This document shows, one piece after another, positions 1-64,000 of a DNA stretch of 64,000 nucleotides. Source of the stretch: an uncultured Lentisphaeria bacterium. Lineage in GTDB: Bacteria; Verrucomicrobiota; Lentisphaeria; Victivallales; UBA1829. The notes under the pieces were generated by a model. That model saw only the letters and a list, made by a program, of their open reading frames with translations. It made no database searches and was not told the origin of the DNA. Made by a program: the position numbers and the translations under genes. Within the stretch, counting starts at the first letter, position 1, and the number at the start of each line of letters is the position of its first letter. The stretch is taken from the NCBI GenBank assembly GCA_949282305.1, contig CASDPB010000047.1:1-64000 (forward strand), written 5' to 3'.

Positions 1-167
1 CGGAGAACATAGACTATTGCTTCAAAAATCTGTCTGGATTCCATTGGTTTACGCCCACCGCCTTTTCGGCGCTGATACTCTTTTGTCTTATCCCGTTTCA
101 CTTTCGGGATAAGAGGTTCCACCTTTGACCAGAAACTATCTAAAACTTCCCATGATTTCGTTGCCAT
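1..167 (-). CDS. IS5-type transposase, N-terminal part (runs off window)
   Basis: Fifty-five residues are visible, beginning MATKSWEVLDSFW and continuing with a VEPLIP segment and a GGGRKPMESRQIFEAIVYVL segment. This is the usual N-terminus (DUF4096-like) of IS5/IS427-group DDE transposases. The start ATG at 165-167 has AAAGGA eight bases upstream. The rest of the gene lies left of the window, so completeness and activity cannot be judged. It sits just downstream of the broken ftsK and with it marks this end of the window as a mobile-element landing zone. Confidence 0.8.
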   Translation of the reverse strand, partial: MATKSWEVLDSFWSKVEPLIPKVKRDKTKEYQRRKGGGRKPMESRQIFEAIVYVL

Positions 168-272
168 ACTGCATCCTTTCAAAGTAGTGCAATATAACAT
201 TATATTTCTTTATATTTCAATTTATTATTTAGGAATAAGTTCTTAACAATTATAACATGGATTGTCAAGAAA
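168..272. other. AT-rich spacer between transposase and ftsK remnant
   Basis: About 100 AT-rich bases with no recognisable gene. It presumably contains the end and promoter of the IS element at the window edge. No inverted repeat pair could be matched, because the other end of the element is outside the window. Confidence 0.4.
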
Positions 273-548
273 TCAATCCGTTTTTCCCAGTTCGTCGAAA
301 ACTAATATGTCGCGCTTCTGTCCGCCGAGGAGGGAAGCCGAAACGATTCCGCGCTGTTCCAGTTTGTCGATGATCTCCGCCGCCTTGTTGTCGCCGATTC
401 CCATGCGGTGCTGGAGATAGAAGGTGCTTGCCTTGCTTTCACGAATGATGATGTCAAACGCTTTCTTCAGGTTCTCGTCGTCTCCGGATCACTGGTATTG
501 TCGTCGGCAAACACCTCTTCGGCGAAGGAATTCCTGCCATCGTCGGGT
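273..548 (-). pseudogene. ftsK C-terminal (gamma) domain, out of frame
   Basis: Downstream of the stop at 549 the coding signal of FtsK continues in two other frames. A short acidic linker (beginning KDEPDDGRNSFAEEV) is in one frame. The DNA-reading gamma winged-helix domain follows in another: it starts near ENLKKAFDIIIRESKAS, carries LQHRMGIGDNKAAEIID, and ends LVFDELGKTD at the TGA at 273-275. Two frameshifts therefore separate this domain from the motor domain. It cannot be made as part of the upstream protein without two frame changes. This is decay of an ftsK/spoIIIE-type translocase gene. Confidence 0.8.
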
Positions 549-2636
549 TCATCTTTCTTCCTCTTCAGGTTTTTCAAGCATGACTTTTGTATCGAAATGC
601 TGTTCCACCTGGCTGAAAATAAAATCCGTGATTTTCAAGATTTCAGAGGCGGAAACCCAGGGGATTTGAATACGGTCGATTTTTTCGCCAAGGCTTCTGA
701 AAAGCATGTCGCCCCTACCAAGCAGTTTTTCCGCACCCAGCGCATTCAGAATGAGGCGGCTGTCCATAACAGTCGAAACCTTGAACGCGATCTTGGTCGG
801 CAGGTTTGCCTTGATCATTCCCGTAATAATGTCTTTACGGGGAGTCTGCGTGGCGATGACAAGATGAATTCCGACGGCGTGCCCCTTTTGGGCGATACGG
901 CAAATGGAGGCTTCGACATCGCTCTTGTCTTCCGTCATCATGATGTCCGCGAGCTCGTCGATGATGATTACGAGCAGAGGCAGCTTCGGCGGAATGAGAT
1001 CGCCGTTTTCGTCATAAACCGGTTCGGGATCAGGCGGCCGCGAGTTGAACGCATTCAGGTTTTTCGCCTTGACTTTCGCCAGCATCTGATAACGGTGTTC
1101 CATTTCGTTGACGCCCCAGCGCAGCGCGAGCAAGACCTTTTTCGGGTCGTTCATGACCGGGGTGATCAGGTGCGGCAGGTGACGGTACATTTCCAGATCA
1201 ATGAATTTCTGGTCGACAAGGATCAGTTTCAGGTCGAACGGAGAGAATTTGAAGAGCAGGCTCATGATCAGCGTATTCATACATTCATACCTGCCGCTTC
1301 CCGTCGAGCCCGCGATCAGCAGGTGCGGTGCTTTTGCGAGGTCGGCGATCATGACTTTACCGGAAACATCTTTGCCGAGAATGATCGGGATATCCGCTTG
1401 GGATTCCCTCCATGCTTCAGATTCAAACAGTTCACGGATGAAAACCTTGTTGGAGTTCTTGTTTGGAAGTTCGATGCTGACGCTGTTGCTGCCGGGAACT
1501 GGAGCGGGGATACGGATGCTTTCCGCACTCATTTCCATGGCAATGTTGTTCTGGATGTTGGTGACTTTCTCCACCTTTACGCCGGGCTCAAGCTGAATGT
1601 CGAACCGTGTAATGCGGGGACCGACGACGGTATCGGTGACTCTGCCGTTGATCTCGAAACTGTCGAGCGTTGCCTGAAGAATTTCGGATGCCTGTTTGAG
1701 GTATTCATCATCCTCATTTTTGACGTCTTTGGGTTTATCCAGCAGAGATACCGGTGGCAGATTGTAATTCGCCGGATTTGTGCTTTGCATCGGAGGAGCT
1801 TGGCGTTTCAGGTTCATGATCCGCTGTTCTGAAATGATTTGGAGGATATTTCCGCAACGATCACGCAGCTTCACGATGAACTCCTGATTCCGGTGGATGA
1901 CGTTGGGCAGAAAACGCAAAGCTCCGCGATGTTTTGATACGCAACACTTCGGATGCTTGATGATCTCAAGATAACGCTTGCGGCAGATTTTTCGTTTCGT
2001 CCAGGGGCGTGGACTCCTATCGTTGCATTGCTCATGCAATTTGTCGATGACTGTCTCTGTCAGTTCACGCGCTTCGTTGACCAGGCTCAAATCCATCGGA
2101 TACTTGATGTCTGCCGGCGCACAAGCTGCATCCATCCGAACTGTCCCGGAATTTTCTTTTTCTCTTGAACTTGAAGTCTCTGATGGAACTCCGTCTTCGC
2201 CTGGCGGGGGATCTTCTTCCGGGCAGTTGGATTTTTGCACTAACTCGATTATTTTGTCATTCAACGACATCACAACTTCTCTGGGCAGACGTTTCCGAAA
2301 ATGCGTCAGCAGCGAGACACTGAACGGCGCCTTCGTCTGGAAACTTTTGAAGCCAAGAAAATATTGAAGATACGGATTTTCGGTCACGCGCTCCACTACT
2401 TCACGATCGCTCAGACCAAGAATCTCCTTGATCAGCAAGGCCCCGAGTGCTATACGGACATTCAAGGCAACTTCTCCTTGACCATGGCTTTTGAAATGTC
2501 GGGCATACTCTGACTCCATCTCTTCCCAGGGAACAAGATCGGCCATTTTTATCCAGCGGTTTTCCGGATTCAGACGCCCCGCAAAATACAGACTGAGCTC
2601 CGGCAATTCTTTGTTCTGACACGTTTTTCGATACAT
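549..2636 (-). pseudogene. Chimeric ORF: truncated transposase fused in frame to FtsK motor domain
   Basis: One open frame of 695 codons joins two unrelated genes. Residues 1 to about 265 resemble the N-terminal half of IS1182-type DDE transposases (DUF772), with the first catalytic Asp in VRMDAACAPADIKYP followed by DLSLVNEARE. The later Asp and Glu are missing. From about residue 274 (near 1817) the sequence becomes FtsK: NYNLPPVSLL, then the beta and alpha domains of the translocase. The FtsK membrane domain is absent. Walker A reads GSTGSGRY (1287-1310) instead of the usual G(T/S)TGSGKS, so the key Lys is Arg and the next Ser is Tyr. Walker B (LLVIIIDELADIMM) is intact. The start at 2634-2636 is chosen because GGAAAG lies just upstream. 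Probably a non-functional gene copy made by deletion between an IS and ftsK. Confidence 0.85.
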
Positions 2637-3332
2637 CACTCTTTCCTTTCTGCACGGTTTTTCTCGTTTTTCTGCAATAAGATACTGCATAATCAGTGAT
2701 TTTTCAGCTATAATTTATTTAAAATCAATAGATTTTATTACATTAAGCAGCCCTAGATAAGAGTTCTGAAAAACTGTCCGAAATGTCCGGAGAGAAATAA
2801 CGTTTCTATCTGCTCTTATAAGGACTTGAAAATATGTGTCCGAAATGTCCGTGCTTAACCGTTTATGAAAAGAAGAGAGGGGACAGCTGCGATTTTTGTG
2901 CATGCAAACTTATGCACACTCACACGCGCAGGCTCACGCAGTAAGAAATCAAAAAATATCCGTCCCACACGCTCATTGCTCTGCTATTTACCTGCTCTAA
3001 TCCGTCCCACTATCGTCCCGGATAAGACAAATGGAACCATGGCTGATATCCGCAACAGTCAGCGCCTTTACTTTACTGTGCAGCCGGGCTGTCTTCCGAG
3101 GTCTCCATTTCCTGCCAAATCACAGGGATAGAGACATGCGATTAGACCATCCATGAAGAAAAAACTTGAAAAAAAATGCAAGTTGGAGCTAGATTCAAAA
3201 AGTGCGGGACGCATGTTGACGTTCTACACTCAAAAAACCACGAAAAAAGAGAAAAAGAAGACTAAAGAAGACAAATTAATATAACTTTATAAAAGTAAGT
3301 TCAAATGAAAGGATTTATGTCAGAAAAAGAGA
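2637..3332. other. Gene-free AT-rich region beside tRNA-Gln
   Basis: Roughly 700 bases with no convincing gene on either strand. It holds the direct repeat at 2775-2851 and several A-rich runs (3150-3300). Lying between a truncated transposase and the 3' side of a tRNA gene, it is a plausible scar of an integrated element, but no integrase or duplicated tRNA end was found. Confidence 0.5.
2775..2851. repeat. Two copies of TGTCCGAAATGTCCG, 62 bp apart
   Basis: TGTCCGAAATGTCCG occurs at 2775-2789 and again at 2837-2851. The flanks are also similar: a TAAG tract and a TTGAAAA-like tract precede each copy, so the repeat unit is about 35 bp and imperfect. Each copy is itself a tandem of TGTCCG. 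It lies upstream of the truncated transposase and could be part of an IS end or a regulatory site. Confidence 0.7.
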
Positions 3333-3406
3333 TGGCAACCCCGTCTGGATTCGAACCAGAACTGAGTGGACCAAAACCACTTGTGCTACCGTTACACAAC
3401 GGGGTT
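3333..3406 (-). tRNA. tRNA-Gln (anticodon UUG)
   Basis: A complete cloverleaf of 74 nt folds on the minus strand. The acceptor stem AACCCCG pairs with CGGGGTT, followed by discriminator G and an encoded CCA. The D-stem GTGT/GCAC encloses AACGGTA. The anticodon stem AGTGG/CCACT encloses loop TTTTGGT, giving anticodon TTG. The T-arm is TCTGG-TTCGAAT-CCAGA. This reads CAA codons. It is the only RNA gene recognised with confidence in the window. Confidence 0.95.
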
Positions 3407-3466
3407 GCGGAAAATCTCGCTTACTATAAGCCACATTTATCCATTTTCCAGCACAAAACGGAAAAT

Positions 3467-4144
3467 TTATTCTGTTTTTGCATCCGACTTCATGATAAAC
3501 TTATGCACCATGAGATAGGCAGCAACGACCACGACAAGGAAAAGAATGATCCAGATATAGTGCTCCGTAATCATGTCCTTGCCTTTATGAACCATGTCAA
3601 GATAACTCATGTCGCCGGCAAGATGCGCCAAATACCAGCCGATTCCGGCAAGAATTGCAGTCCAGATTCCGGCTCCAAGCCCGGTAAACAGTGTAAAGCG
3701 TCCCAGAGGCATACGGGCAAGACCGGCAGGAATTGAAATCAACTGGCGGATTGCAGGCAGAAGACGGCAGACAAATGTCGCAATGTCTCCATATTTGCGG
3801 AAAATCTCCTCCGCACGGTCCAGATGCTCTTCCGAGAGAAAGAAATATTTACCGTATTTATGAAGGAACGGGCGCCCCAGCCAGATGGAAAGATAGTAGT
3901 TTACATAAGCACCGGCAAGAGAACCGAGAAGTCCGAAGAAAACGGCAAGGACAAGATCAAGCCACGGAATCCCGGTGGTCAATGCACCGCGGTATGCCAG
4001 AAAACCGGCGGGAATCATTACAACCTCGCTGGGAAACGGGATAAAGGAACTTTCCACTGTCATAAAAACAAATATGAGAATAAATCCCCAAACAACTGCA
4101 TGAGACGCGGCAAACTCAATGTGACCGGCAATAATATCTGTCAT
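3467..4144 (-). CDS. DedA family membrane protein
   Basis: A 225-residue integral membrane protein of the DedA/SNARE-associated (VTT) family. The family signature is clear: an early ESSFIPFPSEVVMIPAG segment, a GSLAGAYVNYYLSIWLGRP segment, then FVCRLLPAIRQLISIPAGLARM containing the conserved Arg residues, and a C-terminal hydrophobic anchor. DedA proteins are inner-membrane proteins linked to undecaprenyl-phosphate or phospholipid translocation and membrane homeostasis; the substrate here is not known. The start is supported by AAGGATTAAG before ATG. It is divergent from lgt. Confidence 0.9.
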   Translation of the reverse strand: MTDIIAGHIEFAASHAVVWGFILIFVFMTVESSFIPFPSEVVMIPAGFLAYRGALTTGIPWLDLVLAVFFGLLGSLAGAYVNYYLSIWLGRPFLHKYGKYFFLSEEHLDRAEEIFRKYGDIATFVCRLLPAIRQLISIPAGLARMPLGRFTLFTGLGAGIWTAILAGIGWYLAHLAGDMSYLDMVHKGKDMITEHYIWIILFLVVVVAAYLMVHKFIMKSDAKTE

Positions 4145-4282
4145 CTTAATCCTTTTTTTAACTGTTTTTTAATCATTTCACGTTATGAAAAAATCGAAAG
4201 TGGTGTTACATTACTTCCAGTTTTTTCTTTTTCCAGTTACGGAGCGAAATTTAACATAAAATTAACACAGCGGAATCACAAC

Positions 4283-5119
4283 ATGCACAGCATCGCATTT
4301 CACATCGGCAGCCTGAGTATTCACTGGTACGGCATTTTCATCGCGCTGGGTTTTCTCGCCGCACTGATCGTCCTGCAGTATAAACGAAAATATGCGAACA
4401 TGACGCCTGACCAGATCTTCGACATTGGAATCATCGCCGTCGTCGGCGGCGTTATCGGGGCGCGCATTTTCTATGTAGTTGAGTTCCGGCATCAGTTTTC
4501 CGGGAATCCGCTCAAAATCTTCCGGATCGACCAGGGCGGACTCGTCTTCTACGGGGGATTTCTGCTGGTTCTTGTGATTCTCTGGCTTTACTCCCGATGG
4601 AAAAAGCTCTCCATCGCGCGTATTTTTGACATCTACGGACCGGCAATGGCACTCGGTCATGCTTTCGGCCGCATCGGCTGTTTCATGCAGGGATGCTGTT
4701 TCGGGCGCCCCGCCCAACACGGCGGCATCGCATTTCCGGCGGGTTCCGCTCCTGCGCTCAGATATCCCGACTTCGCCACCACCAAAATCGCGGAAAACGG
4801 ACAGACTTTCATCAGTTCGCTGCCTCTGTATCCGGTGCAGCTTTACGAATCCGCCGCCAATCTCCTGCTCTGCATCGCCCTGCTTCTGCTGTTCAGAAAA
4901 GTGAAAAAGGTCGGGCAGATCGCCGCTTCCTACTTCATCGGATACGGTCTGATCCGTTTTTCGCTTGAATTTCTCCGGGGGGATCACACGGACTCAATTC
5001 TGGGAATGACGCCGGCGCAGTTCATCGGGATCTTCATCATGCTCCCCTGCGGCATTTTCTTCTATCTCTATTTCGGAAAATACGGGGAAGACGCCTATGC
5101 AGCCGGAAAACCGGAATGA
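4283..5119 (+). CDS. lgt: Prolipoprotein diacylglyceryl transferase
   Basis: A 278-residue multi-spanning membrane enzyme. Lgt moves diacylglyceryl from phosphatidylglycerol to the lipobox Cys of prolipoproteins, the first step in lipoprotein maturation. Visible marks are the N-terminal IHWYGIFIALGFL helix, VVGGVIGARIFYVVEF, QGGLVFYGGFL and the Lgt signature HAFGRIGCFMQGCCFGRP (about residues 126-143). The ATG at 4283 is chosen because it matches the family start; the ribosome-binding site is weak. It probably serves the several lipoproteins encoded here (for example 50788-51663). The downstream pseudouridine synthase overlaps its end by 23 bases, suggesting cotranscription. Confidence 0.93.
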   Translation: MHSIAFHIGSLSIHWYGIFIALGFLAALIVLQYKRKYANMTPDQIFDIGIIAVVGGVIGARIFYVVEFRHQFSGNPLKIFRIDQGGLVFYGGFLLVLVILWLYSRWKKLSIARIFDIYGPAMALGHAFGRIGCFMQGCCFGRPAQHGGIAFPAGSAPALRYPDFATTKIAENGQTFISSLPLYPVQLYESAANLLLCIALLLLFRKVKKVGQIAASYFIGYGLIRFSLEFLRGDHTDSILGMTPAQFIGIFIMLPCGIFFYLYFGKYGEDAYAAGKPE

Positions 5120-6053
5120 CGGCATGATCCTGAACCTGACGGTGCCGGAGCAGTTTGCGGGCATGCGCCTGGATCAGTGTCTTGCAAAACTGCATCCGGA
5201 ATCATCGAGAAGCCGTCTTCAGTCTCTGATCAGAAAAGGAAGCGTCACACTCAATGGAACCGTCTGCGATTCTCCGAAGTATTCCGTTGCGGCAGACGAT
5301 CATATCGTGCTGGTCCTGCCCGCGGAACCGGAAGCGCTTCCGGCAAAGGCGGAACAGATCGACCTTGACATCATGTATGAAGACGACTTCATGTTCGTCA
5401 TCAACAAACCCGCAGGCATGGTAGTCCATCCCGCCGCCGGCAACTGGAGCGGAACCCTTGTCAACGCGCTTCTCGGACGCGATCCCGATATGGCGGAGGA
5501 TTTTGAAAACGCCGACCCCGCCCGTCCCGGAATCGTGCACCGGCTGGACAAGGACACGTCCGGATGTCTCGTCGTGGCAAAAACCCCCGATGCGCTATTC
5601 AGACTTTCGGAAGCATTTTCCACGCGCCAGGTTTCCAAAACCTATGCGGCAATCCTTTACGGGCACTTCGCCGCACAGACAGGCGAGCTCCACAATCTGA
5701 TCGGGCGTCACCCGGCAGACCGCAAGAAAATGGCGGTCGTCAAAAGCGGCGGACGCGAAGCCGTCACACGTTTCCGTATCACAAAAACCGGAACTGTCAA
5801 CGGAATCAAAGCCTCTTTCGCGGAGATCCGCATTTTCACCGGAAGAACTCATCAGATTCGTGTGCACATGGCATCGCTCGGGCACCCCGTCGCAGGGGAT
5901 GCAGTCTACGGCGGGGCAAGAAAACTTCCCGCGCCGCGCCAGATGCTCCATGCCTGGAAGCTGAGCATTCCCCATCCGAAGACGGGTGAAATGATCTCCT
6001 TTGAAGCCCCCTTCCCCGAAGATTTCGCGGAAATGCTCAAAAAGCTGGACTGA
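5097..6053 (+). CDS. RluD-type 23S rRNA pseudouridine synthase
   Basis: 318 residues. An S4 RNA-binding domain (about 22-75) is followed by the RluA-family catalytic domain with the hallmark HRLDKDTSGCLVVAKT, in which Asp151 is the catalytic residue. LVNALLG, GRTHQIRVHMASLGHPVAGD and the closing LHAWKL segment also fit. RluD converts three uridines of helix 69 of 23S rRNA; RluC or a paralogue cannot be excluded. The listed start overlaps lgt; an ATG at 5124 would remove the overlap and is a reasonable alternative. Confidence 0.9.
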   Translation: MQPENRNDGMILNLTVPEQFAGMRLDQCLAKLHPESSRSRLQSLIRKGSVTLNGTVCDSPKYSVAADDHIVLVLPAEPEALPAKAEQIDLDIMYEDDFMFVINKPAGMVVHPAAGNWSGTLVNALLGRDPDMAEDFENADPARPGIVHRLDKDTSGCLVVAKTPDALFRLSEAFSTRQVSKTYAAILYGHFAAQTGELHNLIGRHPADRKKMAVVKSGGREAVTRFRITKTGTVNGIKASFAEIRIFTGRTHQIRVHMASLGHPVAGDAVYGGARKLPAPRQMLHAWKLSIPHPKTGEMISFEAPFPEDFAEMLKKLD

Positions 6054-6087
6054 ACCGCAGCGGCTCCGGTAGCGAAAAAGTTCCATA

Positions 6088-6381
6088 CTACAGTTCGGCA
6101 GGATCAATCACGGCAATTTTGCCGCTGGCATACCACAGTACGTCATCCAGACCAAGAAGCGATTTCCAGAAACTGGATTTCTGTCCGTATTTAAAATCAA
6201 TCACGGCGTTCCCTCCCGCCGCGGCAACAGCCTTGACCATAAGCTGCTTGACATGATCCAGATTCTTCAACTGGCTCTGCCCGAAAAACTCGTTGATTTC
6301 GGTATTGATCTCTCTGATAACCTGAGCGGACGGCGGCACACCTTCCACAAAATATACACCATTATAATTTGATGAATACAT
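6088..6381 (-). CDS. Small conserved-looking protein, unknown function
   Basis: 97 residues, not recognised. It has no signal peptide or membrane segment. A central LKNLDHVKQLMVKAVAAAGGNAVIDFKYGQ stretch looks like a small alpha/beta fold, and the GNAVIDFKYG pattern recalls YbjQ-like small proteins, without enough similarity to assign one. It begins on the base after the stop of the zinc-ribbon/DUF4177 protein, so the two are almost certainly one transcript and may work together. Confidence 0.7.
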   Translation of the reverse strand: MYSSNYNGVYFVEGVPPSAQVIREINTEINEFFGQSQLKNLDHVKQLMVKAVAAAGGNAVIDFKYGQKSSFWKSLLGLDDVLWYASGKIAVIDPAEL

Positions 6382-6750
6382 TTATTTGTCCCTCTCCAGT
6401 ATAACCACCATTTCCTCTCTGTTTCCCCCAAGAAACCCGGTAAAAGTCGCCGTGGAAGCGGCAGCAACCCGCCATCCCTGCTCTGCATAGGCGTTGAGTG
6501 CCTTCTCAAGCATATCGGGATCGAACTTTCCAGTGAACCATTTGTCTTTCTGTGTCAGAACCTTGTAATCCTTCATCGGGCTTTCCTCCTTTGGATGGGA
6601 TGTTTTCTGAACTGCCGGCAGTGATGTTTCATCTTTCCGAATGATGATTTCCTGCCGGCAGGATGGACATACAGCTCTTTGTCCGATCCATGTTTCCTCC
6701 GCCTCCATTGCCGACCGGCAATGTGGACACGCAAACCTGAAAGATGCCAT
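6382..6750 (-). CDS. Zinc-ribbon plus DUF4177 protein
   Basis: 122 residues from the ATG at 6748-6750, which has AGGAG six bases upstream; longer in-frame starts lack this. The first 30 residues form a zinc ribbon with CPHC and CPSC pairs. After a polar linker, the C-terminal half (YKVLTQKDKWFTGKFD ... LNAYAEQGWRV ... EEMVVILERDK) is a DUF4177 domain, found as small stand-alone proteins of unknown function. The fusion suggests a cytoplasmic zinc-binding protein. The next gene starts directly at its stop. Confidence 0.8.
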   Translation of the reverse strand: MASFRFACPHCRSAMEAEETWIGQRAVCPSCRQEIIIRKDETSLPAVQKTSHPKEESPMKDYKVLTQKDKWFTGKFDPDMLEKALNAYAEQGWRVAAASTATFTGFLGGNREEMVVILERDK

Positions 6751-6948
6751 TTCTTTCTCCTGGATCATGGGTTCTATTTTTATGCTCATCATGAAAAACA
6801 AAAGATCTGCATCTGTATAATATCCTGAATAACGGAATAAAATCAATTTCCTCCCAGATAAATTTTACATTTTTTTTGATATTGCAGCGCATTTTCCCCG
6901 ATCTGTGCTACATTGATCAACGGCAATGAAAGAAAAAACGGAATGGAC

Positions 6949-6981
6949 GGGACCCGAACAAAAGTCCCCGGTCCCTGTTTT
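6949..6981 (+). terminator. Terminator-like hairpin in the leader of the HIT gene
   Basis: GGGACC at 6949-6954 pairs with GGTCCC at 6970-6975, followed by TGTTTT. It lies 17 bases before the start of the HIT gene, so it could be a weak attenuator or a terminator for an unseen upstream transcript. The stem is only 6 bp. Confidence 0.35.
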
Positions 6982-6997
6982 CAAGGAGTTTTGAAAT

Positions 6998-7492
6998 ATG
7001 AAAGAAGAATCGCGTCCGCTGTGGGCGCCGTGGAGAATCAGTTTCATCCGTTCCCCAAAGGGACAGGGCTGTTTCCTGTGCAACCACAGAGAAGCACGGG
7101 ACGACTCCCCGGAGGAGGAACTGATCGTGGCACGCTATCAACATTGTTTCGTCATCCTCAACCGGTATCCCTACAATTCGGGACACCTGCTGATCACGCC
7201 TTACCGCCATACCGGCGACATCGCCGAACTGGAAACGGAAGAGGCGCATGAAATCATGGACGTCTGCATCAAGGCCAAAAAAGTCTTGCAGAAGGTCATG
7301 TGTCCGCAAGCCTACAATGTCGGGTTCAATCTCGGGGCGGCGGCAGGAGCGGGCGTGGCGGAGCATCTGCACCTGCATATCGTCCCTCGCTGGAACGGAG
7401 ACAACAACTTCATGCCGGTGATCGGAGACATCCGGGTCGTTCCGGAAGCCCTTCACGACACCGCCGAACTTTTGAGAAAGGAGTGGAAGTAA
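6998..7492 (+). CDS. HIT family nucleotide hydrolase/transferase
   Basis: 164 residues. The histidine-triad signature HLHLHIVPRW is near residue 125, and GFNLGAAAGAGVAEH precedes it as in the Fhit/Ap4A-phosphorylase-like branch of HIT proteins. These act on dinucleoside polyphosphates or nucleotide adducts. A CFLC pair near the N-terminus may bind zinc with downstream residues. RBS AAGGAG is well placed before the ATG. Its stop codon overlaps the next start (TAATG), so translation of the hydrolase is probably coupled. Confidence 0.9.
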   Translation: MKEESRPLWAPWRISFIRSPKGQGCFLCNHREARDDSPEEELIVARYQHCFVILNRYPYNSGHLLITPYRHTGDIAELETEEAHEIMDVCIKAKKVLQKVMCPQAYNVGFNLGAAAGAGVAEHLHLHIVPRWNGDNNFMPVIGDIRVVPEALHDTAELLRKEWK

Positions 7493-8289
7493 TGGGAGCA
7501 CCGTTTACAATTCTTCTGTGGAAGGATTCCGCAAAAAACAAGGCGCCCGCACCGGAACTCTGCGGCTATCTCCTGCCGGAGAAAGCGGAACGCCCGGCAG
7601 TCCTCGTAATTCCCGGGGGCGGATACGGCGGAGTCTGCGAAGCCACGGAGGGCGAACCGATCGCACGCAAGTTCAACGAACTCGGATTTCATGCCTTCGT
7701 CCTGCATTACCGTGTGGCGCCGCACCGTTTCCCGGAACCGCAGGAGGATGTGTTCCGCGCCATCCGGCTGATCCGCGCCAATGCGGAAAGATGGAATGTG
7801 ATCCCGAATCAGCTTGCGGTCTGCGGTTTTTCCGCAGGAGGACATCTTGCCGCCTCCGCGGGAACGCTGTTTGATGAGGTCAACGCGGATGCGGGGGATG
7901 AGGCGGACTGCCGGGAAATGCGCCCGAACGCCCTGATACTCTGTTATCCGGTCATTTCCTTCACGGATTTTCCGCATCTGGGATCGGGTCAGAATCTGCT
8001 GGGAGAACGCTTCGAGGAATGCCGGGAACGGTATTCTCTTGAAAAACGGGTCACGGAAAAAACGCCGCCGGCTTTTGTCTGGCATACCGCGGAGGATCAG
8101 ACTGTCCCGTGGCAGAACAGTGTTCTGATGGCTGAAGCATTGTATGCGAAAAAAATTCCGTGCAGTCTTCATATCTTCCCTCACGGCCCGCACGGAATGC
8201 TGCTGGGAATCGGAACGCAGGACGTCGTCATGTGGCCGGAAATGGCAAAACGCTTTCTGATCCGCACCTGCGGATTCAGCGTGCCGTAA
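7492..8289 (+). CDS. Alpha/beta hydrolase, acetyl-esterase-like
   Basis: 265 residues. The fold is shown by an oxyanion-hole segment VIPGGGYGG, the nucleophile elbow GFSAGGH (Ser about residue 110), a late acidic segment HTAEDQTVPW and a final His in FPHGPHGM. This matches the esterase/lipase group that includes bacterial sugar acetylesterases (BD-FAE, YesT/Axe-like). It lacks a signal peptide, so it is cytoplasmic and likely removes acetyl groups from imported sugars; that substrate is inferred. The start overlaps the HIT gene stop. Confidence 0.85.
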   Translation: MGAPFTILLWKDSAKNKAPAPELCGYLLPEKAERPAVLVIPGGGYGGVCEATEGEPIARKFNELGFHAFVLHYRVAPHRFPEPQEDVFRAIRLIRANAERWNVIPNQLAVCGFSAGGHLAASAGTLFDEVNADAGDEADCREMRPNALILCYPVISFTDFPHLGSGQNLLGERFEECRERYSLEKRVTEKTPPAFVWHTAEDQTVPWQNSVLMAEALYAKKIPCSLHIFPHGPHGMLLGIGTQDVVMWPEMAKRFLIRTCGFSVP

Positions 8290-8314
8290 AATCAGGACAC
8301 TTCCCCAAAAACCT

Positions 8315-8361
8315 ATACGCAGGAAACGGACAGAAGAATTCGTTTCCTGCGTATTCTTTTT
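8315..8361 (+). terminator. Rho-independent terminator
   Basis: A perfect 14-bp inverted repeat (ATACGCAGGAAACG at 8315-8328 and its complement at 8341-8354) is followed by TCTTTTT. It ends the HIT-hydrolase transcript. Confidence 0.85.
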
Positions 8362-8502
8362 AGGATTCCCGGGCTGAATTTCAAGGTTATATTACAATAT
8401 TCGTATAATTTTACATAAAAAACATCATTATTGCATTTGTTTTTGATACGGATATGGAATATAATACATTACTTTGACAAAAATTCATGCAGGAGGTGAA
8501 AA

Positions 8503-9828
8503 ATGGAAGACAAAGAGATCAAAGGCGGAGATTTCCGCTATGCCGTCGGGGAAAGCAAGGTGCCATGGCACGCCGTGGGTGAATTTTTCAACGGGAACGA
8601 TGCACTGGAACTGGTCAAGTTCCTGCTGCCGGATTCCGGTGATGCGGATTACGGCAGGACCGCAGAAGAGGCCGCCGCCGCACTGAACCGTCTGGCTGCG
8701 GTCAGCGGACGCGCGACCAAACTTACACTCGGCAGAAAAGTCGCCGAAGCCGAAGAAGCCGCAGTAAAATATTTCGGTTCAAAATATGCGTGTTTCCTGA
8801 CAAACTGGACTGCCGGCATGGAGATCGGCTACAAGCTGTCCGGACTCAAAGCCGGGGATGAGGTCATCATGCCCGCGGTCACATTCATTGCGACCATGGC
8901 GTATCCGCTGAGCATCGGAGCAAAAATCGTATTTGCCGATATTGATCCCGAAACCATCAACCTGGACCCTGCGGACGTCGCGCGCAAGATCACTCCGAAA
9001 ACGAAGATGATCGTCCCCGTTCATCTCGGCGGTTTCCCTGTTGATATGGATCCGATCATGGAGCTGGCGGAAAAGCACGGACTTTTTGTAATGGAAGACG
9101 CCGCACACGGCATGGGCGGATCCTACAAAGGCCGCAAGCTCGGCGCGATCGGACACTTCGGCGGTTTTTCCCTGCACGAGGTCAAGAACATCAATTCGCT
9201 CGGCGAAGGCGGACTTCTTCTGACGAACGAGGATTTTGCGGGAAGGCAGCTTGCCGGGGCGCGTTTCCTCGGGCTTGACTTCTCGCGCAAGATCAAGGAC
9301 TGGCTTTACGATATTTCTCCGCTGACCGACCGTTTCGGCAATATTCAGATCGCGGGGAACCACTCCGCAACCGAGGTGCAGGCGCTTGGCCTGATCCTGC
9401 AGATGAAACGTCTGGATGCGATCATCGCCCGGCGGCGCGAGGCTGCGGAATACATGAACAGGGTTCTTGCGCAGGAGGAAGGAATTCTGACGGAAAAACC
9501 GGATACCGCCGAAACCTATGGAACACATCACCTGTATCTGCTCCGGATAGACCCGGAAAAGGTCGGAGGCGATATCCAGCTGCTTTCGAAGAAACTGGCG
9601 GAAAAAGGACTGACGAACATCACGCATTTCGGGCCCATGTACCGCTTCAAGATCATGCACGATCTGGGCTATGACGAGAACGCGATCGCGGCGACCTGCC
9701 CGAATACGGAACGCATGTTCTATCATTCCTACACGCATCTGCCGCTTTATCCCCTGACCCGCGAACAGCTTGAATATCAGGCACAGGCGGTTGTCGAGGC
9801 AGTCCGGGAAATGAAAGCCGGCAAATAA
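8503..9828 (+). CDS. DegT/DnrJ/EryC1/StrS family aminotransferase
   Basis: 441 residues, PLP-dependent aminotransferase fold type I. Clear marks are TNWTAGMEIGYKLSGLKAGDEVIMPAVTF (cofactor phosphate region), EDAAHGMGGSYKGRKLG (Asp for the PLP ring) and SLHEVKNINSLGEGG, whose Lys forms the Schiff base in this family. These enzymes aminate keto-sugars for polysaccharides or antibiotics. The N-terminus of about 70 residues is longer than usual. A strong AGGAGGTG lies before the ATG. Neighbouring sugar dehydrogenase 10887-12026 could supply a keto-sugar, but an AraC gene lies between them on the other strand. Confidence 0.9.
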   Translation: MEDKEIKGGDFRYAVGESKVPWHAVGEFFNGNDALELVKFLLPDSGDADYGRTAEEAAAALNRLAAVSGRATKLTLGRKVAEAEEAAVKYFGSKYACFLTNWTAGMEIGYKLSGLKAGDEVIMPAVTFIATMAYPLSIGAKIVFADIDPETINLDPADVARKITPKTKMIVPVHLGGFPVDMDPIMELAEKHGLFVMEDAAHGMGGSYKGRKLGAIGHFGGFSLHEVKNINSLGEGGLLLTNEDFAGRQLAGARFLGLDFSRKIKDWLYDISPLTDRFGNIQIAGNHSATEVQALGLILQMKRLDAIIARRREAAEYMNRVLAQEEGILTEKPDTAETYGTHHLYLLRIDPEKVGGDIQLLSKKLAEKGLTNITHFGPMYRFKIMHDLGYDENAIAATCPNTERMFYHSYTHLPLYPLTREQLEYQAQAVVEAVREMKAGK

Positions 9829-9907
9829 CGGCGGACGGCATCATCAGGCGGGGGGCTCGCGCTGCGGGCTCACCGGCCGGTTCCATGACTCCGTTGTTTT
9901 GTGTTCC

Positions 9908-10786
9908 CTACACTTTTACGAATTCGCGGCGATACTGCTGAGGGGAAAAACCGATCACGGCTTTGAATCTGCGGCTGAAGTGAAACGGGTCCTGATACCC
10001 CATCATTTCCGCAATCTCGGCAATCTTCAGATTCGTCTCGGTCAGCAGTTCCGCCGCCTTGTTCAGGCGCAGTTTGTCGATGTAAAGTTTCGGAAGCATA
10101 CCGTAGCGGCTCATGAAAACGCGCCGGAACTGGTCATCGCTCATACTGCAGTATTCCGCCATATCGGCGATGCTCCACCATTTTTCCGGATTCTCACGGA
10201 TCTGCGCAACCAGTTCATTCACCTGCGGATAACGTTCCAGATGAGTCTGGGCGGCACGCCGGTTGTAAAGCTCCATCAGCAGTTTCTGCAAGGCAAAATT
10301 CGCATTGATCTGAGAATGGTCGGACGGCTCCAGCGCCAGCTCGATCACAGTAAGCAGGCGGTGCGACAGCCCCAGATCGTAAACTCCGTCGCGAATCACG
10401 CCGCTTCTCTGCATCATGACCGCAAGCTCTCCGGTGAAATTGACGGTATCCTCCGTGTAAGAAGCGCCCTCCACTCCCCCATAGTGGTGAACCGTCCCCG
10501 GCGTGACGACCACGCACTGCCCCGGATGAATTTCCTGCACAGGCGCATCCGGCCGCCAGAAAATCCCCTTTCCCGCAGTCATGTGCGAAATACCGAAAAA
10601 TTCAAAACGCCGCGGATTCTCGCGAAACCAGGAAAACGGATGCCCCGGACTGCATCCTCCCCGTCCGCTGCGGAAAATCCACAATCCGTAATTCCGGTGG
10701 ACGGGGCGCATCACCAGCGACGGCAAACGATGGACCAGAATGTCCGTTTCATCTTTTTCAACATCCATTTTGCGGCTTTTATCCAT
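9908..10786 (-). CDS. AraC family transcriptional regulator
   Basis: 292 residues. An N-terminal cupin-like sensing domain (HPGQCVVVTPGTVHHYGG is typical) is followed by a C-terminal pair of helix-turn-helix motifs: WWSIADMAEYCSMSDDQFRRVFMSRYG and LKIAEIAEMMGYQDPFHFSRRFKAVIGFSP. This is the AraC/XylS layout for carbohydrate-responsive activators. It is transcribed away from the sugar dehydrogenase at 10887 across a 100-base gap, so it most likely controls that gene. The ribosome-binding site is distant (AGGA, 14 bases), so the exact start is uncertain. Confidence 0.9.
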   Translation of the reverse strand: MDKSRKMDVEKDETDILVHRLPSLVMRPVHRNYGLWIFRSGRGGCSPGHPFSWFRENPRRFEFFGISHMTAGKGIFWRPDAPVQEIHPGQCVVVTPGTVHHYGGVEGASYTEDTVNFTGELAVMMQRSGVIRDGVYDLGLSHRLLTVIELALEPSDHSQINANFALQKLLMELYNRRAAQTHLERYPQVNELVAQIRENPEKWWSIADMAEYCSMSDDQFRRVFMSRYGMLPKLYIDKLRLNKAAELLTETNLKIAEIAEMMGYQDPFHFSRRFKAVIGFSPQQYRREFVKV

Positions 10787-10886
10787 GTTATTTCAGAAAT
10801 CCTACTGTAAATTACATCCGTTTCAGGGGATTTCCCATCTGTCAATCAGAAAAAAACAAGAAAAATATTCATGGAGCAAAATTCCT

Positions 10887-12026
10887 ATGTCCGAAAAAAA
10901 AATCATCAGGGCGGCGGTCATCGGCTGCGGTCAGCGCGGTAAATATGTGACAAACAATCTTCTGAACGACTCCGAAGGCGGCGTAAGGATTGCGGCTGTC
11001 TACGATCCCGATCCGGAAAGAATGAAAGAGGTCATGGATTTCTGGAAATCTCCGGACACCAGAGCCTGCTCCAGCATGGAAGAGGCAATCGGAACCGACG
11101 GCGTCGAATGGGTCATGATCTTCTCGCCCAACGCATTCCACAAGGAAGGAATCCTCGCCGCATTCCAGGCGGGAAAACACGTCTTTTCGGAAAAACCCCT
11201 TGCCACGACCACTGAGGACTGTCAGGAAATTTACGAGGCGCAGAAGAAATACGGCAGACTCTTCATGACCGGCTTCGTGCTCCGCTACTCCAAACTCTAC
11301 CGCAAGGCAAAGGAGATTCTTTCTTCGGGCATGCTCGGACAGTTGTACAGCATTGATGCCAATGAAAACATCGCTCCCGCTCACGGCGGATACATCATGA
11401 CGAACTGGCGCAGATACACGAAATACGCGGGACCGCACATTCTGGAAAAATGCTGCCACGACATTGATCTTCTGAACTGGTTCGTCGGTTCCCTCCCCTC
11501 GAAGATCGCCTCTTTTGCGTCCCTTGACTTCTTCGTGCCGGAAAACGAGCATTACTTCCATGAGTTCCCGCCGAAAACATTCGATTCCTGGGTTGATCCG
11601 CACCGTTCCAAAGAGAACGCTTTTCTCGCGGAAAAAGACCTGAAGGACAATCTGGTCGCGATCATGCTCTACCGCAACGGCGTCAAAGTGCAGTTCCAGG
11701 CGACAATGTCCAACGCGATTCCGGAACGCAGAATGTATTTCTCCTGCGCGGAAGGAACAATGCGGCTTGAACTTTACAGTTCCGAGTTGTCCTACAAACG
11801 CATCGGCGAGGACATGGTCACGATTCATTACGGCGCGGACGGACACGGCGGCGGCGACAGTTTCATCATGAAAGAGCTCTATGAATGTATGACGACAGGC
11901 GCGGAACCGAAATCCAGCGGTCTGGAAGGTCTGGAAAGCGCAGTCACGGCGCTGATGATCGACAAGGCATCCATCGAGGAAAAAGTGCTTGACGTCGAAC
12001 CTGTCTGGGCAAAACTCAACCGCTGA
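10887..12026 (+). CDS. Gfo/Idh/MocA family dehydrogenase
   Basis: 379 residues. A Rossmann motif AAVIGCGQRGKYVTNNLL begins at about residue 9, and the family motif SEKPLA sits near residue 97. The C-terminal half is the alpha/beta substrate domain, with HILEKCCHDIDLLNW supplying the His/Asp pair. These enzymes oxidise or reduce sugars and inositols with NAD(P). The ATG at 10887 is chosen at the family start; GGAG lies 11 bases upstream. It is probably regulated by the divergent AraC gene. Confidence 0.9.
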   Translation: MSEKKIIRAAVIGCGQRGKYVTNNLLNDSEGGVRIAAVYDPDPERMKEVMDFWKSPDTRACSSMEEAIGTDGVEWVMIFSPNAFHKEGILAAFQAGKHVFSEKPLATTTEDCQEIYEAQKKYGRLFMTGFVLRYSKLYRKAKEILSSGMLGQLYSIDANENIAPAHGGYIMTNWRRYTKYAGPHILEKCCHDIDLLNWFVGSLPSKIASFASLDFFVPENEHYFHEFPPKTFDSWVDPHRSKENAFLAEKDLKDNLVAIMLYRNGVKVQFQATMSNAIPERRMYFSCAEGTMRLELYSSELSYKRIGEDMVTIHYGADGHGGGDSFIMKELYECMTTGAEPKSSGLEGLESAVTALMIDKASIEEKVLDVEPVWAKLNR

Positions 12027-12029
12027 GCC

Positions 12030-12062
12030 AACCGCCGGAGCCCGCTTCGCGAGTCTCCGGGC
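12030..12062. terminator. GC-rich hairpin with TTCG loop
   Basis: CCGGAG and CTCCGG arms surround a TTCG loop just after the dehydrogenase stop. There is no T-run, so it is at best a weak or factor-dependent terminator between the converging dehydrogenase and protease genes. Confidence 0.35.
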
Positions 12063-12157
12063 AGAATTCAGCTGTCTTCCAGAAACAATTCCGGGATGCT
12101 GATGCCGTTCCGTAAAAAAGCATCTGCATCCCGGAGCAATGAAAAAACGGAATGTCT

Positions 12158-14338
12158 TTATCTGGCGGTCGCCATCACATTCGCAGGTCTGCTGTTCAGA
12201 GTGATATAATCGGCAACAACATTCAGCGTCTCATCCAGATACAGATCCTTGATCTCTTTCTTTGAAGCATCGCTGTTTGAACCCATGTCCAGACGCATCA
12301 GCTTCTCCTGCTCGTCATGGAGCTTCTTTTCCGCCAGATACTCCTGCCAGCGTTTCTCAAGATTCAGGGAAACGGTTTTACGGTCACGGATTTTACGGAA
12401 TGTTTCAATGTCCTTTTTCAGCAAAGAGAACTCCGGATTGTTCCGGATACGCTGTTCCGAACGCTCTTTCAAGACGGGAATCAGCGCCGACAGATTCGGG
12501 TCGAACACATTATAGTTCAAAGGCTGAATTGTATCCCATGCCATCGCATGGGGAAGTTTTTCCTCTCCGATGTCCATCGTGTCGGAAAATGAAGGATAAA
12601 CAATATCCGGCGTAACACCTTTCAGCTGAGTCGATTCCCCGTTGATCCGGTAGAATTTCGCGCTTGTCAGCTTGATGGAACCGACCGGAATCTTGGCGCC
12701 GAGGAACGCAGTGTATTTTTCCAGCTCGATCACGCGCTGAACCGTCCCTTTGCCGTGAGTCTTGGAGTCGCCGAGAATAATTCCGCGCTGATGATCCTTG
12801 ATCGCTCCGGCAAAGATTTCCGTTGCGGAGGCGCTGAAACGGTTCGTCAGAACCGCAAGCGGACCGCCGAACAGAATCTTGCCGCCATCGTTGTCCTCGT
12901 CGACGCTCTTGCCTTTGATGTCCTTGACCTGCACCACAGGACCGTCCTTGATGAACAGACCGGTCAGCGTCACAGCCTCAAGCAGACTGCCTCCGCCATT
13001 GGAACGCAAATCCATGACGAGACCGTCAAGCGGCGCTTTGGCGGTAAATTCCTTAATCAGGTTCACCACATCGCGCGTTGAACTCTTGTAATTCCGGTCT
13101 CCGCGCCATGCCGCCTCAAAGTCGATGTAGAACGACGGAAGCGTAATCACTCCGATCCGCAGTTTCTTTCCGTTCTGCGTAATCTCATGGACTTTGCCGG
13201 ACGCCTCGGATTCTTTCAGGCGCACCTTCTCCCGCTTCAGGGTAATGACGGTCGGCACCGCGCCGGCACCTTTGGAACCGTCCAGGACAGTGAGGGAAAC
13301 TTTCGTATTCTCTTCTCCGCGAATATGCTCCACCACCTTTGAAACCGGCATGTCGAGAATGTCCACAGGATCGGAATTCTCCTGCGCGACGGCTATGATC
13401 TTGTCTTCGGCTTTCAAGCGCCCGTCCACGTCGGCAGGCCCGCCGGGAATGATCTTTACGATCTTGGTGTAACCGTCCTCGTTGGTCAGCAGGGCGCCGA
13501 TGCCGACGAGAGAAAGTTTCATCCCGATATTGAAATCCTCTTCCGTTCTCGGAGACATGTATTCCGAATGGGGATCATAAATACGGGTCAGGCTGGAAAG
13601 ATAAACCTCCAGAACATCGACCGCTTCCATATTCTTATAGAACTGGACAAATTGATCGACCCGCTTGAGAGTGCGCTCCTCCGGTGTACTCGGCGGGGGC
13701 AGTTTGACAGCAGCTTTCGCCTTTTCCTTCTGCTCCTTCCCGGAAACGACCTTTTCCGGTTTGCCTTCCTTCTTCGCATCCTCCTTCTTCGCAAGTTCCA
13801 TGAGGTTCAGAAGAATCAGGTCGTTTTTCGTTTTTTTCATCCAGAGCTGTTCCAGCTCCGCGCGGTTCGCCGCCCACGGAGCTTTCGACCGGTTCACATC
13901 GAATTCCTCATTTGTGGTCAGAGCCGGTTTTTTCCTGAGATATTCCGCGGTAAATTTTTCATATTCCTCAAGGCGCTTCACAAAAAGCCTGAACACATCA
14001 AAGGCAAACTGGACATTTCCCATGCGGATCTGTGTGCCGAGCTGTTTTTTCTGCGGTTCAAAGGACTTGATGTCCTCCGTTGTGAAAAACATGCGCGTCG
14101 GGTCCAGCGCCGCGAAATAGTCGTCAAAGAGCTGGGAGGAAATTGTTTCGTTGATCTGCTGCTGGTTGAAATGGGAATTGGCAATCAGATACGCGGCGGC
14201 GCGGGAGATTGTCGCCATTTCAGGCGTCTGTTTATATTTATCGGTTTTCGGCGCGGTATCCGCCGCATTGAGAACGGCGGAAAGTAAAAACAGCGTCACA
14301 GCCGTCAGGGAATTTCGTAAAAACTTCATTTGCAGCAT
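12158..14338 (-). CDS. Tail-specific (C-terminal processing) protease
   Basis: 726 residues, S41 family of the Prc/Tsp type. Order: signal peptide (about 1-25), an N-terminal helical region, a Lys/Glu-rich insert (about 183-215), a PDZ domain (about 270-355), then the protease domain with RIGVITLPSFY, VMDLRSNGGGSLLEA, the nucleophile in FSASATE (Ser504) and the general-base Lys530 in THGKGTVQ. Tsp trims or degrades periplasmic proteins from exposed C-termini. Length and all catalytic residues are intact. GAGG lies eight bases before the start. Confidence 0.93.
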   Translation of the reverse strand: MLQMKFLRNSLTAVTLFLLSAVLNAADTAPKTDKYKQTPEMATISRAAAYLIANSHFNQQQINETISSQLFDDYFAALDPTRMFFTTEDIKSFEPQKKQLGTQIRMGNVQFAFDVFRLFVKRLEEYEKFTAEYLRKKPALTTNEEFDVNRSKAPWAANRAELEQLWMKKTKNDLILLNLMELAKKEDAKKEGKPEKVVSGKEQKEKAKAAVKLPPPSTPEERTLKRVDQFVQFYKNMEAVDVLEVYLSSLTRIYDPHSEYMSPRTEEDFNIGMKLSLVGIGALLTNEDGYTKIVKIIPGGPADVDGRLKAEDKIIAVAQENSDPVDILDMPVSKVVEHIRGEENTKVSLTVLDGSKGAGAVPTVITLKREKVRLKESEASGKVHEITQNGKKLRIGVITLPSFYIDFEAAWRGDRNYKSSTRDVVNLIKEFTAKAPLDGLVMDLRSNGGGSLLEAVTLTGLFIKDGPVVQVKDIKGKSVDEDNDGGKILFGGPLAVLTNRFSASATEIFAGAIKDHQRGIILGDSKTHGKGTVQRVIELEKYTAFLGAKIPVGSIKLTSAKFYRINGESTQLKGVTPDIVYPSFSDTMDIGEEKLPHAMAWDTIQPLNYNVFDPNLSALIPVLKERSEQRIRNNPEFSLLKKDIETFRKIRDRKTVSLNLEKRWQEYLAEKKLHDEQEKLMRLDMGSNSDASKKEIKDLYLDETLNVVADYITLNSRPANVMATAR

Positions 14339-14507
14339 AAATTATACCTCATCCATTCTTTGGCAGTTTCAATATTACAGAGTGTAAGATACACCCTCTT
14401 AACTTAATTTTCCAACGACATTTCCAATAGACAGCTTAAAAACCGGAAGGATTCACGAAAAAAATGTTTTTCTCTGAATATTTGACGGAAAAAAACAGTG
14501 TCCGGAT

Positions 14508-14543
14508 AAAATAAAAAAGACAGGGGAATCGCTTCCTCTGTCT
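14508..14543 (-). terminator. Rho-independent terminator of the rubrerythrin gene
   Basis: An 11-bp near-perfect stem (14518-14528 with 14533-14543, one G-T pair) with a 4-base loop is followed on the minus strand by TTTTTTATTTTA. Confidence 0.8.
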
Positions 14544-14569
14544 CTGAATGTTTCAAAAAGAAACGGCTC

Positions 14570-15145
14570 TCACCAGTTTTCCGCAAGAATTTCAAAATAA
14601 GCCCTCGGGTGAGCACAGGCGGGACAGGCTTCCGGAGCCTCGTTCCCGACATGGAGATAACCGCAGTTGCGGCAGCGCCAGACCACCTTTTCCGGCTTCT
14701 TGAACACCGTTCCGTTTTCGATATTCGCAAGAAGCGCACGATACCTGCGCTCATGCTGTTTCTCCGCCACGCAGACATGATCCCACACATAGGCGATCGC
14801 GGGGAATCCCTCCTCCCGCGCCTTCTGGGCAAAGGCGGGATAAAGATTGTGCCATTCGTCGTATTCGCCGTTCGCCGCCTCCGCAAGATTTTCCCCGGTC
14901 GTGCCGATCACGCCGGCGGGAAAAGACGCCGTGATTTCAAGCTCGCCGCCCTCAAGAAACTTGAAGAAACGTTCCGCATGTTCCTTCTCCTGATTCGCGG
15001 TCTCCTCGAAAATGTCGGCAATCTGGACAAAACCGTCCTTGCGCGCCCGGCTGGCAAAGAATGTGTAACGATTGCGCGCCTGCGACTCCCCGGCAAACGA
15101 TTTGAGAAGATTTTTTTCGGTTTCCGTACCTTTGACTGACTTCAT
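14570..15145 (-). CDS. Rubrerythrin
   Basis: 191 residues. The N-terminal four-helix ferritin-like domain carries the diiron ligands in SFAGESQARNRY, EETANQEKEHAERF and VCVAEKQHERRY. The C-terminal rubredoxin domain has CRNCGYLH and CPACAHP. Rubrerythrin reduces hydrogen peroxide in the cytoplasm of anaerobes and microaerophiles, so the organism probably lives with little oxygen. It stands alone with its own terminator. Confidence 0.95.
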   Translation of the reverse strand: MKSVKGTETEKNLLKSFAGESQARNRYTFFASRARKDGFVQIADIFEETANQEKEHAERFFKFLEGGELEITASFPAGVIGTTGENLAEAANGEYDEWHNLYPAFAQKAREEGFPAIAYVWDHVCVAEKQHERRYRALLANIENGTVFKKPEKVVWRCRNCGYLHVGNEAPEACPACAHPRAYFEILAENW

Positions 15146-15461
15146 GATTTTCCCCTTTGCTGTTGGGTTGGACTGTATTGTGCGGACAACGGGAAAGCGG
15201 AGAAAGTTCCCCGAGACATGAAAAAAAAATCAATTTTTCCGGAAAAGTGTCCCGGCAGATGAAGCAGGCGCTCCGGTTCGCGACAGCAGCAAGACAGTTC
15301 GGCTTCACGGGGACGAACGACCCGAATACTGCGTGGACGCATCATCAGCCCTCCCCTGCCGTTCCGCCGTTCAGGAAGACGCACTTCATCAGATGGACGG
15401 AAACCGCCCTTGAAAACGCGGAAATTTGGAATTCTCCGTCTCCTCGCGGCGGAACAGGGAA
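15146..15461. other. Spacer with no recognised gene
   Basis: 316 bases between rubrerythrin and the methyltransferase. No convincing coding frame was found. A short inverted repeat, CAGGGA-ATCA-ATCCCTG, lies at the right edge across the methyltransferase stop and lacks a T-run. The left end should hold the rubrerythrin promoter, but no clear -35/-10 pair was identified. Confidence 0.4.
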
Positions 15462-16655
15462 TCAATCCCTGCGGAACAGCACAATGCGGTTCGTGTTCGT
15501 CCCTTTGGAATTGTTGTCCACCCCCCAGCAGTTCGCGGTCTTGGTAAACTGCTGGCTGTTGATCAGGATCAGTTCGGGAGTGAAGCCTGCGGCGACTCCG
15601 CAGGGAACCGCCTGTTCCTCAAGATAAACGGAGCCGCGCCGCACCTCCCCCACCTCGAAAGCCACATGACCGCCGTGTTTCACGATGCGCCCCAGCTCGC
15701 GGAAAACCGCGCTCATCGCGTTGCGCCAGCCCGCAAGCCCTTTCTCCATCGTGATGCGGACAGATTTCGGGTCTATCCCCGCAAACCACGAACGGAGCCA
15801 GTTGTCCTGCTCATAATCCACCACATCCAGAAACGGCGGAGAGGTCACGACAAGCGACACGCTTTCATCCGGGATCTGCGGGGTCGCGTCCGAAGACGCC
15901 GTCAGAATCCATGGCGCGCCCTCCCCCGGAAGTCTCCTGCAACCGGACGGAACGCTGTCTTTCAGCAGGGATTTCGTCTTCTTGAGAATGATGCGTTTCA
16001 CATCGCGCCGCGGCGGAACCTGCCCGCGTTTTTCATTGATTCTGCGCTGGGACTCCACGGAAACCGCCTGATTCGGCGGCAGGGTGTAAACAGAAAAGAA
16101 ACCGGAGGAGTGCCCGGTAAGACGGTTCAGCGCGACCATGCGGAGCCAGGAATCCACCCGGTCGAGTTCATGGCTCAGGAAATATTCGCGCAACGCACAA
16201 AGTTCACGCAGTGTGTCCTCATGGTAAAACACCAGCAGTTCTTCGGGGATCGCGCCGCGGAAGTTCAGTTCCAGCGAAAGCAGGCGCTCCTCTATTTCCG
16301 GATAATCCGGCGGATTCAGACGCGGTTCCAGCAGAAAACGGCTCAGGGGATTGACGTCGCACCCCGCGGGTACACGCCCGGAAAGCGCCGCCTCCAGCAG
16401 TGTTGTGCCACGCCCCATGAACGGATCGTAGACAACATCGCCGGGAGAAGTCAGGCGTTCGATGAAGAAACGCGGCAGCTGAGGCTTGAAACAGGCGCGA
16501 TAGGAAATCTCGTGCAGGGAATGTGCGGCGCGCTGGGCGGAAGTCCAGAACTCGTTCGTGAACGTCTCGACTTCAAGATTCAGCTCGTGAATCGAAGTAT
16601 GAGAACAGAGTGTCGCCCTGCCGAACTCCCGGAAACTGCGCAGCTCCTCTTTCAA
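15462..16655 (-). CDS. Solitary DNA methyltransferase-like protein
   Basis: 397 residues. The SAM-binding motif VYDPFMGRGTTLLEAA (about 75-90) precedes the catalytic motif VVTSPPFLDVVDY (about 269-281). TSPP followed by an aromatic residue is typical of N4-cytosine and related N6-adenine DNA methyltransferases. About 180 residues between the motifs could include target recognition. A tRNA guanine-N2 methyltransferase of the Trm11 type is a less likely alternative, since those use DPPYG-like motifs. No restriction endonuclease lies nearby. It follows the ABC ATPase by 26 bases on the same strand. Confidence 0.75.
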   Translation of the reverse strand: MKEELRSFREFGRATLCSHTSIHELNLEVETFTNEFWTSAQRAAHSLHEISYRACFKPQLPRFFIERLTSPGDVVYDPFMGRGTTLLEAALSGRVPAGCDVNPLSRFLLEPRLNPPDYPEIEERLLSLELNFRGAIPEELLVFYHEDTLRELCALREYFLSHELDRVDSWLRMVALNRLTGHSSGFFSVYTLPPNQAVSVESQRRINEKRGQVPPRRDVKRIILKKTKSLLKDSVPSGCRRLPGEGAPWILTASSDATPQIPDESVSLVVTSPPFLDVVDYEQDNWLRSWFAGIDPKSVRITMEKGLAGWRNAMSAVFRELGRIVKHGGHVAFEVGEVRRGSVYLEEQAVPCGVAAGFTPELILINSQQFTKTANCWGVDNNSKGTNTNRIVLFRRD

Positions 16656-16681
16656 TCAATCCCCCTGTTCTGTTCAGAAAG

Positions 16682-17488
16682 TCACCCGAGCACCGGCCAC
16701 AAACGACCGTCGGGACGCGGATACAGTTTAATCGGGACGCCGAATGCGTCACTCAGATTTGCTTCGTTCAGGACGTCGCCGCGCATGCCACTGCTCGTGA
16801 TTCTGCCGTTGCCGAGAATGATTCCGCGGTCGAAACTCGCCGTGATTTCTTCGATTCTCTGTGTGATGAAAAGCATGGTCGGAGAATTCTCCGCCGCGGC
16901 AAGAGCGTCGATCGCCTCCAGCAGAAACTCACGGCTCTTGAGATCCAGATAGACACAGGTCTCGTCAAGAATCACCAGTTCCGGCTTCGCGATCAGCGCA
17001 CGCGCGATCAGTGCCTTGATCTGCTCGCCGGAGGAGAGACGGTCGAAATAGCGATCCGCCAGATGTTTTGCCCCGATCCGGTCCAGAGCGTTCAGCGCAA
17101 GCTCCATTTCCTCTTCGGACGCCTTGCGGTAAAAGCCGACGGTGGAATCCAGTCCGGAAAGCGCCACGTCAATGGTTTTCCAGCGGATCGAAGTATCGGC
17201 AGTCCATGCCTGAAGAAACGGGCTCGCCCACGCGACTTTTTTGCGGACTTCCGTAATGTCGCACGCGCCGTAGCGGTTGCCGAGCACGCAGACCTCCGCC
17301 CCGAACAGCGGCCACGCCATGCCGAGAATCATCTTGACAAGCGTTGTCTTGCCCGCCCCGTTGGGCCCGAGGATGAACCAGTGTTCCCCGCGTTCCACCC
17401 TCCAGTTGAAGTCGTGGAGAATCTCATTGCCTTCCAGTTTCAATGTTGCATTTTTTATGACGAGAGCAGGTGTCGTTTCCATTTTCAA
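16682..17488 (-). CDS. Stand-alone ABC ATPase
   Basis: 268 residues: one ABC ATPase domain with Walker A GPNGAGKTT (about 41-49), signature LSSGEQ and Walker B LVILDE. It resembles the YlmA/ModF-like group of single ATPases with no permease gene beside them. Two departures stand out. The D-loop region reads DETCVYLDL, not DEPTNHLD. The switch histidine expected after the last beta-strand is Gln (LFITQRIEEI). No partner permease is present, so a non-transport or shared-permease role is possible. Cotranscribed in order pheA, this gene, the methyltransferase. Confidence 0.85.
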   Translation of the reverse strand: MKMETTPALVIKNATLKLEGNEILHDFNWRVERGEHWFILGPNGAGKTTLVKMILGMAWPLFGAEVCVLGNRYGACDITEVRKKVAWASPFLQAWTADTSIRWKTIDVALSGLDSTVGFYRKASEEEMELALNALDRIGAKHLADRYFDRLSSGEQIKALIARALIAKPELVILDETCVYLDLKSREFLLEAIDALAAAENSPTMLFITQRIEEITASFDRGIILGNGRITSSGMRGDVLNEANLSDAFGVPIKLYPRPDGRLWPVLG

Positions 17489-17523
17489 AATCCGGCTTTC
17501 TTATACTCTTTTGAGTTGCTTCC

Positions 17524-17563
17524 AACTCTTAACTCTTAACTCTTAGCTCTTAACTTTTAACTT
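17524..17563. repeat. Heptamer tandem repeat AACTCTT
   Basis: Three exact AACTCTT units at 17524-17544 are followed by AGCTCTT, AACTTTT and a partial unit. The array fills most of the gap between the pheA stop and the ABC ATPase start and touches the pheA stop codon. It is a short tandemly repeated heptamer of the kind known from cyanobacterial intergenic regions. Confidence 0.85.
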
Positions 17564-18632
17564 ACCGTGCCTCGTCTCCGCAGGGATAACTGCCGAGAAC
17601 GCGGAGCGCCTGCGTCTGCGGGCGCAGATACTCGATGGCACGCTTGACCTTCTCATCCTCGATGTGCCCAAGCAGGTCGATGAAGAAGTAATACTCCCAG
17701 TTCTGCACTTTGGACGGACGGCTTTCGATCATCGTGAGCGTAATTCCCTCGTTTTTGAACGGAAGCAGCGCGTCGTAAAGCACACCGACACGATCCTTGA
17801 TCGCAAAGCAGATCGACGTTTTGTCGTTGCCCGTCGGCAGCGGCATCTGATTGCCGAGAACCAGAAAACGGGTCGTGTTGTTCGGGTTGTCCTCGATGTT
17901 CTGGGCAAGGATGTTCAGTCCGTAAATCTCACCGGCGAACGCCCCTGCGATCGCGGCGGAGTCGGGTTCCTGCGCGGCGGTCGCGGCGGCACGGGAGTTG
18001 CTGGAACACTCGTGAACCTCAACATCCGGCAGATATTCGCTGATCCACGCGCGGCACTGGCTGAGGGACTGCACATGGCTGTAAAGTTTCCTGATCGACT
18101 TCATCGGGAACTTCGACAGCAGGGAATGATGCACCCGCAGGTTGATCTCCGCGCAGATTTTCGCATCGGAGTTCACAAAAATGTCAAGGGTATGGGAAAC
18201 CACGCCCTCGGTCGAATTCTCGACGGGAACGCATCCGTAGTCGGCGCGTCCGTTGTGAACGTCCGCGAAGATGTCGTCGATATTGCCTTTCGGGACGTAG
18301 GCGACGCTGTGCCCGAATTTGGAAACCGCCGCCAGATGGGTGAATGTGCCTTCCGGTCCCAGATATGCGATGTTCAGCGGATGTTCGAGGGCAAGCGCGC
18401 CGGACATGATCTCGCGGTAGACCGCCTTCAGAGTCGTCTGGCTCATCGGTCCCTGATTCAGCGCGGCGACTTTCTCAAATACGATTTTTTCCCGTTCCGG
18501 CACATAAAAAACGCCGGAGGAGTTCTTTTTATGCCGTCCGACCTCGATCACGGTCTGATAACGCTCATTGAGAAGTTTTACGATTTCCGCATCAATCGAA
18601 TCGATTTTTTTCCGCAGTTCATCCAGAGCCAT
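17562..18632 (-). CDS. pheA: Chorismate mutase / prephenate dehydratase
   Basis: 356 residues. An AroQ-type chorismate mutase domain (LDELRKKIDSIDAEIVKLLNER ... VGRHK) covers about 1-85. The prephenate dehydratase domain begins YLGPEGTFTHLAA and includes VPVENSTEGVV and the catalytic TTRFLVLG. A C-terminal ACT domain carries ITLTMIESRPSK, the phenylalanine-binding motif. The enzyme makes phenylpyruvate from chorismate, with phenylalanine feedback expected. The ATG at 18630-18632 is preferred over an upstream TTG because AAGGA lies nine bases before it. Confidence 0.95.
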   Translation of the reverse strand: MALDELRKKIDSIDAEIVKLLNERYQTVIEVGRHKKNSSGVFYVPEREKIVFEKVAALNQGPMSQTTLKAVYREIMSGALALEHPLNIAYLGPEGTFTHLAAVSKFGHSVAYVPKGNIDDIFADVHNGRADYGCVPVENSTEGVVSHTLDIFVNSDAKICAEINLRVHHSLLSKFPMKSIRKLYSHVQSLSQCRAWISEYLPDVEVHECSSNSRAAATAAQEPDSAAIAGAFAGEIYGLNILAQNIEDNPNNTTRFLVLGNQMPLPTGNDKTSICFAIKDRVGVLYDALLPFKNEGITLTMIESRPSKVQNWEYYFFIDLLGHIEDEKVKRAIEYLRPQTQALRVLGSYPCGDEAR

Positions 18633-18678
18633 ACGCAAAATCCTTCATTTTAAAATCATCTGTTTCATACAGCTTGTT

Positions 18679-18707
18679 AATTTACCACATTTTCTTCATT
18701 ATCTCAA
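18679..18707 (-). promoter_or_regulatory. Candidate pheA promoter
   Basis: On the minus strand TTGAGA and TAAATT are spaced by 17 bases, about 45 bases before the pheA start. Confidence 0.5.
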
Positions 18708-18780
18708 GCTGATTACTTGATTTTCACGTAAAAATGACAATATTTACCCACGTTGAAAATCAAGGGAGACAAAATCCATC

Positions 18781-19122
18781 ATGGCTGTCATCATCAAAAC
18801 TGTTCTTCTGCTGACCTGCTCCAATCTGTTCATGACCTTCGCATGGTATGCGCACCTCAGGAACATGTCCTCGAAACCGTGGTTCGTCGCGGCGCTCGCA
18901 AGCTGGGGAATCGCATTTTTTGAATACATGATTCAGGTTCCGGCAAACCGGATCGGCTACACCCAGCTGTCACTTGCCCAGCTCAAAATATTGCAGGAGG
19001 TCATCACCCTTTCCGTATTCGTGCCGTTTTCCATCCTCTACATGAAAGAAGGATTCAAGCTGGATTTCATCTGGGCGGGCCTCTGCCTCGTCGGCGCAGT
19101 TTATTTTATGTTCCGCACTTGA
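18781..19122 (+). CDS. DMT-superfamily small membrane protein (DUF486)
   Basis: 113 residues with four predicted membrane helices. TCSNLFMTFAWYAHLR near the N-terminus and the C-terminal YMKEGFKLDFIWAGLCLVGAVYFMF match the DUF486 small drug/metabolite-transporter-like family. It probably acts as a dimer in the inner membrane; the substrate is unknown. GGAGAC lies ten bases before the ATG. The promoter of the following nfeD-flotillin pair overlaps its last codons. Confidence 0.88.
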   Translation: MAVIIKTVLLLTCSNLFMTFAWYAHLRNMSSKPWFVAALASWGIAFFEYMIQVPANRIGYTQLSLAQLKILQEVITLSVFVPFSILYMKEGFKLDFIWAGLCLVGAVYFMFRT

Positions 19123-19147
19123 AAAAATGCAAAACTGGCACTATGCT
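19119..19147 (+). promoter_or_regulatory. Candidate promoter of nfeD-flotillin
   Basis: TTGAAA and TATGCT with a 17-base spacer begin inside the stop region of the DMT gene, about 50 bases before the NfeD start. Confidence 0.5.
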
Positions 19148-19196
19148 ACTTTTCAACAGCGGAAATGGCTGATGATTCTAACAAAGGGAGAGTAGA

Positions 19197-19820
19197 ATGA
19201 TTGACACCATTCTGAGCAATGTCGGCAATTTTCTTGCGGGCGCCCAGGCGATGATGATGTACTGGATCCTCGCCATTCTCGGGACGATTTTCTTCGGAGT
19301 CACCTGCCTTTTAAGTCTGTTCGGGCTCGGCGGCATCGACAATCCCGACTTTGACGCGGACGGTTCCATTCTGGACCATGCGGACACGGGCTATCTCGAC
19401 TTCAAACTTTTCTCGCTGCGCTCCGTGCTTGCCTTCCTGACGGTCTTCGGCTGGGGCGGCGTCATCTGGGGAAGCAAGGGAATCGCAGGTTTTTTCCTCG
19501 CGCTGCTCTGCGGCTTCATCACGATGCTGCTCACCGCTTCCATCCTCTATTTCATGATGCGTCTGCAGTACAGCGGCAATGTCGCAGCCGGGGATTTCAC
19601 CGGCAGAACCGGAACCGTCTACCTCGGCATTCCCGGCGGCAACGTGGAAGCGGGAAAAATCATCGTCTCCATCGGCGGCGCCACACATGAACTTCAGGCA
19701 GTTGCGGAGGAACCGCTTCCGACGGGAACGCCGATTGTCGTGGTCAAGCCTCTCGACGGCAGACGTTTTCTTGTAAAAAAAGAAGTGATGTCAGAAGTCC
19801 CAAACAATAACATAAAATAA
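19197..19820 (+). CDS. NfeD-like membrane protein (flotillin partner)
   Basis: 207 residues: an N-terminal segment with about three membrane helices (YWILAILGTIFFGVTCLLSLFG, a helix near 75-90, LLCGFITMLLTASILYFMM), then a soluble OB-fold-like domain (GRTGTVYLGIPGGNVEAGKIIV ... GTPIVVVKPLDGRRFLVKK). This matches YuaF/NfeD proteins, which are encoded with flotillins and thought to anchor membrane microdomains. Its gene is 10 bases from the flotillin gene. Confidence 0.85.
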   Translation: MIDTILSNVGNFLAGAQAMMMYWILAILGTIFFGVTCLLSLFGLGGIDNPDFDADGSILDHADTGYLDFKLFSLRSVLAFLTVFGWGGVIWGSKGIAGFFLALLCGFITMLLTASILYFMMRLQYSGNVAAGDFTGRTGTVYLGIPGGNVEAGKIIVSIGGATHELQAVAEEPLPTGTPIVVVKPLDGRRFLVKKEVMSEVPNNNIK

Positions 19821-19830
19821 GGAGTCGTAT

Positions 19831-21468
19831 ATGGAATTTGTTCCATTCCTCGCAGCCCAGCAGATCGGAGGCGGTGCAATTCTGCTCATCGTCATCATCG
19901 TATTTGTGGCGTTCGCCGTTTTCATCGGAGTCCTCGCCCGGATCAAAAAATGTCCGTCCGACCGGATTATGGTCATTTACGGGTCACAGGTATTTCACAA
20001 GGACAAGACAACGAAACATGCGGCACGCTGCATCCACGGCGGCACCGCTTTCATCTGGCCGGTCGTCCAGGACTACGGTTTTCTCTCCCTGCGCCCGATC
20101 CAGCTTGAGGTGAACCTGCGCAACGCGCTCTGCAAACAGAACATCCGCATCAATGTGCCGTCGGTCTTTACGGTCGGCGTCAGCACGGATGAAACGCTCA
20201 TGGGCAACGCGGCAAACCGTCTGCTGGGACTCCAGCCGGACGCCATCGGAGAACTGGCAAAAGACATCATCTTCGGTCAGCTGCGCCTGGTGATCGCATC
20301 CATGACGATTGAACAGATCAACTCCGACCGCGAAACATTCCTGCGCAGCATCGAACAGAACGTCGCGGAGGAACTCAACAAGATCGGACTCCTGCTCCTG
20401 AACGTCAACATCACCGACATCACCGACGAAAGCGGATACATTGACGCAATTGGAAAACGCGCGGCGTCGGAAGCCATCAACAAGGCGCGTATCGAAGTCG
20501 CGGAAGAAGAGCGCAAGGGCGGAATCGGAGAAGCCGAAGCGCGCAAGGCGCAGCGTATCGCGGTATCCCAGGCGGAAGCCGAAGCACAGGCGGGAGAAGC
20601 CAATGCCGACCGGGAACGCCGCATCGCCGTAACCCAGGCGGAAGCGCAGGCGCAGTCCGGAGAAGCCGACGCCGACAAGCAGCGCCGCATCGCCATCAAG
20701 GAAGCCGAAGCACAGGCGCAGATCGGGGAAGCCAATGCCGACAAGGAACGCCGTATCGCCATCAAACAGGCGGAAGCCCTTGCAATCGAAGGCGAAAACG
20801 TTTCCGCCATCGAGATTGCGAAGTCCAACGCCACAAGGGTGGAAAACGAAGCCGACGCCTACCGTCAGGCGGAAGCCGCAAAACGCATTGCGGAAGCCAA
20901 GATCAAACAGGCGGATTACGAAGCGGAAATGCTTGCCCAGGTCGCACGTGCAAAGATGGAAATGGAAAAGCAGAAAGCGGAAACCCTTGTCCACGCCGAA
21001 ATCGACAAAGAACAGGTTGTCATCCAGGCGGAAGCGGAAGCCGAAAGACGCAGATGCGAAGCCAAGGGCGAAGCCGATGCCATTTATGCGAAACTTGAGG
21101 CAGAAGCCCGCGGCAATTATGAAATCCTCAAAGCGAAAGGGGAAGGATACCAGCAGATCATCGCCTCCTGCAACGGCAACGCCGACGCCGCAGGAAAAAT
21201 GCTCCTCATCGAAAAACTGGAAGAACTTGTCAAGCTCCAGACCGAAGCAATCAAAAACATCAAGATCGACAAAGTCACCGTCTGGGATGGCGGACAGCAG
21301 GTCAACGGCAAGAACTCCACAGCCAATTTCCTCAGCGGCATGGTGCAGAGCATCCCTCCGCTTCATGATGTCGCCGGACTGGCTGGAATCGATCTCCCCG
21401 GTTATCTCGGAAAGATTCAGGAGAGCGGCAGTCAGGAGAAGACGCCCCCCGCTCCGCAGCAGCAGTAA
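19831..21468 (+). CDS. Flotillin (YuaG/FloT-type)
   Basis: 545 residues. One membrane helix (about 16-37) is followed by an SPFH/band-7 domain (about 38-225) and a long Ala/Glu-rich coiled coil. Flotillins scaffold membrane microdomains. The coiled coil contains four copies of a 22-residue unit (GEANADRERRIAVTQAEAQA-like), seen in DNA as a roughly 66-bp tandem repeat at about 20535-20785. That repeat may vary in number between strains. AAGGAG precedes the ATG. The C-terminus is Pro/Gln-rich. Cotranscribed with the NfeD-like partner. Confidence 0.93.
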   Translation: MEFVPFLAAQQIGGGAILLIVIIVFVAFAVFIGVLARIKKCPSDRIMVIYGSQVFHKDKTTKHAARCIHGGTAFIWPVVQDYGFLSLRPIQLEVNLRNALCKQNIRINVPSVFTVGVSTDETLMGNAANRLLGLQPDAIGELAKDIIFGQLRLVIASMTIEQINSDRETFLRSIEQNVAEELNKIGLLLLNVNITDITDESGYIDAIGKRAASEAINKARIEVAEEERKGGIGEAEARKAQRIAVSQAEAEAQAGEANADRERRIAVTQAEAQAQSGEADADKQRRIAIKEAEAQAQIGEANADKERRIAIKQAEALAIEGENVSAIEIAKSNATRVENEADAYRQAEAAKRIAEAKIKQADYEAEMLAQVARAKMEMEKQKAETLVHAEIDKEQVVIQAEAEAERRRCEAKGEADAIYAKLEAEARGNYEILKAKGEGYQQIIASCNGNADAAGKMLLIEKLEELVKLQTEAIKNIKIDKVTVWDGGQQVNGKNSTANFLSGMVQSIPPLHDVAGLAGIDLPGYLGKIQESGSQEKTPPAPQQQ

Positions 21469-21487
21469 TCTTTCTCAATGCGGTTTT

Positions 21488-21525
21488 CCCCTCTCATGCA
21501 AATACGGCAGAGAGGGGATTTTTTT
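21488..21525 (+). terminator. Rho-independent terminator of the flotillin operon
   Basis: CCCCTCTC (21488-21495) and GAGAGGGG (21510-21517) form the stem, followed by ATTTTTTT. Confidence 0.85.
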
Positions 21526-21559
21526 GTGAAAGCGGTTCGGCAACGCGGCTTTCATATTC

Positions 21560-21599
21560 CGAAATAGAAAAACCGGGCTCCTTTCGGAAACCCGGTTTT
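21560..21599 (-). terminator. Rho-independent terminator of the dehydrogenase gene
   Basis: AAAACCGGG and CCCGGTTTT arms form a hairpin. On the minus strand the run continues TTTTTCTATTT, so it mainly serves the gene to its right. Confidence 0.8.
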
Positions 21600-21624
21600 A
21601 TTCAATAACCTGACAGGAAATGAA

Positions 21625-22650
21625 TCAGAACTTGTAAACCTGCTTGTTTTTGACGGATTCAATCATGCCGAGGGCAATTTCAATGGAGTTGAAACCGTCC
21701 TGAACACCGGGCATTTCGACCTTTTCACCGAGAATGTTGCGGGCGAAGTCAATGATCTCCTGCGTATAGCCGGAAGCGACCTTGACCTCTTCCACACCGA
21801 TCCCCGCATCTGCCGCGTTTTCCACGCCGATCTCCTGTTTTTCCCCGCCAAGCGGACAGTAAGCGACCGTCTCGGCTCCGCTCAGGCTCAGACAGCCTTT
21901 CTCCCCGTAGATTTCCATCAGCTCATTGGAGCGCCCGAATCTCTGCCATGTGCAGAACATATTGCAGATCACACCGTTTTTATAGGTAATGATGCCATCG
22001 ACCATATCGGAAGGGTTTTTCTGAGCCGGATCCAGAAGCATGCCGTCCGCATAAACTCTCTCCGGCTTCCCGAAGAACCAGTTGGCAAGGTCGACATGAT
22101 GCGCAAGCATATCCACAATGACACCGCCGCATTTATCGAAATCCGTAAACCAGTCGCCATATTCCCGGCGATACATCCCCAGGGGGAGATCCACATTGCA
22201 GAAGCGGATTCTGCCGATCAGCCCGGAATCAAGCAGCTCCTTGCATTTTCTGGTCTTCGCCATGGCACGGCGGACAAAACCGATCGCAAAAAACTTTTTG
22301 GACTTTTTGACGAGTTCAAGCATTTCGAGTGAGTTCTTCAGATCGCGGCAGAGCGGTTTCTCGCAGAAGATATGCTTGTCTGCGGTGACTGCGGCACGGA
22401 TTCCCTCCTGATGGCAGTAAGTTGGCGAAGCTATGACAACCGCATCCAGATCCGGAATCCCGGCAAGCTCTTCCGGCCCGGAACAGATGACTGCCCCGTA
22501 TTTTTCGTGCATGTCCTTTGCGGCGGATTCTTTCGGATCGTAAACTGCTGCGACCTGGGCATCAATTCCTGCCAGTGTCTTCAACTGGACGATGTTGCCG
22601 GCATGAACACTTCCAAGCCGGCCGGCTCCGATGATTCCGAACTTCAACAT
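21625..22650 (-). CDS. Gfo/Idh/MocA family dehydrogenase (inositol-dehydrogenase-like)
   Basis: 341 residues. FGIIGAGRLGSVHAGNIV is the NAD-binding motif, CEKPLC is the conserved Lys-Pro motif, and GGVIVDMLAHHVDLANWFFG holds the catalytic Asp/His pair as in inositol 2-dehydrogenases (IolG). The substrate is not certain. The ATG at 22648-22650 follows CGGAG; an earlier in-frame TTG would run into the repeat array and is rejected. The gene has its own terminator and an unusual repeat region upstream. Confidence 0.9.
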   Translation of the reverse strand: MLKFGIIGAGRLGSVHAGNIVQLKTLAGIDAQVAAVYDPKESAAKDMHEKYGAVICSGPEELAGIPDLDAVVIASPTYCHQEGIRAAVTADKHIFCEKPLCRDLKNSLEMLELVKKSKKFFAIGFVRRAMAKTRKCKELLDSGLIGRIRFCNVDLPLGMYRREYGDWFTDFDKCGGVIVDMLAHHVDLANWFFGKPERVYADGMLLDPAQKNPSDMVDGIITYKNGVICNMFCTWQRFGRSNELMEIYGEKGCLSLSGAETVAYCPLGGEKQEIGVENAADAGIGVEEVKVASGYTQEIIDFARNILGEKVEMPGVQDGFNSIEIALGMIESVKNKQVYKF

Positions 22651-22780
22651 TTCGTTTCTCCGTTTTTGATTATTGTTTTGCACATCGGCAACAGTCACCT
22701 GGTAACACGTGACACCTATTATTATAATCCACTCCGGAATATTGTCAAGAGGGAAAACGGAAAAAATCAAAAGAGAGGAA

Positions 22781-23290
22781 CGCGAGAGGGCAAGATTGCA
22801 AGATTGCAAGGTTGCGAGATTGCGAGACTTGATTCTGATTGCGAGGTTGCGAGAGGGCGAGAGGCAAGATTGCAAGATTGCAAGATAGCGAGACTTGATT
22901 CAGGTAGCGAGATTGCGAGGCTGCGAGGTTGCGAGATAGTGGCTAGTGTTCAGTGGAAATGTCTACTGTTCTTTCCCAGCTTTTAAGCAGCCATCGCCTA
23001 CTGTCTTGCAACCATTTTTCAGTTGTTAGTGGCTTGGTGTTCAGTGATTAGTGAGTTGTTAGTGTTTAGTGTAAATGTCTACTGTTCCTTTGCCTTGTTT
23101 TTAACCGCCTATAGACCACTCCCCATTAACCATTAGCCACCAACTATCCCTCTTGCAACCTTGTACTCTTGCCCTCTCGCCACTTCGCAATCTTGCCCTC
23201 TCGCTATCTCGCTATCTGAATCAAGTCTCGCTATCTGAATCAAGTCTCGCTACCTCGCTATCTTGCTATCTCGCAATCTCGCAATCTGGA
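22781..23290. repeat. Inverted array of 8-bp repeats around a repeated core
   Basis: The left arm (about 22781-22940) is built from GC(A/G)AG(A/G)T(T/A)-type octamers. The right arm (about 23150-23290) is built from the reverse complement of the same octamers. The longer word GCGAGACTTGATTCAG occurs at 22888-22903, and its complement at 23216-23231 and 23235-23250. The core between the arms contains AAATGTCTACTGTTC twice (about 22957 and 23073) and many AGTG/TTAGTG words. No gene fits this region. The arms could fold into a very long imperfect stem. Confidence 0.85.
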
Positions 23291-23291
23291 A

Positions 23292-23804
23292 TCATTCCAC
23301 CTGTGCGGCGCGAATAATCGTCACGGTTTCGACAGGGACATCATCGTGTCCGGCTCTGGAACAGGTTGCAACTTTTTCTATTTTGTCAACCACATCCATA
23401 CCTTCCACGACATGCCCGAAAACACAGTAACCGAAACCGCGCGGGGAGTTGTCCTGATGATCCAGGAAATCATTGTCAACCGTATTGATGAAGAACTGAC
23501 AGGTGGCACTGTCAATGACACCGGTACGGGCCATGGCAATGGTTCCGCGCTTGTTGGAACCGCCGTTCGCCGCTTCATTCTTAATCGGCGCCTGCGTCGG
23601 CTTCTGTTCCATTTCGGCAGTCAGCCCGCCCCCCTGGATCATGAATCCCGGAATGACTCTATGGAAAATTGTCCTGACATAATGCCCGGATTTCACGTAG
23701 GAAAGAAAATTTTCCACCGTAATGGGCGTATCTTTGGCAAAAAGTTCAAGGGTGATGGAACCGAGGGTTGTCTCGATTACGACTTTAGGAGCGCTTTCAC
23801 TCAT
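23292..23804 (-). CDS. Cyclophilin-type peptidyl-prolyl isomerase
   Basis: 170 residues, a single cyclophilin domain without signal peptide, so cytoplasmic. Marks are [15 protein letters not shown] (catalytic Arg and Phe), [26 protein letters not shown] and [16 protein letters not shown]. It speeds proline isomerisation during protein folding. It is the last gene of the run eda, gnnA-like, ispE, cyclophilin, and its end abuts the inverted repeat array. Confidence 0.93.
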
Positions 23805-23820
23805 TTTACAGATCCTTTTG

Positions 23821-24681
23821 TTATGCTTTCAGCAGTTTTACTGCGTATTTTCCGATTCTTGCATTCACATGCTCCCAGACCCGTTCCCGCGCCTCGAAGC
23901 TCTCATAAAAAACAAACAGAGAAGGCCCGCTTCCGCTCACCATAACCCGGCTTCCGCCGAAGGCGAGTTCCCTCTTCAAAAGTTCCAGCAGCGGGAATTT
24001 CTCCATGACGGCATACTCCAGATCATTCCGCAGACAAGACGCTGCACGCAGAAAATCCCCTTCGCGCAGCGCATCCAGAAGCGAATCCAGAGTCCGCGTA
24101 TCTTTCATCGCAGCGGCATGATTCAGATGACGATAGCTCCACGAAGCACTCACGGGAAACGCCGGCGCGGCAATCAGAAGCGGCAAAGAGCGCGGAATAT
24201 CCGATACTTCCTCCAGAAGCTCCCCTACGCCGCGTCCAATCGAAGGAACCGGATTCAGGAAAAACGGAACGTCCGCGCCGATTTTCCCGGCGATCCGGTG
24301 AACCGCGTCACCATCCAAAGCGCCGAATTTTCTCTGCATCAGCAGCAGAACCGCGGCAGCATCGGAACTGCCTCCGCCCATTCCCCCCGCAACAGGAATC
24401 CTTTTGCCGATGGAGATTTCCACTCCGGTTTCCAGTCCCGCGGTCTTCAGATAGAGTTCCGCGGCTTTCCAGCAGATGTTGGATTCATCGGAAGGCACGC
24501 CGGAAGCTCCGCAGAAAACACGGATTCCCGGCTGTTCGGTAAAGAGAAGGGAAACGGAATCCGCAATCTTTTCCATCGGGAAAAACAGAGTTTCAATCTC
24601 ATGATAGGAATCGGGGCGTCTGCCCGCAACCTTCAGAAACAGATTGACTTTGCCCGGAGTTTCCAGTGTAAACGTGTCCAT
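23821..24681 (-). CDS. ispE: 4-diphosphocytidyl-2-C-methyl-D-erythritol kinase
   Basis: 286 residues, GHMP kinase family. The N-terminal [23 protein letters not shown] segment and the ATP loop [15 protein letters not shown] are diagnostic, and [17 protein letters not shown] is the third GHMP motif. IspE phosphorylates CDP-methylerythritol in the non-mevalonate isoprenoid pathway, in the cytoplasm. It lies 14 bases after the GnnA-like dehydrogenase and 16 before cyclophilin, so it is probably cotranscribed with both. Confidence 0.93.
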
Positions 24682-24695
24682 ATGGAGCAGAGCTC

Positions 24696-25697
24696 TTATT
24701 TTCTGAAACGATAGAGATCGTATTTTCTGTTGTAAGCGTCGATCTCCTCCGTGATCGCCACAGCCAGCTCGAGAGCGCGCAGTCCCTGAGCGCCGGTCAC
24801 GCGCGGCTGAACGATCATGGGTCCTTTCTTGGTCTTCCTGACAGCCTGCACGAAATCATTGATTTCCGCTGCGAGCGCATTCTTTTCACAGAGGTTGACA
24901 TGTTTGCTGGCGACGCCGAGAAAACTTTTACGGATGATTTTTCCGGTGCTTTTGGCATAATCCATGGAAATATAGGAATCGGTCTGGAAAACACGGAATT
25001 TGCGCATGGGCTCGGTACTGACGCGGCTCGCCGTCACATTGGCGACAGTTCCGTTTTTGAATTTGATGCGGACATTCGCAATATCCTCGGTTTTGCTCAG
25101 GACCGGCATTCCGACGGCGTCGAAACGTTCCACATCGCTGCCGACCATTGTAAGCACGAGGTCAAGATCATGGATCATCAGGTCAAGCACAACGCTGACT
25201 TCCGTGCCGCGGCGGTGCAGCCCGGGGCGCGGCGGCGGGTATTTCGCAAGACGGTGCGCTTCGATGAAGAGCGTATTGGAACGGTTCTTTTCCAGAAAGT
25301 CCATCGCGGCGTTGAAGCGTTCCACGTGCCCCACTCCAAACACCAGATTGCGCATCTCCGCGGCTTTCACCATCGCGCGCGCCTCTTCGACAGTCGCCGC
25401 AATCGGCTTTTCCATCAGGATGTGCTTTCCCATTTCGATAAGCGGCATCGCCGTCTCGTAATGGCCCGTCGCGGGAACGGCAACAGTGAGGGCATCGCAT
25501 TTTTCAGCGAGCGCCGCAACCGTGTCGAATGCGGGAACGCCGTATTCCCTGCCGACATCCGCGGCGGCTCCCGGAGAAACGTCATAGACACCGATCAGCT
25601 CGGCGTCCGGATTCGCTTTATAGAGTCTGGTATGATGATGCCCCAGGACACCGACGCCGACAACTCCGACTTTGATTTTTTCTTTTTTCCCAAACAT
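24696..25697 (-). CDS. Gfo/Idh/MocA dehydrogenase, GnnA-like
   Basis: 333 residues. NAD-binding GVVGVGVLGHHHTRLY, the motif MEKPIA, and then GHVERFNAAM, FIEAHRLAKY and VSVVLDLMIHDLDLVLTMVG. This combination is typical of the branch containing GnnA, which oxidises UDP-GlcNAc at C3 on the way to amino-linked lipid A. The assignment is by motif resemblance only. The partner transaminase would be a DegT protein; one exists at 8503 but is not linked. GGAGAA precedes the ATG. Confidence 0.85.
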   Translation of the reverse strand: MFGKKEKIKVGVVGVGVLGHHHTRLYKANPDAELIGVYDVSPGAAADVGREYGVPAFDTVAALAEKCDALTVAVPATGHYETAMPLIEMGKHILMEKPIAATVEEARAMVKAAEMRNLVFGVGHVERFNAAMDFLEKNRSNTLFIEAHRLAKYPPPRPGLHRRGTEVSVVLDLMIHDLDLVLTMVGSDVERFDAVGMPVLSKTEDIANVRIKFKNGTVANVTASRVSTEPMRKFRVFQTDSYISMDYAKSTGKIIRKSFLGVASKHVNLCEKNALAAEINDFVQAVRKTKKGPMIVQPRVTGAQGLRALELAVAITEEIDAYNRKYDLYRFRK

Positions 25698-25727
25698 GAA
25701 ACGTTCTCCGGTTTGATTGTCAGTTCA

Positions 25728-26339
25728 TCAAAGAGACTTTGCAAGCGCCACGGCTTTTCTGATGCCCTCGGCATCCGCCTTGTTCAGCCACGTGCCGCCC
25801 GCGGCGGAAACCTCGGGAACCGCAAGCCACTCCGCCGCATTGTCGATCGTGACGCCGCCGGTAGGCATGAATTTGATTCCGAGATGTTTATAAGGAGCTG
25901 CAATGGACTTGAGCATCTTGACGCCGCCCGCCGCCTCCGCGGGGAAGAACTTGAAGAAGCGGCAGCCGAGTTCGTATGCCTGCTCGATTTCAGACGGGGT
26001 GCAGATTCCGGGGGCGAACGCATAGCCGTTTTTCATCGCCTCGCGGACCACCGTGGGATTGAATCCGGGAGCGACGGCGAACTTCGCGCCGGCATCGAAC
26101 GCCCGGTGCAGATCGGCGGTATTCAGAACCGTTCCCGCACCGATGAACATTTCGGGAAAACGTCTGGAAGCCTCGCGGATAACGGATTCCGCCGCTTTTG
26201 TGCGGAATGTTATCTCCGCCACAGGCAGTCCGCACTCACAAAGCATCTCGCATCTTCTGAGCCCGCTTTCAAGATCCTCCAGAACCAGAACGGGAATAAT
26301 TTTGTACCGGGCAAGCGTATCACCGATGGCTGTCGTCAT
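25728..26339 (-). CDS. eda: KDPG/KHG aldolase
   Basis: 203 residues, a TIM-barrel class I aldolase. The early IIPVLVLED strand, the Glu in VAEITFRTKAA, GAGTVLN, the Schiff-base Lys in FFKFFPAEAAGG, and MPTGGVTIDNA all match Eda. It splits 2-keto-3-deoxy-6-phosphogluconate (and 4-hydroxy-2-oxoglutarate) to pyruvate. The second ATG (26339) has GAGG at a proper distance, unlike the first at 26345. It heads the four-gene run ending in cyclophilin. Confidence 0.93.
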   Translation of the reverse strand: MTTAIGDTLARYKIIPVLVLEDLESGLRRCEMLCECGLPVAEITFRTKAAESVIREASRRFPEMFIGAGTVLNTADLHRAFDAGAKFAVAPGFNPTVVREAMKNGYAFAPGICTPSEIEQAYELGCRFFKFFPAEAAGGVKMLKSIAAPYKHLGIKFMPTGGVTIDNAAEWLAVPEVSAAGGTWLNKADAEGIRKAVALAKSL

Positions 26340-26508
26340 TTTCATACCTCATATTATTGTTTTGGTTTCCATGCAATGCAGGGAATATACCATAGTCTTC
26401 TCTTTTTTGCAATTTGAAATCATGGGGCATTCATAACTTTTTCCTATCCGGAGACAATGCGGCAGCCGCAGCCGCGGACTCCCCGTTTCTTCCGCCCCAT
26501 TGCTTCCA

Positions 26509-28089
26509 TCACTTCTTGAGCATGGCTTCGGCAATGCGGATTCCGTCCACGGCGGAGGACATGATGCCGCCCGCCATGCCCGCCCCCTCGCCCGCGGCAT
26601 AGAATCCGGCAACGGAAGTCTCCTGCGTCTCCGGATTGCGTTCAAACCGGACCGGGCTGGACACACGGGTTTCCAGCCCGACCACAACGCCGTTGTCAAT
26701 ATAACCGGGAACCACGTTGTCGATATGCTTTATCGCCCGCCGGATTGCACGTTTCGAGCCCTCAGGAAGCAGGGAATCCACACGGAACTTGCGCAGTCCC
26801 AGCCCGTAGGAACCATCATCGGGAAGCTCTCCGACCGTTCCCCGCATGAAATCCTCCGCATTCTGCGCAGGACATGTATAGTCGCCTCCGCCCGCCTCGA
26901 AAGTCTTCCTTTCCAGCAGGTCGAGAAACGCGAACGCCTCCGCGGGGGTTCTGAACTGCGAAAGATCCTGCGCGGTCACAATCGCCGCATTTGCAAAGAA
27001 ACCGTCGCGGTCGGAATTGCTCATGCCGTTTGTGGAAAGACGTCCGGTGTCCGACGTTGCGGGAATCAGTTCGCCGCCGGGACACATGCAGAACGTCGTC
27101 GCGCCGGCGATGGAACCGTTTGCAGAGGGTTTCGACGTGAAGCTGTATTCCGCGCTTCCCAGTGCAGGCGGAGCTTTCCTCATGCCGTAACGGAGACGGT
27201 TGATGAACTCCTGCGGATGCTCAATCCGGCATCCGACCTGAAATCCCTTCAAAGACGCCCGGACTCCCGCGTTCACGAGATTCAGAATGAATTTCCGCGC
27301 GCTGTGTCCGCATGCAGAAACAACCGCGGGAGCTTCCAGCGTTTCGCCGTTTGCAAGAACAACCCCCCGGCAGACATTGTCCTTCACGAGAATCGTCTCG
27401 GCACGGGTGCTCCATCTGAATTCCCCGCCAAGCGCAATGATCTCGTCGCGAATTGCGGAAATCAGCAGGGGGAGTTTGTCGGAACCGATATGCGGATGGC
27501 TGAAATAACCGATCTCGCGGGGAGCGCCGAATTTGATGAAGGTATCAAGGACATAGCCGATGCGCCCGTCGCGGACCCTGGTATAAAGTTTCCCGTCGGA
27601 CCATGTTCCCGCGCCGCCTTCCCCGAACAGGAAGTTGCTCTCTTCGTCCAGCTTGCGCGTGGCGTAAAAGTCGGCAATGTCCTCATGACGGCTGTCCACG
27701 TCCTTGCCGCGTTCCAGAATGACGGGTTTGCATCCCGCCTGCGCAAGAATCAGCGCGCAGAAAAGCCCGGCGGGGCCGGAGCCGATCACCAGCGGATTCA
27801 CAAGTCCGTTTCTGCACTCGAAGTTCGGAGTGCCGTTATCCATTTCAGCCGGTGCCGGAACCAGCGGATAGACCGCCTCCGCGCCATCCTTAATGGTTGC
27901 GACAAGAGAGTAAATCAGTTTCAGTTCCGGCTTATGGCGGGCGTCAATACTGCGCTTGAGAATTTTATATCCGAGAACATCGGAAGCCTTGATTCCGCAC
28001 CGCGTGGCAATGTAACGTTGAAGCTCATGATCAATGGTCGCGGGAAGTCCCTTGACGTTAAGCGTAAGATTTTCCACTGATATTTTCAT
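26509..28089 (-). CDS. FAD-dependent dehydrogenase (COG2509-type)
   Basis: 526 residues. A short N-terminal domain (about 1-95) precedes the FAD-binding motif PLVIGSGPAGLFCALILAQAG. GEGGAGTWSDGKLYTRV and AVVSACGHSARK, with a late FYAAGEGAGMAGGIMSSAVDG, are characteristic of this family of uncharacterised flavoprotein dehydrogenases. Its role is not established. The ATG at 28087-28089 overlaps the stop of the release-factor-like gene (ATGA), and AAGGGA lies seven bases upstream, so the pair is translationally coupled. Confidence 0.88.
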   Translation of the reverse strand: MKISVENLTLNVKGLPATIDHELQRYIATRCGIKASDVLGYKILKRSIDARHKPELKLIYSLVATIKDGAEAVYPLVPAPAEMDNGTPNFECRNGLVNPLVIGSGPAGLFCALILAQAGCKPVILERGKDVDSRHEDIADFYATRKLDEESNFLFGEGGAGTWSDGKLYTRVRDGRIGYVLDTFIKFGAPREIGYFSHPHIGSDKLPLLISAIRDEIIALGGEFRWSTRAETILVKDNVCRGVVLANGETLEAPAVVSACGHSARKFILNLVNAGVRASLKGFQVGCRIEHPQEFINRLRYGMRKAPPALGSAEYSFTSKPSANGSIAGATTFCMCPGGELIPATSDTGRLSTNGMSNSDRDGFFANAAIVTAQDLSQFRTPAEAFAFLDLLERKTFEAGGGDYTCPAQNAEDFMRGTVGELPDDGSYGLGLRKFRVDSLLPEGSKRAIRRAIKHIDNVVPGYIDNGVVVGLETRVSSPVRFERNPETQETSVAGFYAAGEGAGMAGGIMSSAVDGIRIAEAMLKK

Positions 28090-28589
28090 TTGTTTCCCTT
28101 GAGCGGAGCGAGTCCGGCGGCAGTTCTCTTCCGATTGAGCTCCTGCCACAGATCCGCATCCCTGAATATGATTTTAACAAGTCTGGATGGACTGACTCCA
28201 TACCGTTCCGCAGTCATCCTGACGTCCCACGCATCCAGAGCCAGGTAATCCACCAGCACGGCAAGCCACGGAGCATAAGCACGGATGTTATTGAGGGAAG
28301 GAATGTAAAACGGGTCGGCGACGGGACAATCTCCGTCAACTTCGCAACGGACAGTCATTGCAATGCGGAGCCGCAGTTTCTTCAGCGCGTTGGAACGGTT
28401 CTGCATCTGGCTCCGGCTTCCCGACTCGGAAACGGAAACGCCGCTGGGGACATGAACAAGCCTGACTGCGGAAGAGGTCTTATTGACCTTCTGTCCGCCG
28501 TTCCCCGAGGCTTTATGAAAATCCTGCACGCATTCGCGCAACAGGTGTTCATCATCTTCTTCGAGCCAGCTTTTTCGCAATGTATTCAT
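28086..28589 (-). CDS. Peptide chain release factor-like protein (GGQ domain)
   Basis: 167 residues. The RF-1 catalytic domain has ASGNGGQKVNKTSSAVRLVHVPSGV with GGQ at 31-33; GGQ triggers peptidyl-tRNA hydrolysis on the ribosome. The codon-recognition domain of RF1/RF2 is absent, so it is a short rescue-type factor (RF-H or ArfB-like), and the C-terminal half (LDAWDVRMTAERYGVSPSRLVKII) looks like a small helical domain. Probably a ribosome rescue or specialised release factor. Coupled with the FAD dehydrogenase by an ATGA overlap. Confidence 0.85.
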   Translation of the reverse strand: MNTLRKSWLEEDDEHLLRECVQDFHKASGNGGQKVNKTSSAVRLVHVPSGVSVSESGSRSQMQNRSNALKKLRLRIAMTVRCEVDGDCPVADPFYIPSLNNIRAYAPWLAVLVDYLALDAWDVRMTAERYGVSPSRLVKIIFRDADLWQELNRKRTAAGLAPLKGNK

Positions 28590-28628
28590 CTTTTATCCTG
28601 ATAGAAGGGTATAAATTTAATTCCCAAT

Positions 28629-28656
28629 TTGATTTATTCAAGTATGAAGTTATATT
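28629..28656 (+). promoter_or_regulatory. Candidate promoter of the BI-1 gene
   Basis: TTGATT and TATATT with a 16-base spacer, leaving an untranslated leader of about 100 bases. Confidence 0.5.
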
Positions 28657-28674
28657 TTCTCCATGAATAATGAA

Positions 28675-28717
28675 ACCGGAAGAAAAATCCGGGTTCTGTC
28701 AGCGGGTGAAAACCCGG
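28675..28717 (+). promoter_or_regulatory. Leader with two mutually exclusive hairpins
   Basis: CCGGA (28676-28680) can pair with TCCGG (28688-28692), or CCGGGTT (28689-28695) can pair with AACCCGG (28711-28717). The two stems share bases, so only one can form. The element lies in the BI-1 leader. It matches no riboswitch class I recognise. Confidence 0.4.
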
Positions 28718-28760
28718 CAGTCATGATGGGTAATCAAGAACAAAAGAAGGAGTTTCATCT

Positions 28761-29462
28761 ATGTATGAGGAAAACTATCAGGTTGGAAGCCGTACATCCT
28801 CAGCGCTGGCGGCTTGTCTCGCAAATGTGTATTGGTGGATGACGTTTGCGCTGCTGGTCAGCGGCGTCACGGCATGGGCGGTGGGCACATCCGCCGAACT
28901 CAGCAGACTCATATTCCAGAACAAAGGACTTTTCCTGATCCTGCTTTTAGCGGAACTCGGTCTGGTGATGTGGATCTCGGCGGGCATCAACAAAATGCAG
29001 GCGTCGACTGCAACTGCGCTGTTCATCGCATACTCAGTGCTGAACGGAATTACTCTGTCGTTCATTTTCATCGCATATTCGATCGGGTCGATCGCAGCGA
29101 CATTCGCCGTGACTGCCGGCACGTTCGGTGTCATGGCGCTCATCGGCACCATGACGAAAAAGGATCTGACCAGCATGGGGAACCTGCTCTTCATGGCATT
29201 GATCGGACTCATCATCGCTTCGATCGTGAACATGTTCTGGGCAAATTCAACGCTCTACTGGATCGTAACTTATGTAGGCGTCCTGATCTTCGTCGGTCTG
29301 ACTGCCTATGATGCGCAGAAGATCAAACAGATGTATCTTACGGCGGGAACCGATGATTCCGAAACCGTCAGGAAGATCGCGGTCCTCGGCGCGCTGACGC
29401 TGTATCTGGACTTCATCAATCTTTTCCTCTACCTTCTCCGCATTTTCGGCAGAAGAGATTAA
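28761..29462 (+). CDS. Bax inhibitor-1 / YccA family membrane protein
   Basis: 233 residues with seven membrane helices. The BI-1 family is indicated by VYWWMTFALLVSGVTAWAVG near the start, the AYSVLNGITLSFIF helix, FAVTAGTFGVMALIG, VGLTAYDAQKIKQMY and the closing ALTLYLDFINLFLYLLRIFG, which contains conserved acidic residues. Bacterial members (YccA, YbhL, YetJ) are inner-membrane proteins; YetJ leaks calcium in a pH-dependent way, and YccA modulates FtsH. AAGGAG precedes the ATG. Confidence 0.93.
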   Translation: MYEENYQVGSRTSSALAACLANVYWWMTFALLVSGVTAWAVGTSAELSRLIFQNKGLFLILLLAELGLVMWISAGINKMQASTATALFIAYSVLNGITLSFIFIAYSIGSIAATFAVTAGTFGVMALIGTMTKKDLTSMGNLLFMALIGLIIASIVNMFWANSTLYWIVTYVGVLIFVGLTAYDAQKIKQMYLTAGTDDSETVRKIAVLGALTLYLDFINLFLYLLRIFGRRD

Positions 29463-29483
29463 CCGCCGGAAAAGCAATGGCAG

Positions 29484-29520
29484 CAGCCCTTCGTCACAAC
29501 GGCGGAGGGCTGTTTTATTT
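29484..29520 (+). terminator. Rho-independent terminator of the BI-1 gene
   Basis: CAGCCCT (29484-29490) pairs with AGGGCTG (29506-29512), followed by TTTTATTT. Confidence 0.8.
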
Positions 29521-30471
29521 TGCGGCACTGGATGGACACGAATCCGTGTCTTCCGCGGAAAAGCCACTGAAATTGATGATCGGGAACCACGGAATCCACG
29601 CATTCTCCGCATGATTCAGAAGCCCGATCTGGAAAGCGCCGCCGCCTGATGTATTGAAAATGCCCACTTGAAAGGAAAAATCCCGGCGCCGATTGTTGAT
29701 GTTGGTTCCGCCGATTTGTGCGACAAAACTTCCGGACTCAGGTACTGCCGCGGATTCCGCTTTCTTGTTCCGATTCAACTTCGCTTCGCCGATCGAGTTC
29801 ATGAATCCAATCTGCAATCCACAATATGCTGCCCCCTCATTTTCAAAAGCGATGCTCAAACCGCCGCCCCTCCCGGAAGTTACATTTCTGAATGCACTGA
29901 TTTGAATGCCATAAGCATCCGCGGCACGGTTCAGGGCGGAAACCATCAATCCGTAAGAATCATGCACACGTCCATTCAATCCGGTAAACATGCCGTAAAT
30001 ATTTTTTCCCCGATAAGATTCAAAAAGGAAACTGTTCGCCCACCCGCCGACGAAGTGTTCCTGCGGAGTGCCAATGATTGTAATCCCGATCAATCCATCA
30101 TAGACGGTAAGTTTGTTTCCATGCAGTACGGAAGTGGAGACTGGAATGCCAAGCGCAATGTTGGAAGCAATGTTCACTCCGAAAAGACTCAATGTCGATT
30201 GTTTCTGCTTACGCGGCACGACCTCAATCTGCAACTCATCAGGATCATCCGCCTGGTCCTGTTTGATCTTTGATGTGGAAACAGCGCAGTCGGATTTCTG
30301 CTTTTCCGGATCAATATTGCACTCCTTCTGTTTCTGCCCGCTGTCCAACGCCTTTTTTTCCTGTTCTATCCGCTGTTTCTCCTTTTCAATTGCTGTTTTA
30401 TCCTGTTCTCCCGCAAGACAGGATAAAACAACTCCGACAGCATACAGCGCAATCAGCACTCCCTTTTTCAT
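29515..30471 (-). CDS. Secreted surface-repeat protein (LA_2272-like)
   Basis: 318 residues. An N-terminal signal (MKKGVLIALYAVGVVLSCLAGE) may be a lipoprotein signal with Cys18, though the box is imperfect. Residues 23-95 are highly charged and Lys/Glu/Gln-rich. The rest contains repeated short glycine-rich strands such as YGLMVSALNRAADAYGIQISAFRN, CGLQIGFMNSIGEAKLN and FQVGIFNTSGGGAFQIGLLNHAEN. Such G-x-Q-(I/V)-(G/S)-x-x-N repeats are seen in LA_2272-type surface proteins and suggest a beta-rich outer-membrane or surface protein. Function unknown. Confidence 0.7.
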   Translation of the reverse strand: MKKGVLIALYAVGVVLSCLAGEQDKTAIEKEKQRIEQEKKALDSGQKQKECNIDPEKQKSDCAVSTSKIKQDQADDPDELQIEVVPRKQKQSTLSLFGVNIASNIALGIPVSTSVLHGNKLTVYDGLIGITIIGTPQEHFVGGWANSFLFESYRGKNIYGMFTGLNGRVHDSYGLMVSALNRAADAYGIQISAFRNVTSGRGGGLSIAFENEGAAYCGLQIGFMNSIGEAKLNRNKKAESAAVPESGSFVAQIGGTNINNRRRDFSFQVGIFNTSGGGAFQIGLLNHAENAWIPWFPIINFSGFSAEDTDSCPSSAAK

Positions 30472-30508
30472 AAATCCCTTCCCCTCTCATTGTTAATTAT
30501 CACCATCT

Positions 30509-31543
30509 TCAGATTACGCACAGCGGGCCGGGCACTTTGACGTCCTCGCCGAGCAGATAAGCCAGCTTTCCGCTTTCGGGATCATATCGGAAAAAAGTCA
30601 CGTTTCCGGAAAGTTCGTTGCATACGGCAACCCTGCATCCGCACGGAAGAAAATTAAAATCGCGCGGTCCGTTTCCGCAGCTGCTGACAATATCATAGAG
30701 AGTCAGCGAAGCATCCGGAGCCACATGGTAGCAGGCAATGGAATCATACCCCCGGTTGCTGACGAGCAGATGTTTCCCGTTCGGGGAGAGCCTCAGCGCC
30801 GCAACTTTCGTCTCCCCCTCGAATTTCAGATCCGCCGGAAGCGTCGACAATGTGGAAACATGCTTCAAGGTTCCATCGGCGTATTCCAGAACGGATACCG
30901 TATTGTCCACCTCGTTCGCGAGCCATGCGTGTCTGCCGTCCGGAGCAAAAAGGATATGCCGCGGTCCCGAACCGGCAATTCCGCGATACCGGAACGCCGG
31001 CGTGTTCTCAATCCCCTTTTCCGGCGAAAAACGGAACAGCAGGACTTCATCCAGCCCGAGATCCACCAGGCACAGGAAATTGCAGTCCGGCGTGAAACGG
31101 ACACAGTGGGCATGGGTATGCTCCTGGCGTCTCCTGTTCGGACCGAGTTTGCCGGAATACGCGATCATGCGTCCCTCGCTGGTGAAAGAACCGTTTTCCA
31201 GCTTGAACTCATTCAGATTGCCGCTGATGTAATTGGCGCAGTAAAGATAGCGGCACGCGGGATCAGTCGTAATGTGGCAGCTTGACTCCGCGTGCGTTTC
31301 TACATTATTCATAAAAACCAGAGTCGAGTCATCGGAAAGGTCATAAGACGCGACTTTGTTGACCGTTCCCTCCTTATATACGGCATACAGATAGCGCCGT
31401 TTCGGGGAATAAGCCAGATAGGAAGCGCCCCTCAGCGGAGTGAAAAACACCTGTTCGCAGGTATGGTCGTCATTCTGACCGTAGCCGTAAATGCCTCCGT
31501 TTTTCTCCTGAGAGCGCGCCGCGATATAAAAAATCTGATCCAT
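30509..31543 (-). CDS. Lactonase-family beta-propeller protein
   Basis: 344 residues, seven-bladed propeller of the PF10282 lactonase family (6-phosphogluconolactonase YbhE type). Repeated blade motifs include YLAYSPKRRYLYAVYKEG, CRYLYCANYISGNLNEF, HAHCVRFTPDCNFLCLVDLG, GPRHILFAPDGRHAWLANEVDNTVSV and ALRLSPNGKHLLVSNRGYDSIACY. Probably hydrolyses 6-phosphogluconolactone, but other lactones are possible. It has no signal peptide. The ATG at 31543 is preferred over a TTG four codons earlier. Confidence 0.88.
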   Translation of the reverse strand: MDQIFYIAARSQEKNGGIYGYGQNDDHTCEQVFFTPLRGASYLAYSPKRRYLYAVYKEGTVNKVASYDLSDDSTLVFMNNVETHAESSCHITTDPACRYLYCANYISGNLNEFKLENGSFTSEGRMIAYSGKLGPNRRRQEHTHAHCVRFTPDCNFLCLVDLGLDEVLLFRFSPEKGIENTPAFRYRGIAGSGPRHILFAPDGRHAWLANEVDNTVSVLEYADGTLKHVSTLSTLPADLKFEGETKVAALRLSPNGKHLLVSNRGYDSIACYHVAPDASLTLYDIVSSCGNGPRDFNFLPCGCRVAVCNELSGNVTFFRYDPESGKLAYLLGEDVKVPGPLCVI

Positions 31544-31640
31544 AAGATGCCCCAATCTTCAAGTTTGCTGTTGTTCTCCCCTGTATTGTATCACCCTCAT
31601 CCGCAAAATGCCAGCTTCAAAAAAGAATAAAATCGGGAAA

Positions 31641-31684
31641 CAAGTGCAAAAACACTTGAATTTATTTGAAAATTCCGCTATTTA
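31641..31684 (+). promoter_or_regulatory. recCBD promoter overlapped by a palindrome
   Basis: TTGAAT (31656-31661) and TATTTA (31679-31684) are spaced by 17 bases. The palindrome CAAGTG-N6-CACTTG (31641-31658) covers the -35 box and could be an operator. Confidence 0.5.
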
Positions 31685-31716
31685 TACCGGAACAGAATCA
31701 AACGCCGGGAATGAAG

Positions 31717-34700
31717 ATGGGATTTTATCTTTACACAGGAAACAAGTTGGAAAAACTCGCGGAGCTCTTCCGGGAAGAGGTCTACGCGCAGCAGACGGAC
31801 GAGGCGGCATGGCTGACGCCGGAAACGGTCGTGATCCAGACGCAGGGCATGGCGGCATGGCTCAAGCTGGAAGTTGCGAAATCGGTTCCGCTGGCGGCGA
31901 ATCTGAACTTCCCGTTCCTGAATAAATTCATTGAATCGGTACTGGAAAAAGCCTTTCCCGATTTTCACAAATCGTTGCGGCATCTCTCGAAAGAAGTGAT
32001 GGCATGGCGTATTTTCCATATATTTTCGGATCATCTTCAGGCATTCCCCGAACTCACTGGTTATTTTTCGCGCGATACGGGAGAACCGGATCTGAAAAAA
32101 TACCAGCTTGCAGTCAAAGTCGCCGAACTGTTCGACCAATACCAGATTTATCACGGCGACATGCTCGACGGGTGGAGGCGGAACGGCGGAAACGGCTGGC
32201 AGGAGCGTCTTTATCTGGAACTCGCGGGAAGCGGAAAAAGCATAGACCGTTATTTCAACGACTTTCTTTCCCTGAAGACAATTCCGGAGGATGCCGCGCC
32301 GAAGCGGATCTCCGTCTTCGGCATCAGCGCAATGGCGCCGGTGTTTCTTCAGTTCTTCGTCAAACTTTCGGAATTCCGCGACGTTCACTTCTTCTATCTG
32401 AATCCCTGCGCCGGCTACTGGAGTGAAATTCTCAGCAGCCGTCAGGCGGGCAGGATCGCGAAAAAAACGGGAATCGAACGGGAATCGCTGATGGACGGCA
32501 ATCCTCTGCTCGCCTCCATGGGCACGCAGGGACGCGATTTCTTCCGTCTGATGATGGAACTGCCGGAACTGAATGTGACCCGGGAAATCACCTGCTTTGA
32601 ACCGTTCCGGGAAGAAAGTTACACGATGCTGACCGCGCTGCAGCAGGACATTCTGGACAATACGGCAAGGGGACGCGGCATAAAAAACGATTTTGCGGAA
32701 CCGCCCCTCCCCGCGGCGTCGGACGACCGTTCCATTACAGTTCACAACTGCCACAGTCCGCTGCGTGAAGTCGAAGTTCTGCACGACCGGCTGATGGCGC
32801 TGCTTCAGGACCGTTCCATCCAGCCGCACGACATCATTGTGATGGCGCCGGACATCTCCGCATACGAACCGTATGTCAACGCGGTTTTCGGAACCGGAGC
32901 ACTCCGGAACTGTTATGCGTTTTCCGACCGCAGCATCAGAAACAGCAACCGGACCGCGGCTGTATTCCTTTCCCTCCTCAAACTCTGGAAAAGCAAGTAT
33001 GAGGTCTCCGCCGTATTCGACCTCCTGGAACACCCCGCGCTCCGAAACAAATGGAATCTGGAAACAGCAGATCTCAGCCGTCTGCGCCAATGGACGGCGA
33101 AGGCGGGAATCCGCTGGGGCGTCAATGCGGAAAACCGCGAGGAACTCTGTTCCGTCGGTTTCGAGGAATATTCATGGGAACAGGGGCTGGACCGTCTTCT
33201 GCTCGGGTATGCGGTTCTCCGCGACGAGGCGGAACAGGGACGGGAGGAGATTATCTCCCTGGATGCCGCGGAAGGCGGAGATGCGGAAATTCTGGGGGCG
33301 TTCATCCAGTTTGCCCAGGCGCTTTTTTCTCTGCGGGAACAGTTCGGAAGAAAGCGGACGCTTGCCGAATGGTGCGAACTGCTCAACGGCATTCTCGACG
33401 AATTTTTCCTCAACGACAATGAGTTCTATCTGGAACTCGCCGCCATTCGCGGCACGCTCGGCAAATTCGCAAACTATGCAGCGCAGCTGGAACTGCGGGA
33501 AACGCTTTCTCCGGAACTGATTCTGCATCTTCTGGAAAACGGCTTCGGAGAGTTGAATGCCTCCGAACCGTTCCTGCGGGGAAGAATCACCTTCTGCTCG
33601 CTGATCCCGATGCGGAGCATTCCCATGAAAGTCGTGGCGATTCTCGGATTGAACGACGGAGCGTTTCCACGCAGGGACATTACGCCGGGATTCAACCTCA
33701 TCACAAAGGAAATGCGCCGGCTCGACCGTTCCCCGAACCTGGAAGACCGTTACCTGTTTCTGGAATCCATTCTTGCAGCAAGGGAACGGCTCCTCTTTTT
33801 CTACCGGGGCAGAAACAACCGGGGAGACGATGAGTTTCCCCCCGCCGTTCCGCTGGGAGAGCTGATCGACTGTCTGCTGTCGGCATTTGAAATCGACCGG
33901 AAACGCATTGAAACCGAACACAGGCTTCAGGCATTCGATTTCGATTATTTCAACGGAAAAGACCCCGAAAAACACTCCTTTTCCGAATCCGATTTCAAAG
34001 CGGCAAAAGCATTGGCGGAAACAAGCCGCGGAGTTGAAGACCCGCCACGGTTGCTGGAGCGTCTGACCCCCCGGGAAGCACCACCCCTGCCGGACTCCCT
34101 CCCCTTGCGCGAACTGGAGGATTTTTTCTGCGCTCCCCAGGCTTATTATCTCAAAAACATGGCGGGGCTGTATCTCGGGGAGCTCAGCTCTTCCCCGGAG
34201 GAACAGGAGGACGACGAACCGCTCGCACTGGACGCGCTGGATGCTTACAGGCTCGGACAGGACGTCGGGCAATGGACGCAGTCCGGCATTCCATTGGAGG
34301 AACAGTATCATATTTTAAGCAGAACAAACCGTCTGCCGGTCAGTTCGCTCGGCAGGAAGACCTTCCGCTCCGCAGTGGAAAAAATTCAAACCCTGCCGGA
34401 GAAATGGCGGCGGCTTTTGGAATCCTCGAAGCCGGTCCCGATGAAAGTCCGGTCGGGACAGACCGAACTCACGGGAGAAATTCCACTCGCCGGGGACGGA
34501 GTCACATATTTCCACTGCCGTTATACGGACTTCAACGGCGGCGACGCAGTCCGCTGGTATCTGCGCCATCTGCTTCTCTCCGCGTGCAGAGGAACGGAAG
34601 CGCGGTCTTTTGCGTGGGATCAGAAAGAACGGCGCATCTTGCAGTTGAACGAAATGGAGAGCGCGGAAGCCTCGGAACGACTCGCGGAACTGCTGGAGCT

Positions 34701-34977
34701 CTACCGCAGGGGACAGACCCAGGTTCTGCCGTTTTTCAAAGAAGCCGCGTTCGCGTATGCGTCGAATAACGGAAATCTCAATCTTGCGCGGAAGGCGTTT
34801 TACACGGTCATTCCCCAGCGCGGCATTTCTTTCGGAGACTGCGCAAACGACAGGGCGGTTGCACTGCTGTTCGCTCCGTCCGATTTCGATTCGCCGGAAT
34901 TCACGGCGGAATTCGCGGCGCTTGCCCGGACGGTCTTCCGCCCGTTCCTGCTTCAGGAGGTGAAGTATGAATCCTGA
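31717..34977 (+). CDS. recC: Exodeoxyribonuclease V gamma subunit
   Basis: 1086 residues. The N-terminus (MGFYLYTGNKLEKLAELF ... VIQTQGMAAWLKLEVA) and segments such as FSDRSIRNSNRTAAVFLSLL, ILGLNDGAFPRRDITPGFNLI and LPLRELEDFFCAPQAYYLKN are typical of RecC, which splits DNA ends and reads Chi in the RecBCD repair enzyme. RecC resembles a helicase but lacks ATPase motifs, as here. A second possible start lies two codons earlier. Followed by recB with an 11-base overlap. Confidence 0.92.
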   Translation: MGFYLYTGNKLEKLAELFREEVYAQQTDEAAWLTPETVVIQTQGMAAWLKLEVAKSVPLAANLNFPFLNKFIESVLEKAFPDFHKSLRHLSKEVMAWRIFHIFSDHLQAFPELTGYFSRDTGEPDLKKYQLAVKVAELFDQYQIYHGDMLDGWRRNGGNGWQERLYLELAGSGKSIDRYFNDFLSLKTIPEDAAPKRISVFGISAMAPVFLQFFVKLSEFRDVHFFYLNPCAGYWSEILSSRQAGRIAKKTGIERESLMDGNPLLASMGTQGRDFFRLMMELPELNVTREITCFEPFREESYTMLTALQQDILDNTARGRGIKNDFAEPPLPAASDDRSITVHNCHSPLREVEVLHDRLMALLQDRSIQPHDIIVMAPDISAYEPYVNAVFGTGALRNCYAFSDRSIRNSNRTAAVFLSLLKLWKSKYEVSAVFDLLEHPALRNKWNLETADLSRLRQWTAKAGIRWGVNAENREELCSVGFEEYSWEQGLDRLLLGYAVLRDEAEQGREEIISLDAAEGGDAEILGAFIQFAQALFSLREQFGRKRTLAEWCELLNGILDEFFLNDNEFYLELAAIRGTLGKFANYAAQLELRETLSPELILHLLENGFGELNASEPFLRGRITFCSLIPMRSIPMKVVAILGLNDGAFPRRDITPGFNLITKEMRRLDRSPNLEDRYLFLESILAARERLLFFYRGRNNRGDDEFPPAVPLGELIDCLLSAFEIDRKRIETEHRLQAFDFDYFNGKDPEKHSFSESDFKAAKALAETSRGVEDPPRLLERLTPREAPPLPDSLPLRELEDFFCAPQAYYLKNMAGLYLGELSSSPEEQEDDEPLALDALDAYRLGQDVGQWTQSGIPLEEQYHILSRTNRLPVSSLGRKTFRSAVEKIQTLPEKWRRLLESSKPVPMKVRSGQTELTGEIPLAGDGVTYFHCRYTDFNGGDAVRWYLRHLLLSACRGTEARSFAWDQKERRILQLNEMESAEASERLAELLELYRRGQTQVLPFFKEAAFAYASNNGNLNLARKAFYTVIPQRGISFGDCANDRAVALLFAPSDFDSPEFTAEFAALARTVFRPFLLQEVKYES

Positions 34978-37900
34978 TATTCCTGTACTGGACTCCACAA
35001 CCTGTCCCCTGAACGGCGTCTGCATGATCGAGGCGGCGGCGGGAACAGGCAAGACCTACAATATCCAGAATCTCGTCCTGCGCCTCATTCTGGAACAGGA
35101 CATCCCGATCAGCGGCATTCTCGTCGTCACCTTCACCGAAGCGGCAACCGCCGAACTGCGCTCCAGAATCCGCGACATGCTCCGCAATGCGCTGGATTAT
35201 GCGACGGGCATCGAAATCCCGGAAAAAGAGCGTCCCCGGATTCAGGCAATCATGGAACACGCGGCACGGAATGCCTCCGGGGAAACGCTGGCTCGCCGCC
35301 TGAAAAACGCCTTCATCGATTTCGACAGCAGCACAATCTCCACGATTCACGGATTCTGCCAGCGTATGCTGACGGAAAACGCCTTTGAAAGCGGTCTGCT
35401 GTTCAACACGGTCATCCGGAAGGATGAAGACGAGATCATCCTTGACCTGCTGACGGATTTCTACCGAAAGGAATTCTATGCGCCCGACCGCGGCGAACTG
35501 CGCGCAGCGCTGCAGGATTATACCCGCTTCACGCCCGATCTCCATTTCAGGACAATATGCGCACTGCTCTCACGCCCCGAACTGCGCATCAGAACCCGCG
35601 CCCGGAAACCCTGCGACACCTCTCCCATCATGGAACGGATTTCCGGACTGCTCGATGAAACCGCCGCACTGCTGGAACCGGGACTCCTGACCGGATTCGG
35701 CGAGATCATGAAGAAGGGATATTACCCGGAAGACTGTGCCGAAGCCGAACGGCTTCTGCTTTCCTGGAAAAAGAGAGGCAGTCTGTATCAGGTTCCGGCT
35801 ACCCTGGCGCGCTTTGCGACGGAACAGCTCCGGCAGAATGTCAAGGTCAAGTTCCGCATTCAGCTGGAAGATCATCTGAAGCATCCGTTTTTCACAAAGA
35901 ACGATGAACTGCATACGGAGCTTCAGGCATATTCCGACACCATTCTGTTTGCGGCGCTGGAATACGTTAAACATGAATTTGAACGGAAAAAACGCAGAGA
36001 CAACTTCCAGACATTCGACGATCTCCTGCGGAGAGTCCACGACGGCATTCTTGACGAAAACGGGCTTCTCGCCCCGGCAATCCGGAAAAAATACAAAGCG
36101 GCAGTCGTGGATGAATTCCAGGACACCGATCCGGTTCAGTATGACATTTTCCACCGTCTGTTCGCCTGCCGCCAGGAGCCCGCGCTCTTCATGGTCGGAG
36201 ATCCGCGGCAGGCAATCTACGCATTCCGAGGCGGCGACATTGCGACCTACCGCAAGGCGGAACGGGAGTGCCTTGCGCTCCATAACGGCAGAAAATACGG
36301 GCTGATCCAGAACTTCCGGTCATCCGCGCCGGTCATCCGCGCGGTCAACGCAGTCTTCCATGACCATCCGTTTCCGTTTGCCGATCCCAATATCACATTT
36401 GCGGAAATTCAGGCTCCGGCGGACAGCTCCGGAAAACAGCGCGCGGGCATTCTCCGCCACGACAAAGAGGTATCCGCTCCGCTCAGATTCACCTGGCTTC
36501 CCGCCGATGCGAAGGAACCGACCCCCGCACAGCTGGCAGACCGCACCATCCGGCTCTGCGCCAGACAGATCAGAAAGATGCTTGACGATCCCGCGATCCG
36601 TCTGCCGGACCGGGAATCGCAGGGAGTCGCACCCGGAGATTTCGCGGTGCTGGTCTTCACTGCCACGGAAAGCAGACGGGTTCAGGAGGCACTTGCGGAA
36701 TATCATATCCCGTCGGTCATTGCAAAATCGGGCAATGTCTTCGATTCCGTCGCGGCGGAAGAGCTGGAAACGGTTCTGAGCGCAATTGCAGCCCCCGCCG
36801 ATGCCCGGCTGGCAATCCGCGCAATGAACACGGATCTGATCGGATATGAAATCCCTGAACTGGTCGAGATGCACCTCGACGGCGGCGGGATTCCGGAAGA
36901 TGTGCCGTTGGACGGAATTCAGGAAAAATTCGGGTCTCTGCTGAAACGCTGGGAAAACGCCTCATTCGTCGAAATGTTCCACGATCTCCTGGAGGAGTTC
37001 AACGTGCGCGAGCGCATTCTGAAAAAGAATCTCGGAGAACGCAAATTGACGGATCTGCTTCATCTGCGCGAAATCCTTCACAATGAAATCAGCACACGCC
37101 GCCTCTCGGTTCCCGGCACTCTCAGTTTCCTGAAACGCCAGCGGTCCGGACGGATGCGCGACAAAAAGGAAGAATACGAGATTCTTCTGGAGACCGACCG
37201 CGCGGCTGTCACGATCATGACCGTTCACAAGAGCAAGGGACTGGAATTCCCGCTGGTCCTGCTGCCGACGCTGTTCACCTGGAATGCTGAGAAATTCGCA
37301 GAGAACTACCATCTGCCGGACGGCAGCATCGAACGGGATTTCACGGGCTCGCCGGAGTCGGAGGCGCTTGCGTCCGCGGAACGTCTCCAGGAGCTCCTGC
37401 GCCTCGCCTATGTTGCAATCACACGGGCAAAATACTACTGCCACATCTACTGGGGCGCCTGCCAGAGCAGAACCTCCGCACTGGACTGGCTGTTCCGAAT
37501 GCGCACCCTCTCCGCGCTGCCGGAGCCCGGGGAACTGCGGAACCGGCTGAATCTCTCGCAGGAATCCGCCCTGAACTCCATCCCCCCGGACTGGCTGACG
37601 GAACCGGTTCCGGAAACAGAGTTTCTGCCCCCCTATACAGGAAAACAGGAAGAAGCGGAATCCCTGAGTCTGCCGGACTGGAACGGAAAAATCGACTACG
37701 CATGGCACATCACAAGCTACTCGGGTCTGACTCCTCACGGCGGAGATGCGCCGTCTGATTATGACAGTGAAGAGGAAGACGCTCCACCTGAGCACAAAAT
37801 GACCGGAATCTTTTCGATTCCCGGCGGCGCGCAGACCGGCAACGCATGGCATGAAATTCTTGAAAGGGTGGATTTCACCGATCATGAAAAAAGACTGAAC

Positions 37901-38557
37901 GAACTGATTGAAGAGAAACTCTCCCTTTGCGGGCTCCTGAGGGACGATGCACGCAAGGAGGAGCGGATCGCTCTTACCGCGGAAATGATAGGCAATGTGC
38001 TTGCCGCGCCGCTGACAGATGCGGACGGACAATGCTTCACGCTGTCGGAAATCCCCCCGGAGGACAGGATCAGCGAGATGGAGTTTCATTACAGGTTCCG
38101 CAAGGGATTCCGCGTCGATCAGCTTCGCACGGTTCTGGAACCCTACATCGGGGAAAAGCTCGGCGAAGCCGCATGGGACTCCCTCCACGGATTCATTTCC
38201 GGCGGATTTCTGAACGGATTCATCGACCTCGTGTTCCGTCTCCGTGGGCGCTTCTACATCATCGACTGGAAGTCCAACCGTCTCGGAGGAACGCCGCAGA
38301 GTTTCCTGCGCGAAGGCATCCATTCCGCCATGCTGAAACATTTTTACTTCCTCCAATACCTGATCTATTCCGTCGCGCTGGTCAAGTTTCTCCGGCTCAA
38401 AAACGGAACCTTCACGGAACAGGATCATGAAAAGTACTTCGGAGGAGTCTACTACCTGTTTCTGCGCGGCGTCACTCCGGAAAAACCGGGCAGCGGCATC
38501 TACCGGGACCGTCCGCCGTTTGCACTTCTCATGCAGCTCGAACAACTGATAGGATAA
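34967..38557 (+). CDS. recB: Exodeoxyribonuclease V beta subunit
   Basis: 1196 residues. An SF1A helicase with Walker A EAAAGTGKTYNIQ (about 22-34), VDEFQDTDPVQYDIF (Walker B), GDPRQAIYAFRGGD, and helicase motif V TIMTVHKSKGLEFPLVLLP. The C-terminal nuclease domain keeps its catalytic set: His in GNAWHEIL (about 962), Asp in NGFIDLVF and Asp/Lys in IIDWKSNRLGG (about 1100). So the helicase and nuclease should both work. A strong AGGAGGTG inside the end of recC precedes its ATG, allowing translational coupling. Confidence 0.95.
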   Translation: MNPDIPVLDSTTCPLNGVCMIEAAAGTGKTYNIQNLVLRLILEQDIPISGILVVTFTEAATAELRSRIRDMLRNALDYATGIEIPEKERPRIQAIMEHAARNASGETLARRLKNAFIDFDSSTISTIHGFCQRMLTENAFESGLLFNTVIRKDEDEIILDLLTDFYRKEFYAPDRGELRAALQDYTRFTPDLHFRTICALLSRPELRIRTRARKPCDTSPIMERISGLLDETAALLEPGLLTGFGEIMKKGYYPEDCAEAERLLLSWKKRGSLYQVPATLARFATEQLRQNVKVKFRIQLEDHLKHPFFTKNDELHTELQAYSDTILFAALEYVKHEFERKKRRDNFQTFDDLLRRVHDGILDENGLLAPAIRKKYKAAVVDEFQDTDPVQYDIFHRLFACRQEPALFMVGDPRQAIYAFRGGDIATYRKAERECLALHNGRKYGLIQNFRSSAPVIRAVNAVFHDHPFPFADPNITFAEIQAPADSSGKQRAGILRHDKEVSAPLRFTWLPADAKEPTPAQLADRTIRLCARQIRKMLDDPAIRLPDRESQGVAPGDFAVLVFTATESRRVQEALAEYHIPSVIAKSGNVFDSVAAEELETVLSAIAAPADARLAIRAMNTDLIGYEIPELVEMHLDGGGIPEDVPLDGIQEKFGSLLKRWENASFVEMFHDLLEEFNVRERILKKNLGERKLTDLLHLREILHNEISTRRLSVPGTLSFLKRQRSGRMRDKKEEYEILLETDRAAVTIMTVHKSKGLEFPLVLLPTLFTWNAEKFAENYHLPDGSIERDFTGSPESEALASAERLQELLRLAYVAITRAKYYCHIYWGACQSRTSALDWLFRMRTLSALPEPGELRNRLNLSQESALNSIPPDWLTEPVPETEFLPPYTGKQEEAESLSLPDWNGKIDYAWHITSYSGLTPHGGDAPSDYDSEEEDAPPEHKMTGIFSIPGGAQTGNAWHEILERVDFTDHEKRLNELIEEKLSLCGLLRDDARKEERIALTAEMIGNVLAAPLTDADGQCFTLSEIPPEDRISEMEFHYRFRKGFRVDQLRTVLEPYIGEKLGEAAWDSLHGFISGGFLNGFIDLVFRLRGRFYIIDWKSNRLGGTPQSFLREGIHSAMLKHFYFLQYLIYSVALVKFLRLKNGTFTEQDHEKYFGGVYYLFLRGVTPEKPGSGIYRDRPPFALLMQLEQLIG

Positions 38558-38561
38558 TGAC

Positions 38562-40508
38562 ATGACGCTTGACGAACTGAAAAAACTGACCGGCGAAAAC
38601 GCATTCGCCGCCATTGACCTTGTTTTTGCGGATTTCATTCTCCGCAGGACACATTCCCGGAGCCCGGAACTGTTCGCCGCGGCGGCACTTGCCTCGTTCG
38701 CAGTCCGCGCGGGCAACAGCTGCTGCGACCTCAATCTTTATGCGGGCAGATCCTTTCCGGAATATCCCGACCCCGATCCGCAGGAGGAACAGCCCAGTGT
38801 TGTCCTGCCGCCGCTGGACGCATGGCTGAAGGTTCTGCGTGAAAGCGGTTTCTCCAAAGTCATGGCATTCCATCCCGAAACGGAATCCCCGGAAACGCCG
38901 CTTGTCATGGACAATGCGCACCGGCTTTACCTCAACCGTTATTTCCGGTATGAAAAACAGCTTGCGGGAGAAATCCGCAGACGCTGCACGGAGCCGCCGG
39001 AAGTCACTCCGCTTCCTCCGGGAAGACTCGCGGAGCTTTCCCCCTATTTCAAAAAAACTGCGGAAAAAGCAGAAATCGATTATCAGCAGTCCGCCGTATT
39101 TCTCGCCTTTCACAACCGTTTTTCCATCATCACAGGGGGACCCGGAACCGGGAAAACCACGGTCGCGGCGGCGCTTCTCGCACTGGAACTGGAACGCAAT
39201 CCGGAACTGGAAATCGCATTGTGCGCGCCGACTGGCAAGGCACAGGCGCGGCTGCGCGAATCGGTGGCGCAGGGCATCGCCGGGCTGTCCTGCAGTCAGG
39301 GAATCAAAGACAAACTTGCGCTGATCCCGTGCGGCACGATCCACTCCCTGCTGCGTCCCATCCCCGGCACGACACAATTCCGGCACAATGAGAAAAATCC
39401 TCTGCGCGCCGGGCTGATCGTCGTCGATGAAGCCTCCATGGTCTCACTTTCCCTGATGGCAAAACTCATGCAGGCGGTCCGCCCCGATGCAAAAGTCGTA
39501 TTGCTCGGAGACAAGGATCAGCTCGCCTCGGTGGACGCCGGCGCGGTTCTTGCGGACATCTGCGCCTGCGGCGCCCGCAACGTCATGTTCCCGTCTGCCG
39601 CGAAAGCCTTCCGCGCCCAAACGTCATGGAACTTTCCCGCTGTCTCCGATGCCCTTCCCCTCTCGGGGAATATCGCGGAACTTGTCAGGAATCACCGTTC
39701 CGCCAATGCGCCGACGATCTGCGCGATCAGTGCCGCAATCCGCGACATCGCTTCGGAAGGGGAACTCCGGAAAGTCGCGGCGACAGTCGTTCACAGCGGC
39801 GCTCCCGATTTCAAAACAGTTCCCCTGCCCCGCACCGCATTCGAGCACGCGCTTGTCCGCGAGATCACAGCGCCCCGTATCCGGTTCAGGGGTGAGGAGC
39901 GAAACTATGCGCTTTCCGATCTGCGAGCTCTTGCCGACTGCGGCGGAGACGACGCCATGCGCAGGGCATTCGGCATGATCGAACGGTTCAAAATCCTATG
40001 TGCGCTCAGAAACGGGCCGCATGGAACGATTGCCGTCAATGCGGCGATCCGTTCCCGTTTGCGGATGACCGATGCGTTTTCCTGCGGACTGCCGCTGATG
40101 ATTACTCGCAACCACCCGGAAAGCGGACTTTACAACGGCGATATCGGCATGGTCTGGCGGTCGTCCGCAGGACAGCTCCGCGTTTACTTCCCCGATCCTC
40201 GGGAACCGGAACGCTTCCGCTCGTTCCTCCCGGCGGAACTGCCGGAACACGAACCGGTTTTCGCCATGACGATTCACAAATCCCAGGGTTCCGGATTTCA
40301 GAATGTGCTCGTCATCCTGCCCGACCACGACACTCCGATTCTTACACGGGAACTGCTCTATACGGCAATCACGCGGGCGGAGGAACGGGTTGTCCTGTGG
40401 GCGAATCCCCCGCAGATCGCAACAGCTCTGGAGCGCCTCACCATTCGCCAGTCCGGGCTGAAAGACCGCCTGACCGCTCAGGATACAGCCGTTGTCCCTG
40501 CCCGTTAA
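38562..40508 (+). CDS. recD: Exodeoxyribonuclease V alpha subunit
   Basis: 648 residues, SF1B 5'-3' helicase of RecBCD. Walker A GGPGTGKTT is at 192-200, followed by CAPTGKAQARLRESV, VVDEASMVSL and the C-terminal FAMTIHKSQGSGFQNVLVILP with LLYTAITRAEE. Length and motif order match E. coli RecD, not the shorter-N-terminus RecD2 type. Four bases separate it from recB. The three genes give a complete RecBCD set in the order C-B-D with no inserted gene; E. coli has ptrA between recC and recB. Confidence 0.94.
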   Translation: MTLDELKKLTGENAFAAIDLVFADFILRRTHSRSPELFAAAALASFAVRAGNSCCDLNLYAGRSFPEYPDPDPQEEQPSVVLPPLDAWLKVLRESGFSKVMAFHPETESPETPLVMDNAHRLYLNRYFRYEKQLAGEIRRRCTEPPEVTPLPPGRLAELSPYFKKTAEKAEIDYQQSAVFLAFHNRFSIITGGPGTGKTTVAAALLALELERNPELEIALCAPTGKAQARLRESVAQGIAGLSCSQGIKDKLALIPCGTIHSLLRPIPGTTQFRHNEKNPLRAGLIVVDEASMVSLSLMAKLMQAVRPDAKVVLLGDKDQLASVDAGAVLADICACGARNVMFPSAAKAFRAQTSWNFPAVSDALPLSGNIAELVRNHRSANAPTICAISAAIRDIASEGELRKVAATVVHSGAPDFKTVPLPRTAFEHALVREITAPRIRFRGEERNYALSDLRALADCGGDDAMRRAFGMIERFKILCALRNGPHGTIAVNAAIRSRLRMTDAFSCGLPLMITRNHPESGLYNGDIGMVWRSSAGQLRVYFPDPREPERFRSFLPAELPEHEPVFAMTIHKSQGSGFQNVLVILPDHDTPILTRELLYTAITRAEERVVLWANPPQIATALERLTIRQSGLKDRLTAQDTAVVPAR

Positions 40509-40569
40509 GAATGGAAACGCAGTATTTGCGCCCTCTCCCTTTGCGGGAGAAAGAGGAATGGCTTCGTTC

Positions 40570-40890
40570 TTATTCCGGAGTCAACCCCGCCCCCGAAAAA
40601 TATACAATTCCGGGTGTGGCGGTAAACTCATCCTGCGGCAAAGCCAGTTTCTTCCCCAGATAATCAAACGCATCTGACACTTTCCCGACTGTGCGAAGTC
40701 TGATTTTCCGGGAACCGAACTCCGTCCAGACTGCCAGCACACCAGTGCCGTCAGGCCGTTTCCAGTCCGCAATCCAGACGCCGTCTTTCCGACTGAGCCG
40801 CGGAACCGTCGAACCGGACGGGCAAAGCCGTGTAAGCGTCCGATAAGCATCATAGGCAGGCTTCGGCTTCAGGTTTGAGCGGCAGATGCC
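40570..40890 (-). pseudogene. C-terminal remnant of a glycoside hydrolase
   Basis: On the minus strand, from about 40880 to a stop at 40570, the frame reads LKPKPAYDAYRTLTRLCPSG, then GVWIADWKRPDGTGVLAVW and a final EFTATPGIVYFSGAGL. PKPAYxAYRTLT resembles the end of a glycosidase catalytic domain (GH5/GH39-like) followed by a small beta-domain. The upstream part is lost: the frame before this point is not protein-like. The remnant has no start or family N-terminus. The family is a guess from the motif only. Confidence 0.45.
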
Positions 40891-40989
40891 GGAACCGGAC
40901 AGGAAACAGCAACGCCGTTTAACAGCCGGAGGCAACACATCGCCAACCAACGAAGGGCGCTGGCGCAATTCATTTCCCCCGGATATGCG

Positions 40990-41763
40990 TCATCCGCGCA
41001 CTGTGGTAAAGAAGACACGCGGAAAATGAAAAATAATCTCGCCGTTCGCCCGAACCGGATACTGTTCCGCAATCCGCCGCAGAATCTCCGCTTCAAACGC
41101 ATCCCTTTTCTCTCCGGAAAGCTGCGCAAGATAAGGACGCAGACCAGTTCCCCGGTACCACTCAAGCAATGAACGGTGGGACGGCATACGCTGATAATAA
41201 GTCGTTCTCCACAGATAAAACTCCGGGGAAAGTTCCGCGAGCAGATCGAAATATTCGTCGGGATGCAGAGTATACTGGACACGCTGCACAGGCAGCAGCG
41301 CCTTCCATTCGGGTTCCGCAATCACCTCGCGGATCATCCGGTGAACCGGAGCCTCGAAATGATCGGGAACTTGCACCGCCATGACGCCGCCAGGAGTCAG
41401 CAAGTCCATCATCCTGCGCAGCAGCCGCGGATGGTCCGGAATCCACTGGATACAGGCATTTGAAAAGACGACGTCGTATCCATTTCCAAGCGCGGAGAGG
41501 TCGCCGGACGCATCAAACAGCCGGAACTCAAGCGACGGATAATCTCTGCATGCGGCGTCAATCATATTCCGCGAATTGTCAATCCCCAGAATATGCGCTC
41601 CGGGGAAGCGTTCCGCAAGCACTCCGGTGCTGTTCCCGGGACCGCAGCCGACGTCAAGAATTCTTTTCGGCGCTTCAAGCCGGATTGCATTTGCAAGGTC
41701 AACCGCGGCACGGCTCCGTTCCTTTTCAAATTTCAAATACTGCTCAGAGTTCCATTCCGCCAT
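40990..41763 (-). CDS. tam: Trans-aconitate 2-methyltransferase
   Basis: 257 residues. The N-terminus MAEWNSEQYLKFEKERSRAA is highly characteristic of Tam, and the SAM loop ILDVGCGPGNST follows. The DVVFSNACIQWIPDH segment and the late HSLLEWYRGTGLRPYL segment also match. Tam methylates trans-aconitate, an inhibitor of aconitase formed by spontaneous isomerisation. The ATG at 41763 is chosen on the family start and on AAAGGCGG upstream; a longer frame starts at 41823. Divergent from the acetyltransferase at 41973. Confidence 0.92.
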   Translation of the reverse strand: MAEWNSEQYLKFEKERSRAAVDLANAIRLEAPKRILDVGCGPGNSTGVLAERFPGAHILGIDNSRNMIDAACRDYPSLEFRLFDASGDLSALGNGYDVVFSNACIQWIPDHPRLLRRMMDLLTPGGVMAVQVPDHFEAPVHRMIREVIAEPEWKALLPVQRVQYTLHPDEYFDLLAELSPEFYLWRTTYYQRMPSHRSLLEWYRGTGLRPYLAQLSGEKRDAFEAEILRRIAEQYPVRANGEIIFHFPRVFFTTVRG

Positions 41764-41868
41764 ATGCACCGCCTTTCCTGTGTCCGAATGCTGTAAAACG
41801 GAAATATACCGCCACTTCCGCAAAAATCAACCGGCTCAGACAATGCCTCATTGACCGGTCGGGAATGA

Positions 41869-41897
41869 TTGACAACGCAGACAAACTGTATTATATT
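41869..41897 (+). promoter_or_regulatory. Strong candidate promoter of the acetyltransferase gene
   Basis: A consensus TTGACA and a TATATT box are spaced by exactly 17 bases, 75 bases before the ATG. Confidence 0.65.
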
Positions 41898-41972
41898 GCA
41901 TTGTGTGAAACAACAGAAGACTGATCCGGTCATGTATCACATGCCGTGACCAACACTTTTCAGGAGGTTTTC

Positions 41973-42620
41973 ATGAAAGAAGAAGAAAAAATTTTCAAAG
42001 GCATTCTTTTCTGTCCGGGCGATCCGGAACTGCGGGCAATCAAACTGCGTTCCCACAAACTGAGCGCACAGTACAGCCGGACCGCCGAAGACGATACGGA
42101 ACTGCGGCAGAGCCTGGCGCAGCTGATTCTCAAGGAATTCGGGGAAGGCAGCTTTATGCAGGGCCCCGTATTCTTCCATTACGGAAAACATACCAGAATC
42201 GGCAAACGCTGTTTTTTCAACTACAATCTGACCATTCAGGATGACGCCCCGGTCACAATCGGCGACGACAACAATTTCGGTCCGAATGTGACGATCGTGA
42301 CGCCCATCCATCCGATGCTCCCGGATGAGCGGCGCATCCTGCTCGACAAGGACGGAAATCCCAGACACCTCTGCTACGCAAAACCGGTCGTCATAGGAAA
42401 CGACTGCTGGTTCGGAGCCAATGTCGTGGTCTGCCCGGGAGTCACAATCGGCGACGGCTGCGTAATCGGCGCCGGAAGCGTAGTCACCCGCGACATTCCG
42501 CCGATGTCATTCGCCGCAGGATCTCCGTGCAAAGTCATCCGTAAAATCACGGAAGCCGACAGCATGCGCAACAAACCGGAAATCCTCGCGGACAATCAAA
42601 TTCCTTCCGGGCAACAGTAA
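41973..42620 (+). CDS. Maltose/galactoside O-acetyltransferase-like enzyme
   Basis: 215 residues with a left-handed beta-helix of hexapeptide repeats. HYGKHTRIGKRCFFNYNLTIQDD, TPIHPMLPDERR (catalytic His), GNDCWFGANVVVCPGVTIGDGCVIGAGSVVTRDIPP and AGSPCKVIRKI match the Maa/LacA/NodL group, which moves acetyl from acetyl-CoA to sugars. The sugar acceptor is unknown. The start is fixed by AGGAGG five bases before the ATG; a longer frame begins at 41946. Confidence 0.92.
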   Translation: MKEEEKIFKGILFCPGDPELRAIKLRSHKLSAQYSRTAEDDTELRQSLAQLILKEFGEGSFMQGPVFFHYGKHTRIGKRCFFNYNLTIQDDAPVTIGDDNNFGPNVTIVTPIHPMLPDERRILLDKDGNPRHLCYAKPVVIGNDCWFGANVVVCPGVTIGDGCVIGAGSVVTRDIPPMSFAAGSPCKVIRKITEADSMRNKPEILADNQIPSGQQ

Positions 42621-42629
42621 AACGGAAAA

Positions 42630-42652
42630 GGGCGCCGGGACTCCCCGACGCC
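42630..42652 (+). terminator. Possible terminator hairpin after the acetyltransferase
   Basis: An imperfect AGGGCG/CGCCCT stem lies just after the stop. It has no T-run. Confidence 0.35.
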
Positions 42653-42707
42653 CTCACCAGATTCTCGGCAACGCCTCATCCTTTCAGCAGAGGCGGAGTC
42701 CGCGGCA

Positions 42708-43481
42708 TTACTTTACGGTGACAGAACAGCGAAGCACCTTTGCATTCGCCCCGGAACCGGCAATGAGTTCGACCACAGTCGTACCCGGCGCGACCGCCTC
42801 GATTTCAATCTCCGCCTTGGCACGCTCCAGGACTCCGCCGCGGTCATGTTCAAGCTCCACGCGGCAGACAGAAGCATCATACTTGCCGACACGCCAGACA
42901 AGATTCTCGTCCGGTTTTTCCTCCAGATCAAAATCAATGTCCTTTCCAGTCCACAATGTCACCTGAAGTGCCGCGGGAACCGCATCAAACCGGAAACTCT
43001 GATCGTCAATCAGCACCGGAATCTTTCCCGTGGAATCCGGCAGAGCCGCCACAGGCGCAGCCGCCGCACCGGACGGCGCCGGAACAGCAGAGGAAGCACG
43101 GGAATCGGAAACGGTTACATTCACTTTCATCGTTTTTGACGGAACCGCATTCGTAACATTGGGATCAATGTAATTGAGAGTTACCGAGAATGACTTGGCA
43201 GCGATGGACTCTATCTCGATTTTCGCATAGCCTCCAGCCCCGCCCTGCACGGCATATTCCGGGCGTTTGTGCTCAATGGAAACAGAACAGACACGGGCAT
43301 CGTAAGAAGCGACCCATGTATATCCGGTAGAACAGTTCTCCTCCAGTTTCAGGTCAATATCCTGATTCGGCTTTATCACAGTGTCCAGCACCGGCGGTAT
43401 CTTTTCAAGAGCAAAAAAAGTATCCGCCCAGACACTTCCCATCACCATCATTCCCAGCAGACAAATGAAAAAATGTTTCAT
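42708..43481 (-). CDS. Secreted protein with two chagasin-like domains
   Basis: 257 residues. A clear signal peptide (MKHFFICLLGMMVMGSVWAD) precedes two similar domains joined by an Ala/Pro-rich linker (about 137-155). Domain 1 has ENCSTGYTW where chagasins have the N-P-T-T-G loop and GGAGGY for the G-x-G-G loop. Domain 2 is more diverged (EEKPDENLVWRV). Chagasin (I42) proteins inhibit papain-like cysteine proteases. The inhibitor role here is inference. AAGGAG precedes the ATG, and the promoter lies 43 bases upstream of it. Confidence 0.65.
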   Translation of the reverse strand: MKHFFICLLGMMVMGSVWADTFFALEKIPPVLDTVIKPNQDIDLKLEENCSTGYTWVASYDARVCSVSIEHKRPEYAVQGGAGGYAKIEIESIAAKSFSVTLNYIDPNVTNAVPSKTMKVNVTVSDSRASSAVPAPSGAAAAPVAALPDSTGKIPVLIDDQSFRFDAVPAALQVTLWTGKDIDFDLEEKPDENLVWRVGKYDASVCRVELEHDRGGVLERAKAEIEIEAVAPGTTVVELIAGSGANAKVLRCSVTVK

Positions 43482-43523
43482 AAGACGACTCCTTCTGTTT
43501 ATTTGTTCTATCCCTCTTCTCAT

Positions 43524-43552
43524 AATATAGAGCAGAAAATGCGCAAATGCAA
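43524..43552 (-). promoter_or_regulatory. Candidate promoter of the chagasin-like gene
   Basis: On the minus strand TTGCAT and TATATT are spaced by 17 bases. Confidence 0.5.
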
Positions 43553-43668
43553 ATTAGAATATGCTAATTCCACGGATCATGGACAGTTCACGCTCAAAAA
43601 AAACTGAAACGGGGAAAGAAATCACGGCGCAATCCGGGAAAACGGACAGGCTGTCTGCTCCGCATCGC

Positions 43669-43696
43669 TTGCAAATGGCAGGTTCCATGTTATAGT
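43669..43696 (+). promoter_or_regulatory. Candidate promoter of the CE15 esterase
   Basis: TTGCAA and TATAGT are spaced by 16 bases, and the ATG follows 37 bases later. Confidence 0.45.
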
Positions 43697-43732
43697 TCAG
43701 TCAGCAGAGAATAACAGACCAGGGAGCAGAAA

Positions 43733-45121
43733 ATGAAATACCATACCGCCGTTATCCTGTCCGCACTCATGTTTCTGGATCTTGCGGGACAGGAAAAAGA
43801 AAAAAATGAAACCTCCGCCGCTGGAAATCCAAAGAAGACACATGTATCTTTAACGGCATTCCGGACAACACGACAAACGAAACAGGAGAAGAAAATGCCG
43901 AGGCCGCGTGAGGAGATCATGAAAGACATCAATTATGATGAATCCAGGATACCCGCCTACACCCTGCCTTCCCCACTGGACAAAAACGGCGGAGGGCGCG
44001 TTTCCACCGCTTATGAGTGGGCAAACCGGCGACGGCCGGAAATACTGGAACTGTATAAAAGAGAAGTCTACGGGCAGATTCCGCCGCGCCCGGACAAGAT
44101 GTGGTTTGAAACCCTGTCCGTCAAGGAAGACGCTCTCGACGGAACTGCGATCCGCAAAGAAATCCGCCTGAACTTAGCCATGAACAATGGGAAAAGCCGC
44201 TCCTTCGTAATGCTGCTTTACATCCCGAAAAACGCCAAAGCGCCGGTTCCGGTCTTTCTCGGGCTCAACTTCAAGGGCAATCATGCCGCCACGGACGAAA
44301 AGGACGTCCGGATGACGGGCAGAAGAATATCCGGTGAAATCGTTCATCCGGAAGGACACGCATCCCAGGTTCACCGCTGGCAGTTCAGAGAAACCATCCG
44401 GCGCGGTTACGCTTCCGCAACCGTTTGCTATCACGATATTTTCCCTGATCGCAACGACAATGCAAGCTGGCATCACAGCATTTACGGACTGTTTTATCCC
44501 GATCAGACACCGGAAGAGATTCACGAGCACAGTTCCGCCATCAGCGCCTGGGCATGGGGGCTCAGCCGTATGCTGGACTGTCTGGAACGGGAACCGATGG
44601 TCAATGCCGCGAAAGCAATGGTGCACGGGCACTCCCGTCTGGGCAAAACCGCACTCTGGGCTGGCGCAAACGATCCGCGTTTCCGGCTGGTGATCTCCAA
44701 CGATTCCGGCTGCGGCGGAGCGGCTCTGTTCAAGCGCTGCATCGGGGAGAATGTGGAAATCATCCTTTCCTCATTCCCCTACTGGTTCGTCAGCCGGTTT
44801 GCAGAATATATTCAAAACGAGGCGGGAATGCCGTTCGACCAGCACTGGCTGATCTCTCTGATCGCCCCGCGCCCGGTCTGCATTGCAAGCGCGACGGAAG
44901 ACTTGTGGGCGGATCCCAAAGGCGAGTTCCTTTCCGGAGTCCATGCGGCGGAGGTCTACCGTCTCTTCGGAGCGAAAGGGCTCGGCACGGACACCATGCC
45001 GCCGCCCGACAAACCTGTCACCGGCGAAATCAGCTATCACCTGAGAACCGGAAAGCATGACCAGACTCTGGAAGACTGGCAACACTACTGGGAGCTGGCG
45101 GACAGACTGTTCCGCAGATAG
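43733..45121 (+). CDS. Secreted glucuronoyl esterase-like protein (CE15)
   Basis: 462 residues. A signal peptide (MKYHTAVILSALMFLDLAG) is followed by a polar linker and an alpha/beta-hydrolase domain. MVHGHSRLGKTALWAGA carries the nucleophile Ser in the G-x-S-R-x-G-K form special to CE15; NDSGCGGAALFKRCIGE and FDQHWLISLIAPRPV hold the remaining conserved acidic and His residues. CE15 enzymes cut the ester between lignin alcohols and glucuronoxylan, so this points to plant biomass degradation outside the cytoplasm. Expected length for bacterial CE15. Confidence 0.85.
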   Translation: MKYHTAVILSALMFLDLAGQEKEKNETSAAGNPKKTHVSLTAFRTTRQTKQEKKMPRPREEIMKDINYDESRIPAYTLPSPLDKNGGGRVSTAYEWANRRRPEILELYKREVYGQIPPRPDKMWFETLSVKEDALDGTAIRKEIRLNLAMNNGKSRSFVMLLYIPKNAKAPVPVFLGLNFKGNHAATDEKDVRMTGRRISGEIVHPEGHASQVHRWQFRETIRRGYASATVCYHDIFPDRNDNASWHHSIYGLFYPDQTPEEIHEHSSAISAWAWGLSRMLDCLEREPMVNAAKAMVHGHSRLGKTALWAGANDPRFRLVISNDSGCGGAALFKRCIGENVEIILSSFPYWFVSRFAEYIQNEAGMPFDQHWLISLIAPRPVCIASATEDLWADPKGEFLSGVHAAEVYRLFGAKGLGTDTMPPPDKPVTGEISYHLRTGKHDQTLEDWQHYWELADRLFRR

Positions 45122-45180
45122 GGATTCCATTTGCAGGCAGGGTTCATTCCGGTTCCTGCATCTTCGATCCGCATTTGAAT

Positions 45181-47010
45181 TCACCGTTTTTCCGGATAAC
45201 CGCCCATGCCGCCGTATTGGACGGGAATATCCCAGGGAGCCCGGTCGTAGTCGGGATTTCTCAGAATCAGCGGAATCTGTGCTGGGGTCACGTTCTGGAT
45301 TTTCATCCGCCGGAACAGCTCCTCTTCTATTTTCGGGATCCGTTCCGGGTGTCCGGTCAATTTGGAGATGCTCGCAAGATTGTAAACCGGAATCATGCTT
45401 AAAGGATAATTCTCCGCCTCTTTCAGATATGCCTCGAATGCCTCGTCATAACGGCCGAGTTTCACAAGCGCACCGCCACGGTATCCGTAAACATGCGCGT
45501 AGTTCTCAATATAAGAACCGATCAGAGCGTCCGCCGCGGCAAGAGACAGTTCCGGAGATCCCAGCTTGTCCGCCGCAATCATCAGCGTATAATTCGGCTT
45601 GTATTCATGCGGGGCAAAACGAAGGGAACGGCTGATGCGTTCGAGCTTCGCGGACAATTTCATTGCGGGATCGTGAATCATATTTGCAGTGCAGGAGGCG
45701 TAGACGGAACGGGCGGCGGAAAACGCCGTCCAGAACAAAATCACAACGCCCGCCCCCCCCGCTATCATGCGGTATGCCGCCGGATATTGCAGTCCGGCAG
45801 ACCTTTCCCCCTCGAAAAATGCGTCTTTCCAGAACAGCCCCAGCAGCCACAGGGCAATCAGATTCAAAGGCCAGACAACAAAGATCAGATCCAGCTGGGC
45901 ATGAAACAAAAGACACAAAAACGCAAAAAGCATGAGCTTCTTTTCTCCGGAAAGCCCACCAGAACCGTTTCTGACAACGCAGTACAACGGAAACAGAACG
46001 AGCCACGCCCATGCAAGCCATCCCGGAATGCCGAAGGAAGCCATCATGAACAGAATGTCGTTATGGGGATGATTGGTTCTCGGCGCATTCCGCATCCGGG
46101 TGAAATAATCCTCCGGCTTGAAACGGACAAACTCATTTTCAAAGGAAACGCCGCCAACGCCGAACAGGGGATTTTCAGCGATCAGTCCCAGCGTTGCCCG
46201 GTAGAAAACCAGACGGTCTTCCCGGTCTGCGAACTTGCGAAACAGATCGGAACCGGGACCGATCAGGTAAAGCAGACCGAACAGCAGAACGGCAAGAAGG
46301 CAATAACGCAGCCGACGCCGTCCCCGGGCGGTCAGGCGCATAAACAGAAACACCAGCCCCGCCAGCACCAGAGCTGCCGAAGCTCCGCGCGAAGCACAAG
46401 CGCAGAAAATCCACAATCCATACGCGGAAACACACCCCGCCGCCAGAAGCGAAGGCAATGCGGAAACATGAAATCCGCGCAGCAGCTCCATCAGCTGCCA
46501 CACAAGAAACGGCAGAGAAATCAGAAGAAGCAGCGCGTTCCAGTTGGTATTGCCGACAATTCCGAAAACCAGGAGACCGGAGTGATACTGAATCCCCGAA
46601 ACCACCAGATCCCACAGTCCGAGCAGAGCAAGAAAACGCGGCAGAAGAAAACGAAAGGAATCACGATAGACATATCCCGCCAGCGGCAGAAGAATCCAGA
46701 CCAGACTTTCTCCCAGCGCATCAAAAGGGTAGCGCCCGTTCAGGAAAAAGTGTCCGGCGGCGATGCAGAAGAAAATCCCCAGCGCCAACAGCGCCCCCTG
46801 TTTCATGGAGGAGACCGCGCGGGCAACTCTCCTGAAATCAAAAAGCATCAGTGCCAGAGCAAGGAAAGCCATGCTGCCGGAGGATATCGCCAGCATGTAG
46901 CGGGGTGTGACCGGATGCACGAACAGCCCGGGATTATAGAAGAGAGCCGCAAGCAGCAATCCCGCCGGCACATACCAGCCTTTTCTGAAAAAATTCCGAA
47001 GCAATACCAT
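45181..47010 (-). CDS. O-antigen ligase/polymerase with C-terminal TPR
   Basis: 609 residues. About 10-12 membrane helices form a Wzy/WaaL-type O-antigen ligase domain, with the hallmark periplasmic loop GVGGVSFENEFVRF ... TNHPHNDILFMMASFGIPGWLAW. After the membrane part come about 170 soluble residues with tetratricopeptide-type helices (LSLAAADALIGSYIENYAHVYGYRGGALVKLGRYDEAFEAYLKEAENYP). Such proteins join or polymerise surface polysaccharides or glycosylate pilins. No other polysaccharide genes are close. The ATG at 47010 follows GGAAAGG; a longer start at 47037 lacks this. Confidence 0.88.
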   Translation of the reverse strand: MVLLRNFFRKGWYVPAGLLLAALFYNPGLFVHPVTPRYMLAISSGSMAFLALALMLFDFRRVARAVSSMKQGALLALGIFFCIAAGHFFLNGRYPFDALGESLVWILLPLAGYVYRDSFRFLLPRFLALLGLWDLVVSGIQYHSGLLVFGIVGNTNWNALLLLISLPFLVWQLMELLRGFHVSALPSLLAAGCVSAYGLWIFCACASRGASAALVLAGLVFLFMRLTARGRRRLRYCLLAVLLFGLLYLIGPGSDLFRKFADREDRLVFYRATLGLIAENPLFGVGGVSFENEFVRFKPEDYFTRMRNAPRTNHPHNDILFMMASFGIPGWLAWAWLVLFPLYCVVRNGSGGLSGEKKLMLFAFLCLLFHAQLDLIFVVWPLNLIALWLLGLFWKDAFFEGERSAGLQYPAAYRMIAGGAGVVILFWTAFSAARSVYASCTANMIHDPAMKLSAKLERISRSLRFAPHEYKPNYTLMIAADKLGSPELSLAAADALIGSYIENYAHVYGYRGGALVKLGRYDEAFEAYLKEAENYPLSMIPVYNLASISKLTGHPERIPKIEEELFRRMKIQNVTPAQIPLILRNPDYDRAPWDIPVQYGGMGGYPEKR

Positions 47011-47258
47011 GAACCGCCTTTCCGTTGTTCCAAACACTTTCCCCGCCGATTCAGATACATTACAGTTTCAACTCCGCTTTTCAAGGCAAAATCCGGAAAA
47101 GTGAGAAGAGAGTTGCGGTCTGCCCCGCGGAGTATTTCAAAACACTTCATGACTCCTGCCGATGGCGCGAATATCCGTAATGATCTGCTGTATGAAGTTT
47201 CATTCATGTGCCAAACATCCCGACTGGCACACGCAGAAAACTTCTGGATGCGATGCCG
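47011..47258. other. Spacer between yggS and the O-antigen ligase gene
   Basis: About 250 bases with no gene recognised. A minus-strand frame through it has no family resemblance. Confidence 0.35.
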
Positions 47259-47942
47259 TCAGCGCCGACCGAAAATCGCTGTCCCGATACGGACGACCGT
47301 GGCGCCTTCGGCGATTGCTTCGGTGAAATCGGAACTCATCCCCATCGAAAGTTCGGGAAGCCCGACGCCGAGTTCTTTTTCCAGGCGGTCGCGCATGGCG
47401 CGCAATCCGGAAAAAGTTTCATGCAGACGCTTTTCATCGGCATCAATTTCCGCCATGGTCATAAGCCCCCGCAGACGGATATGCGGCATTTTCCGCGCGT
47501 TCTCCGCGATCTCAAGAATTTCCGCATAATCCCGCAGTCCGAACTTGGACTCTTCGCCGGAAATATTGACTTCCAGCAGAATGTTCATGGTTTTACCGCG
47601 TTTTTCCGCCGCTTTCTCAATCAGGGCAAGCAGTCTGCCGGAATCGACAGAGTGAATCCAGGAAGCATACTCCACAGCCTTGGCGGCCTTATTGGACTGC
47701 AGATGCCCGATCAGGTGCCATTCAATATCCTGCGGCAGAAGCGGCGCCTTGGCCTCCAGCTCCTGCACACGGTTCTCACCGAACATGCGCTGCCCGGCAT
47801 CATAGGCGCTTTTCACATCCTCCGCCGGAAACGTTTTGGAAACAGCCAGCAGACGCACCGAATCCGAGGGACGACCCGCCTTCCGGGCGGCTTCCTCAAT
47901 CTTTCCCCTGATTTCCTCCAGATTTTTTCCGATCGCAGACAT
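47259..47942 (-). CDS. yggS: YggS/PLPBP pyridoxal-phosphate homeostasis protein
   Basis: 227 residues. LLAVSKTFPAEDVKSAYDAGQRMFGENRVQE holds the PLP Lys (in SK), and EWHLIGHLQSNKAAK, EVNISGEESKFGL, LRGLMTMA and LSMGMSSDFTEAIAEGATVVRIGTAIFG are classic. The protein binds PLP but has no known catalytic activity; it buffers free PLP and affects amino-acid pools. It starts two bases after the fused acetyltransferase-aminopeptidase stop, with GGAGG upstream, so the two are cotranscribed. Confidence 0.95.
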   Translation of the reverse strand: MSAIGKNLEEIRGKIEEAARKAGRPSDSVRLLAVSKTFPAEDVKSAYDAGQRMFGENRVQELEAKAPLLPQDIEWHLIGHLQSNKAAKAVEYASWIHSVDSGRLLALIEKAAEKRGKTMNILLEVNISGEESKFGLRDYAEILEIAENARKMPHIRLRGLMTMAEIDADEKRLHETFSGLRAMRDRLEKELGVGLPELSMGMSSDFTEAIAEGATVVRIGTAIFGRR

Positions 47943-47944
47943 GC

Positions 47945-49891
47945 TCAGATCCTCCAGTTTCCCTCTTCCATTACCTTGCGCCCGTCAATGTACACATCGG
48001 GATTGCGAACCATGCAGTCGATATGAACCGGCACATCGTTGTCTCCCCCCATGCCCAGGCTGTTGCCGAATGCAAGATGGACTGTCCCTTTGACTTTTTC
48101 ATCCTCCAGCAGATTGCCGCTGATCTTGAGGAACGGATTTGTACCGATTCCGAATTCCGCAAGAATGAATCCTTTCTCCCCCACGGCGGCGAGCTGTTTT
48201 TCCAAAGCCCTGCCGCGTTTTCCTTCAAAGCCGCAGGCGGCGCCGTCCCTGACCACGACAGTGCAGGGTTCATCGCCCTCCTTCCACGGCAAACTGCCGA
48301 TGGAAGCATCCACAACGATTTTTCCGTTTGCCGTACCGGGATTCGGCACACCGTAAGCCTCGCCGGCGGGAATGTTGCCGACATTGCCCCGGTCCGAGTA
48401 CATGGCGTCGTCGTTTTTATAAGGGACAAGCCCGACTTCAAAGGCGATGTCGGTTCCGAGCTTCGTCACCACCCGCACCTTGTGATGTTTTTCAGGGAAA
48501 CAGGCAATCCACCGGTTGCCGTCGGCGCGGAGCTGTTCGGGCTCCACCTTCATCGAACGGGCAAAAATATCGTCCGTAATGCCGGGCAGCGTGCAGCCGC
48601 GCGTCCCGTTCCTGCGGGCGCGGGTCATTGCGGCACAATGCGTCAGGGAATTGGAAGTCGCACCGATCACAACATTGTGGTGCATCATCATTTCAATCGT
48701 TTCCGCATCCGGGTCGGCGCCGTTGCGCGCGGTAATCTCGATCATGCGCGGGGTCAGAAGCAGCCCCAGCTTTCCCGCCGCCTCCGTGAATGCGCGGGCG
48801 ATGTTGACCGTCGTCCTGTCGTAAATCAGCAATGCCGTTTCGCTCTTTTTCACGCGGATGGATTTCGCCAGAACCGCCTCCGCGGAATCCAGCATTTCCT
48901 TTCTCGTCGTTTCGGAAAGCAGATCCCAGGAGGAGACTGTGTCGTTTTTCGGATTCGGTCTTGAAATCGTGAGCTGCGGCGGGGAAATGGAAATTTTCGT
49001 TCCCGGTTCCACATTATCCGTGATCCAGACATTGCCGCCGATAATCGCGTCATGCCCGATGGTGACTGCACCGAGAATTGTGGCGCCGGCATAGATTGTC
49101 ACATTGTCCTCGATCGTCGGATGGCGCTTGTTGCCCTTGATAATCTTTCCGCAGGCGTCTTTCGGGAAGGAGAGCGCCCCGAGAGTAACTCCCTGGTAGA
49201 TCTTCACGCCGGAACCGATTTCGGCGGTTTCGCCGATCACGACGCCGGTTCCGTGGTCAATGAAAATACCGCGCCCCAGACGCGCTCCGGGGTGAATGTC
49301 GATTCCTGTGATACGGTGTGCATACTCGCCCAGCATACGGGGAATCAGCGGCACTTTCTTCTCATACAGGCGATGCGCAATACGCTGGATCGTGATTGCT
49401 TTGATTCCGGGGTAGCTCAGGACGATTTCATCCAGTGTTTTCGCCGCGGGATCGCCGTCGAATGCCGCCTGAATGTCAAGTTTCATGCGTACGCGGATTT
49501 CCGGGAGCGAGGACAGCAGGTAGAGCGCCGCCTCCTCTGCTTCGCGCAGACAGTCGCAGCCGGGCTTGGTGAAAATATCGCAGTTGTAGCGGAATGAACG
49601 GAAAATCACATCGCGCAGTTCATGATAACAGCGGGAGACGATCTCGCCGACGGAATATCTCAGGTTGTTGAGGGACTGCGGCTCCCGCTCTCCGAAACCG
49701 GGGAACACGATCTCGAAAAGGTCGCGGAGAATCGCGAGAATCTCCGACTCGCGCGGCAGATTGTTGCCCTCGCTGTGATTTACACCGTTGCCGTCTGAAT
49801 AGGTCTGGCATATTTTTTCCACCAGATCATCAATATATTCCGTGGAAATGCGGCTGCCGCACAGGGCATTTCCTCTATTGCAGTCTGTCAT
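47945..49891 (-). CDS. Serine O-acetyltransferase fused to M29-type aminopeptidase
   Basis: 648 residues in one uninterrupted frame. Residues 1 to about 315 are a complete serine acetyltransferase of the long EpsC-type: an N-terminal helical region, [28 protein letters not shown] and [20 protein letters not shown], with His200 and His213 in the active-site loops. Residues about 325-648 are an M29/AmpS-like metallopeptidase: [11 protein letters not shown] (Glu511), LAEFGIGTN (Glu579), [22 protein letters not shown] (His605, His623, Asp625), so the metal ligands are kept. The join is near 48930. The first half should make O-acetylserine for cysteine; the second half's substrate is unknown. AGGAG overlaps the yicC stop. 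Confidence 0.85.
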
Positions 49892-49900
49892 GAGAAACTC

Positions 49901-50791
49901 CTATTCTATATTCTGGATCTGCTCGCGGATCTGTTCCACTTCGGTTTTGAGCTGGACGATCAGCGGAGAAACTTCCACGGACGCCGCTTTGTTTCCGAGG
50001 GTGTTGATCTCGCGGAAAATTTCCTGTGTCAGGAAGTCCATATTCCTGCCGAGGGAATCTCCTTTGTTGTTCAGGAAGGAAAGATAGTGACTGAAATGGC
50101 TGCGCAGGCGCGTGATTTCTTCGGAAACATCGCATTTGTCGGCAAAAATCACCAGTTCACGCAGGACCCGGTCATCGTTCAAGTCGATCTCAAGCCCGGC
50201 ATCTTTCAGTTTCTGCATCAGCCTGTCACGCTGCTGAATGGGAAGTTCCTTCACCAGCGGTTCGATTTGGTTGACGGTTTCCGAAAGATGCTCTATCTTG
50301 GAAACCAGCGTTTTCCTGAGATTCTCCCCTTCGGTTTCACGCATTTCGATCAGTTTGTCCAGCGCATTCGAACATGCCTGAAGCAGCACCGCCGTATTTT
50401 CCGGCCGGGAAAAATCAGGGGAAACCTGATCCACGATTCCGGGAACAAGAAGCATCTCGGAAAGGCTCAGCCCGCCGCCGAGATCAAACTCGGCATTGAG
50501 ATCCAGCGCCTGATCCACCAGCGCCCGGACATTCGCCCGGTTGATGCTCAGCGTTGCGCCGACAGAAGTGTTTTTTGCCGAAATGACCTCGACGCGGAGA
50601 GTCAGCGCCCCGCGGCTGATCCGTGCCGCAACAGCCTGGCGGATCATCCCTTCGCAGGAAACCATGTCACGCGGCAGATTGAATTTCAGTTCAAACTGCT
50701 TGCGGTTCACGGAAGAAATCTCCACACGGAATGTCAAAGCCCCGTCCGCACCGGACGCCTCGCCGCGCCCGAATCCAGTCATACTTCTCAT
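49901..50791 (-). CDS. yicC: YicC family endoribonuclease
   Basis: 296 residues. MRSMTGFGRGEA at the start, ISSVNRKQFELKFNLPRDM and the C-terminal HYLSFLNNKGDSLGRNMDFLTQEIFREINTLGNKAA are family hallmarks. YicC proteins form hexamers and cleave RNA, including RyhB in E. coli. The ATG at 50791 is the family start and overlaps the stop of the lipoprotein gene (ATGA); GGAG lies just upstream. Nine bases separate it from the fused acetyltransferase gene. Confidence 0.93.
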   Translation of the reverse strand: MRSMTGFGRGEASGADGALTFRVEISSVNRKQFELKFNLPRDMVSCEGMIRQAVAARISRGALTLRVEVISAKNTSVGATLSINRANVRALVDQALDLNAEFDLGGGLSLSEMLLVPGIVDQVSPDFSRPENTAVLLQACSNALDKLIEMRETEGENLRKTLVSKIEHLSETVNQIEPLVKELPIQQRDRLMQKLKDAGLEIDLNDDRVLRELVIFADKCDVSEEITRLRSHFSHYLSFLNNKGDSLGRNMDFLTQEIFREINTLGNKAASVEVSPLIVQLKTEVEQIREQIQNIE

Positions 50792-51663
50792 TTTTTCTCC
50801 GTTTCTGTTTTTTCCGCGGACGGTTCCGCTTTCCCGTTCCCGCTGTCGGCTGCGGAGTCGTCCTCTTCGCTGTCCGTGACGACGGGCGCATTCTTTACGA
50901 TGAAGCGGTCCAGACGTTCCTTGTCCAGATACATTCCGCTCATGGGCGACCATCCTTCAAGGGTGTCGCCGCCGAAACCGGCAATCACGATGAAATGGTT
51001 GGAGTCGTCCCCCTTCCAGATCAGGGAATATTGGATTTTCTCCTTGTCCTCCGAAAGACTGTTCAGATAGGATTCCCATGCGGAATCGTCAATCTTGTCG
51101 CGTTTCTGCATATATTTCATGTTGAAATCCGTCCGCACAACTTCCGCTTCGGAGAACCGCACCCGGTTCCGCTCGGTGCGGGACAGATAAAGCATGTTGT
51201 TCATCACATACATGACGGCGGCGGTCCGCGCACTTTTGTATGCCTTGTCGATGGGCAGAGTCGTCTTGTAGACAACCTTCAGCGGTTTCCAGAACTGCAT
51301 GGAACGTTCCCCGGACCCGATGACCACGACAGAATAACCGAGCCCCGGCGGATTCCAGACAAAGGAAGACGCCATGAAGTCGTGATACGGCGCCTTGATC
51401 GGTTCGTCGTCCTCCAGATTGCGCGGCAGATGCGCATACTCCTCAAAAGTCATCGGCCGGTAGGGAAAAATTTCGTCCTCCCATATTTCAGGCGTGGCAT
51501 AACGGATGAAATTGCGCTGGGGTTCCGTAAGATCCTTGGTGCGTTCCAAGGCGTAGGCCCGCGCCTTTTCCGCGGCGCAGTCGGTATAGTCGGTACGGCA
51601 TGCGACGCCGGCAGACAGCAGTATGAAGGCAAACGCCGTAATTGCAGTCCTGAATTTCAGCAT
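50788..51663 (-). CDS. Lipoprotein of unknown function
   Basis: 291 residues. The N-terminus MLKFRTAITAFAFILLSAGVACRTDYTD has a lipobox with GVAC, so Lgt would modify Cys22. The mature part contains no repeat or domain I recognise; an acidic tail (DSEEDDSAADSGNGKAEP) closes it. It begins the run with yicC, the fused acetyltransferase and yggS, and its stop overlaps the yicC start. RBS AAGGAT. Family unknown. Confidence 0.8.
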   Translation of the reverse strand: MLKFRTAITAFAFILLSAGVACRTDYTDCAAEKARAYALERTKDLTEPQRNFIRYATPEIWEDEIFPYRPMTFEEYAHLPRNLEDDEPIKAPYHDFMASSFVWNPPGLGYSVVVIGSGERSMQFWKPLKVVYKTTLPIDKAYKSARTAAVMYVMNNMLYLSRTERNRVRFSEAEVVRTDFNMKYMQKRDKIDDSAWESYLNSLSEDKEKIQYSLIWKGDDSNHFIVIAGFGGDTLEGWSPMSGMYLDKERLDRFIVKNAPVVTDSEEDDSAADSGNGKAEPSAEKTETEKK

Positions 51664-51667
51664 TCTC

Positions 51668-51988
51668 TCATCCTTTCCTGATCGAGGTTAATGACACAGC
51701 ATAATATAACCCCAAACCACGAGGAAACAAACGGCGTATCCCATGAATCGTGAAAAAACATCCTGCCGCGGCACCCGTGAACGGAACGGGACTTTGCCGG
51801 GAAATGCCAATCAGCCGCGATTCACCCGTCTTCACATTGAAAGGCGTAGGAAGCGACGGAACCAGGCGCCGGATTCGCCTCCGCAGTTTTTTCAGATCAT
51901 CCGCATAAGAGGAATCAACTTCGTCCGCAATATCGCATGCAAGAACGGCATCATGCTTTCGGAGGTCGAAGATCAAGGCGTCAGCCAT
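51668..51988 (-). CDS. Possible small ORF, unknown
   Basis: 106 codons in the 364-base gap between the MerR gene and the lipoprotein. AAGGAAAA lies nine bases before the ATG and it follows merR by 39 bases on the same strand, which favours a real gene. The sequence (MADALIFDLRKHDAVLACDIAD at the start, Arg-rich centre, no domain) resembles nothing I know. It may be spurious or a decayed gene. Confidence 0.3.
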   Translation of the reverse strand: MADALIFDLRKHDAVLACDIADEVDSSYADDLKKLRRRIRRLVPSLPTPFNVKTGESRLIGISRQSPVPFTGAAAGCFFTIHGIRRLFPRGLGLYYAVSLTSIRKG

Positions 51989-52027
51989 CTGCCTGTTTTC
52001 CTTATGATATATGGAAACATCGGCTTT

Positions 52028-52858
52028 TCATTCAGGGCATCCGACCCGGACAGCGATCTGGAGCAGATATTTTTCCGGGTCCGCGGTAGTCATCTCATCC
52101 AGAAGATACTCCTCATACGAATCCCCGGTCACGGAACAGCCGTTCTTTTCAATGAACCGCAGCAGACTCGAATAAATGTAGTCCGTCCTGCCGTAGTCGC
52201 CTGAAGCATACGCCACGGCATATTTGCCAGGAGGCATGAACGCATTCGCATGTTTTGCATTGCGCAGCCGGAACCAGATGCGGGAGGCAATGTTTCTGTT
52301 CCGCCCTGTCACATCGTCATGACGGACAAGATACCCCACGGAATATCCGAAAGGAATGCCGCATTGCTCGCATTGATTGTAGAAATCGACCATCACCTTG
52401 TCCGGAATGTCCGTCTTCGGGTAACGGATCGGTTCGCTCCGGAAAAGAGGCTGTGCATCCGGCTGTTCAATGATTCTCATCTCCGGTCCGCCGGCATTGA
52501 TTCCGGCAATCCCGCGTTCCAGCTGTTCCAGGCGCATTCCGACCATATCCTGCAATGCCTTCAAATGTTCGAGCTTATGTCTGAGAATGCCGCGCTGCCG
52601 CTCAAGCAAGTCCCTGCACTTCCACGGTGTAAGGCCTCCGATGTTTTCCCTGATCTCCCTGAGCGGCATTCCGAGTTCCGTCAGAGTGTTGATGACCGTA
52701 ATCAGAGAGATCTGCCGATGGGAATAATAACGGTATCCGTTTTCATCGGTCCAGGCGGGGGAAAACAGGCCGATTCTGTCATAGAAGATCAGTGCCTTCC
52801 GGCTGATGCCGCAAATCCCGGAGAATTCACTGATCGAAAAAAAATTCAGATTTTTCAT
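52028..52858 (-). CDS. MerR family transcriptional regulator with effector domain
   Basis: 276 residues. The N-terminal MerR DNA-binding region (FSISEFSGICGISRKALIFYDRIGLFSPAWTDENGYRYYSHRQ) is followed by a dimer helix (about 80-120) and a GyrI-like drug-binding domain (from about 125), as in BmrR. Such regulators sense hydrophobic cations and switch on efflux pumps. It is divergent from a MATE pump across 185 bases containing overlapping promoters, so it very likely controls that pump and itself. Confidence 0.88.
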   Translation of the reverse strand: MKNLNFFSISEFSGICGISRKALIFYDRIGLFSPAWTDENGYRYYSHRQISLITVINTLTELGMPLREIRENIGGLTPWKCRDLLERQRGILRHKLEHLKALQDMVGMRLEQLERGIAGINAGGPEMRIIEQPDAQPLFRSEPIRYPKTDIPDKVMVDFYNQCEQCGIPFGYSVGYLVRHDDVTGRNRNIASRIWFRLRNAKHANAFMPPGKYAVAYASGDYGRTDYIYSSLLRFIEKNGCSVTGDSYEEYLLDEMTTADPEKYLLQIAVRVGCPE

Positions 52859-52868
52859 ATTCCGCTCC

Positions 52869-52922
52869 TTGCTGTCAAGTAACTGTACATCTTATAATAC
52901 AGCAGTCTTAACGAAACGTCAA
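52869..52922. promoter_or_regulatory. Overlapping divergent promoters of merR and the MATE gene
   Basis: Plus strand: TTGCTG (52869-52874), 18-base spacer, TATAAT (52893-52898). Minus strand: TTGACG (52917-52922), 17-base spacer, TATTAT (52894-52899). The two -10 boxes overlap. A dyad CTGTA-N10-TACAG (52883-52902) is centred on them and is a likely MerR operator. Confidence 0.6.
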
Positions 52923-52934
52923 GGAGAATTTGAG

Positions 52935-53042
52935 ATGAACACATAGAAAGAACCGGTCTTTCCGCAGCTGCATTTTCCGGCGGGACAGGACTCCGCCCGC
53001 AACTTCACAACATCACAATTTCATTTGAAACACAGGCTTTGA
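52935..53042 (+). other. Leader ORF with early amber stop before the MATE gene
   Basis: AAGGAG precedes ATG AAC ACA TAG at 52935. Without the TAG, the same frame runs 34 sense codons and stops at 53040-53042, one base before the MATE start. The TAG makes the product three residues. It could be a leader peptide or a decayed small gene. Confidence 0.4.
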
Positions 53043-53043
53043 T

Positions 53044-54408
53044 ATGAAACAGCATGAGATTGATTTTGAAAAAGGCAATGTTTCCGCCATATTCAGGAAA
53101 CTGTTTTTCCCCACCCTGCTGGGGATGGTGAGCGTGTCCGCCGTAACCACCATAGACGGCATTTTCATAGGACATGGCGTAGGAAGCGACGGCATCGCCG
53201 CCGTCAATATCTGCATTCCCCTGCTGATGATCCTGACGGGCGCGGGGCTGATGGTCGGGATCGGCGGTTCCGTCACGGCATCAATTTACCTGTCCAGGGG
53301 AAAACGGAAACTGACACGTTCCAGCATTACGCATTCCCTGCTGTCCGTCACTGCCGTGACTCTGCTTCCGATGGCGCTCATACTGATCTTTCCGCAGAAG
53401 GCCGCCCGTCTTCTCGGTTCTTCCGACCATCTGCTCCCCCTGGTGACGGATTACCTTGTATGGTTTGCTCCGTCCCTGGTGTTTGAACTGTGGATTGCCG
53501 TGTCCATGTTTGCCTTGCGTCTGGACGGCGCGCCGAAGCTCGGCATGTGGTGCAGCATCGTCGCGGCATTGCTGAATGTGTTTCTCGACTGGCTGTTCAT
53601 TTTTCCGTTCGGCTGGGGGCTCATGGGAGCGGCGTTCGCCACCACGCTGAGCTGTCTGGCAGGCGCCGCAGTCGCTTTCCATTATCTGGCATTCCGCGCC
53701 CGCAGCGTCAGACTGCATCGTCTCCGTCTCAATGGAAAAGGAGTGCGGTTTTTCTTCCGGGATCTCGGCATTCAGTGCAAAATCGGCTCCTCCGGAATGC
53801 TGGGAGAGGCTGCCATGGCTGTGCTGATGTTCGTCGGCAATCATGTTTTCATGCGTTACCTGGGAGACGACGGCGTAAGCGCATTCGGGGTGAGCTGCTA
53901 CTATCTGCCATTTGTCTTCATGACAGGCAACGCCGTGGCTCAGTCCGCGCAGCCCATCATCAGTTACAATTTCGGCATGGGAAGGAAAGAACGGGTGAAG
54001 GCGGCTTTCCGGGTGTCGATGACGGCGGCTCTTGTCAGCGGCATGATTTCCACCGCGGCGTTCACGATGTTTCCGGAACTGCTTGTCGGCATGTTTCTGA
54101 GTCTCGACAATATCGCGGCGCAAATTGCCGTAAACGGCTTTCCTTATTACGGAACCGGCTTTCTGTTCTTCGTCTTCAATCTTTCGGTAATCGGCTATTA
54201 TCAAAGTGTGGAACAGGTGAGGCACGCGACATTCTTCGCGCTGATGCGCGGTTTTGTCTTTCTGATTCCGTGCTTTCTTCTGCTCCCGGCAGCAATGGGG
54301 ACAAAGGGGATCTGGCTTGCTCTGCCGTTGTCGGAACTCCTGACCGCGGCGGCAATTACGCTGGGATTTGTCTTGTTCCGCCGACGGAAACAATTCACGC
54401 CCCGGTGA
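53044..54408 (+). CDS. MATE family efflux transporter
   Basis: 454 residues, about 12 membrane helices. The first helix region (IFRKLFFPTLLGMVSVSAVTTIDGIFIGHGVGSDGIAAVNICIPLLMI) matches the DinF/MepA-type branch of MATE proteins, which export cationic drugs with Na+ or H+ antiport. FVGNHVFMRYLGDDGVSAFGV and QSAQPIISYNFGMGRKERVK are the mirrored motifs of the second half. The gene has only a weak RBS of its own and is preceded by the leader ORF. Divergent MerR regulator. Confidence 0.9.
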   Translation: MKQHEIDFEKGNVSAIFRKLFFPTLLGMVSVSAVTTIDGIFIGHGVGSDGIAAVNICIPLLMILTGAGLMVGIGGSVTASIYLSRGKRKLTRSSITHSLLSVTAVTLLPMALILIFPQKAARLLGSSDHLLPLVTDYLVWFAPSLVFELWIAVSMFALRLDGAPKLGMWCSIVAALLNVFLDWLFIFPFGWGLMGAAFATTLSCLAGAAVAFHYLAFRARSVRLHRLRLNGKGVRFFFRDLGIQCKIGSSGMLGEAAMAVLMFVGNHVFMRYLGDDGVSAFGVSCYYLPFVFMTGNAVAQSAQPIISYNFGMGRKERVKAAFRVSMTAALVSGMISTAAFTMFPELLVGMFLSLDNIAAQIAVNGFPYYGTGFLFFVFNLSVIGYYQSVEQVRHATFFALMRGFVFLIPCFLLLPAAMGTKGIWLALPLSELLTAAAITLGFVLFRRRKQFTPR

Positions 54409-54483
54409 CAGAATCCGAAACCGTCAGTTCCAGCCGGAAGCACGCCGCACCGTTTTTCCGGCGCGCCCGGGAGAAGCAAATCA

Positions 54484-56292
54484 TCAGGATTCCGGCAGGT
54501 CTTGAAACAGATGCCTGTCATAAAGCCGCCGGTAGTAACCGCGCCTTTCGAGAAGGGCGGAATGTGTTCCCTCCTCCACGATGCGCCCTTTCTTCAAACA
54601 GCAGATTCGTGCGGCATTGCGCACCGTGGACAAACGGTGCGCGATCACGATGGTGGTCCGATTCCGGCACAGCTGACCGAATGCGTCCTGAACCAGCGCC
54701 TCCGACTCGTTGTCCAGCGCGCTGGTCGCCTCGTCAAGAATCAGGAGGGGAGGATTTTTCAGAAATACACGGGCGATAGCAATCCGCTGGCGCTGTCCGC
54801 CGGAAAGACGCACCCCGTTCTCTCCGCATGAAGTGTTGTACTGTTCCGGCAGCCCGCTGATGAAGTCATGAATGTTTGCCAGGCGCGCGGCTTCCCTGAT
54901 TTCCTCCGCCGTTGCATCCGCCCTGCCGAAACGGATGTTTTCATACAGAGTCGTGTCGAACAGAAAAGGACTCTGGCTGACGATGCCGATATTGCGCCTC
55001 AGATATTCAAGCGGATATTCCCGGACATCTCTGCCGTCAAGGCGGATACTTCCGGAAACGGCCTCGTAGAAGCGCGGAATCAAGGCGGCAAGAGTGCTCT
55101 TCCCCGCCCCGGATTCCCCTACAAGCGCAATCTTTTCCCCGGGGGCAATATGCAGGGAAATCCCGTTGAGAACTTCCGGTTCTCCGGATTTCACGGGTTC
55201 ATAGCTGAAATGCAGATCGCTGATTTCAAGTTCCCCGCGCAGCGCCGGAGGACATTTTTCCGTGACGCCTGGCTGGTCCCGGATCTCCGGCACCGTTTCC
55301 ATCACTTTTCTGAAACGTTCAAATGCAACCATTCCCTGCTGATACTGATCGACCAGATCGACCATCATCATCAGAGGATGAGTGATCGAATGGGAATACA
55401 TGAAAAACACAAGCAGCTCCGCCGTATCCGCCAGCCCGAACACAGCCAATACGACGCCGATCGCGATGAACAGCTGGGGATACCCGATCAGCAGAAGGCG
55501 CATCCCCGCATGAAAACGGGCGAATATGCCGCGGAGCGTCTCCTGTGATTTCAGCAGCAGCTTGTTTTTGAGATCAAAACAGCCGAGCCGGACATTTTCA
55601 TTGGTGAAGCTCTGCGTCTCACGGATTCCTTTGATTGAATTTTCCACACAGACATTGAGCTCCGCCAAAGCCTGCCGGACTCCGGTATGCGAATGTCGCA
55701 GACGGTTCTGAAAAATGTGAAACCACAGCAGCAACAGCGGCGCGGGCAAAAGCGCGAAGAGGGCCAGGCGCCAGTTGATCCACAGCATGATGCCGAGCCC
55801 AAGACCGAAACGCAGAATTGCGGAAAAAATACATTCCGGCGCCCGGTAAGCCAAAGCCGCCACCACAGTAAGATCATTGGTGAGCCGGGACATGATTGCG
55901 CCGGTTCGTTCCCGATCAAAGTAAGAAAATGGGAGCGTCTGGAGGTGTTCAAACAGATCGTGCCGCATCTCGGCTTCCATCCTGTATCCCATGACCGTTC
56001 CCCAGCGGGCGCTCACATACTCGCAGGCGGCACTGAACAACGGCAGCAGCACCACCCCGGAAAGGCAGAGTGCCAGCATGGTAATTTCGCGGGCGGGAAG
56101 ATAGTCGTTCAGAGCCTTCAGCACAAGAAGCGGCGCGGCGGATACCGCAGCCGGAGTCAGAACAGACGCAATCAGAACCGGTACCAGAAGTCTCTTCTGT
56201 CTGGAATAATAACGTAGAAAAGCCTGAAGTAGCACCCGCTGCTCCGACCAGCTTAACCGGGCGGCTTTCGGTGTGTCAAAACGTGGCGGCAT
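54484..56292 (-). CDS. MsbA-like ABC exporter (permease-ATPase fusion)
   Basis: 602 residues. Six membrane helices (about 30-310, with GYRMEAEMRHDLFEHLQTLPFSYFDRERTGAIMSRLTND) are followed by an ATPase domain: Walker A GESGAGKST, Q-loop SQSPFLFDT, signature LSGGQRQRIAIAR, Walker B LLILDEATSALD and switch His in VIAHRLST. A homodimeric exporter of lipids or drugs is expected; MsbA-type lipid A transport is possible but not shown. The ATG at 56292 is preferred, with GAGGAA nine bases upstream; a longer frame begins at 56373. Confidence 0.9.
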   Translation of the reverse strand: MPPRFDTPKAARLSWSEQRVLLQAFLRYYSRQKRLLVPVLIASVLTPAAVSAAPLLVLKALNDYLPAREITMLALCLSGVVLLPLFSAACEYVSARWGTVMGYRMEAEMRHDLFEHLQTLPFSYFDRERTGAIMSRLTNDLTVVAALAYRAPECIFSAILRFGLGLGIMLWINWRLALFALLPAPLLLLWFHIFQNRLRHSHTGVRQALAELNVCVENSIKGIRETQSFTNENVRLGCFDLKNKLLLKSQETLRGIFARFHAGMRLLLIGYPQLFIAIGVVLAVFGLADTAELLVFFMYSHSITHPLMMMVDLVDQYQQGMVAFERFRKVMETVPEIRDQPGVTEKCPPALRGELEISDLHFSYEPVKSGEPEVLNGISLHIAPGEKIALVGESGAGKSTLAALIPRFYEAVSGSIRLDGRDVREYPLEYLRRNIGIVSQSPFLFDTTLYENIRFGRADATAEEIREAARLANIHDFISGLPEQYNTSCGENGVRLSGGQRQRIAIARVFLKNPPLLILDEATSALDNESEALVQDAFGQLCRNRTTIVIAHRLSTVRNAARICCLKKGRIVEEGTHSALLERRGYYRRLYDRHLFQDLPES

Positions 56293-56566
56293 GGGAACGT
56301 TCCTCTTCATTAAATTGCATTGCAGATCGGTAATATACCATGCGCATTGCGCAAAGACAGTGGGATGCCGCATTAAATTTTGTTCATTTTATCTGCACCG
56401 CCAGACAGGGGAAAAACAGACCTTGCATACATTCTTTTCCTTTGTCCGCCGCGGCTCCGGAGCCAGGAACCGCAAACTGTGCGCCGTTCCGCATCATAAG
56501 CCTGAGCAAATCCGGATTGCCGATGTCTCCCGGCAATCTTTCCGTCTTCAAAGATATAAAAATTCA

Positions 56567-56660
56567 GGCAGCGGAATCACGGAAACGGCACTGCCGGACA
56601 AATAAGGGCTTCCCGTCCGGAAAAACTGCCGTGCGGCGGAAACTGTGACGGCAGTTTTTT
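56567..56660 (+). terminator. Orphan terminator preceded by two hairpins
   Basis: AAAAACTGCCGT (56621-56632) pairs with ACGGCAGTTTTT (56648-56659), then T. Upstream, CCGGAC (56594-56599) pairs with GTCCGG (56615-56620), and GGCAG (56567-56571) pairs with CTGCC (56591-56595). The last stem overlaps its neighbour by two bases, and GGCAG could instead pair with CTGCC inside the terminator stem. Confidence 0.6.
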
Positions 56661-56686
56661 GGTATTCATCTCACGGTGTCCGATAT

Positions 56687-56714
56687 TTGAAAAAAGCGTT
56701 TTCCCATGTATAAT
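56687..56714 (+). promoter_or_regulatory. Candidate promoter of the methyltransferase
   Basis: TTGAAA and a consensus TATAAT with a 16-base spacer, 28 bases before the ATG. Confidence 0.6.
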
Positions 56715-56742
56715 ATGCGAAATCCAACCGCAGGAGGTCTGT

Positions 56743-57498
56743 ATGAAAATAAACAACTGGAATTCTGAACTGTATGACGGGAAACACGCATTCGTCTCCA
56801 AATACGGGGAAGATGTCGTGCGGCTTCTGGAACCGCGTCACGGCGAACGCATCCTCGACCTCGGATGCGGCACCGGCGACCTGACGGCAATGATCGCGGA
56901 ATCCGGGGCGGATGTGATCGGGCTTGACCCTTCCGAGACAATGCTCGAAAAGGCACGCGTAAAATATCCCGGCATCCGGTTTGTCTGCGGAAAAGCGGAG
57001 GAACTGGCGTTCGACGGGGAATTCGACGCCGTATTTTCCAATGCCGTCATGCACTGGATCCCCGATCAGCGGAAAGTCGCGGAACATGTCCGGCGGGCAT
57101 TGAAACCGGGCGGACGTTTTGTGCTGGAATTCGGCGGAGCGCACTGCAACGAAAAAATCCTCGGCGCATTGCGCGAAGAAATTTCAAAGCGGGGCTTTAC
57201 GCCTGTTCCCGTGTTCTATTTCCGAAGCATGGGCGAGTATGCCGTGATTCTGGAAAAAGCCGGTTTCACCGTCGATTATGCGCTCCAGTTTCCGCGTGAC
57301 ACCATACTGGAAGGCGAAGACGGAATGATGAATTTTCTCAACATGTTCCCGGTCAACATGCTTGCTGAAGTCCCCCGGGAACTCCACTTGGAAATTTTTG
57401 AAGCAACCGTTGCACGTCTGCGGAAAATCTCCTTCATCAACGGACAATGGCACGCGGATTACGTCCGGCTGCGAGTCAAGGCACACAGACAAAACTGA
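56743..57498 (+). CDS. SAM-dependent methyltransferase, Tam-like
   Basis: 251 residues, class I methyltransferase. ILDLGCGTGDLTAMIA is the SAM loop, GLDPSETML follows, and AVFSNAVMHWIPDQRKVAEHVRRALKPGGRFVLEFGG parallels Tam (40990-41763) in the NA-x-x-(Q/H)-WIPD pattern. It is a distant Tam-family paralogue, and the substrate is unknown. AGGAGG lies six bases before the ATG, which decides the start; a longer frame begins at 56659. Confidence 0.88.
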   Translation: MKINNWNSELYDGKHAFVSKYGEDVVRLLEPRHGERILDLGCGTGDLTAMIAESGADVIGLDPSETMLEKARVKYPGIRFVCGKAEELAFDGEFDAVFSNAVMHWIPDQRKVAEHVRRALKPGGRFVLEFGGAHCNEKILGALREEISKRGFTPVPVFYFRSMGEYAVILEKAGFTVDYALQFPRDTILEGEDGMMNFLNMFPVNMLAEVPRELHLEIFEATVARLRKISFINGQWHADYVRLRVKAHRQN

Positions 57499-57562
57499 CG
57501 TCGGCAGAATGCGGAATGAACTGCCGTCGGACCGGTTTTCCGGAATAGAAAATCGCGGCGGA

Positions 57563-58390
57563 TCACAGAAACTCCAGTCCGGCGCCGATGAACAGCATTC
57601 CGGCGAGCACCCCGCCAAGTGCAATGTGATGCCTGCCGTAAGTCTCCGCCATCGGAAGCAGTTCATCGAACGAGATGTAGATCATGACTCCGGCAACGAT
57701 CCCGAACAGAACGGCAAGCAGCGTCGGAGTCAGGAACGGCAGGAGGAAAAAGAATCCGATCAAGGCACCTGCGGGCTCGGCAAGACCGGAAAGAAGCGAG
57801 TAAAGCAATGCTTTTTTCCGGCTGCCCGTCGCATAGAGAATCGGCACGGCGACGGCAATCCCCTCGGGAATGTTATGGAGGGCGATGGCAATGGCGATCG
57901 GAATTCCAAGCTCCGTTCCGGAGAGTCCGGCGGCAAAGGTCGCAAGACCTTCCGGGAAGTTGTGAATGCCGATGGCAAGCGCAAACAACACTCCGGCGCG
58001 CCCGAATTTTGCCCGCTCGTCCCGTGCCGCATGCTCGGCATGTTCCACCTCGTCATTGCTGCGGACATGATGCGGATTCTCCACCTCCGGTATCATCTTG
58101 TCGATGAGGAACGTCACAAGAAGCCCGAAAGCAAACGCTCCGACGGCGAACAACCCGCCGCCAGGCTGTCCATAGACCTCCGCCAGACCGTTCCGCGCCT
58201 GCGCCATCAGCTCCACAAGCGAGATATAGACCATCACCCCTGCGGAGAATCCAAGCGATGCGGAAAGAAAAGTCCCGGAATCGCTGTTTTTTCCGGTGAA
58301 AAAAGCGATCAGACCGCCAATGCCAGTGGACAATCCGGCAAACAGAGTCAGACCGAATACGAATAAAAACTGTTCCAATGTCGGTGTCAT
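57563..58390 (-). CDS. ZIP family metal transporter (ZupT-like)
   Basis: 275 residues, eight membrane helices. Helices 4 and 5 contain the paired metal motifs HNFPEGLATFAAGL and HNIPEGIAVAVPIL, and the third helix-loop contains a His/Glu-rich stretch (NDEVEHAEHAARDE). ZIP proteins bring zinc (also Fe, Mn) into the cytoplasm. The ATG at 58390 is the family start with GGGGGGAG upstream; a longer frame begins at 58606. Divergent from the GntR regulator. Confidence 0.93.
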   Translation of the reverse strand: MTPTLEQFLFVFGLTLFAGLSTGIGGLIAFFTGKNSDSGTFLSASLGFSAGVMVYISLVELMAQARNGLAEVYGQPGGGLFAVGAFAFGLLVTFLIDKMIPEVENPHHVRSNDEVEHAEHAARDERAKFGRAGVLFALAIGIHNFPEGLATFAAGLSGTELGIPIAIAIALHNIPEGIAVAVPILYATGSRKKALLYSLLSGLAEPAGALIGFFFLLPFLTPTLLAVLFGIVAGVMIYISFDELLPMAETYGRHHIALGGVLAGMLFIGAGLEFL

Positions 58391-58651
58391 CGTTCTCCCC
58401 CCTTTTCGGACAATATACTCCCCGATGGTGAAAAATGCAACCCCCCGTTCCCCGGCGGAAAGCGGCGGAACGGGCTTCCAAAGTCCGCCTCTGCCGGCAC
58501 AGTCAAACACTTTGACAGCGGTCCGGCGTTTTCCGTTTGCGCTCCATTCTTTCCCGTAACAGCCCTCTTCTTCCGTTTTCCGACAGAACGTCCGAAGAAC
58601 CGCCATTGCTCAGTCTCTCCGGAAAAAAGATCTTTTTTTCACTTCCCGCCC
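58391..58651. other. Spacer between zupT-like gene and GntR promoter
   Basis: About 260 bases with no gene recognised. Upstream minus-strand codons continue open from the ZIP gene but do not look like family sequence. It should contain the ZIP promoter, which I could not place. Confidence 0.35.
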
Positions 58652-58711
58652 TTGACAACAACATGTTTATATTGTATTATTAGAACAGAAACATGTATAT
58701 GTTGTATTATT
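58652..58711 (+). promoter_or_regulatory. GntR-gene promoter with two operator-like repeats
   Basis: TTGACA (58652-58657), a 17-base spacer and TATTAT (58675-58680) form a near-consensus promoter. The 22-bp word AACATGTnTATnTTGTATTA(TT) occurs at 58660-58681, across spacer and -10, and at 58690-58711, just downstream. The copies are 30 bp apart, about three helical turns. The second copy is a nearly perfect palindrome at its left half. This fits an autorepressing GntR regulator binding two sites. Confidence 0.7.
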
Positions 58712-58720
58712 GGAGAGACA

Positions 58721-59767
58721 ATGAAGCCGGTACCGGAATACATCAAAGTCAGATCTTATATCTACAATCTCGTCCTCAAATCAGAAGGAGGGAATGTCAG
58801 GATTCCTTCTGAGAACGAACTGTGCGAGCTGTTTCATGTCAGCCGGGTGACTGTCCGCGGCGCACTCAAGGCGCTTGTGGACGACCGGATTCTGGTAACC
58901 CGCCGCGGCATGGGCACTTATGTCAACCCCAAGTATATTGCCGGATTCTCTTATCCGCAGAAGACCATCGGGACAATACGCGAAAGCGGTGAACCGGCGT
59001 TGAATCAGTTTTCCGTCATGATAGCGGATGCCGTGGAAAAATACGGAATGTATCTTGAACTGCTCTTCCGCCCGGATTCCAGACAGCCGCGCCGTCTGGT
59101 GGAACAGGCGCGCAATCTGGACGGCGTCATCTGGGAGAATTACGCAGGAAAAGACAGCAGGAAATATGCGGAGGCGTTTGCCGGAAGCAAGGTCCCGCTT
59201 TTGCTCCTGACGAGAGAAAAAGAGCAGGAGCAGGACAGTATCTTTCTGAATAAACGGAATGAAGCGCATCAGGTTGTCCATGCGGCATCCGGCGCTGGAC
59301 ACCGGAAAATCCTGTTTGTCCACCGGGATTCGAAAGAAAGACTGCACGTGCACAAAAATCCCGGATTCACCTATTATCATGTCCGGGAAGAGCTCCTTTC
59401 TCCGGCAAGCGACTCGGTATGCGACATCTGCACTTTCCATGACTTCACGGAAATGCTGAGCAAGAAAACCCCGTTCCAATATACCATGCTCTATTTTTCC
59501 TTCACCCTTGCACGCAACGTGATGGAAGCTCTGGATCAGCACGGAGTCCGTGTTCCGGAAGATGTCTCGTGTCTTGTTTACGGCAAAAGCGATCCCCGCT
59601 TCTTCCACGGGCTCGAACCGGATTCCATCGACTTCAGGCAGCCGATGGAAGACCTGATCGGAAACTGGTTTGAACAACGTATTTTCAGTAAAGAAACTTC
59701 AGGGACTTTCCGGGAGGAACTTTTTCCGGCATTGCTTCCCGGACAAACAATCAGGAACATCAATTGA
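58721..59767 (+). CDS. GntR family regulator with LacI-type sensor domain
   Basis: 348 residues. The winged helix-turn-helix (about 5-72; [41 protein letters not shown]) is GntR-type. The C-terminal 270 residues resemble the periplasmic-binding fold of LacI/GalR regulators ([59 protein letters not shown]). AraR of B. subtilis has this layout and senses a sugar. It is the first gene of the locus with pseudopilin, SSS transporter and a secreted protein. GGAGAG precedes the ATG at 58721. Confidence 0.9.
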
Positions 59768-59787
59768 AAACAACAAAAGGAGGCATC

Positions 59788-60585
59788 ATGGGCAGTAAAA
59801 GTAAAACAATCAGCAGGCATAAACGTCTTTTTACATTAATAGAATTGCTGATCGTAATAGCGATCATCGCCATTCTTGCGGGAATGCTCCTGCCTGCGTT
59901 GAACAAGGCAAGAGAGACGGCAAAACGCATTTCATGCGTCAATATGGAGAAACAGTACGGGCTTGTTTTCCATAATTACACCGATGATTACAAGGGATGG
60001 TATATGAGAGGCGGCAATTTGAACACCGGAGGAGATGTCAATCAGAGTGTCGGGCAGTGGAGCGACCTGCTCGATGAGCTGGGTTACACAAAATACAGAA
60101 GCGTTTCCGTGGGCTCCGACAACCCGCGTCTTCATCAGCTGCGGTGCCCGACCTACCAGCCGTTGACATCGGGAATTCATAAGACGGGGAGAGATTCCCA
60201 GTCCTACAATATCAACTCCAACGCATACTGGTGCGGCGGCGGCCTCGGAGGAACAACAGCCCAATATCTCGGCTGCAATGTTTCCGAAATCAAACGGCCT
60301 TCCGTTTTAGTTGCACTTGCGGAAAGACAGTGGCTTACAGAGCGTTCCGTACACAATTATTTCAAAGACTACTCCGGATTCGCACTCCATATCAAACCCG
60401 CTGGAAACACCAGTATTCCGGGAACTGCCATTTTACTGAACGCTCACGGTAACGCCAGCAATCTTCTCTATGCTGACGGACACGTAAACAGTGTGCAATA
60501 CAAGGATGTGCGGGGCGCCATGTTCATGATTGACCCGACAGTAGATTCTGCTGCGGCAAAATGGACCGTATTTCAAAACCTTTAA
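59788..60585 (+). CDS. Pseudopilin-like protein (type II secretion / DUF1559-like)
   Basis: 265 residues. The N-terminus has the prepilin signal [24 protein letters not shown] followed by [12 protein letters not shown]; the residue before FTLIE is Leu rather than Gly. The body is a secreted domain of about 225 residues that ends with [14 protein letters not shown], a motif shared with the large pseudopilin families of PVC bacteria. Function is unknown; surface display or polymer binding is inferred from the locus. AAAGGAGG is seven bases before the ATG, and the gene follows the regulator by 20 bases. Confidence 0.88.
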
Positions 60586-60600
60586 GGGCGGATAACAGAA

Positions 60601-62865
60601 ATGAGCTGGATTGACTGGATAATTGTAATTATTCCATTATGCTTTGTCATAGGCATGGCAGTCTATTCGCGTAAATATGCGAGAAGCGTGGCAGATTTTC
60701 TTGCGGCGGGGCGCGTTGCAGGGCGGTATGTGCTATCTGTCGGAGACTTGGCAGCGGCGTTGTCGGTCATCACTCTGGTTGCGGGAGCAGAACAAAATTA
60801 CCAGACGGGTTTTGCAGTCGGATTCTGGGCAGCCATGACGGCGCCCGTGGGAATCTTCATGGCACTGACCGGTTTCTGTATGTATCGCTGGCGCGAAACA
60901 CGCTGCCTCTCTCTGGGGCAGTTCCTTGAACTGCGTTACGGCAGCAAGTTCTTCCGCATATTCTGTGCGTCGCTCCGGACTTTTGCTGAAATGGTCACCA
61001 ATGCCATCGGACCCGCTGTCGCAGCAAACTTCTTCATCTACTATCTCGGACTTCCGCACAGAATTATGATCTGCGGCATCAACCTGCCCTGCTATGTCAT
61101 CATTGTTTCACTCTGTCTGTTTCTGGCTCTGGTCATCATCTGGCCAGGCGGGCGCATTTCCCTGCTGGTGACGGACTGCTTCCAGGGACTTCTCTGCTAT
61201 CCGATCTTCGTCATCATCGTAGGTTACATCATCCTGAATTTCTCCTGGTCGGGCGATATCGCACCGGTCATGTGGAACCGGGCTCCCGGACAGAGTTTCA
61301 TGAATCCGTATGATATTTCACAACTGCGGGATTTCAACGTATTCGCTTTGATCGTCACACTTCTCGGCTCCATCCTGAACCGGGCCGGCTGGATCGGCAA
61401 TGACACCAGCGGAGCCGGAAGAACCCCGCATGAACAGAAAATGGCCGGCGTGCTCGGCGCATGGCGGAACGGCATGGCATGGGTCATGATCCTCCTGCTG
61501 GCGATCATCGTCATCACCTTCATGACAAGTTCCCATTTCTCCAATACGAACAACCGGTTCGGAATCTCCAATACGGCTATCCGGCAAAGTCTTTCGGCAA
61601 AAGTCCTGCAGGAAGCCGTGCCCGATGCGGCCGTCCGGGAGAAGGTGCTTGCGGAAATACGCAAAATCCCCGCCGCGGTGACACCGGAAATGTTCCAGAC
61701 CCCCATGTCTCAGCAGCAGAACCTCGACACCCCCTATTTCAATGCGGTGAGAGACACGCTCGGCGACACTCCCGAAGGACGTTACCAGTTCCAGAAGTAC
61801 CGCTCGCTTTATCAGCAGATGATGATGCCTTCGGTCATCAGCAAAATTTTCCCCGCCGGAATGTTCGGACTTTTCTGTCTGCTGATGATAATGCTTCTGA
61901 TTTCCACGGACGACAGCCGCATTTTCAATGCCGCTTCGACCTTGATGCAGGATGTGGTGCTGCCCATGTTCAAGGGACGTCTGCCGCAGGAGAAACATCT
62001 GCTGTATCTGCGTCTCTCCTCCGCAGGCGTTGCCCTCTTTTTCCTGATCGTTTCCATCTTTTTCGCACAGCTGGACTACATCAATATGTTTACGACGATC
62101 ATGTGCGCAATCTGGCTTGGCGGCGCGGGGCCGATCATGGTCTTCGGCCTTTACAGCCGTTTCGGCAACCTCACCGGAGCATGGTGTGCCATTTTCTTCG
62201 GCTCCGGATTTTCCATGCTCGGACTGATTTTTCAGCGCAACTGGGCAAAAAGCATCTATCCGCTGCTGGAACAGTGGGGCGCAGTGGAGACCATGAACAG
62301 TTTTCTGGAAACAATTTCCGCTCCCTTCCACCCCTGGATCGCCTGGACCATGGATCCGGTAAAATTCCCGATCAACTCCTTTGAGATTTATTTCATCTCC
62401 ATGGCACTTTCCGTCGGCGGATATATTGCCGGTTCTTACCTGACTTACAAACCTTACAATCTGGAACGGCTTCTGCATCGCGGCGCATATGCGGACACCC
62501 CGGAAGTGCCGGCGGAACCGTGGACGCCAAGAAATATTTTCAGCAAATTGATCGGCATCACGCCGGAATACACCCGCGGCGACAAGATCATCGCCTATTC
62601 GGTCTTCGGATATTCGATCATATACCAGATCGGCATCGCATTTTTAATGATCGTCATCTGGAACGCGGTCAGTCCCTGGTCGAAGGAATGGTGGACAATC
62701 AAATTCTACATCACATCCCTGCTCATCCCGGGAATCGTCGGAATCATTTCCACGGTCTGGTTCATGATCGGCGGCGCGTATGACACCTATCGTCTTTTTG
62801 CCGATCTGGAAAAGCGAAGTGAAAACCCGGAGGATAACGGACAGGTTTTCCAGGATAATCATTGA
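60601..62865 (+). CDS. Sodium:solute symporter family transporter
   Basis: 754 residues, SSS/SLC5 family. About 13-15 membrane helices are present, including RSVADFLAAGRVAGRYVLSVGDLAAALSVITLVAG, LSLGQFLELRYGSKFFRI and LLISTDDSRIFNAASTLMQDV, which holds the conserved Ser/Asp. It is longer than usual (about 500-600) because of a soluble insertion (about 320-395) and an extended C-terminus. It probably brings a sugar or uronate into the cell with Na+. It starts 15 bases after the pseudopilin stop, consistent with one transcript. Confidence 0.88.
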   Translation: MSWIDWIIVIIPLCFVIGMAVYSRKYARSVADFLAAGRVAGRYVLSVGDLAAALSVITLVAGAEQNYQTGFAVGFWAAMTAPVGIFMALTGFCMYRWRETRCLSLGQFLELRYGSKFFRIFCASLRTFAEMVTNAIGPAVAANFFIYYLGLPHRIMICGINLPCYVIIVSLCLFLALVIIWPGGRISLLVTDCFQGLLCYPIFVIIVGYIILNFSWSGDIAPVMWNRAPGQSFMNPYDISQLRDFNVFALIVTLLGSILNRAGWIGNDTSGAGRTPHEQKMAGVLGAWRNGMAWVMILLLAIIVITFMTSSHFSNTNNRFGISNTAIRQSLSAKVLQEAVPDAAVREKVLAEIRKIPAAVTPEMFQTPMSQQQNLDTPYFNAVRDTLGDTPEGRYQFQKYRSLYQQMMMPSVISKIFPAGMFGLFCLLMIMLLISTDDSRIFNAASTLMQDVVLPMFKGRLPQEKHLLYLRLSSAGVALFFLIVSIFFAQLDYINMFTTIMCAIWLGGAGPIMVFGLYSRFGNLTGAWCAIFFGSGFSMLGLIFQRNWAKSIYPLLEQWGAVETMNSFLETISAPFHPWIAWTMDPVKFPINSFEIYFISMALSVGGYIAGSYLTYKPYNLERLLHRGAYADTPEVPAEPWTPRNIFSKLIGITPEYTRGDKIIAYSVFGYSIIYQIGIAFLMIVIWNAVSPWSKEWWTIKFYITSLLIPGIVGIISTVWFMIGGAYDTYRLFADLEKRSENPEDNGQVFQDNH

Positions 62866-62918
62866 ATTGAAACGGAATTCATTTCCAAACAAAAACATAA
62901 TTAACCACAGGAGGTATT

Positions 62919-63728
62919 ATGAAGAAAATGTTAACCCTGCTGTCAGTTGCGGCGCTGTCGCTCGGAGCGGCAGAACAAATGCCGCTGCCATCGGGAAAAG
63001 CGGAATTCGCCCCGACAGAAAAAGCATCTGCCGACCAGGTGCAGACGCTGGTTCCCAGAATTGAAGGCAATGCGATCGTCTGCGGCAACAAGAGGCTGGA
63101 TCTGCAGAACAACAGCGGCATGACTCTGACCTGCGACGGCGAGATGCTGGGACGCTTTTTCTACTATTTCACAGGCGAAGACAAAGCAATAAAGAAACCA
63201 TACTGGATTGAATGCGGCCGCTGGTTCGCGGACCAGGAAAAGTCATCTTTCAGGAAATCGGGCAATACGTTTTATGCCGATACTTTCATGAAGATCGGTG
63301 ATTACCCCTCGTGGGAAGCGTGCAAACAGCAGGTCGAACTCCTGCCGGACGGCCTGATCAAAATCGACATTCAATGGACTCCGTCGGAAGATCAGAACCT
63401 GGCTCTGGAAGGGCACTCCCTGTTCTTCATGATGCCCTATAAGACAGGCGGAGGAAAAAGCATCACGCTGAACGGCAAAAAAACAATGCTTCCCACGGAA
63501 GCGGTTTCCGGCATCATCTGCGGAGAATACCGCCCGAAAGAATTCAAAGTCGTTTTTCTGCCGGACGATCCGGGCAAGACTTTTTCCATTACTGCGGTAA
63601 AACCTGATATTGATCTGTTCAATTCATGGGCGATCAAAGACGGTCTGCGCTTCAATTTCGTGGACAATAAGAAGACCCGTCATCTGACGGTTTTTCTCGA
63701 CATCCGGCAGGGCATAAAAAAAAAGTAA
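62919..63728 (+). CDS. Secreted protein, first part (frame changes at A9 run)
   Basis: 269 residues before a TAA at 63726-63728. A signal peptide (MKKMLTLLSVAALSLGAAEQ) is followed by a beta-rich region of unknown family. The gene ends abruptly: ATA AAA AAA AAG TAA. The next bases continue as good protein in the -1 frame (see the next entry). AGGAGG precedes the ATG. It is the last gene of the GntR/pseudopilin/SSS locus, so it probably belongs to a large secreted enzyme or binding protein. The family of this N-terminal part is not recognised. Confidence 0.75.
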   Translation: MKKMLTLLSVAALSLGAAEQMPLPSGKAEFAPTEKASADQVQTLVPRIEGNAIVCGNKRLDLQNNSGMTLTCDGEMLGRFFYYFTGEDKAIKKPYWIECGRWFADQEKSSFRKSGNTFYADTFMKIGDYPSWEACKQQVELLPDGLIKIDIQWTPSEDQNLALEGHSLFFMMPYKTGGGKSITLNGKKTMLPTEAVSGIICGEYRPKEFKVVFLPDDPGKTFSITAVKPDIDLFNSWAIKDGLRFNFVDNKKTRHLTVFLDIRQGIKKK

Positions 63729-64000
63729 CCACGGATACGGCGGCGGGAATTGATTTCAAGGCACTGGAAAATCTCTCCCTGCCGGACCGGTCCTCAAAAA
63801 ACCTGCAGGGAAATCCGTCTTTTGAACAGGGCTTTCATGGCTACCGGAGTGCCCACGTATACGGAACCGGCTATTCTCCCGAAAAATGGCGGACAAAACC
63901 GTATGTGATTGACGAGGGAAATGCCCTGTTCGGAAAATCCTCTCTCAGAATTCACACTCTTTACAAACCGGATACCGATTATCGCGCCCTGACGAATGCG
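63725..64000 (+). CDS. Continuation of the secreted protein in the -1 frame (partial)
   Basis: From 63725 the -1 frame is open to the window end (92 codons): VTTDTAAGIDFKALENLSLP, then LQGNPSFEQGFHGYRS and KSSLRIHTLYK. The N-P-S-F-E-x-G segment opens many carbohydrate-binding (CBM4/9-like) or glycosidase accessory domains, so a large secreted carbohydrate-active protein is likely. It has no start of its own. It is joined to the upstream part by the run of nine A at 63716-63724 followed by G, either through -1 frameshifting or because the gene is disrupted. Confidence 0.7.

Follow-up and report, generated by a model that had tools for sequence, protein, structure and literature searches.

An octamer array mirrored around a core in an uncultured Lentisphaeria bacterium, probably a gene-less copy of an intervening-sequence-like mobile cassette

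The DNA analyzed here (the window: 64,000 nucleotides, positions 1 to 64,000 of contig CASDPB010000047.1 of an uncultured Lentisphaeria bacterium) contains at 22782-23287 a repeat element that is composed of an octamer arm on the plus strand, a core with heptamer words, and an octamer arm on the minus strand. Both neighbor genes are encoded on the minus strand; read in that direction, the cyclophilin stop is followed after 9 nt by an octamer arm, then by the core, the mirrored arm, and the oxidoreductase. The features are:

21625-22650, minus strand: GFO/IDH/MocA oxidoreductase, the downstream neighbor
22782-22936, plus strand: octamer arm of 17 GCRAGRNN units; the 3' arm on the minus strand, the strand of both neighbor genes
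22938-22955, plus strand: heptamer-type words AGTGGCT AGTGTTC AGTG, inner to the octamers (families D4 and D5)
22957-22971, plus strand: core word AAATGTCTACTGTTC, copy 1; resembles, in local alignment, the module beside arrays L032, L041 and L049
23026-23072, plus strand: heptamer-type words of the TTAGTG and TCAGTG types
23073-23087, plus strand: core word AAATGTCTACTGTTC, copy 2
23115-23146, minus strand: heptamer-type words in the opposite orientation, read by eye
23149-23287, minus strand: octamer arm of 12-13 units; the 5' arm on this strand, 9 nt past the cyclophilin TGA
23292-23804, minus strand: cyclophilin-type peptidyl-prolyl isomerase (PF00160), the upstream neighbor, with the same C-terminus as in three congeners

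Octamers of the form GCRAGRNN occur 17 times on the plus strand (22782-22936) and 12 times on the minus strand (23151-23282; 13 units with a looser unit definition); the first unit of the right arm lies 9 nt past the cyclophilin stop codon TGA. The 16-mer GCGAGACTTGATTCAG is common to both arms in opposite orientation, at 22888 on the plus strand and at 23216 and 23235 on the minus strand (0 expected in shuffles), and recurs with one mismatch at 22822 on the plus strand. The core contains the 15-mer AAATGTCTACTGTTC exactly twice, at 22957 and 23073 (0 expected in shuffles); beyond these two duplicated words it carries heptamer words in both orientations, with TTAGTG-type words at approximately 22938-22955 and 23026-23072 and their complement at approximately 23115-23146. 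The arms are complementary, for example over 61 nt at 82% and over 52 nt at 87%, and the predicted RNA fold of the element reaches -220.7 kcal/mol, vs. -149.1 (sd 6.2) for shuffled sequences (z = -11.5); as single-stranded DNA, the fold has a z-score of -10.7 against shuffles. The descriptive claims of the original prediction thereby hold up: the two arms use the same 8-bp units in opposite orientation and share a common word, the core has duplicated words of its own, including TTAGTG types, the array can be folded into a long stem, and its neighbors are a dehydrogenase-type gene and a cyclophilin gene. Searched against Rfam, the element produced nothing above the gathering threshold and one sub-threshold match (E = 0.024).

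Within the host genome (4.36 Mb, 132 contigs), a BLAST search with the window element returned 78 matches, a count that includes overlapping matches and the window's own, and scanning the window plus 20 fetched regions for the repeat unit identified 30 octamer arrays; in the 61 genomes searched at E ≤ 1e-5, the host alone matched, and none of the 60 relatives, three congeners included, yielded a match to the window element. Most octamer arrays of the host are single-armed. Many are located near contig ends, as expected if repeats break the assembly. An assembly artefact, considered from the outset in the form of fold-back reads, is ruled out by the position of the site within a 239-kb contig, by the many other sites with other flanks, and by complete plasmids that have the same architecture. 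A short-hairpin module recurs beside the arrays; its pattern GGAAAGGGC..CCCTTTNACC has eight matches in the genome, of which seven have coordinates next to octamers and the eighth lies between heptamers. In L032, L041, and L049, a diverged form of the module can be aligned with the duplicated word of the window core. Related prophage copies on contig C131 (L033) and at the end of contig C40 (L044) carry about 12 vs. 2-3 octamer units at the same site, a difference which indicates that array length is unstable. Two phage-like contigs have octamer arrays at several gene junctions, one with matches to a transposase and a transposition protein (L036, C127:15500-30500), the other with matches to terminase, portal, head, and tape-measure proteins (L042, C95:1-18000). 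By visual inspection, a sequence containing GTGTCGTCAATAG is common to L031, L035, and L040, where it lies beside arrays at contig ends; it is likely the end of an insertion sequence (IS), and in L040 a transposase-like start comes next. We take these ends to be IS5-like.

The order of variant units is weakly shared between the arms (3/36 at p ≤ 0.05, with 1.8 expected; 15/36 at p ≤ 0.2, binomial p = 0.0025), which weakly suggests that one arm may have been copied from the other. At the window locus and at the loci on contigs C13, C60, and C97, comparison with the three congeners found no clean empty site or target duplication; the synteny of the neighboring genes differs in all three congeners, and insertion boundary and target duplication are therefore unreadable at these four loci. 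Between their genes, the congeners have a dispersed palindromic repeat of another kind (L053, L244, and L245; by eye).

On contig C13 of the same genome (L030), octamer arms are mirrored around a gene that matches the family of the 23S-rRNA-intervening-sequence protein, a four-helix bundle (IVP/S23p, PF05635); since the match falls into two pieces, the gene is frameshifted. The host genome has three IVP genes (four matches), and its three congeners have none. The window core contains no IVP relic; the only match is nine residues long (E = 0.09). The third IVP gene of the host (L115, C23:1-1500) has longer tandem units, each about 30 bp, ahead of it and partly inverted words behind it.

The arrangement on C13 has counterparts in many phyla. 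Among the best 80 of 579 confirmed IVP relatives, all with loci on genome contigs, an initial look found an array on some side of the gene at 62 loci and on both sides at 33. In the refined set of 75 loci with at least 150 nt on each side (five were dropped), arrays of 6-9-bp units adjoin the IVP gene on any side at 59 loci, vs. 14 of 137 control windows from far stretches of the same contigs, and flank it on both sides at 36, vs. one control. These flanks are mirrored: the left flank, when locally aligned to the reverse-complemented right flank, gives a median of 22, compared to 12 for the direct orientation, 11 for the flank of another locus, and 10 for the controls; the inverted alignment exceeds the direct one at 64 loci and falls below it at eight, and it exceeds that with a mismatched locus at 64 and falls below it at nine. 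The insertion of an IVP gene into a pre-existing array is rejected, since splitting an array would leave direct and not inverted flanks. The array periods are 7 (70 arrays), 14 (21), and 12 (one); units of 8 and 9 bp beside IVP genes were found in relatives at L092 and L105. A second set, 30 loci of relatives from both IVP subfamilies of which 28 exceeded the family cut-off, has arrays at 17/28 loci and on both sides at 6/28, vs. 1/29 cyclophilin loci (0/29 under a stricter window). The link between arrays and IVP genes is strong and not universal; at the settings used, 16/75 loci of the first set and 11/28 of the second have no array. The unit sequence varies between genomes, while IVP gene, period, and mirror arrangement remain constant.

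The same architecture is found on plasmids. At a drmD-IVP-methyltransferase junction on Planktothrix agardhii plasmids, each side of the IVP gene is occupied by an array, a short core, and a mirrored array, which indicates that gene-less units like that of the window exist in another phylum; no clean empty site was found at the drmD loci of Planktothrix, Oscillatoria, and Pseudanabaena. Further plasmid loci with arrays beside IVP genes come from Treponema, Bernardetia, Dolichospermum, and Nostoc, and an IVP match also occurs in two phage records. At L095, the C-terminus of the IVP reads through its own heptamer array and yields a repeated peptide.

Many arrays are placed at stop codons. The outer edge of the 5' array lies at a co-directional stop codon at 43 of 52 testable loci of the 80-locus IVP set (edge -35 to +15 nt from the stop of a frame of at least 90 codons), vs. 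61/1137 random places, a soft baseline because random places are mostly intragenic and AT-rich arrays can themselves supply a stop. Octamer arrays of the host start at a co-directional stop codon in 14/30 cases, vs. 308/4200 random places (start -12 to 40 nt from the stop, frames of at least 80 codons). The gene ahead of the array at C13 and at C60 has its stop at the same codon in all three congeners; at these two sites the array thus begins directly behind the native stop. No enrichment of right arrays at start codons was detected (23/48 vs. 492/1137).

Dispersed copies were compared in the relative G015, which has 19 IVP matches; one weak match on contig C141 was left out, and a common cassette aligns with 17 of the remaining 18 loci. 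Seven cassettes have the same 72-nt internal deletion, three have another shared deletion, and flanking stretches show short similarity in only 5/253 pairs; the same internal deletions at dissimilar sites indicate defective copies at many sites, as for non-autonomous elements. Many of these copies adjoin prepilin-like gene starts (by eye), several end at contig edges, and recombination between the repeated prepilin-gene starts could also spread them. In copies including L117, L118, L120, and L214, the right arm runs by visual inspection into a prepilin-like N-terminus; at L117, the frame appears to open at an ATG farther upstream, so that the element would seem to provide a new start (by eye).

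Short repeats in intergenic positions include the STRR heptamers of cyanobacteria, MITEs (also with inverted ends), REP/BIME elements, and CRISPR; to our knowledge, cyanobacterial STRRs have not been described as mirrored pairs, and REP/BIME and CRISPR differ from the window arrays in unit length and layout. CRISPR repeats are identical, about 25-45 bp long, and separated by unique spacers; this class is rejected for the window element, whose 8-bp units stand head to tail. The intervening sequence (IVS) in the rRNA of Coxiella burnetii is a closer match; it is reported to have an S23p gene, a 28-bp inverted terminal stem, excision by RNase III, and three or two tandem heptamers, depending on the strain, before the S23p start, the first of which contains the site of cleavage (PMC4990558). 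The window element shares with it inverted ends that form a long stem; further common points are tandem units in the 5' arm, which in Coxiella are heptamers whose number varies by strain, an IVP gene in related elements, and decay of the ORF while the element persists (PMC4990558). In contrast, the Coxiella IVS is described there as occupying rRNA helix 45 with a single 28-bp stem (PMC4990558), whereas the window element lies not in a 23S rRNA helix but between protein genes, its octamer arms are long, and it lacks an IVP gene. The same source reports S23p of Xanthomonas to be a homopentamer of four-helix bundles (PMC4990558); the PDB relatives of IVP, 2RLD and 2GSC, have five chains each.

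A homology of IVP to Avd, a protein of diversity-generating retroelements, is also described (PMC10053308). A resident enzyme that would spread the element by reverse transcription is rejected here: the host genome has no match to PF00078 (RVT_1), and among 61 genomes an RT domain is present in 19/33 with and 14/28 without IVP (Fisher p = 0.61), with no link between the two.

Geobacter metallireducens offers another precedent in its repeat classes 1-3, octa- and heptanucleotide repeats described in 2009 as putative regulator sites (PMC2700814). They too are dispersed tandem repeats of 7-8 bp, some with IS elements beside them, and classes 1 and 2 form opposite-strand pairs at variable distance, as do the window arms; they differ in having 3-5 units, a reading as regulator binding sites, and other unit sequences, and the text consulted does not mention a link to IVP (PMC2700814). 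The TAACTGA heptamers of marine Beggiatoaceae, Cyanobacteria, and Bacteroidetes are likewise intergenic, with 13 sets overlapping an upstream stop; they are described as almost all direct, with one inverted case, and mostly oriented to downstream starts, in which they differ from the window element (PMC4679880).

The window element is probably a gene-less copy of a small, IVS-like mobile cassette that has inverted arrays of 7-8-bp units, normally one IVP/S23 gene, and a point of entry behind an upstream stop. It has the inverted arrays on both sides and the 5' arm behind a stop; the IVP gene (PF05635) between the arms is absent here and present, in frameshifted form, in the C13 sibling, and the element is therefore termed a gene-less derivative and not a full member. 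This reading draws together the mirrored arms, the IVP link across phyla, the 5' arms at stops, the G015 copies with shared deletions, and the differences in array length. The cassette would enter gene junctions immediately past the stop of the preceding gene, and the window copy would have lost its IVP gene or have arisen without one. The units differ between genomes, and period and mirror symmetry stay, which suggests recognition of a folded strand and not of a fixed end sequence; the arms may be recognized by shape, as a hairpin in RNA or single-stranded DNA, and IVP may help in trans. By analogy with rRNA IVSs, RNase III might cut the hairpin of the transcript, and insertion inside operons would then be tolerable. 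The interpretation offered in the original prediction is partly borne out. Of its three ideas, that of a self-spreading repeat family has the best support, from the approximately 30 arrays in the host with none in 60 relatives, from mirrored arms around a small gene in many phyla, and from dispersed defective copies; nothing supports a boundary element, and to call the organization unlike anything known would be too strong in view of the close precedents in Coxiella and Geobacter metallireducens (PMC4990558; PMC2700814).

Intergenic minisatellites could provide an explanation without any mobile element, growing by slippage from chance seeds and moving by recombination, with the inverted pair as a product of recombination or template switching; the unequal unit numbers at the same site in the prophage copies L033 and L044 and the prevalence of single arms in the host would fit, yet we regard this as unlikely, since neither the mirrored arms that surround one gene family across many phyla nor copies with the same deletion at unrelated sites would be expected from it. 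It is highly improbable that the element is a MITE, the non-autonomous element of a conventional transposase, with the array ends as terminal inverted repeats: arm sequences vary between elements and genomes, unlike the fixed terminal repeats of one transposase, and no target duplication was seen against the three congeners, where synteny differs and an orthologous empty site is lacking. Inverted ends, gene-less and dispersed copies, and the presumably IS5-like ends noted by eye beside arrays in L031, L035, and L040 are what this model would account for. A selected host function, in which a global regulator binds the paired repeats or the repeats serve as an RNase III site between genes of an operon, would be compatible with the position between co-directional genes and with the strong fold of the window element, and has parallels in Geobacter pairs proposed as regulator sites (PMC2700814) and Beggiatoaceae TAACTGA repeats proposed as translational regulators (PMC4679880); it is nonetheless quite improbable for an element that is missing from all three congeners, that belongs to arrays many of which reside in phage-like contigs, and whose unit sequence is free to vary between genomes.

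Several observations also weigh against the gene-less cassette. The window core is without an IVP relic, and its units are octamers, whereas the 80-locus set has almost exclusively period 7; target-site duplications and clean empty sites were not found against the three congeners; variant-unit order is only weakly shared between the arms; the G015 copies often sit at prepilin-gene starts, where recombination could spread them; and the stop-codon baseline of random places is soft, with right arrays not enriched at starts.

We tentatively raise the wider possibility that mobile elements marked by IVP/S23 genes form a pan-bacterial class, with ends set by a 7-8-bp period and mirror symmetry and not by sequence, and with entry tied to co-directional stops. 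The features of the Coxiella IVS and the properties of IVP lead us to propose intergenic IVP cassettes and rRNA IVSs as one class; if this is true, the long-known intervening sequences of rRNA would be its rRNA-resident branch, and many of the anonymous heptamer and octamer arrays between bacterial genes would be solo arms and empty copies. We know of no established role or origin for IVSs and of no established function for the IVP family. If IVP genes are tied to heptamer arrays and to insertion at stop codons, IVSs and the IVP family could be explained together, the origin of IVSs would become open to testing, and some of the unexplained short-repeat DNA in intergenic regions of bacteria would be accounted for. 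The open-licence library searched yielded no report that connects inverted short tandem arrays with IVP or "four helix bundle" genes located outside rRNA; this silence is weak evidence of novelty.

The window contains two further repeats. A heptamer array (AACTCTT) at 17519-17564 overlaps and trails the stop codon (17562-17564) of a minus-strand gene at 17562-18638, and is the second array within the window that abuts a stop codon. A 66-bp tandem repeat of 3.8 copies is located at 20526-20779, inside the coding frame 19831-21468.
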